From: a virus
Strand: one strand, 5' to 3'
IMG/VR virus record: IMGVR_UViG_3300025707_000036
Location: 1-25,743 of that record
Length of the DNA stretch: 25,743 nt
The position numbers were made by a program, and so were the translations under genes. Positions 1 through 25,743 of the stretch are shown here, piece after piece (position 1 is the first letter of the stretch; the number at the start of each line of letters is the position of its first letter). Under the pieces are notes generated by a model, which was not told the origin of the DNA, searched no databases, and worked only from the letters and a program-made list of their open reading frames with translations.

Positions 1-774
1 ACCAACATTACCCCATGAACTTCCGCTGTAAACTTCTAATACTGATGTTTGTTCATTAAAACGCAACATACCTGCTTGTCCACTAGGACGTTGTGCAGTT
101 GTTCCTACAGGTACAATTAATCCACTTGATGCATCAATAGCAACATAACCTGTACCGGCTGGCTCTATAATAATTTCTTCGTTTGTACTGGTTGTTTGTA
201 TGCGGTTATCAGTAAACGTATATGCACCAGTATCACCGCCTACTCCAAATTCACCAGTATATCTTGAACCAGCTATATAAACGCTTTTACCGGAAAAACT
301 TATACCATTAGGTAGGTTAGTACCAATAAAATGTAATACTCCACTTTGATAATCAAAGAACCATTCGTCATTATTTCCTGATCCTGTTGCAGACAATGTA
401 TCTCCACTGCCTGCGGCAGAGCCCGCATTACTTGAAGTATGAACATAAACTTTTACTAGATATGTAGAACCAAATTCAGGCGGTATCCAATCAGCTAATC
501 CAGTTTTCCATGTTCTACTTGTTGTTGCTGTAACATCAGCAGTACATTCTGTTGGCGCAGATGTTGGATAAACTGTTAAAGGACTACTACTACTGCCTGG
601 TTGTGTAGCAGGTATTGAACTAGCTAGTTTCCAAACTTTATCAGCACGTAACGGTAGCGGACTTGCTATGGCTTCGTTAGGTGCTTTTTTATTCGCATTT
701 GTATCTGTTTTAGTTGCGGCGTAACCTATCTTTTTCCAAAGATAATCAATTTTTTGTGTGTCAGTAATAGCCAT
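1..774 (-). CDS. Tail-fibre-like virion protein, C-terminus cut off by window edge
   Basis: An open frame of 258 codons runs off the left edge, so the C-terminus is missing. It starts MAITDTQKIDYLWKKIG at an ATG preceded by TGAGG about 7 nt upstream, 9 nt after the stop of the large structural gene before it, so the two are probably co-transcribed. The sequence is Ser/Thr/Gly-rich with no signal peptide or membrane segment. Near residues 220-258 it carries the motif AQRPSGQAGMLRFNEQTSVL followed by EVYSGSSW. This is the 'RP..P..G.lRfN..t..lE.Y.G..W' repeat common in phage tail fibres and other appendage proteins; a sister motif occurs in the 149-aa protein at 3722-4171. The role (fibre, or neck/baseplate decoration) is inferred from composition and context. 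The exact T4 counterpart is not recognisable. Confidence 0.75.
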   Translation of the reverse strand, partial: MAITDTQKIDYLWKKIGYAATKTDTNANKKAPNEAIASPLPLRADKVWKLASSIPATQPGSSSSPLTVYPTSAPTECTADVTATTSRTWKTGLADWIPPEFGSTYLVKVYVHTSSNAGSAAGSGDTLSATGSGNNDEWFFDYQSGVLHFIGTNLPNGISFSGKSVYIAGSRYTGEFGVGGDTGAYTFTDNRIQTTSTNEEIIIEPAGTGYVAIDASSGLIVPVGTTAQRPSGQAGMLRFNEQTSVLEVYSGSSWGNVG

Positions 775-783
775 TATCTAACC

Positions 784-3627
784 TCACGATATACTCAATG
801 CGGTTACAGATTGCCCGCTAGTAAGAGCAATACGAACAAGAGCAACATTTGCTGTTGCATTACTCAGGTTTTCAGTACCTAATGTCATAGTATAACCGCC
901 ACTAAGGCTTGTGCTTGCTGCTATTCTATCACCAGACGTATACGCACATCCATTGCTACCATTTCCACTATTACCTGTGTCACTACCAGGTTGCCCACTA
1001 CCACCATATGCTGTATCTGCCTGTAACCAACCATTTAATCCTGAACTGTCATCTATACCAGTTCCAGGCGCCGCAATCCAAAGTCCTGCAATACCACTCG
1101 ATGTAATATTAATATCAAAGTTCGCTACGGTTGCTCTACGGAAAGCAAATGTAAAGTATTGCGTACCCGTATCACCACTTCTATTTGGTCCTGCAGGCAA
1201 ATAACCTGAACTCCAATTAGTTACATCATACTTTATTACACCAAATCGAACAGTTGCTTCTTTTGTTCCCGCAACCCCAGGATCACTTGATGCTGAATAA
1301 ACACTATTAGTATAAAAGTTTGTTGCACCATTAAAAGCAGGAGTGTTCGTAGTAGCTGCATTAAAATCAAAAATGCGTTTAGCGTCATCATCATGTGATG
1401 AACCTAAAGCATCTGCTACTGCAATCCCGCCGTCTTCTTTGTCAAAACCAGATGTTGCTGCATTATAAACTTGAATTTTTGTTGTGCTAGAAGTATTGTA
1501 GCTACCTGCACCATTACAATTTCTTGCTCTTATTTTAATTTCGTTAACTGTTTTTGCTGAACCTGATGTAGTAACTGGAACAGCAAGAGTGCCAAGTGTA
1601 TATGCTGAAGAAACTCCTACGTTAACAGTAGGTGTTCCACTGCTTAACATAGTTGATGAACCGTCAATATTTGCATATGTAAAATCTAAATTTGCTATTG
1701 CAGAACCTGCACTGCCTTCTAATCGAGAATCAGCGTCAACTTCAACTGGATTAGAAACATCAGAGTAACATTGGCCAGTTAAGTTAGTTACTGTAACTCC
1801 AGTTAAATTTAAACTTGGTGCTGTGCCAGAATCAGAATAATAAGGTATTCCTGAAATGTATAGTTTAGTTCCTGCTGTTCCTTCTGCTAATGTTCCTGCA
1901 CCTGAAATTGTTGGTGTTGCTGTTACATCATCTTTAACAAATTCTAAATCGTTTGTTCTTACAAGAGATGGTGATGTAGACTGTAATTGAAAACTGTTTA
2001 CACCTACGCTAATTCCACTAGTTGCTTTACTAATAATTGCCTTAAATCCAGAATAAAGAGCTGGATAATAAATGCTTGACGCAAAAGAAGTAGCTGCTCC
2101 AGTTGCATCTAATAAATTATAATCACTCTCTGATTCTATTGTTAAACTTGTTGTTGTACCGCTATTATCACTACCTGACATGGTAATGGCTCCGTCGGCA
2201 ACTCCATTTACTAATGCTGTTAATACACCGGCGGCGGCATTGTAACAGAAAGTCGATTGTGATGCAGTTCTAACAGGATCAACTGTTGTAATTCTGTTAA
2301 CAGTATCTCCTGCCTCATAATCTGGAGAACCGTCAACGTTTTCAGTAAAACCAGAACAAAGTTTTGGACTCGTTCCTGTTGTTGCATTCATTGCTATAGT
2401 TTTTGAACTTAAATTATTTGGGGCCGCAGGAAAATCATCATAAACCTTTAATGATACAGTACCATTAGCAGGAATATCAGCTGGAGCGGCAGTGCTATGG
2501 TTGTTCAATGTTAATGTAGTAGTATCTCGTCCAGTACCACTATTTGTACCTGCTCCCCAAGAATGAGATAATCTTGCACCGGCAGTACCACCTGCTGCAC
2601 TATCATTAGCTATTGCATCATTGCTAGATCCATCAGCCCAATTCATAGTATAGTCTACCGTAGCTCCACCAATGTTTGTTGTTGTGTTTGCCATATAAAG
2701 ACTATTACCTTCAACAACATAGATATCATTACCTGAAAGTACACTACCACCTGAGCTTGCTCTATAGAAACCAAATCCCACAACGGGGGTTGCAGTATAG
2801 ATTGTTATATAATCTGTTCTTGTTAAACTTGCTTCACTACCAGTGCCACTGCCTCCATTATTGTATGCTCTTACTGTTACATCAAAAGGACTTCCACTAT
2901 TAGATGAATATGTATGAGTTGGGGTACTATCTGTAGTACCTGATGTAGAATTTCCATCACCCCAAGTGATATCATATCTGTTTGGATTACCAACGCTTGT
3001 AATTGTTAACGTAACTGCCGTTCCAGCAGGTCCTGAGGTTGTATTTGCCGTAAATGTTGTACTTTTAACAAAAGTATCAGCACGGACGTTCTCTAGTCCT
3101 TCATTTAATTCATCAATAGCATTTGTAACATATGTTGTCGTAGTTAGACTTTGTATTGCTCCATCTACTACACTAGAATCAGTAGAAGTTCCTAACTGTA
3201 CTTGCATACCATTTGGCGCGGCCGCTGCATCAACATATGCTTTAATACTTTGTTGAGTAGCCAATGCAGTAGCACTATTTGTAGAAAAACTATCTTCATC
3301 AAGAATAGCACTGATGGCAAGTCCATCATTAATAACTAAATCACCAAGTAATTTAATTTTTCCTGTACCGCTTGCATCAAGAATTAAATTATCATTACTA
3401 CGAGTAGTAGTAATATTGTTATCTTTAAGCTGTAGTCCGCCCACAGTTAATGCTGTACTAATATTAGCACTACCAGTTATATCTATAGTTTGGGAAGGAG
3501 AAGCAGTACCTACACCTAATCTTCCATTTGTGTAATCTACTACTAATGTTGTTGTATTAAACGCAAGATTGGAGTCTCGTTCTAAGTTTGCTTTTAATGC
3601 TCTACCGCCAATACGACTAATAGCCAT
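784..3627 (-). CDS. Large (947 aa) virion/appendage protein with PKD-like Ig folds
   Basis: The chosen start is the ATG at 3627 (MAISRIGGRALKANLERDSN), preceded by AAAGGA at good spacing. A longer reading from a TTG at 3672 would add 15 residues but has no ribosome site. Residues 1-110 resemble the N-termini of neighbouring fibre-like proteins, with beta-repeat phrases such as GRLGVGTASPSQTIDITGSA. Residues of about 190-290 and 300-400 look like PKD/Ig-like domains, with the signatures YDITWGDGNST, THTYSSNSG, FDVTVRAYNN and YTMNWADGSS. The remainder is Thr/Ser/Gly-rich beta sequence ending in SLSGGYTMTLGTENLSNA. No enzyme motif is visible. PKD and Ig-like domains on phage structural proteins are generally thought to help surface attachment. 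Its own late-type promoter box lies about 70 nt upstream, so expression is expected late. Assignment as fibre or decoration is inference. Confidence 0.75.
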   Translation of the reverse strand: MAISRIGGRALKANLERDSNLAFNTTTLVVDYTNGRLGVGTASPSQTIDITGSANISTALTVGGLQLKDNNITTTRSNDNLILDASGTGKIKLLGDLVINDGLAISAILDEDSFSTNSATALATQQSIKAYVDAAAAPNGMQVQLGTSTDSSVVDGAIQSLTTTTYVTNAIDELNEGLENVRADTFVKSTTFTANTTSGPAGTAVTLTITSVGNPNRYDITWGDGNSTSGTTDSTPTHTYSSNSGSPFDVTVRAYNNGGSGTGSEASLTRTDYITIYTATPVVGFGFYRASSGGSVLSGNDIYVVEGNSLYMANTTTNIGGATVDYTMNWADGSSNDAIANDSAAGGTAGARLSHSWGAGTNSGTGRDTTTLTLNNHSTAAPADIPANGTVSLKVYDDFPAAPNNLSSKTIAMNATTGTSPKLCSGFTENVDGSPDYEAGDTVNRITTVDPVRTASQSTFCYNAAAGVLTALVNGVADGAITMSGSDNSGTTTSLTIESESDYNLLDATGAATSFASSIYYPALYSGFKAIISKATSGISVGVNSFQLQSTSPSLVRTNDLEFVKDDVTATPTISGAGTLAEGTAGTKLYISGIPYYSDSGTAPSLNLTGVTVTNLTGQCYSDVSNPVEVDADSRLEGSAGSAIANLDFTYANIDGSSTMLSSGTPTVNVGVSSAYTLGTLAVPVTTSGSAKTVNEIKIRARNCNGAGSYNTSSTTKIQVYNAATSGFDKEDGGIAVADALGSSHDDDAKRIFDFNAATTNTPAFNGATNFYTNSVYSASSDPGVAGTKEATVRFGVIKYDVTNWSSGYLPAGPNRSGDTGTQYFTFAFRRATVANFDINITSSGIAGLWIAAPGTGIDDSSGLNGWLQADTAYGGSGQPGSDTGNSGNGSNGCAYTSGDRIAASTSLSGGYTMTLGTENLSNATANVALVRIALTSGQSVTALSIS

Positions 3628-3695
3628 ATTTAGATTCCTTTCGCTATCTTGCGTACACCATTTACAATCCAAGGTGCCAGGGTTTGTATTATAGT

Positions 3696-3703
3696 TATTT
3701 ATA
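3696..3703 (-). promoter_or_regulatory. T4-type late promoter box TATAAATA
   Basis: The minus strand reads TATAAATA followed by ACTATAATAC, an exact match to the T4 late promoter core. It lies in the 94-nt gap before the 947-aa structural gene and points at it. Late promoters of this type are recognised by host RNA polymerase carrying gp55, which is also encoded in this window. Confidence 0.75.
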
Positions 3704-3721
3704 CATTAGGGAAAATGTGTA

Positions 3722-4171
3722 TTAAGGTACGCTAGTTGTTGCAGCGTTGCTGTCTAAACCATGAATAACAACAATAGATTCACTGCTTCCTGGTGGACTA
3801 GTAAATGTAATAGTAGTACCAACTACAGTATATGCAGTTGCTGGATTTTGGTAAACATTACCAACTGCTACAACTACACGTTGCTCTTGGTTACCTGTTA
3901 CGCTTGTACTCATAGTAAATGCTACTGTTGAACCATCGCCAGTAAATGAATCTTGTGTAATAGCTGAAGTTCCTTGAAATGGAATAGTTTTAAATGCTGC
4001 TCCGTCATAAAATTCCATTTTGCTTAAATCTGTGTTGAAGCGAAATTCTCCAGCAACTGGTGCTGATGTTCTATTTGCTGTACCGCCTGTTGGAATCGTA
4101 ATAGCTTGCTCTGATTGTTTTAATGTAGAACCACCGTCAGCAGTACTCTTTGTTTTTACAAATCCAGCCAT
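3722..4171 (-). CDS. Small tail-fibre-like structural protein (149 aa)
   Basis: The product begins MAGFVKTKSTADGGSTLKQS. It has the appendage motif TSAPVAGEFRFNTDLSKMEF at residues of about 60-80, then FTGDGSTVAFTMS, and VGNVYQNPATAYTVVG with TITFTSPP. This 'tGdGsT..Ft...vNGv.Q.p...Y.v.G..I.F..pP' pattern is frequent in phage tail fibre and appendage proteins. There is no catalytic motif, signal peptide or membrane helix. The start codon overlaps the stop of the upstream gene as TAATG, indicating translational coupling with the 102-aa protein. It ends just before the late promoter of the next unit. The exact position in the virion is unknown. Confidence 0.72.
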   Translation of the reverse strand: MAGFVKTKSTADGGSTLKQSEQAITIPTGGTANRTSAPVAGEFRFNTDLSKMEFYDGAAFKTIPFQGTSAITQDSFTGDGSTVAFTMSTSVTGNQEQRVVVAVGNVYQNPATAYTVVGTTITFTSPPGSSESIVVIHGLDSNAATTSVP

Positions 4172-4479
4172 TAGATACTCACATGACTAACTGTAGCATA
4201 GATACTAGATCCAGCACTGGCACTTGCTTGTATAGTATCACCATTTCCTAGTACCAGTTTCTCAGTGTTAATAACGTATGTGTCACCACCGTCAATGTTA
4301 ACTGCTTTGATGATTTGGTTAGTAGTACCTGCAGTTCCGCCACTTTGAACAACATGAACATTAAGTGTCCTAGCTGATACGTTATCATTCATAAAAAACA
4401 TAGCAGTGGTTGCATTACTTCCACTTGAAGTAAATATTGTGGTTGCACCAGTTCCTAATGTTGCTTGCGATATTGCCAT
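4171..4479 (-). CDS. Small virion structural protein (102 aa), function unknown
   Basis: The product begins MAISQATLGTGATTIFTSSG and is a short all-beta-looking sequence rich in Thr, Ser, Ala and Gly, with the segment TLNVHVVQSGGTAGTTNQII. The ATG is preceded by AAAGGA, 9 nt upstream. It sits between two fibre-like genes, 12 nt after one and overlapping the next by one base, so it belongs to the same late transcript. No named family is recognised. Composition and context suggest a small capsid, tail or fibre accessory protein. Confidence 0.65.
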   Translation of the reverse strand: MAISQATLGTGATTIFTSSGSNATTAMFFMNDNVSARTLNVHVVQSGGTAGTTNQIIKAVNIDGGDTYVINTEKLVLGNGDTIQASASAGSSIYATVSHVSI

Positions 4480-4491
4480 ATTTTTATTCCT

Positions 4492-5133
4492 TTAAAAAAT
4501 TAATCCGTAAACGATAGCTTTGCTTTTACTCACAAGCTCATCTACTGTGCCGCTATCGTTAAAATAAATACCAGTCCCGCCACCGCCTTGTGTTCCAGCA
4601 TACATTAATGTTGCGCCAACAACTGAACTTGGTGCTACTGATTGATCATTAAGTTTTACTGGAGCTTCTACTGATACTCTGCCAGTGCCGTTAGGTATTA
4701 AGTTAATATCTGCGTTACTAGTAGCTGTAACAATATTATTACCTTGCACATCCAAGTCTCCACCAAGTTGTGGTGATGTATCGTCTACAACTTGTGTTAA
4801 ACCAGATGTACTAGTGACCATAAGATTATTATAGCTTGAACCGCCGTCAGTACTTACTTTCCATTTGTCATCATTTTCATCAAACACAAATAAGCTATTA
4901 GCAGTACTGCCTCGTTCAATTTCTAAACCGGCATATCTTCCTGTAACTCCAGTACCTGTCTCACCATCATTTAAAACAATCTGTCTGTCTTTAATAGCAG
5001 TGTTAGTAGTGGTAATAGTAGCTGTTGCACCAGTGACAGTTAAGTCGCCAGTAATATTAACATCACTTAAAACGACCAAATCGCCAGTGGGGTCAAGAGT
5101 TAAATTTCCAGTTACACGTTCAATTCTAGCCAT
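4492..5133 (-). CDS. Fibre-like virion structural protein (213 aa)
   Basis: The product begins MARIERVTGNLTLDPTGDLV and carries beta-repeat segments typical of phage fibres: DVNITGDLTVTGATATI at about residues 24-40, DTSPQLGGDLDVQGNNI near 120-135, and NGTGRVSVEAPVKL near 148-160. Similar phrases occur in the 947-aa neighbour. A short stretch, LFVFDENDDKWKVSTDGGSS, may form a small globular knob. The ATG follows AGGTG with suitable spacing, and a GATAAATA late box lies 27 nt upstream, overlapping the end of the preceding gene. It probably forms part of a trimeric fibre or baseplate appendage; this is inferred from sequence style rather than a family match. Confidence 0.7.
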   Translation of the reverse strand: MARIERVTGNLTLDPTGDLVVLSDVNITGDLTVTGATATITTTNTAIKDRQIVLNDGETGTGVTGRYAGLEIERGSTANSLFVFDENDDKWKVSTDGGSSYNNLMVTSTSGLTQVVDDTSPQLGGDLDVQGNNIVTATSNADINLIPNGTGRVSVEAPVKLNDQSVAPSSVVGATLMYAGTQGGGGTGIYFNDSGTVDELVSKSKAIVYGLIF

Positions 5134-5154
5134 TCTTACACCTAAATACGTATT

Positions 5155-5736
5155 TTAATTATTTATCATTGCCCTGAACTGGTCTACTGTCATTGTTTCA
5201 CAGTTTGATAAGTCTAACCATGCTGCTGGAGTGTAATGTAATAGCGGGTTTACATGTATAACTCGTGTGTTAGGATAATACTGTAGTATTTCTAACACTT
5301 GCTTTTCCCAGTTCAATGAAAATGTAGGTTTGTCAGTACTAACTTTATAATTTCTAGTATCAGCATACAAGTTGTTAACATAGCTTGTATCAGATATTAA
5401 GTCCATGCCTATTAAAAAACAGTAGGGAAATCCATCTTGACATGCTTGAGCTAGTGCATTAGGCCCTGAGCTAAATCCAGACCATAATGGATTTAGTACT
5501 TTGCTTGTACCGCCAAAAGCTATTTCTTTCTCTCTTGTGTAGTGTATCTTGTTATCAGGATATCCAGTAGAAATAATCTCCTGTGTCATTCCTGGGTCAG
5601 TACTTACAAGAACATCTACATCGTGTTCTTGGTATATACGATTACATCCATATACAGATCCGTGTTTACTTAGGTCTTCTGGCGTAAACACAAGTCTGCT
5701 TTTACCATTTCCTAATATAAATGCAAATTCTTTCAT
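5155..5736 (-). CDS. Soluble Rossmann-like protein of unknown function (about 193 aa)
   Basis: The product begins MKEFAFILGNGKSRLVFTPE at the ATG at 5736; a GTG three codons upstream is also possible. The opening ILGNGKSR, then VYGCNRIYQEHDVDVLVSTD, and later FPYCFLIGMDLIS, resembles the glycine-rich loop and 'N...D.....D' pattern of the DUF115/motility-associated-factor-like, possibly sugar-nucleotide-binding proteins. That likeness is weak and by eye only. There is no signal peptide or membrane segment. Unlike its neighbours it is not a repetitive structural protein. It lies after a rho-independent terminator and has no clear promoter of its own, so it may depend on readthrough. Its last codons overlap the late promoter of the next gene. 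Candidate roles are glycan or nucleotide-sugar processing, or a morphogenesis factor; none is shown. Confidence 0.6.
   Translation of the reverse strand: MKEFAFILGNGKSRLVFTPEDLSKHGSVYGCNRIYQEHDVDVLVSTDPGMTQEIISTGYPDNKIHYTREKEIAFGGTSKVLNPLWSGFSSGPNALAQACQDGFPYCFLIGMDLISDTSYVNNLYADTRNYKVSTDKPTFSLNWEKQVLEILQYYPNTRVIHVNPLLHYTPAAWLDLSNCETMTVDQFRAMINN
5160..5167 (-). promoter_or_regulatory. Late promoter box GATAAATA
   Basis: The minus strand reads GATAAATAATTAAAATA, matching the relaxed NATAAATA late consensus of marine T4-like phages. It sits 27 nt before the start codon of the 213-aa fibre-like gene and overlaps the stop codon of the upstream gene. Confidence 0.55.
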
Positions 5737-5745
5737 TTTTTCCAC

Positions 5746-5778
5746 AAAAAAAGGTTACTGTTTATTATAACAATAACC
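5746..5778 (-). terminator. Rho-independent terminator
   Basis: On the minus strand, GGTTATTGTT pairs with AACAGTAACC (10 bp including one U-G pair) around a 6-nt ATAATA loop, followed at once by seven T. It stands 25 nt after the stop of the 144-aa protein gene and would end the late transcript that begins at 6313-6320. Confidence 0.8.
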
Positions 5779-5803
5779 CTTTAATGATGTCAAGTGTCAA
5801 GTA

Positions 5804-6238
5804 TTAACCGTTAGGTACGGATAAACTTACATTTTCCACTGGTCCTGATGCAACAAGCAATGCTTTATCACCTACTGCAAATTGTGAACCTGTGCCTAGA
5901 GCACCAACTACAAAGTGACGTCCTGTAATTTGACTTGCAAAGTAAGTACCACCTGCACTATCTGTACCAGTAATCTGACACTGTGCTGCTGCTAATGAAC
6001 CTTGCACTACTGCGGTCAATACACAAGTTTCTGTGCCGTCTGAAGTAGTGACACGAAACTTCTTGTTACCTTTTTGGATAATTTCAGTAGTAGCATTGGC
6101 ACTTCCACTTGTTACAAATGCCTGCATAATCATCTGGTTACCACTTAGGCCACTTGAACCGATTGGTAATGCAGTGTTAGCAGCCGCTACTTTTGATGTT
6201 CCGCCTACTGTTTCTGCGCTTTTAATTGGTCTTCCCAT
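5804..6238 (-). CDS. Virion structural protein encoded next to the capsid gene (144 aa)
   Basis: The product begins MGRPIKSAETVGGTSKVAAA and is a small, Gly/Ser/Thr/Ala-rich, probably all-beta protein with segments KKFRVTTSDGTETCVLTAVV and GTYFASQITGRHFVVGA. It starts 7-8 nt after AAGGAG. It forms a transcription unit of its own: a late promoter box at 6313-6320, a 5' leader with a hairpin, and a terminator immediately after the gene. A strong isolated late unit next to gp23 suggests a protein needed in high copy, such as a head decoration or abundant tail protein. No named family is recognised, so that role is inferred from position and regulation only. Confidence 0.7.
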   Translation of the reverse strand: MGRPIKSAETVGGTSKVAAANTALPIGSSGLSGNQMIMQAFVTSGSANATTEIIQKGNKKFRVTTSDGTETCVLTAVVQGSLAAAQCQITGTDSAGGTYFASQITGRHFVVGALGTGSQFAVGDKALLVASGPVENVSLSVPNG

Positions 6239-6270
6239 TTTGTTTCTCCTTATGAGGGTTCTATCCCACT

Positions 6271-6290
6271 ACGCGGTTGGTATACCGCAT
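6271..6290 (-). promoter_or_regulatory. 5' leader hairpin of the 144-aa structural gene
   Basis: On the minus strand ATGCGGT pairs with ACCGCGT around the loop ATACCA (7 bp, one U-G pair). It lies in the leader between the late promoter and the AAGGAG ribosome site. 5' hairpins can stabilise abundant phage mRNAs; that role here is inference. Confidence 0.5.
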
Positions 6291-6312
6291 AAATCAGTCT
6301 TAGCTGATATTG

Positions 6313-6320
6313 TATTTATC
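6313..6320 (-). promoter_or_regulatory. Late promoter box GATAAATA
   Basis: The minus strand reads GTGATAAATACAATATC. The box lies only a few bases after the gp23 terminator and about 75 nt before the start of the 144-aa gene, the expected place for re-initiation of late transcription. Confidence 0.65.
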
Positions 6321-6322
6321 AC

Positions 6323-6347
6323 AAAAATGGGAGGCCGAAGCCTCCCA
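6323..6347 (-). terminator. UUCG-loop terminator after the capsid gene
   Basis: On the minus strand TGGGAGGC and GCCTCCCA form a perfect 8-bp stem capped by the extra-stable loop TTCG closed by a C-G pair, followed by TTTTTG. This is the classic T4-style intrinsic terminator. It ends the head-gene transcript 27 nt after the gp23 stop codon. Confidence 0.9.
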
Positions 6348-6374
6348 AATCTGTTTGGTTCTATAATCCAACTA

Positions 6375-7559
6375 TTAGCTGAAGCTAATGTTTGACATTG
6401 CAACCTCACCAAGATAATCACCGGCGTTACCGAGTGATGATGCGGTGTTAGATAGCTCTACATAACCATAACGTGTCATGAAGCTAACTACTGGCTCGAA
6501 TGTATCTGGATCTAGTACTGTACCACTGCTCATTAGTGGAATGTATGGGCAGTAGAAAGCTGCTGCATCGGTTTCACTTCCACCTTTGTAGCCAACTAGA
6601 ACTGCTTGACTGTCATTTGCATAACCGTCTACATAGATACGCATTGCGCCGTTTAGTGTACCAACGAACTTAGTGTTTGTTGGTGCTTCAAAAGTACCTT
6701 CTGTTGTACGAGCAAAAGCACTAGTGCTTGCACTCTGTAGAACTGTAAGGCCTTCTTGAGAAACAACGGCCCAGTTACCAGAACCACGTCGTGTGCGCTG
6801 AGCAATCTTGTTTGCTGTACGGTTAATTAGTACTGCAAGAGCTGCATGCTCGTCACCAACGTAAGTAGCTGTACCACTAACTGCTGCTTGGTTAAAGGTC
6901 TCTTCTGTTGCTGCTAGTGAGCGAAGTGAACCTAGAACCTCTTGGTCGATTTCAGCGGTAATTTCCTGGGCAAGTGCTGCCATGATTTCGGCTTCTACGT
7001 CGATACCATGCATGCTCTGTGCGTCCTGGGCTGCTTCAAAAGTCCAACGAGCTTGTAGCTTACGTGTTTTTGCTTCTACAGGCTGCTTGAGGATTTGGAT
7101 GGAAATTTTGCTTCCGCCGCCACCTTCTTTAGCTGCTGTATTATCAGCTTTACCAGTTGTTGTAGAACCGGAATATGCTGTAGCAATTTTGAATGGGCTA
7201 AGTGCTTCATCACCAGCTGTTGTGTCTGTGTCAAAAGGTGAACTCGCTGTTGAGTTTACGCTGTCTGCATAACGAACACGTAGTGTGTGAATTTGACCTA
7301 CTGGGCCCTGCATTGGTTGAACACCAACGATTTCGTTGGCGATAACTGTTGGCATTACACGTCGGATAACAGGTAAAATAACTCTGTTTAGTGTAGCCAT
7401 GTTGCCTGAAGCAGTTGCACCGCTTGATGCAGCTTCAGAGAGATAACGTCGTGTGTTCTCGAGAACAGTTGACATTGCGCCGCGACGAGTTCCGTCTAGA
7501 CCCTCAAGTAGAGCGTCCTTAGTTTCGTCCCAACGGCTTTCTAATAGTACGTCTGACAT
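6375..7559 (-). CDS. 23: Major capsid protein, T4 gp23-like
   Basis: The 394-aa product begins MSDVLLESRWDETKDALLEG and is recognisable as gp23 by the block around residues 55-95 (LNRVILPVIRRVMPTVIANE followed by IVGVQPMQGPVGQIHTLRVRY) and by late segments such as NKIAQRTRRGSGNW and SGTVLDPDTFEPVVSFMTRYG. It builds the icosahedral shell. T4 gp23 is 521 aa, so this version is compact. The T4 protease cuts after (I/L)xE; here YLSE followed by AASSG at about residue 42 is the likely site for removing the propeptide. The start codon follows GAGGAG. The gene is last in the head operon, directly after the scaffold gene, and ends at a strong terminator. No late box is seen directly upstream, so transcription probably starts further up the cluster. 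Confidence 0.93.
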   Translation of the reverse strand: MSDVLLESRWDETKDALLEGLDGTRRGAMSTVLENTRRYLSEAASSGATASGNMATLNRVILPVIRRVMPTVIANEIVGVQPMQGPVGQIHTLRVRYADSVNSTASSPFDTDTTAGDEALSPFKIATAYSGSTTTGKADNTAAKEGGGGSKISIQILKQPVEAKTRKLQARWTFEAAQDAQSMHGIDVEAEIMAALAQEITAEIDQEVLGSLRSLAATEETFNQAAVSGTATYVGDEHAALAVLINRTANKIAQRTRRGSGNWAVVSQEGLTVLQSASTSAFARTTEGTFEAPTNTKFVGTLNGAMRIYVDGYANDSQAVLVGYKGGSETDAAAFYCPYIPLMSSGTVLDPDTFEPVVSFMTRYGYVELSNTASSLGNAGDYLGEVAMSNISFS

Positions 7560-7580
7560 TTTATAGTCTCCTCTAGTACT

Positions 7581-8687
7581 TTATTTCAAGCCAGCTAACT
7601 TGCGGAGTTCGACGATATTACTATTGTCTGCTTCGGCAGGTGTTGCTTGTTTTTCTTCTTTGTTACCAGTAACAGCTACACGACTTTCACTAACCATTTG
7701 CTTTTCAGCTTGTGGTTTAGGTGCTTTGCCGTCTAGAACAACTGGAAGATAACGATCATAAGCAGACTTTAGTTTGCTTGTTTGAACGCTTTCAAGAAGG
7801 TCGCGCATTACTGCGCCTTTTTCTTTATTGAGTGGCTTTAAAAGATCTACCATTGCCTCTTTGCGCTCTGCGCTTTCGTTAATGGCTGCAATCTCTGTTT
7901 CTTTGCTCTCAATAATGTGTGATTTTTCAGCAGCTTCTGCTTGTGCTTTAATTAATGCTTCATCTTTCTCAGCAACCGCCTGTTGGAGGTCTTTGATTTC
8001 TTGATTTTCATTAAGATGACTTGCACTAAATTCACTAGCATATGCTTCGAAAATCTTACGGCCAAAGCTACTAGCTTTAGCTGATTCGATGTCTTCACGT
8101 AGTTGAGTGATTTCGGCGTTTAGATGGTTAGAAACTGATTCTTTAACTAGCGTAGCTGAAGTTTGTACAAACTTTTTCTTTAGTTCGTCAAACTGACTAC
8201 GTGCTTCTTTAACAAGGCGTACTTTTGTTTCAACAACATCATTACGATCTTCTTGGAACTCAGTAATTTCTTTAGCAAGAGCTTCACCGATAAAGGCTTC
8301 AATTTTGCTCATATATTCGCTTTGTAATTGGCGGTCAGCTTTGAATTCATTAATTTCTTCAGCTAACTGTCCAACTAGAAACTTATCGAATGTACCACTA
8401 GTTTCTTGCATACGAGCAACAAACTTGGCACGATCTTCTGAAAGTGCTTTTTTCTCTTCTGCAAATTCAGTTAACTCTGCTGTTAAGTTATCAGTAACCA
8501 TACGATCTAAGGCTTCAACCATTACACTCTTATCATGCTCATAGCGTTGAGCGAATTCCTCGCGGAGCTCTGCTCTGACCTTCTCTTTAGTTTCTGTTAA
8601 CTTAGATTCCCATGCCTCAGCAATTTGAGTACGGGTTTCTTCGTTGATAAGGTCGCTATCCAATAATGGTTTGATAGCATCTAGCAT
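7581..8687 (-). CDS. 22: Prohead core scaffold protein, T4 gp22-like
   Basis: The 368-aa product begins MLDAIKPLLDSDLINEETRT. It is strongly charged (Glu/Lys/Ala-rich) and predicted by eye to be almost wholly alpha-helical coiled coil, as expected for the internal scaffold around which the gp23 shell assembles. Several LxE-type sites are available for the gp21 protease, which degrades the scaffold during maturation. It is longer than T4 gp22 (269 aa). The C-terminus has a short Pro/Lys-rich linker (KAPKPQAEKQ) and ends IVELRKLAGLK. The ribosome site TAGGAG overlaps the stop codon of gp21, and gp23 follows 21 nt downstream, reproducing the T4 order 21-22-23. The assignment rests mainly on composition and synteny. 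Confidence 0.88.
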   Translation of the reverse strand: MLDAIKPLLDSDLINEETRTQIAEAWESKLTETKEKVRAELREEFAQRYEHDKSVMVEALDRMVTDNLTAELTEFAEEKKALSEDRAKFVARMQETSGTFDKFLVGQLAEEINEFKADRQLQSEYMSKIEAFIGEALAKEITEFQEDRNDVVETKVRLVKEARSQFDELKKKFVQTSATLVKESVSNHLNAEITQLREDIESAKASSFGRKIFEAYASEFSASHLNENQEIKDLQQAVAEKDEALIKAQAEAAEKSHIIESKETEIAAINESAERKEAMVDLLKPLNKEKGAVMRDLLESVQTSKLKSAYDRYLPVVLDGKAPKPQAEKQMVSESRVAVTGNKEEKQATPAEADNSNIVELRKLAGLK

Positions 8688-8696
8688 TATAATCTC

Positions 8697-9320
8697 CTAG
8701 ATCTTTAGGTCCTTAATAAGACGAACAACTTCGTCCTTAAGGTATTTCTGTACTTTACGATTGCCACTTGCTTCTTTGGCCATCTCAAATACAGTGTGCC
8801 CATTACGCATATTAAGTAATCCTTCATAGATTGCTTTAGGATATGCATTTGGAGCACTGGGTTGTGCCACAATGTCGACTGTGACAATCTCGAAACCTGT
8901 AACGTGACTAGTGGATTCGTTGACTTCACCACTTCCTCTACTACTTACGCCCAGTTTAACTCCACTTTCCAACATAGTTTTAACTAGTTGGCCCATTGGT
9001 GTGGGTAATATCTTTAATTTTCCAAAGCCGTTAGGCCCATCCATCCACATATTTTCTATCATATGGCTGACCCGATCTAAATTAATTTTTAAATCATCTG
9101 GATGATCAACTTCGCCTAGCACACTATTGCCACTTGAAACTTGATCATTGAGTTGCTTGACGGCATTGGAGATTTCAGTAACAGGGTATATACGCTTATT
9201 TGCGTTTTCTACCCCGCCCTGAATACAAATGCCTTTCATATAGAGATCCTTGCCGTCGTTGGCAGTCTCTGTTACGATTTCCGCTTGATCGAACGTAAGG
9301 GTTTCTCTAAGTAAGTTCAT
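8697..9320 (-). CDS. 21: Prohead core protease, T4 gp21-like
   Basis: The 207-aa product matches the length of T4 gp21 (212 aa). The core runs NKRIYPVTEISNAV, then GEVDHPDDLKINLDRVSHMI, with the presumed catalytic His in the DHP motif at about residue 72, and LGVSSRGSGEV with the presumed nucleophile Ser at about residue 126. It then reads ITGFEIVTVDIVAQPSAPNAYP-like sequence. This is the prohead serine protease fold that cleaves scaffold and capsid propeptides after the core is assembled. The ATG is 11 nt after the stop of the acidic core protein, with AAGG as ribosome site. The gene lies upstream of gp22 and gp23 as in T4. The C-terminal 40 residues are basic and may be removed on activation. 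Confidence 0.92.
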   Translation of the reverse strand: MNLLRETLTFDQAEIVTETANDGKDLYMKGICIQGGVENANKRIYPVTEISNAVKQLNDQVSSGNSVLGEVDHPDDLKINLDRVSHMIENMWMDGPNGFGKLKILPTPMGQLVKTMLESGVKLGVSSRGSGEVNESTSHVTGFEIVTVDIVAQPSAPNAYPKAIYEGLLNMRNGHTVFEMAKEASGNRKVQKYLKDEVVRLIKDLKI

Positions 9321-9330
9321 AAGCCCGGCC

Positions 9331-10035
9331 TTAAACTTTCTTCATGTCTGGTTCGGTAGTCATGTTAGCATCATCATACTTTGGAGTAGATCCGCCTGAC
9401 TCTTCGCCAGTTTGTGCAGGGTGTGCTTTGGCGCCGGATGGAGCTTTTGCATTTTTTGCAACTGGTCCAGCTTTTCCGTCACCTTCTTCACTATTTGATG
9501 GTGCTGCAACTTTTTCGGTGTACTCACGTACCATTTCGTTTTCTTCAACTGATTCCATTTCTTCTTCATCAGCTTCATCGTCGTCCATGTCCATTTCTGG
9601 CTCGTCGTCCATGTCCATGTCCATGTCCATGTCCATTTCTGGCTCATCGTCGTCACCAGCCATAATTTTTTCAAATTCGGCTTTAAGTTCGTCTAATGCA
9701 TCTTCGAGATCAACAACACGATCTTCCATGTCTTCGTCTTCGTCCTCAGCTTCAACTGCAAGTCCAGCTTCGTCAGATTCAATGTCGTCGATCATATCGT
9801 CTACTTGATCTCCGCCTAGCTCTTCTTCGAAATCGCTTTCATCAATTTCATCTTCTGAAACTTCTTCATCAGCATATTCTTCTAGATCTTCTAGATTTTC
9901 TTCGACTTGATCTTCATCAAGTGTTTCGTAAATTTCACGGCTCTTTTCGACGACAATCTCGTGGAAAAGTTCCTTAGCTTTATCTTCATCTTCAGAGATG
10001 ATAAGCTCAATTAAGTCATTAAATTTATCGCTCAT
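9331..10035 (-). CDS. Highly acidic prohead core protein (gp67/gp68 region)
   Basis: The 234-aa product begins MSDKFNDLIELIISEDEDKA. After a short helical head (residues 1-50, including LFHEIVVEKSREIYETL, a pattern seen in core proteins of marine T4-like phages) it becomes extremely rich in Asp and Glu. Residues of about 130-160 form a Met-Asp repeat (EPEMDMDMDMDMD, then DEPEMDMDDDE). The tail is Ala/Pro/Lys-rich and looks disordered. Position between the gp67-like gene and gp21, plus acidity, indicate an internal core protein of the prohead, probably equivalent in role to T4 gp67/gp68. A good AAAGGAG precedes the start, and a late box lies about 50 nt upstream. Which T4 gene it replaces is uncertain. 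Confidence 0.75.
   Translation of the reverse strand: MSDKFNDLIELIISEDEDKAKELFHEIVVEKSREIYETLDEDQVEENLEDLEEYADEEVSEDEIDESDFEEELGGDQVDDMIDDIESDEAGLAVEAEDEDEDMEDRVVDLEDALDELKAEFEKIMAGDDDEPEMDMDMDMDMDDEPEMDMDDDEADEEEMESVEENEMVREYTEKVAAPSNSEEGDGKAGPVAKNAKAPSGAKAHPAQTGEESGGSTPKYDDANMTTEPDMKKV
9578..9652 (+). repeat. In-frame GTCCAT microsatellite nested in a larger tandem repeat
   Basis: The 6-mer GTCCAT repeats several times without interruption between about 9609 and 9636. It is flanked by two copies of a longer unit (CGTCGTCCATGTCC, then ATTTCTGGCTC). On the coding strand it specifies the Met-Asp and DDEPEMDMD repeats of the acidic core protein. Unit number could vary by slippage without breaking the frame. 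Confidence 0.85.
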
Positions 10036-10084
10036 AACAATAGGGCTCCTTTGTAAGGCATTTAAGTTATTTAACTATGCACTT

Positions 10085-10092
10085 TATTTATG
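10085..10092 (-). promoter_or_regulatory. Late promoter box CATAAATA
   Basis: The minus strand reads CTCATAAATAAAGTGC in the 128-nt gap before the acidic core protein gene and points toward gp21-gp22-gp23. It fits the NATAAATA consensus and is the closest plausible late start for the core-protease-scaffold-capsid genes. Confidence 0.6.
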
Positions 10093-10129
10093 AGTGATTA
10101 AGGGGGGTTTTTGGCTCAAAAAGGTATTT

Positions 10130-10149
10130 TTTGTAAAATATATTACAAA
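10130..10149 (-). other. Inverted repeat in the gap after the gp67-like gene
   Basis: TTTGTAA and TTACAAA form a 7-bp stem with a 6-nt loop just downstream of the gp67-like stop codon; GGT and ACC can add a second short helix. On the minus strand it is followed by A-rich, not T-rich, sequence, so it is not a standard terminator. It may be a weak pause site or an mRNA 3' end stabiliser. Confidence 0.35.
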
Positions 10150-10163
10150 TTAACCAAAAATTA

Positions 10164-10379
10164 TTAGGCAGCTTCGGCAGGAGCAGAGAATTGCTGCTTT
10201 ATCTTTGAAAGATTTTCTTGATACTCAGCGATCTTTTTATCATTGAGCATACGTAACTTATTAATTTGTTCTAGTGTAAGACGTGTTTTTCTAGTATCAG
10301 TTTTTTCAGCTTTACTGTTATCAGACTTGTTGTCATGTAACTCTTTAGCATTTTCTGTTATTAAATCATTAAGTTGCAT
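10164..10379 (-). CDS. Small prohead core protein, T4 gp67-like (71 aa)
   Basis: The product begins MQLNDLITENAKELHDNKSD and has the helical stretch TRLTLEQINKLRMLNDKKIA followed by EYQENLSKIKQQF, ending APAEAA. A small basic helical protein with a 'LT...INKLR...' phrase lies between portal and protease genes in many T4-like phages and corresponds in position to gp67 (80 aa in T4), a core component. The ATG follows GGAG at proper distance, 18 nt after the gp20 stop. The call rests on synteny, size and helical character. Confidence 0.65.
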   Translation of the reverse strand: MQLNDLITENAKELHDNKSDNSKAEKTDTRKTRLTLEQINKLRMLNDKKIAEYQENLSKIKQQFSAPAEAA

Positions 10380-10394
10380 CTTTTACTCCAACAC

Positions 10395-10402
10395 TATTTA
10401 TG
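10395..10402 (-). promoter_or_regulatory. Possible late promoter box CATAAATA overlapping the gp20 stop
   Basis: The minus strand reads AACATAAATAGTG; the box contains the gp20 stop codon and points at the gp67-like gene 16 nt away. It fits NATAAATA, but the leader left before the ribosome site would be very short, so it may be chance. Confidence 0.35.
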
Positions 10403-12137
10403 TTGTTGGTGCTTCTGCTGGCGCTGGAGATCCAGGTATTGGACTAGTTGTCCCAGTAGCGTCTGCTTGTCCAGCACCTGGCTCGTCACCAGTAGCTTCA
10501 GCATCAGCTGGATCGTCAGATGTATCTAAATCTGGCGGAGTAAATGTATCTAGATCTGTTTCAATACCGCCAGGAGTAATACCAACACTACGCATGTTAG
10601 GCATATCTGATTCTTGATCGTCTACGTTTTCTTCACGCCACATATTAGTATTTTCCAGCATTTCTTCTTCAGTAAGGCCTAAGAATCTTTGCATTAGGAA
10701 TCGTTTACTCAAATATGGATAACCTTCAAGACTTGTAAACGTGTTAATACGTGTTCCGTCCATCTCAACTTCACGATACTTGCTAAAGTTTTGTGGCTCA
10801 TTAAAGCGTAATTCAAAGCTGCTGTTGTCTAATTCAAAACCACGCCATTTAAGAAACATTTTAAATTCTCTATCAAATGTTTCAGCAACTAGTCTTTGCA
10901 GTCTTTTACAGTATTCATTAAAGCGATGCTCTTGTATTAATGCAGTTCCAACACGGCCATCATTATAACTTCCAACTCCTTCATCAGGACCTGTGGGTAA
11001 GTAGCTACTTGGTATGCGTAATCCACGATATAACTTATTTGTAAAGTACTTTAAGTCGTCAATCTCACCTAGGTTTGTGCCGCCTGGCAATGTTTCAACT
11101 TTCGATCCTCTTCCTTCCGCTGTTTGTGGAAAGAAGTAATCTTCGTTAGTACTTAATGGGTTATATGTAGTATCCATAATGTTTGACCCGCCACCTGTTT
11201 GACTCGGAATACGTCTCTGATGGATCTCATTCTTAACACGTTCTACAAAGCTCATAGCCATGTGTGCTGGCATGTTACCAACATCTACATAAAATACACG
11301 GCGCTCTGGCGCACGTTGTATACGGTAGATAATAATAGCATCTTCTAATAATTCTTTTTGCTTGTAAACTTTAAAGATATTTTCAAGTATACTGTTTCCG
11401 AAAGGCCAGTTAGCATCTAATCCTTCAGTTAAACTACAATGTACAATATGCTCTGCATCAACAGCAATCTCATTTACACTTCTATCAAAACGTCCACTTC
11501 CTGAACTTTCACTTGTGTAAATGCTACTAGGCTGAATGTATCCAGACTGTTTGTGATCACCAGTGCCATGGTAATCGTCACTGTAGTTAAGTTGTGTAGC
11601 TGTTAAATTCTGTAAGTTTGGATTAATATCTTTTACAACATACTGTTCAGGCTTTTTACCTTCACTTTCATTAACAATAACTTTGATAACTTTTGTCATC
11701 TCTACCCAGGACCATTGAAATGTTTCTGGGTCTCTAACAAACACTTGATCGCCATACTTTAGTGTATTACGAAAGATTTTAAAAACACGTTTGTTAAATT
11801 CGTTGATGTTGTTCCAGTTTGTAAGTTGCTTCTTAATAACTTCAACTTCACTTTCACTTGGATTGTCATGAAAGTGTACATCAAATGATGTTCCATTTTC
11901 AGTATTTGTTTGTGTACAAAATTCTGCTAGGATATCTACAGCGGCATTAACCTCGCTGTCTACATCCATGTTTTCATACTGAGTGTATCGTGTAATTCTG
12001 TTAGCATGACCAGTGTAAACTTCAGGCAAACTACTTGCATAGTTACTGTATTTTAAGTCAGACTGACTTTGTCCTGAGTTCACATTAGTAAGTGGACTCG
12101 TATTGTTAACAGTTTTAAAGTATTTTTTCCAACTCAT
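10398..12137 (-). CDS. 20: Portal vertex protein, T4 gp20-like
   Basis: The 579-aa product begins MSWKKYFKTVNNTSPLTNVN and is clearly gp20 (T4: 524 aa). Conserved blocks include ANRITRYTQYENMDVDSEVN with AAVDILAEFCTQ, LEDAIIIYRIQRAPERRVFY with VDVGNMP, VKNEIHQRR, NEDYFFPQTAEGRGSKVETL with PGGTN, and FTNKLYRGLRIPSSYLPTG. It forms the dodecameric ring through which DNA is packaged and ejected, and it nucleates prohead assembly. The extra length is a C-terminal Asp/Pro/Ala-rich tail from about residue 520 (DTFTPPDLDTSDDPADAEAT) that is probably disordered. It follows the tape-measure-like gene by 26 nt and precedes the gp67-like gene. The ribosome site is weak (AATAAGAT). Confidence 0.95.
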   Translation of the reverse strand: MSWKKYFKTVNNTSPLTNVNSGQSQSDLKYSNYASSLPEVYTGHANRITRYTQYENMDVDSEVNAAVDILAEFCTQTNTENGTSFDVHFHDNPSESEVEVIKKQLTNWNNINEFNKRVFKIFRNTLKYGDQVFVRDPETFQWSWVEMTKVIKVIVNESEGKKPEQYVVKDINPNLQNLTATQLNYSDDYHGTGDHKQSGYIQPSSIYTSESSGSGRFDRSVNEIAVDAEHIVHCSLTEGLDANWPFGNSILENIFKVYKQKELLEDAIIIYRIQRAPERRVFYVDVGNMPAHMAMSFVERVKNEIHQRRIPSQTGGGSNIMDTTYNPLSTNEDYFFPQTAEGRGSKVETLPGGTNLGEIDDLKYFTNKLYRGLRIPSSYLPTGPDEGVGSYNDGRVGTALIQEHRFNEYCKRLQRLVAETFDREFKMFLKWRGFELDNSSFELRFNEPQNFSKYREVEMDGTRINTFTSLEGYPYLSKRFLMQRFLGLTEEEMLENTNMWREENVDDQESDMPNMRSVGITPGGIETDLDTFTPPDLDTSDDPADAEATGDEPGAGQADATGTTSPIPGSPAPAEAPTT

Positions 12138-12163
12138 ATCTTATTATAACACCTTTTTAGTAC

Positions 12164-14200
12164 TTATGCAATAGATCTACTTAAATCTTTTAATCCGTCT
12201 TGTGTATTTTGATCAGCATTAACAATTGCATCTATATTAGCAGACAAAATACTAGGCAATATCATAATAGCATCTTTTGTTTCTTGGTCAAGTACACTTG
12301 CTGTTGGGTCATGCATAATTCCACCCATGCCGTCGCCCTGTATTATTCGGTCTTTCATAGCCTGCATTTCTTTATTTAAATCTATTTGCTGAAGTTGCGC
12401 TATTTGTTGATCTATACCGCCCATAATCTGGTTAAATCCTGAAGCTGGGGATATATTTCCGTTTTGCTGTGGCGTAAAGAATTCTTGCCCTTGCTCATTT
12501 ACACGGTATGTATTCCCGCCTATCACTGGGCCCCCAAGTGCCCTGTCCGCCGTCGGCGCCGTCACCCAGTCAATTGCATCACGTAACCAACTGCCTCCTC
12601 CACCTCCTCCACCTCCTCCACTGCCCATACTGCTTGTAAATGCACCAAGTGCATCTGTAAAAGTGCCTCCCTGGTTTATAGCATTGGTAAACGCATCTAG
12701 CGAATTAGTTAATGTGTCAGTGCCACTAGCTATAGCTTCACCAACTGCACTGCCGCCCTCGCCATCTAGTATTTTTTGAGTTGCAGTCTCAACAGCTTTA
12801 GCTGATTCCTGCGCTAATTGAGTCAGCGCAACCATGGTGTGGTCTAGACCTTGTGCAGCCTTACTAACAGCATTTGCATCTGTTATAACTTTGCTATACG
12901 TTGCATTAGTTAACTTAGCTAATTCTTCAGTAGCCGGGATAAACAATGATTTACCCATATCAGTAAAGGAAGTAGCCATTCCAGTTCCAACAGTCAGTTT
13001 TAATACATCTTGTATTGAATCTAATTGTTTGTTTGCTGCTGTTTGGTCAATACTTCCAAATCCAGCAGCAAGATCCTCTATTTGGACTTGACCTTTTGTT
13101 ATACCTTTTGCTAAATCTCCCATAGGCCCAGCTACAGCTGGCATACTGGATGCAAACTGACCAGCACCTACACTTACGGTTCGGCCATGGACTAACATTT
13201 CTTTTGCATACTGAGCTCCAACGGTACCATAACTTGTTCCCATTTGCTCAATAAACTTTAAGGCTGTTTCGGCCTGATCTGCTTCCATCCCCCGTACTGC
13301 GACCCTGGAATCAATATCCATGGCTTGTTGTTTTGCCTTCTGTCGTTCTTGATCCAGTGTAGTTCCATTAATTGTAGCAAACATTTTTTGTTGCCGTGTT
13401 AAATTTGCCATGCCTGCAACAACTTGTTTAGTGGGAAGAGTTCCAAGATCAGCACCGAACCTAGCTAAATTTCCAGTATACTCAGCCATGGCTATACCTT
13501 GTTGCTCGATACTCATTCCCATTCTAATGAAATCTGCCTGCAGTGGACTATCTTGTAATCCTTTGTTAAATCTAGCAAACTGTCTAGCACCCTGATTAGT
13601 AGTTCCACCAAAACGACTTAATGCTTCAGCTGATTGAGTTGCTATTCGTTGTAATTGTCCCATGGTTAAACCAGCTTGATTTGCTATATCAGCATAATTC
13701 ATCATACTGTTTCCAAAACTACCACCAGATGCTTGAGCTTTTTCATACGATTCAGCAACACCAGCAATTTGTCCCGCTATAATACCAGCAGCTGCTCCAC
13801 TAACAGTTCCTAGCAAACCTGGCAACCCTTCAAGAAGCTTTTGTGCGCCTTCACCCATCATTGATAACCGTGAAGAAAGAGATGCACCAGTAGATGTTAC
13901 GGATCTGCCAAATGCAGTGGTAGCCATGGCAATATTTTCCCGGGCATCTTTACTCCATTGACGCACAGAATTAGATACATTGTCTAACGATTTACTAGCA
14001 TATCCTGATGAGTTAGCTACACTGCTTAGTCCGCCAGCGGCTTTACCAGCGGCTATGTTAGCTGTATTAATATTATTTGCATTAATGTTTGCGGCTTTGG
14101 TAGTTTGACCAAGCAGGCTTTTAATGTCCTGAAGTGTGTTTTCTTCAGCAGCATTGTTTAGAGTTACGGGTTTTCCGCCTAAATCACCTGTTACAGCCAT
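12164..14200 (-). CDS. Tape-measure-like tail/virion protein (678 aa)
   Basis: The product begins MAVTGDLGGKPVTLNNAAEE. It is Ala/Gly/Gln-rich and largely helical. A hydrophobic stretch at about residues 120-150 (LLEGLPGLLGTVSGAAAGII followed by AGQIAG) could insert in a membrane. There is an uninterrupted run of nine Gly near residue 530. The C-terminal part contains ALGGPVIGGNTYRVNEQGQE and FFTPQQNGNISP, the 'GGpV..G..Y.V.E.G.E.f.P...G.I.P' motif typical of phage tail tape measure proteins. T4 gp29 (590 aa) is the tape measure and hub protein and is encoded with gp26 and gp51 in T4. Here the gene is divergent from gp26/gp51-like genes and directly upstream of the portal gene. A late box at 14259-14266 drives it. 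Whether it is the true gp29 or another internal virion protein is not settled. Confidence 0.65.
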   Translation of the reverse strand: MAVTGDLGGKPVTLNNAAEENTLQDIKSLLGQTTKAANINANNINTANIAAGKAAGGLSSVANSSGYASKSLDNVSNSVRQWSKDARENIAMATTAFGRSVTSTGASLSSRLSMMGEGAQKLLEGLPGLLGTVSGAAAGIIAGQIAGVAESYEKAQASGGSFGNSMMNYADIANQAGLTMGQLQRIATQSAEALSRFGGTTNQGARQFARFNKGLQDSPLQADFIRMGMSIEQQGIAMAEYTGNLARFGADLGTLPTKQVVAGMANLTRQQKMFATINGTTLDQERQKAKQQAMDIDSRVAVRGMEADQAETALKFIEQMGTSYGTVGAQYAKEMLVHGRTVSVGAGQFASSMPAVAGPMGDLAKGITKGQVQIEDLAAGFGSIDQTAANKQLDSIQDVLKLTVGTGMATSFTDMGKSLFIPATEELAKLTNATYSKVITDANAVSKAAQGLDHTMVALTQLAQESAKAVETATQKILDGEGGSAVGEAIASGTDTLTNSLDAFTNAINQGGTFTDALGAFTSSMGSGGGGGGGGGSWLRDAIDWVTAPTADRALGGPVIGGNTYRVNEQGQEFFTPQQNGNISPASGFNQIMGGIDQQIAQLQQIDLNKEMQAMKDRIIQGDGMGGIMHDPTASVLDQETKDAIMILPSILSANIDAIVNADQNTQDGLKDLSRSIA

Positions 14201-14229
14201 AATATTCTATCTACCACATAAAGTACGCA

Positions 14230-14237
14230 TATAAATA
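14230..14237 (+). promoter_or_regulatory. Late promoter box TATAAATA for gp26-gp51-like genes
   Basis: The plus strand reads CATATAAATACAATACACG, an exact TATAAATA core, 43 nt before the GTG start of the gp26-like gene. Confidence 0.75.
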
Positions 14238-14258
14238 CAATACACGAACTATTTTATA

Positions 14259-14266
14259 TATTTATT
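14259..14266 (-). promoter_or_regulatory. Late promoter box AATAAATA for the tape-measure-like gene
   Basis: The minus strand reads CTAATAAATATATAAAATAG, fitting NATAAATA, 58 nt before the ATG of the tape-measure-like gene. It faces the plus-strand late box 22 nt away, so the two leaders overlap. Confidence 0.55.
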
Positions 14267-14279
14267 AGGAGAAATTACA

Positions 14280-15152
14280 GTGAATGAGACTGTAGAGAAG
14301 AACACAGCATTAGCTGATAATCCGTTGTCTAAATACATGCGAAATCCACAAATTTACATTAGTTTACCCAGTGGCGGCAAGTATTGGGCACCAGAATCTT
14401 TGGAGATGCCAATTAATCAAGAACTCCCAGTATTAAGCATGAGCAGTTATGACGAACTACTGCTTAAAACTCCTGATGCACTAATGAACGGCCAGTCTGT
14501 TGTTGATATTATACAGAGCTGTATTAAGCCAATCAAAAATGCTTGGGATATGCCTGTTACAGATCTAGACTATTGTTTAATAGCCATTCGTATTGCAACT
14601 TATGGGGAAATGATGGGATACAGTAGTATTTGTCCTAAGTGTAATGAGTTTAACGAATACGAAATCGACTTAAAAGAGTTTTTAAATTTACCGGTAAACA
14701 TGGAAGTTTTTGACCAGATTGTCAATTACGATGACCAACTTACAGTTAAAATTAAACCCAGAACTTATCGCGATGCAAACAAACAGAACATGGAAGTATT
14801 TGAGCAACAGCGTATTGTTAGCCTAGTTAATGATGAGTCGATAGATGCAGAAGTTAAACAAGAAAAGTTTAATGAAATATTTGCTAAAATTACACGTTTA
14901 AGTTTAGCAACTGTGGTAGGAAGTATTGAGTATATCCAAGTAGGCGAAACCAAATATACCCAACCTGCTTTTATTGAGGACTTTGTAGCTAATACTGATG
15001 TAAAGGTTTTTAGAAAAGTTAAAGACCATCATGAAATTACTAACAAAGCAATTCCTGACAAAACTATTAAAACATCATGCCCAGACTGTGGCCATCCATA
15101 TGAAATGCCATTTAGCTTCGACCACGCAAATTTTTTCGCATTAGCCTCTTGA
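14280..15152 (+). CDS. 26: Baseplate hub assembly protein, T4 gp26-like
   Basis: The 290-aa product begins MNETVEKNTALADNPLSKYM at a GTG preceded by AGGAG at 8-nt spacing; no in-frame ATG lies nearby. Recognised blocks are YISLPSGGKYWAPESLEMPI, then LPVLSMSSYDELLLKTPDAL, NGQSVVDIIQSCIKPIKNAW, and DLDYCLIAIRIATYGEMMGY, which fit the T4 baseplate protein family containing gp26 (208 aa in T4). gp26 helps assemble the central hub. The protein is longer than in T4 and has two CxxC pairs, C118/C121 (CPKC) and C267/C270 (CPDCG), which could bind one zinc ion together. The stop overlaps the next gene by 4 nt. The late box at 14230 supplies transcription. Confidence 0.8.
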   Translation: MNETVEKNTALADNPLSKYMRNPQIYISLPSGGKYWAPESLEMPINQELPVLSMSSYDELLLKTPDALMNGQSVVDIIQSCIKPIKNAWDMPVTDLDYCLIAIRIATYGEMMGYSSICPKCNEFNEYEIDLKEFLNLPVNMEVFDQIVNYDDQLTVKIKPRTYRDANKQNMEVFEQQRIVSLVNDESIDAEVKQEKFNEIFAKITRLSLATVVGSIEYIQVGETKYTQPAFIEDFVANTDVKVFRKVKDHHEITNKAIPDKTIKTSCPDCGHPYEMPFSFDHANFFALAS

Positions 15153-15367
15153 GCCAGAGCAGACCTGAAATTATCAAGACGCTCGAACGTATGGAGCAGG
15201 AGGCGAAAGAGTTTAAAAAGCGATTATTAGAGTTATGTTGGCACATGCGTGGTGGACTAGCGTTTAACGAAGTCATGCAGATGTCGGTCAATGACCTTGT
15301 AATTATAAATGACATTGTTAAAGGTAATCTGGAAATTGCTAAAAAAACAGGTCTGCCGTACTTTTAA
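15149..15367 (+). CDS. Baseplate hub assembly factor, gp51-like (72 aa)
   Basis: The product reads LSQSRPEIIKTLERMEQEAK from a TTG start that overlaps the end of the gp26-like gene, so translation is coupled. The body has LLELCWHMRGGLAFNEVMQM, then SVNDLVIINDIVKGN and a C-terminal KKTGLPYF. A short protein with 'W.MRGG....E...ms..d...I..iv..N.e..kktGlP.F' directly after gp26 is, as I recall it, the hub assembly catalyst labelled gp51 in marine T4-like phages, although T4 gp51 itself is longer. It lacks any enzyme motif. The stop codon shares the tetranucleotide TTAA with the stop of the convergent minus-strand ORF. Confidence 0.6.
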   Translation: MSQSRPEIIKTLERMEQEAKEFKKRLLELCWHMRGGLAFNEVMQMSVNDLVIINDIVKGNLEIAKKTGLPYF

Positions 15368-15546
15368 TCTCTCTCAGCAAAATCAACAGGGTCTAAAGAA
15401 ACCCTGCCTTGCAAGCAATGGTCAGTTTCACTGCGATGTTGAAGCTCTATTTTGCTTCCGAAGTTAAATTTGTATCCTAAACGATCGGCTACATTGCAGA
15501 ACTCAAGAAAAGCACTCTCAAGTTCGACTACATCTCTTTTCATCAT
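15364..15546 (-). CDS. Small early protein of unknown function (60 aa)
   Basis: The chosen ATG at 15546 starts MMKRDVVELESAFLEFCNVA and follows AAGGGA by 9 nt; a GTG at 15564 is an alternative. The product is hydrophilic, with a helical N-terminal half (VVELESAFLEFCNVADRLGY) and a C-terminal half DHCLQGRVSLDPVDFAERD. There are no known motifs, signal peptide or membrane segment. A near-consensus sigma70 promoter lies about 60 nt upstream, so it is probably expressed early by unmodified host polymerase. Small early phage proteins often act on host machinery, but nothing in the sequence shows a target. It is convergent with, and ends inside the stop of, the gp51-like gene. Confidence 0.65.
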   Translation of the reverse strand: MMKRDVVELESAFLEFCNVADRLGYKFNFGSKIELQHRSETDHCLQGRVSLDPVDFAERD

Positions 15547-15608
15547 TTTTCCGTTTCCCTTCACTATATTACCTAAGGTAGGAGTATTTAATACTAGAGA
15601 ATACAGTG

Positions 15609-15637
15609 ATTATATTATACTTTTACAAATCCGTCAA
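15609..15637 (-). promoter_or_regulatory. Strong sigma70-type early promoter
   Basis: On the minus strand TTGACG (-35, positions 15637-15632) is followed after exactly 17 nt by a perfect TATAAT (-10, 15614-15609). It points at the 60-aa ORF that begins about 60 nt downstream. A second overlapping TATAAT at 15619-15614 has the wrong spacing for this -35. Confidence 0.8.
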
Positions 15638-15639
15638 TC

Positions 15640-16140
15640 AGATACGGATGAACTTGCGTTCATCCAAACACTCACTAACGTTCGTGTTTAACTTTACCTG
15701 ACATAAACTAAGTTACATTAACCTGGAGTTTTCAGTCAGACGGAACCAATTTCATGGTTCCATCTTTTGAATTACATTAACCTTCCGTTAACAGCCTTCA
15801 TGGAAATAGGTATTTTACACTACTCATTGGGCTCTGATCTTTCCCAACCTACATCGACATCAAATGTACTATAAACTGTGCATTAACCTGGTTAATGTCA
15901 GCTTTATGCTACGTTATTAGCGATTAACGTAACACGATGATTACATTCTATCCCCCGCTTCGTTCCTGTTGCTAAAGGGTTTTCATGAGTAATATGTGTT
16001 GTTCGAATGTCAGCAAATCATTCTACGCCGAACCCAGGGTTCACAGAAACAGCGTGTACGTGTGCAGGGATCGCCTGCGTTTTCCACAATCCGATAATAA
16101 TTGACGGATCAATCTTTATTGCTAATTATGAGGGTTCTGT
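15640..16140 (-). ncRNA. Candidate large structured non-coding RNA (gene-free region)
   Basis: About 500 nt between the GIY-YIG gene and the early promoter hold no plausible ORF but many hairpins. Stems by position: 15645-15653 with 15658-15666 (9 bp, loop GCAA on the minus strand, a GNRA tetraloop); 15666-15671 with 15684-15689; 15738-15748 with 15755-15765 (11 bp); 15881-15887 with 15891-15897; 15907-15916 with 15925-15934 (10 bp); 16030-16034 with 16038-16042; 16064-16068 with 16074-16078; 16089-16093 with 16105-16109. Three of these extend through G-U pairs only on the minus strand (A-C mismatches on the plus strand), which points to a minus-strand RNA. No known family (tRNA, tmRNA, RNase P, group I intron, glnA riboswitch) is recognised. 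Ends and promoter are not defined. Confidence 0.5.
15716..15898 (-). repeat. Three GGTTAATG repeats and one complementary ACATTAACC
   Basis: On the minus strand GGTTAATG occurs at 15888-15881, 15782-15775 and 15723-15716. The last two are GGTTAATGTAA and can each make 9 bp with the single ACATTAACC at 15898-15890, which also forms a local hairpin with the first copy. The pairings are mutually exclusive. All lie inside the candidate structured RNA. Confidence 0.55.
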
Positions 16141-16150
16141 ATGGGCCTGT

Positions 16151-16606
16151 TTAGTCTTGATTTGATTCATTGATGACGTGTTGACTTTGATGGACTCTAA
16201 CTCTTATTTGTCCATTATAATATTCGTCTGATTCTAATACTTTGTGCCTAAACTGTTCTCTTGCTTCAACGTAGCTACACTCTGCCTTGCTATAACAATA
16301 GAAGAGTATTTCACGTTTAAAGCAGCTTTTGCCGAGTGCTTCGATGTCTGCCGTTAATTCGTTTGACGATCCATAATATGTTTGCCAATCTGAATCTATT
16401 TTCTCTTTTATTTTTTTTCTTTTCTTTGTGCCATTCTTTAACTTAACTATACGATACTTGGTTTTTGCAAATTTTGCAAGTTTTTTTCCGATATATCTTT
16501 TGCCTGATTCTGTATTAGTAATAAGATATACAAAACCTACACAGTCTTCAGGCAATACTGTAATTTCGTTTAGTGATACGCCGTCAGACTTTATCCAGTT
16601 TGTCAT
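16151..16606 (-). CDS. GIY-YIG homing endonuclease, SegE-like
   Basis: The 151-aa product begins MTNWIKSDGVSLNEITVLPE. The nuclease fold is clear: GFVYLITN at residues 24-31 and KRYIGKK at 36-42 give the GIY and YIG elements. Next come a Lys-rich insert at about residues 55-70 (KLKNGTKKRKKIKEK), SDWQTYYGSS at 72-81, and CSYVEAREQF at 110-119 supplying the catalytic Glu region. This arrangement matches the SegE-type GIY-YIG family of free-standing endonucleases in T4-like phages, which cut DNA of phages lacking the gene and so spread by repair. No separate DNA-binding domain is seen beyond the basic insert. The ribosome site is poor (AAGG about 15 nt upstream). It lies after a radical-SAM gene and before the structured non-coding region. 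Confidence 0.82.
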   Translation of the reverse strand: MTNWIKSDGVSLNEITVLPEDCVGFVYLITNTESGKRYIGKKLAKFAKTKYRIVKLKNGTKKRKKIKEKIDSDWQTYYGSSNELTADIEALGKSCFKREILFYCYSKAECSYVEAREQFRHKVLESDEYYNGQIRVRVHQSQHVINESNQD

Positions 16607-16652
16607 CGTCTAATATATATACCTTATTAATTCTTAATTGCTTGAATGTGAA

Positions 16653-17519
16653 TCATTTGAGTTGTATTTCTTTTCTCCACTGATCTTTAAATCTACTAAT
16701 AGAGTTACTAGTAGAACATGCCTCTTTACATGTAGGATTTGGATTATCTGTATTCCAGGTTTTTTCTACTTCACTGATATCACTAATTAAAACATCTAAG
16801 CTATTTCCTAGCCAGCAACAAGGATATAATCTGCCCTGTGCGTCAATATATGCACTCTGTTCATTTAAAACATGGCATTTAATTGGGCCAGTATTTGGCA
16901 ATGGATCAGCCCAATCATCAGGCTGTTCTAATCCAGCAATAGGGGTTCTTTTTGATACTTTAGCCCGAAACCATGAGAACCCCATGTCACGGGATAGCTG
17001 CTCTGCAGATTCAACTTGATGTTGGTTGTGCTTGTAAACCAACATATCCCAGTGAGCACTTCCGCCAGCGTTAATAAATGCTCTGGCATTGTTCATAACT
17101 TTTTCCCATATAACGTTTACGCGATATATAGAATTTGTGTCTTCTAGTCCGTCAATGCTAAACACCACATAATCAGTAGGGTTATTAAATAACTTACCTA
17201 CTTCAGACCACCATGCAGTGGTCTGCAATGCACCGTTTGTGTTAATACCAAGTGTTATACTAGGATTAATATTACGAACATATTTAAGAATGTCTAATGT
17301 ATTTTTCCCAGCAACTGGGTCACCATAATTACCACACATAAACACCTTGTCTAATTTAGCAATAGCATTGTCGTCAAAATTCTCTAGCAACTGATCAATA
17401 CGTAAATGATTCTTTATGTTTTTGTTAAAAACTAGATTGGTTTCACGAGCACATAACGGGCATGCCGCTTGGCATACGTTGGTGCTTTCCAAATGTAATA
17501 CTTTTATTTCTCTGTTCAT
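16653..17519 (-). CDS. Radical SAM/SPASM protein (288 aa)
   Basis: The product begins MNREIKVLHLESTNVCQAAC. Cys16, Cys20 and Cys23 form a CxxxCxxC cluster motif that should bind the 4Fe-4S cluster used to cleave S-adenosylmethionine. Further family features are KVFMCGNYGDP (58-68), LGINTNG and FSIDGLEDTN. The C-terminal third has Cys215, Cys234, Cys235, Cys264 and Cys268, arranged as a SPASM-like auxiliary cluster domain. It is clearly paralogous to the N-terminal two thirds of the 569-aa protein upstream, with the shared stretch NNARAFINAGG versus NNAQAFINAGG. Its ATG overlaps, as ATGA, the stop codon of a gene 46 remnant, which shows that it originally followed a gene 46. The substrate is unknown; peptide, nucleotide or sugar modification are possible. 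Confidence 0.88.
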   Translation of the reverse strand: MNREIKVLHLESTNVCQAACPLCARETNLVFNKNIKNHLRIDQLLENFDDNAIAKLDKVFMCGNYGDPVAGKNTLDILKYVRNINPSITLGINTNGALQTTAWWSEVGKLFNNPTDYVVFSIDGLEDTNSIYRVNVIWEKVMNNARAFINAGGSAHWDMLVYKHNQHQVESAEQLSRDMGFSWFRAKVSKRTPIAGLEQPDDWADPLPNTGPIKCHVLNEQSAYIDAQGRLYPCCWLGNSLDVLISDISEVEKTWNTDNPNPTCKEACSTSNSISRFKDQWRKEIQLK

Positions 17520-17617
17520 ACTAGTTCCACATTCGTATCGTAACTTGTGTATCCATTTTCCTTGACAACTTTTAGTATATTATTAACCCTGCCGGCTAGT
17601 TCATCCTTGTATAGCCA
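17516..17617 (-). pseudogene. 46: Remnant of a second gene 46 (last 33 codons)
   Basis: Read on the minus strand, this gap encodes WLYKDELAGRVNNILKVV followed by KENGYTSYDTNVELV and a stop. Resident gp46 ends WLVSHKDELAGRVNNILKVV, then KENGYTSYDTDIEVV. Over the 25 codons from KDEL to SYDT the proteins are identical while six codons differ silently (for example GCA/GCC, CGT/AGG). The fragment lacks two codons just before this block and has Tyr in place of the H-loop His. It has no start codon of its own. The pattern shows that it diverged as a functional gene 46 and was truncated recently, so it is most likely a recombination scar. Confidence 0.92.
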
Positions 17618-17628
17618 TGTCATATATA

Positions 17629-19338
17629 TTATATATTATCACTGTCATTTAGATTAGCAAAAAGTGAAATTTCTTCAATAACAGTCGCATCTCTGATTGT
17701 AATACACCAATTAATAAAATCTGCTATATGTGAACAGTCCACAGCAGAGCCTGTCCAACTATCTCTACTTCTACTTAATGGTGTGTCTAACCTATCAGGA
17801 GTAATTAAGGTAGTCTTAAATTTTACCAATCCTTCTTTATATGCTTGTGTGCATTGTTTGCTTGCATGAGCAAGAGCCGCTTTACTTACTCTATATGTTT
17901 CAAACTCAGGTTCTGGAGCGACAATTGCCTTTTCACTAACACTGCCAATATTAAAAATCCATCCTACCTTACCTAATTCTTTCCATCGTTTATATACTGC
18001 TTGAAGCAAATTTACCTGTGCATAATTTGCCCATTCCGTATCAGGAGGACCATCAAATGCATTATTAATAAAGACATCATAGTGTATAGTATCTTCAACA
18101 ATCTTGTCAATATCTTTTGTGATATCTAATCCAGTTTCCCTACTACAACCATCTGCATTAAATCGATCTGTTAATGCTAGTCCTAATCCTCTATTATTCC
18201 CTGTTATATAATACCTATAAGTGCTTGTCACTTTCTTATTTTGATCCCATACCTTTGTTAGTTTTTGACCACACGTAAATGCACATTCAAATATTCTGCC
18301 TTCACCTAGAGGTTTGCTCCAACTATCTACTAGTTCAGTCCAAAATTTACTGGACATAATCTCTTCTAATGTATGATTGTGAATATTCAATTCATCTTTG
18401 TATTTGTTTACAAACTCGCTAACTTGATTTTTACCATCTACAAAATGTAAATCATTTGCTCCAGGCGCTATTGATCTATCATGGAATCGTGCATCATATA
18501 AATTGTGTTCAAAGAAGTTACAAGGAAGAACTAAACCTTCTGCTGTAATAACAACTTTGCTACCTATACATGCGTCACACTTAATAGGTGTTGTATTAAA
18601 ATAGTCACGCATATTTGGGTATTCTTGTTTTAAACTATCTAAACGTTGCATACTTGCATTATGATATTCACTTAATGTAGTAACGTTTAATTCATATGGA
18701 TCATCTTTTTGTGGTACTACGCTCCATGCATCATTCTGTTCTAAGTTTTCATGATCTAAAAATCTACCAGTACCTCTGAATAATATATCTTCAAAACCTA
18801 CAAGTGTGCTGAGTGTTTTAGCTTGGTTAATTTGGTGTTCATTATGTTTGAATACAATGTAGTTCCACTGTGCTTTGCCACCTGCATTTATAAATGCTTG
18901 TGCATTGTTAATAGCTTTTTCAAATTTTACGTTACGCCTATATAAATGGTTTGTATCTTCTAATCCATCAATACCAAAATCAATTTTGCCATAACCATTG
19001 ATAATAGTCGCTAATTCAACCCACCATTCTGCATCATGTAAACCACCATTGGTGTGAATGTATATCCATAGTTCAGGGTTCTTAAGTCTAAAATCTCTAA
19101 CGATTTCTAAAAAATCTGAATGAACAATAGGATCACCATAGCTTCCACAAAAGAATATTTGGCTTAGCCCTTTACATACTTCTCTAGTAAATCTTCGATC
19201 AATAATACCTGCATCCAGATGGCATAAAGGCATATATGGATTAACACTGCCTCCATTCAAGTTTCTTGGGCATTGTGGACATGCAGCATTGCAGTATGTT
19301 GTGATTTCTAACTGATATTCTTTTATGTTGTTAAACAA
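17629..19338 (-). CDS. Radical SAM/SPASM fused to a short-chain dehydrogenase (569 aa)
   Basis: The start is a TTG at 19338 overlapping the gp46 stop; it aligns exactly with the ATG of the 288-aa paralogue (FNNIKEYQLEITTYCNAACP versus NREIKVLHLESTNVCQAACP), which supports it. Residues 1-360 are radical SAM plus SPASM-like: Cys16/20/23 as CxxxCxxC, IFFCGSYGDP at 61-70, GIDGLEDTN at 122-130, and Cys254, Cys257, Cys273, Cys352 and Cys356 for auxiliary clusters. Residues of about 375-569 form an SDR-type Rossmann domain: TGNNRGLG at 379-386 (dinucleotide binding), NNA at 425-427, Ser466, and Tyr482xxxLys486 (YRVSK), so the active-site triad is intact. A radical step followed by an NAD(P)-dependent redox step on one substrate is suggested. 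It is translationally coupled to gp46. The substrate is unknown. Confidence 0.88.
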   Translation of the reverse strand: MFNNIKEYQLEITTYCNAACPQCPRNLNGGSVNPYMPLCHLDAGIIDRRFTREVCKGLSQIFFCGSYGDPIVHSDFLEIVRDFRLKNPELWIYIHTNGGLHDAEWWVELATIINGYGKIDFGIDGLEDTNHLYRRNVKFEKAINNAQAFINAGGKAQWNYIVFKHNEHQINQAKTLSTLVGFEDILFRGTGRFLDHENLEQNDAWSVVPQKDDPYELNVTTLSEYHNASMQRLDSLKQEYPNMRDYFNTTPIKCDACIGSKVVITAEGLVLPCNFFEHNLYDARFHDRSIAPGANDLHFVDGKNQVSEFVNKYKDELNIHNHTLEEIMSSKFWTELVDSWSKPLGEGRIFECAFTCGQKLTKVWDQNKKVTSTYRYYITGNNRGLGLALTDRFNADGCSRETGLDITKDIDKIVEDTIHYDVFINNAFDGPPDTEWANYAQVNLLQAVYKRWKELGKVGWIFNIGSVSEKAIVAPEPEFETYRVSKAALAHASKQCTQAYKEGLVKFKTTLITPDRLDTPLSRSRDSWTGSAVDCSHIADFINWCITIRDATVIEEISLFANLNDSDNI

Positions 19339-21088
19339 CTTCTATATCCGTATCGTAACTTGTGTATCCATTTTCTTTTACAACTTTAAGTATATTATTA
19401 ACACGCCCTGCTAGTTCATCCTTATGACTAACAAGCCATACACTTTTATTCCTATCTCTGCTCATTTTCTTTAAACTTGCAAGTGCCGCATCAACACCGC
19501 TAGCATCCATGCCGCTGTCCACAACCTCGTCAATGAACAATAGGTTAATAGGATGATACAAACTTTCCCAGACATCTCTAAAAGCCCAGCTCAGTGACAG
19601 TATAAGTCTGTTACGTTCGCCTCTGCTCAAGTTGTCAAAGTCCAAATCTCTGCCAAGTTCCTGTATTTCAACGCCAAGATCGTTCATAAACTGTACTGAG
19701 TGTGGCAATCCCATTTTACCCAAGTAAAATGTTAACCTAGCATTAAGGAAGCTCAAGTTTTGTTCAATAATACGTTTACGTATAAAACTGTCTTTGTTAG
19801 TTAACAGTTTAAACAAGAACTCCTGATGATCTTTGACGCTGTTAAGTTTATTAATAGTATCCCAGTCTACTTCTTTGACGGCGGCGTTTTGCATGTCGTC
19901 AATTTGCTCGGCATAAGGGTCACTTTCACTTTGTTTACCTTGTAACTGTGATTCCAACGTTGCAAGGGAAGATTTGTGTCCGTGAGCTTCATTGACATCG
20001 TCATAAAAAGTTTTAGGTGGAGTGGGTAAGGTTTCCTGTTGACTGACAAGTTCCTCTTTTGCTGTCTGTAATTCTCTAAAGAAATTATTTGCGTCATTGT
20101 AATCTTTCTCCGCATCAGCTATATGCTGTTTATGACTATCTAAATGTGTAATACTTTGATTACAACTATGACATACACCGTCTTGCCACCCTTCCAGGGC
20201 TTTTGTAGCGTTTTTAACATCACGCTCGGCTCTACTAAATTGTGCATCTAGTTGAGCAATGTCTTTTTGTAATTGATCCTGTACAGATTTTTTAGTGTTC
20301 CATGCACTTAGCTCTGCATGCAACTCTATCTCATCTTCAATGTTAACATGACTTAAATCATCTATAGCTTGTTCAAGTTTAACTACTTCTTCGCTTAACT
20401 TAGTAGTCCACAGTCGTTGCCGTCTTTGCATAGCTTCAATTTGTTCTTGTATTTTTTCATTAGCTTCTTGAACTGCTTTGATACGAAACTCTTCTTCAGT
20501 AATTAAGTCTCTGGTTTGTTTAGTTTGTTCTTTAAGGTTTTCAGCTTTTTCACTGAGCATAGTAATGCCCAGCATTTGTTCGATAATGTCCCGCTGATCA
20601 TTAGCACTTAAACTTAAAAATGGTTGCGTATATGTGTTAAGAGCTACAAGATGCTTGAACATTTCATGACTCATGCCCAGCATTTTTTCAATAGCATGTT
20701 GTGTTTCTCTGCTATCTCCCTGTTGCTCTTCTGTCTCGCCTTCTCCAACTACTAGTTTAAGTACGTTGGGTCTACGCCCACGCTCTATGTGATATTTAAT
20801 ACCGTGTAATTCAAAATCAACAGTAGTAACCATATTTTTACCATTGGTTTTGTTAATTAAGTTGTCACGCTTAATACTAGTTAACGCTTGACCGTAAAGA
20901 GCATAACTAAGTGCATTAATGATTGTGGTTTTACCCGTGCCATTTCTGGCTCCTGAGTCGTCACCTCCTTGATCTAAATTTTCACCAAGTACAAGAGTTA
21001 AGTCTTTACGGTCAAAGTCGATAGCCTGAGTTTGATTGCCCACGCTCATGAAGTTCTTTACTGTGAGAGTTTTCAGATAAAAACTCAT
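19331..21088 (-). CDS. 46: Recombination nuclease ATPase subunit, T4 gp46 (Rad50/SbcC-like)
   Basis: The 585-aa product (T4: 560) starts MSFYLKTLTVKNFMSVGNQT. Landmarks: Walker A GARNGTGKTT at residues 46-55; long coiled coils at about 175-300 and 315-430 separated by a zinc hook CHSC at 306-309; ABC signature LSRGERNRL at 487-495; Walker B NLLFIDE at 515-521; H-loop His555 in WLVSHKDE. With gp47 it forms the SMC-like nuclease that resects DNA ends for recombination-dependent replication and degrades host DNA. The ATG overlaps the stop of the HNH gene (ATGA), and the radical-SAM fusion gene begins inside its stop. In T4 genes 47 and 46 lie close together; here two genes separate them. Confidence 0.96.
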   Translation of the reverse strand: MSFYLKTLTVKNFMSVGNQTQAIDFDRKDLTLVLGENLDQGGDDSGARNGTGKTTIINALSYALYGQALTSIKRDNLINKTNGKNMVTTVDFELHGIKYHIERGRRPNVLKLVVGEGETEEQQGDSRETQHAIEKMLGMSHEMFKHLVALNTYTQPFLSLSANDQRDIIEQMLGITMLSEKAENLKEQTKQTRDLITEEEFRIKAVQEANEKIQEQIEAMQRRQRLWTTKLSEEVVKLEQAIDDLSHVNIEDEIELHAELSAWNTKKSVQDQLQKDIAQLDAQFSRAERDVKNATKALEGWQDGVCHSCNQSITHLDSHKQHIADAEKDYNDANNFFRELQTAKEELVSQQETLPTPPKTFYDDVNEAHGHKSSLATLESQLQGKQSESDPYAEQIDDMQNAAVKEVDWDTINKLNSVKDHQEFLFKLLTNKDSFIRKRIIEQNLSFLNARLTFYLGKMGLPHSVQFMNDLGVEIQELGRDLDFDNLSRGERNRLILSLSWAFRDVWESLYHPINLLFIDEVVDSGMDASGVDAALASLKKMSRDRNKSVWLVSHKDELAGRVNNILKVVKENGYTSYDTDIEVV

Positions 21089-21660
21089 TTTTTATTCCTT
21101 TTCAAATTTTCTTTCCAAGGCAACATTCTTAAATTTTCTAAAGAAGACGCTTGTTCTATAGACACGCCTTGTTCAAAACATTCTTTGATAGTTCTAATAT
21201 GGTCTAACTGCCAACCGCCTTTAGTTCCGGCTACTGCCCTATTATAACATTTTGGGTTTATAATATCAATATTCTCTTCGTATACCTTTTGGCTCATCAA
21301 GTGAACTTGACCAGCATATCTTTTATACTCGGTCCTGTCAGGATTGCGTATTGACCTTGGCTTTCCATTATGTGCGGGATTATTTTCAATAAAAAAACAT
21401 GAACGAGAACAATATCGTTTTTTATGTGATTTAATCACTGTAAACGTATTATCACATTCATCCCTACAACACGTTCTAGTTTCCCTATTTGATCTAGTTG
21501 GTTTTCTATTAGGTTTAGCATAAACAGTCTTTATACCGTTTTTCCGTCTATAACGATATACAGTCTCAGCACATATGTTTAATCGATCCCCAATACATTT
21601 AGCGGATAGATCTGTGTTTTCAAGCATCTGTATTTCTTGTTTTGAATATATTCGAGACAT
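21085..21660 (-). CDS. Free-standing HNH endonuclease with HTH and zinc ribbon (191 aa)
   Basis: The product begins MSRIYSKQEIQMLENTDLSA. Residues of about 16-42 (DLSAKCIGDRLNICAETVYR) look like a helix-turn-helix that would recognise DNA. Cys64/65, Cys69, Cys84 and Cys88 (CCRDEC, RYCSRSC) form a zinc-ribbon-like module. The C-terminal part holds the HNH nuclease core: WQLDHI with Asp153-His154, then LENLRMLPWKENLKRNKK with the late Asn residues. The domain order fits homing endonucleases that settle between essential phage genes; here it sits directly upstream of gene 46, overlapping its start by ATGA. Translation is probably controlled by a hairpin that buries the start codon (see 21657-21684). 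Confidence 0.82.
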   Translation of the reverse strand: MSRIYSKQEIQMLENTDLSAKCIGDRLNICAETVYRYRRKNGIKTVYAKPNRKPTRSNRETRTCCRDECDNTFTVIKSHKKRYCSRSCFFIENNPAHNGKPRSIRNPDRTEYKRYAGQVHLMSQKVYEENIDIINPKCYNRAVAGTKGGWQLDHIRTIKECFEQGVSIEQASSLENLRMLPWKENLKRNKK

Positions 21661-21684
21661 TATAAGTTCCCCTTCTTATAATGT
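21657..21684 (-). promoter_or_regulatory. Start-codon hairpin of the HNH gene with SD in the loop
   Basis: On the minus strand ACATTATAAG and CTTATAATGT are perfect 10-bp complements around the loop AAGGGGAA. The loop is the Shine-Dalgarno sequence and the ATG of the HNH gene lies in the 3' arm. Directly upstream, at 21691-21684, is GGTAAATA (6 of 8 matches to the late box TATAAATA), whose predicted start point falls within the 5' arm. Confidence 0.8.
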
Positions 21685-21702
21685 ATTTACCTTTTTTTAC
21701 TG

Positions 21703-22416
21703 TTAGTGTGTTAAGTTTAAACAATCGTACAGCCTATTTGCCAGATGTTGATGCCCTTCATCAAGTAAATGTCCAGTTTTGCCAACAGGATATACATTAT
21801 GAAGATCAGTTATATGAAAATTATTAATACTATAGTAGCATTTCATATTAATTTCATCGATATATTTTTGTATCTCTATATGTTCTTGGTATAGTTCCTC
21901 GTCATTCATAACATCAAAGCATACTAGGTCTTTAATATTATTGTTAAACTCTAACCAGGATGATGCAAATGCATTGTAGTTATTTTGTGCAGCATTTAAC
22001 ATTAAGTATCTTTGTGACTTAGATTCAAAGTACTTCTGTAGAACTATTATTTGTTGTAGCCAAATTTTAAACTCATACAAAGTATTAGACCAATGTGCAT
22101 AGTGTAATTTTCCGTATTGATTAAAATAATACAGGTCACTATACTCAGTATGAGCTAAACTAGGGTTAAAATTTATTTGAAAGTTGTTTAAATTATCGTA
22201 TCTAGTAAATCTTTCTTTGTATGTCCAAGCAACTACCACAAGTTCGCATGTATTAAATTTAACTGATTCATACAATATTCTTTCATTACTGCCTCCTGGT
22301 ACTGCATTATTATTGCAACTCATGCCAAGTTTTTTTGCCAACAAATATGGCCAAGCAGACGATTTGTCTTGTAGGTCGTCACCGTATGTGTGACTGCAAC
22401 CAGTAGCCCAAAGCAT
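21703..22416 (-). CDS. SGNH/GDSL-hydrolase-like protein (237 aa)
   Basis: The product begins MLWATGCSHTYGDDLQDKSS. The block GCSHTYGDDL places Ser8 where SGNH hydrolases have their nucleophile; VPGGSNERI at 39-47 supplies the Gly/Asn oxyanion positions, and LLDEGHQHLANRL at 217-229 has the Asp219xxHis222 pair. All four family blocks are therefore plausible. Such proteins remove acyl or similar ester groups from lipids, sugars or cell-wall polymers, but the substrate here is unknown. No signal peptide is seen, so it acts in the cytoplasm or in the virion. The ATG is one nucleotide after the gp47 stop with AGGA upstream, so it is in the same operon. Similar genes, as I recall, occur in other marine T4-like phages. 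Confidence 0.7.
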   Translation of the reverse strand: MLWATGCSHTYGDDLQDKSSAWPYLLAKKLGMSCNNNAVPGGSNERILYESVKFNTCELVVVAWTYKERFTRYDNLNNFQINFNPSLAHTEYSDLYYFNQYGKLHYAHWSNTLYEFKIWLQQIIVLQKYFESKSQRYLMLNAAQNNYNAFASSWLEFNNNIKDLVCFDVMNDEELYQEHIEIQKYIDEINMKCYYSINNFHITDLHNVYPVGKTGHLLDEGHQHLANRLYDCLNLTH

Positions 22417-22417
22417 T

Positions 22418-23428
22418 TTATAGATTCCTGTAGATATCCAACATTAAGTTTTTGTCATACTGAGGACTATCTAACTGTGTTAAGTGTGATGTAACAATAC
22501 TATCCACACTTTCAAAGTTAACTTCTCCTTCAAAACTCTGAGCATGATCTTCAACTCCTACTCTTGGAATAAGACTAAGCTCACGTAGTTTAAATTCTGG
22601 TACCAGTGTTTCCTTAATAAAGTTTGCTTCTTCGTAACTGATATCAACGTCAAGTTCCACACGACAATACATATTAGGTTTTAGTAGGCTATCAGTGTCT
22701 TCCAAAATATTACTGAGCATATAGCGTCTGTACTTGGGAGCGTCAGGCCATGCAATATACTCGATCTCGCCTCCCCATTCAAGTATCATACATCCGCGAT
22801 CATCGTCACCAGCGTCTGCATAATTGTGTGGGAAAGCATTTCCTATGTATGTAATATTGCGGCTTGTTTGACGCTTGTGGAAGTGTCCAGTAAAAACTGT
22901 CTCGCATTTTAAGTCTTCACGTTTAAGTTCACCAACGTTAGGCATACGCACCATTGCGTTCATGTAAAAGTTTGGCAGTTCTAAATGACCAAACATGTAC
23001 TTGGCTTCAATCTTAGGAACTTTTGCAAATTCAGATCCTACTAGCCAGGGCATAACGCAGACATCGTTATCTAAAGTAATGTCATCATAAAGTCGAACAT
23101 TATCATACTTCTTGGCCCACACAATACTGTTAAACTCTCGAGTATCACGATAGTGTTCATCATGATTACCTGGTAAAAATATTACACTAGCAAAGTTTTC
23201 ACTGAGTTTGTCAAATGCTTGTACACTATAGTTAAGTGTACCAATATTTAAACTTGCACGATTGTGATGCCAATCTCCTAAAAATACACAGGTTTCGCAG
23301 TCGTTAGCCTTTGCTGTTTCAATAATAAAGTCTATAAATTTTAAACAATCTTGGTTGTGTATTTTGCTGTTTGATTTTAGGCCAAAGTGTATGTCGGTAA
23401 AGAATATTGCTTTCTTAAACAGATTCAC
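22418..23428 (-). CDS. 47: Recombination nuclease subunit, T4 gp47 (Mre11/SbcD-like)
   Basis: The 336-aa product (T4: 339) starts MNLFKKAIFFTDIHFGLKSN at a GTG that overlaps the gp55 stop (GTGA). All metallophosphoesterase motifs are present: Asp12 and His14 (DIHFG), Asp52 and Asn56 (GDWHHN), Asn88-His89-Asp90 (GNHDEH), His148 (GHLE), and His182 and His184 (GHFHKRQ). It is the nuclease partner of gp46, used in DNA end processing for recombination-dependent replication and repair. Translational coupling to gp55 puts late sigma factor and recombination nuclease in one transcript from the promoter at 24283-24311. Confidence 0.96.
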   Translation of the reverse strand: MNLFKKAIFFTDIHFGLKSNSKIHNQDCLKFIDFIIETAKANDCETCVFLGDWHHNRASLNIGTLNYSVQAFDKLSENFASVIFLPGNHDEHYRDTREFNSIVWAKKYDNVRLYDDITLDNDVCVMPWLVGSEFAKVPKIEAKYMFGHLELPNFYMNAMVRMPNVGELKREDLKCETVFTGHFHKRQTSRNITYIGNAFPHNYADAGDDDRGCMILEWGGEIEYIAWPDAPKYRRYMLSNILEDTDSLLKPNMYCRVELDVDISYEEANFIKETLVPEFKLRELSLIPRVGVEDHAQSFEGEVNFESVDSIVTSHLTQLDSPQYDKNLMLDIYRNL

Positions 23429-24252
23429 GTTTTAGCTGCCTCCGCTTTTGCCTCTTTATTCTTAGATTCCTCGTTTTCATACTGTCTAGTATAACTAGGA
23501 TTAAGTCCATTAGCTTCCAAAATATCATCTCTGATCTTTTGACCTTTTTTCTCTGTGTTTAGTACACGAGTAAAGCTATTTGTAATAACTGCGGTATAGT
23601 ATGCAAATGGATTTTGTGACTTACTTTCGTCAAACTTTAAACACATCTGACTCATATTAAGCAGGGCAGTGCCCTGCATTTCGTCATTGTACGTATAGTA
23701 ACGCCAGTTGCTACGCTGAGCATAACGTTGAATAAGTTTCATAAATTGACGTACAAGTTTATTTGTAAGTGTGCCGTGTTCTTTGTTAAACCAGCCGTTT
23801 TCTAACCCACCTTCCCAGTGGCTTTTACCCACGCATATTAACTCGCCATCACTAGTGTAACGCCAGTGCTGGAATGGAGGAAAGTTTAACTGAACATGAG
23901 AATCAGCTACAGTTTTAATTGTTTTCTTTCTGCCAGGTTGCAAAGGAACATGATCATATGTCATAATTCTAAAAACAACCTCAGTTTTGTCAATTTTTTT
24001 CCAGTCAATAGCGAACTCTGCTTGTTTAACTTTATCTCCGCGCTCGTATGCTTCTTTGTATGCCGCTTTAGCTAAACGATCAGCACGATTGCGTTTTGCT
24101 TGTGCTACTGATCTAATATTAACTTTGTCAATATTTGGTAAAATTGAGTCAAATTGCTGGTCTTCTTCACTAAGCCAACTGCAAAATGTACTTTTGCTTT
24201 TGTGTATTTCTTCTAGTAAGTCATGATTGCTCAGGTAATTCCGTTTACGCAT
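23425..24252 (-). CDS. 55: Late transcription sigma factor, T4 gp55-like
   Basis: The 275-aa product starts MRKRNYLSNHDLLEEIHKSK at the ATG at 24252, which has AAAGG 8 nt upstream; a GTG at 24261 is too close to that site. The recognisable sigma-like core is at about residues 165-250: LTNKLVRQFMKLIQRYAQRS, then MSQMCLKFDESKSQNPFAYY followed by TAVITNSFTRVLNTEKKGQK. gp55 binds host RNA polymerase core and directs it to TATAAATA-type late promoters, of which several are visible here. T4 gp55 has 185 aa; the extra length is mostly an N-terminal extension of about 90-100 residues that includes a basic helical stretch (AQAKRNRADRLAKAAYKEAY). The C-terminus is a charged Glu/Lys/Ala tail. An early-type promoter lies upstream. 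Confidence 0.88.
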   Translation of the reverse strand: MRKRNYLSNHDLLEEIHKSKSTFCSWLSEEDQQFDSILPNIDKVNIRSVAQAKRNRADRLAKAAYKEAYERGDKVKQAEFAIDWKKIDKTEVVFRIMTYDHVPLQPGRKKTIKTVADSHVQLNFPPFQHWRYTSDGELICVGKSHWEGGLENGWFNKEHGTLTNKLVRQFMKLIQRYAQRSNWRYYTYNDEMQGTALLNMSQMCLKFDESKSQNPFAYYTAVITNSFTRVLNTEKKGQKIRDDILEANGLNPSYTRQYENEESKNKEAKAEAAKT

Positions 24253-24282
24253 ATGTTTCACCTTTATTTAATATATGCTACT

Positions 24283-24311
24283 ATTATACGGCAAATAAAT
24301 ACAAATAGCAA
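24283..24311 (-). promoter_or_regulatory. Sigma70-type early promoter for gp55-gp47 operon
   Basis: On the minus strand TTGCTA (-35, 24311-24306) and a perfect TATAAT (-10, 24288-24283) are 17 nt apart, pointing at gp55 about 30 nt downstream of the -10. The opposite-strand late box at 24294-24301 lies inside the spacer. Confidence 0.7.
24294..24301 (+). promoter_or_regulatory. Late promoter box AATAAATA for gp48/54-gp53
   Basis: The plus strand reads GCAAATAAATACAAATAGC, fitting NATAAATA, 33 nt before the start of the baseplate gene. It overlaps the gp55 early promoter on the other strand. Confidence 0.6.
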
Positions 24312-24333
24312 TATATTGTGAGTAGTGATATTT

Positions 24334-25191
24334 ATGGCATTTAATTTTAGTAATATAACTGGGCAGATAGCAGACGCTACAGAGAACCTGGTAGATAAAG
24401 GGCTAAACAAAGCTATTCCTGGCGATGGGATTGGCAGTAAAATTGCTCGTGGGTTTTTAGGATCTCAAGCTAACAGGTTAATTAACAGTAGTTTATTTCC
24501 TGGAGGTGCAAATAGCCAAGCACCTCAAGATATTGCCAACGTTAGTTTTGCTAATGCTAAAGACATAAGAGCTAAACTTTCACTTAGTCCAGGAGTTGGA
24601 CCTCATTTTTACAAAGATCCTGGTAACTCCCTGCTAGCACCACTAAGTCAAACAGACGGTGTTGTTTGGCCATACACTCCTAATATTAACGTTAGTTATT
24701 CCGCAGCCTATACTGCTAATGCACTCACACATGCAAACTATCAAACACAAAGCTATGGAATGAGCAGTGTTGATCAGATTACATGCACTGGCACATTTAC
24801 AGCAAACACTGAAACAGAAGCCTTGTATGTTTTAGCTACTTTAAATTTCTTGCGTAGTGCAACGAAAAGTTTTTTTGGCACAGATACTAATCGCGGAACA
24901 CCGCCCCCTGTGTTAAGATTTAGCGCACATGGACCATATATGTTTAATAGTGTTCCTGTAGTGTTAACTACTGTTAACCAAGACTTTGAGCAAGGTGTTG
25001 ATTACATAGACGCTAGAGCTGGCGGCTCTGGTTCTAGTATTGGCAATGTAACTCGAGTGCCAACTAGCATGCTAGTTACTGTTACGTTAGTACCAGCAAT
25101 CAGCAGAAAAAGACAAACAGAATTCAGTTTAAAGAAATACTCACGTGGAGAAATGATTGGCTCACGATCTGGCAAAGGAACTACACCTTAA
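24334..25191 (+). CDS. 48: Baseplate tail-tube junction protein, T4 gp48/gp54-like
   Basis: The 285-aa product starts MAFNFSNITGQIADATENLV at the ATG at 24334; a GTG three codons upstream is an alternative, and neither has a strong ribosome site. Features resemble the baseplate-tube junction proteins: a helical N-terminus (VDKGLNKAIPGDGIGSKIAR), VVWPYTPNINVSYSAAYTAN, YQTQSYGMSSVDQITCTGTF, TLNFLRSATKSFFGTD and a beta-rich C-terminus. These tail-tube-like folds cap the baseplate hub and start tube polymerisation. The neighbouring gp53 gene, which starts on the last base of its stop (TAATG), supports a baseplate role. gp48 and gp54 are related, and I cannot fully separate them by eye. Expression is expected late from 24294-24301. 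Confidence 0.75.
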   Translation: MAFNFSNITGQIADATENLVDKGLNKAIPGDGIGSKIARGFLGSQANRLINSSLFPGGANSQAPQDIANVSFANAKDIRAKLSLSPGVGPHFYKDPGNSLLAPLSQTDGVVWPYTPNINVSYSAAYTANALTHANYQTQSYGMSSVDQITCTGTFTANTETEALYVLATLNFLRSATKSFFGTDTNRGTPPPVLRFSAHGPYMFNSVPVVLTTVNQDFEQGVDYIDARAGGSGSSIGNVTRVPTSMLVTVTLVPAISRKRQTEFSLKKYSRGEMIGSRSGKGTTP

Positions 25192-25496
25192 TGGCTAACG
25201 TAGAATATAGAGCAGATAGTCCATATGCTATTACACAATTTCATGGAACTTCGCTGGATGTGTATCAGCCTCGACCAATACCTCGCCATAAAGACGATGT
25301 TTTATTTAAAATAAACCTAACTTATCAGTATAGGCCAGATTTGCTTGCCTATGATTTATATAATAACAGCAACTTGTGGTGGGTGTTTTCTGTCAGAAAT
25401 CCTAATACTATTCAAGATCCTATCTGGGACTTTATAGTTGGACAGCAAATATACATACCAAAACAGGAAACGTTGCAAGCCGTGTTAGGAATTTAA
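25191..25496 (+). CDS. 53: Baseplate wedge protein, T4 gp53-like
   Basis: The 101-aa product has the gp53 pattern: TYQYRPDLLAYDLYNNSNLW, then WVFSVRNPNTIQDPIWDFIV followed by GQQIYIPKQETL. The 'RPDLlAyd.Y....lWWvF..rN.n.i.DPi.dF..G..I.iP' core is the conserved part. In T4 gp53 (196 aa), a LysM-like wedge protein, this core joins wedges to the hub to allow baseplate dome assembly. This version is short and consists almost only of the core. It is translationally coupled to the gp48/54-like gene by TAATG. The next gene begins 2 nt after its stop. Confidence 0.82.
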   Translation: MANVEYRADSPYAITQFHGTSLDVYQPRPIPRHKDDVLFKINLTYQYRPDLLAYDLYNNSNLWWVFSVRNPNTIQDPIWDFIVGQQIYIPKQETLQAVLGI

Positions 25497-25497
25497 C

Positions 25498-25743
25498 ATG
25501 GCTAAATTAACAGTTACTCATGTTAAAGATTTAGGATTTGTTAAAAAGTTTAGGTTAAGTGACGGCAGAGAAGTTGCAGAAAGTGAACTAGCTGCTCTCG
25601 GATTATCTCCAGCAGCGCCAGCACCTGCGGACCCGCCGCCAGTACAAAAATTTACGCCAAAACCACCACCTGCGCCATTTGCGCCGGCGCCACCTATAAA
25701 GCCGCCAGTTATTCCAATCCCGCGGCCTGATGTATTTAGACCT
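25498..25743 (+). CDS. Proline-rich protein, cut off by window edge
   Basis: An open frame of 82 codons starts MAKLTVTHVKDLGFVKKFRL and runs off the right edge. After a small N-terminal domain of about 35 residues (SDGREVAESELAALGL) it turns into a Pro/Ala-rich linker (PAAPAPADPPPVQK, then PPPAPFAPAPPIKPP). It directly follows gp53 in a late baseplate operon, so it is likely a virion or baseplate component. The missing C-terminus would be needed to identify it. In T4, gene 5 (hub lysozyme) follows gene 53, but nothing here shows a lysozyme. Confidence 0.6.
   Translation, partial: MAKLTVTHVKDLGFVKKFRLSDGREVAESELAALGLSPAAPAPADPPPVQKFTPKPPPAPFAPAPPIKPPVIPIPRPDVFRP

Follow-up and report, generated by a model that had tools for sequence, protein, structure and literature searches.

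A large structured RNA downstream of SegE in a T4-like phage fragment presents one short word twice

Positions 15640-16130 of the DNA analysed here (the window, 25,743 nucleotides) encode on the minus strand a large, highly structured RNA, directly downstream of a SegE-type homing endonuclease gene; comparison with homologues confirmed this. The window, 25.7 kb long, comes from a T4-like phage and encodes portal, head, baseplate and gene 46-like proteins. The RNA belongs to a family that is widespread in marine and freshwater phages and, as far as covariance models and alignments can tell, it is a divergent, Rfam-invisible branch of the RF01718 superfamily. The original prediction, made from the letters of the window alone, foresaw neither this superfamily nor the two pseudoknots, the twin heptamers and the tight but non-obligate linkage to SegE described below.

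Results

Setting and strand of the RNA

The RNA and its immediate neighbours are, in the direction of transcription:

16151 to 16606, minus strand: SegE-type GIY-YIG homing endonuclease gene, directly upstream of the RNA (Pfam PF19835 SegE_GIY-YIG, 1.4e-32)
15640 to 16130, minus strand: large structured RNA of about 490 nt (homologues aligned, fold z -4.1, covariation)
15609 to 15637, minus strand: promoter-like site TTGACG-17-TATAAT, upstream of the 66-aa ORF and just outside the RNA, matching 11 of 12 consensus positions
15364 to 15564, minus strand: ORF of 66 aa, on the far side of the gap from SegE, whose stop is at 16151

It had been predicted that about 500 nt at 15640-16140 are without an ORF and lie between a GIY-YIG endonuclease and a promoter. 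This description was accurate: in the gap of about 585 bases between the 66-aa ORF and SegE the minus strand holds no convincing gene, only short chance ORFs, the endonuclease is a SegE protein by its Pfam match, and sequences similar to the promoter-like site occur in close relatives. The 5' end of the RNA was inferred from the alignment, the 3' end was placed after the terminal hairpin.

Some other features of the window deserve mention. Two radical SAM genes lie between gene 46 and SegE (16653-19338, minus strand), the second with a C-terminal part that is short-chain-dehydrogenase-like; the near-identical phage L002 lacks this stretch. The best PHROG match of the SegE protein is PHROG 447, whose label, NAD synthetase, looks wrong. 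The Rfam freshwater-2 RNA (RF02980, 53.9 bits) was found at 6236-6309 (minus strand), where the major head protein gene and the ORF 5804-6238 flank it.

Relative to shuffled sequences, the fold z-scores of 15570-16150 were -2.4 (minus strand) and -2.7 (plus strand), those of the trimmed interval 15640-16130 were -4.1 and -3.6. As both strands fold better than shuffles, thermodynamics shows that there is structure and does not choose the strand. The helices tested in the alignments contained, when read on the minus (SegE-sense) strand, 59 cells with G-U or U-G pairs versus approximately 10 A-C mismatches, and because of this excess we assign the RNA to the SegE-sense strand. The original prediction had preferred the minus strand because its longer hairpins gain wobble pairs only there; the comparative data show that the strand was right, but the argument was weak by itself, since both strands fold well. 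The proposal of a functional type of RNA structure on this strand would have failed if the folding energy had been no lower than that of shuffled sequences (z is -4.1 on the minus strand of 15640-16130) or if homologues had lacked covariation. Several helices covary, including two pseudoknots, and together with the G-U asymmetry this sustains the proposal; the GCAA-capped hairpin that it included is real and maps to 15646-15665.

The RNA is also better conserved than its surroundings: between L002 and the window identity is 97.3% over the 601-base RNA stretch and 92.6% over the surrounding 6.4 kb. The minimum free energy model suggested a 12-bp helix closing the whole RNA. This helix probably does not form: its 3' half coincides with the -35 box of the promoter-like site that follows, and the pairing is lost in relatives.

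Covariation and architecture of the core

Whole-RNA alignment with MAFFT and RNAalifold was too gappy, and anchored tests were used instead. The partner-swap test compares how well the two strands of a helix fit when both come from the same RNA and when they come from different RNAs. The parts of the RNA, from 5' to 3', are:

15985 to 15999, minus strand: 5' strand of helix X, a long-range pseudoknot (ACACAUAUUACUCAU), pairing with 15817-15827
15948 to 15979, minus strand: stem B with conserved loop AGGAACGARG (compensatory changes)
15859 to 15946, minus strand: variable hairpin module C (alignment gap and partner-swap test)
15853 to 15855, minus strand: 5' strand (GAU) of the short pseudoknot F, pairing with 15836-15838 within the P2 loop
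15847 to 15852, minus strand: 5' strand of P1 (GUAGGU), pairing with 15806-15811
15828 to 15846, minus strand: P2 hairpin, UGGG-AAAGAUCAGAG-CCCA (alignment; its core served as a scan pattern)
15817 to 15827, minus strand: 3' strand of helix X (AUGAGUAGUGU), inside the P1 loop (partner-swap test)
15806 to 15811, minus strand: 3' strand of P1 (ACCUAU; alignment test)
15772 to 15783, minus strand: twin word, copy 1 (AGGUUAAUGUAA), identical to copy 2
15739 to 15764, minus strand: P5 hairpin, GAUGGAACC / GGUUCCGUC, between the twin words (97% of cells paired)
15713 to 15724, minus strand: twin word, copy 2 (AGGUUAAUGUAA), identical to copy 1
15667 to 15688, minus strand: hairpin AACAC-GAACGUUAGUGA-GUGUU with the conserved motif GARC-NNNN-GYGA (swap test of the flanking stem)
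15646 to 15665, minus strand: terminal hairpin with GCAA loop (fold and alignment)

Own partners scored higher than swapped ones for helix X (15.8 versus 12.3, sd 0.25), stem B (12.2 versus 10.4), hairpin C (16.4 versus 11.7), the stem around the GARC/GYGA motif (12.3 versus 8.6), P3 (12.3 versus 11.2) and, with few distinct cases, the short pseudoknot F (5.9 versus 4.4). P5 gains little in this test because it hardly varies; two of its pairs have changes on both sides. Compensatory pairs in stem B include CCCUU/GGGGG, CUUAAA/UUUAAG, CUGUAAC/GUUACAG and more, P1 changes from GUAGGU/ACCUAC to GCAGGU/ACCUGC, and all three pairs of the short pseudoknot vary on both sides (GAC/GUC, GAU/AUC, GUG/CAC and others). 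The long form of hairpin C (AGGUUAAUG and its complement) is absent from L003, L006 and L008, seen as a gap in alignment A1. Since helix X crosses P1, and F crosses both P1 and P2, the core is doubly pseudoknotted.

Of the core-helix cells in alignment A2, 96.5% were paired versus 93.2% after shuffling, and 22 cells changed on both sides versus 4.2; when the helices were slid, 29-47% of the cells were paired. These shuffle controls do not fully model relatedness, and the stronger argument for covariation is that partner exchanges recur across many sequence types.

The twin words

A 7-nt word occurs twice in each RNA, once on the 5' and once on the 3' side of P5; the two copies are the same within an RNA and variable between RNAs. 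Among the matches listed, 99 of 100 distinct pairs of the window type were identical over all seven bases (56% after shuffling), and so were 52 of 53 in the sister subfamily described below (17% after shuffling). The window's own twin words are of a different type, 12 bases long, and fall outside the heptamer parsing; when all types, this one included, were scored together, own pairs reached 7.65 and swapped pairs 6.23. The heptamers were identical in the inspected bacterial RNA copies, too. It must be noted that in some window-type loci part of copy 2 was dictated by the pattern of the second scan, a bias that affects neither the first scan nor the sister subfamily.

In both subfamilies the three bases preceding the words always differ (CUC versus UCU), position 8 is uncoupled and position 9 partly coupled. 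The differing flanks and the uncoupled position 8 make recent duplication or gene conversion an unlikely source of the identity, with the reservation that the parsing itself fixed the preceding flanks. We found no segment of the RNA that covaries with the heptamer as an internal complement; in the sister subfamily one constant site pairs partly with it, without covariation. A search of the flanking DNA for enrichment or avoidance of the heptamer, as expected of a self-target, gave nothing clear or convincing. Short ORFs starting at an AUG in the heptamer were considered and dropped, being broken in several relatives (by inspection only). The simplest reading of the identity is that one external partner reads both copies; this is an inference, and no partner has been identified. 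Covariation of two short words by identity and not by complementarity is not known to us from any other RNA family.

The RNA of L004 is nearly identical to that of the window in its upstream part, and its 3' module carries a different type of twin word, apparently swapped. Going by the two sequences, this suggests recombination inside the RNA gene.

Homologues, the sister subfamily and RF01718

The first relatives were found by a SegE-seeded search. Viral contigs were then searched in three DNA-pattern scans, each with at least 120 matches, so that all counts given here are lower bounds; the 21-base core pattern gave at least 120 matches, and a different, 3' pattern gave at least 120 and reached more divergent members. 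When window-type and sister RNAs were compared with cultured phages by BLAST, there was no RNA match, only SegE of Melnitz phages and one 47-base match within SegE. One pattern match, in a Ferrovum MAG (L204), was discarded as isolated, the rest of the RNA being absent. One Neomarinimicrobiota MAG has identical RNA cores on two of its contigs (L205 and L206, of 335 kb and 153 kb), which may be phage sequence that ended up in the same bin.

The Rfam 15 covariance search of the window region and its relatives gave no match of the window RNA to any family, GOLLD, ROOL, HEARO and group I/II introns included, in agreement with the original prediction, which could not match it to large ornate RNAs such as GOLLD and ROOL. 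The 141-nt covariance model of RF01718 (Polynucleobacter-1) did not match the window RNA up to E 5, and the other window-type loci had no Rfam match, RF01718 included, up to E 1. A covariance model built from window-type RNAs only gave weak matches approximately 246-320 nt behind other SegE genes, and these loci constitute the sister subfamily. Over 614 kb of sister loci 11 of the 13 matches of this model (R1), including the best ten, fell on the sister RNA in the right strand. The individual scores were weak and the model recognises the 3' domain in part of the loci; the placement of the matches is not chance, and on this ground we take the two branches to be homologous. They share a 3' domain with the P1 helix, a P5-like hairpin and the twin heptamers. 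The 5' domain of the sister subfamily is RF01718 (66-118 bits in four loci), and it is through this subfamily that the window RNA is assigned to the superfamily.

In Burkholderiales RF01718 exceeded the cut-off in 3 of 399 genomes, and one more locus was weaker. All four loci are divergent from a DUF6641-like gene, integrase-like genes are near two of them, and no SegE was found among their ORFs. A fifth bacterial locus, with identical heptamers, is near a DUF6641 match. Thus a DUF6641 (PF20346) gene stands beside the RNA in L369-L372 and L386, and some Burkholderiales genomes have extra DUF6641 copies without a detected RNA. As a constant partner DUF6641 was rejected: it was absent from the 18 phage records searched, and in bacteria it often occurs without the RNA.

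Linkage to SegE and its exceptions

Among the matches listed, SegE preceded the RNA in the same orientation in 109 of 110 testable loci of the first scan and in 110 of 112 testable sister loci. Most first-scan loci lie behind gene 46, so much of this linkage may be shared ancestry. Several loci depart from the pattern: a PDDEXK_15 nuclease replaces SegE while the RNA is kept (L220, L235), SegE is downstream of the RNA (L208, L219), or no nuclease adjoins the RNA (L225, L227, L119). Conversely, the Melnitz phage has SegE without the RNA, and its next gene starts approximately 150 nt downstream. The SegE proteins of L004 and the window are 93% identical, with different twin words. We conclude from the exceptions to SegE adjacency that the RNA is a unit of its own, whose tie to the nuclease is strong but not obligate. 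In four loci (L024, L096, L123, L140) a small zinc-ribbon-like ORF (HNWxxx...GPHxGKIICxxC...WLPK; Pfam match not significant) lies between SegE and the RNA, and in L224 a second GIY-YIG-like ORF is found there on the opposite strand. We found no literature on a large structured SegE-linked RNA; the search was limited to open-access text, and most subscription papers were outside it.

Discussion

Possible functions of the RNA

In the reading that we prefer, with a confidence that stops at about even, the RNA acts in trans and offers two identical sites to one external partner, SegE being its neighbouring mobiliser. The RNA, of phages and other mobile elements, would be transcribed in the SegE sense, fold into its pseudoknotted core and present one short word (a heptamer in most relatives) twice, on either side of hairpin P5. 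A single external partner, protein or nucleic acid, would read both copies, which would have to stay identical while the partner drifts; the RNA could then be a two-site decoy, an antisense regulator or an assembly scaffold. SegE would most likely be a free-standing homing endonuclease next to the RNA and would spread the locus, much as SegB acts on loci close to it in T-even phages; SegB of a T-even phage is reported to amplify anti-defence loci (PMC13096335). We prefer this reading because the core covaries, the twin heptamers are identical in two divergent subfamilies and have no internal complement, the RNA persists where SegE is replaced, downstream or absent, and the RNA stretch has diverged less than the DNA around it. 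What was observed is the RNA with its strand and its covarying core, the heptamer rule and the linkage with its exceptions; that the RNA acts in trans, that it has an external partner and what SegE contributes are inferred only. Adjacency to SegE in 109/110 and 110/112 loci is more than a loose mobiliser would need, and there are neither expression data nor a partner.

The main rival, unlikely in our judgement but the most serious of the alternatives, turns that adjacency into its strength. The RNA would be a subunit of an RNA-directed or RNA-assisted nuclease, bound by SegE or the PDDEXK enzyme, and the heptamers would be short guides or docking sites for a DNA target, an OMEGA-like logic with a GIY-YIG enzyme instead. 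Near-constant adjacency on a common strand, exchange of the nuclease while the RNA is retained, the occurrence of SegE and RNA together in two genome contexts and in either order, and duplicated short variable words all speak for it. It is harder to reconcile with the three loci whose RNA has no adjacent nuclease, with the RNA-less SegE of the Melnitz phage, and with L004, where the SegE proteins are 93% identical to those of the window, yet the twin words differ; moreover, seven bases are few for a guide, and the flanking DNA shows no clear heptamer enrichment or avoidance. A bolder proposal would make the RNA the part that guides or targets a new kind of RNA-directed system with a GIY-YIG (or PDDEXK) nuclease as its enzyme; the two identical heptamers of the RNA would then address DNA or RNA targets in homing, recombination or interference with competitors. 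This seems to us more doubtful still. We give similarly little credence to a 3'-UTR or cis element controlling the stability or translation of SegE mRNA: in the usual arrangement the RNA stands behind the stop codon of SegE in the same orientation, but it is unusually large and conserved for such a role and elsewhere stands alone, before SegE or divergent from another gene.

One could also think of self-cleavage or self-splicing, by a ribozyme or by an intron-like mobile element not yet recognised, in view of the large size of the RNA, its pseudoknots, its unpaired segments with almost no variation and the homing endonuclease associated with it. We consider this improbable, as Rfam returned no group I, group II or ribozyme match and the commonest flanking genes look complete and separate, not like split exons, a judgement made without comparison of exon junctions or empty sites. 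That the structure is an artefact, due to DNA rich in palindromes or to chance folding of the sequence between two genes, can scarcely be maintained: both strands do fold somewhat better than shuffles, but compensatory changes, the G-U asymmetry and homologues numbering at least in the hundreds already contradict it.

Comparison with known systems

Like GOLLD and ROOL, the window RNA is large and ornate, and those RNAs, too, are known from phages and mobile elements; it differs from them in having no match to their Rfam models. HEARO (the omega RNA of IscB) and the omega RNA of TnpB are likewise structured RNAs tied to a small nuclease gene on mobile DNA. Their partners are HNH/RuvC enzymes, whereas the partner in the window family is GIY-YIG or PDDEXK_15, again without an Rfam match, and for the window RNA a guide segment at the boundary of an element has not been demonstrated, boundaries and empty sites being unresolved. 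Among the free-standing homing endonucleases of T4 (SegE, SegB), which spread neighbouring loci, the SegE family includes the gene upstream of the window RNA.

The closest counterpart is Polynucleobacter-1, which appears once in the main text of its original description, in a table, with no function given (Weinberg et al. 2010, PMC2864571). In the sister subfamily RF01718 is the 5' domain, likewise behind SegE and followed by the twin-heptamer 3' domain, whereas the Rfam family has only 141 nt, without the 3' domain, the twin heptamers and the SegE link. RF01718 was thus known as a named branch; the window branch, the full-length pseudoknotted architecture, the twin-heptamer rule and the link to SegE are new. 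A 141-nt family of 2010 whose function is not known becomes a superfamily of approximately 500-nt RNAs widespread in aquatic phages, and gains SegE, PDDEXK_15 and DUF6641 as genetic neighbours. The identity of the twin heptamers is a strict, testable rule, which points to a partner reading both copies and makes the function of the superfamily directly testable.
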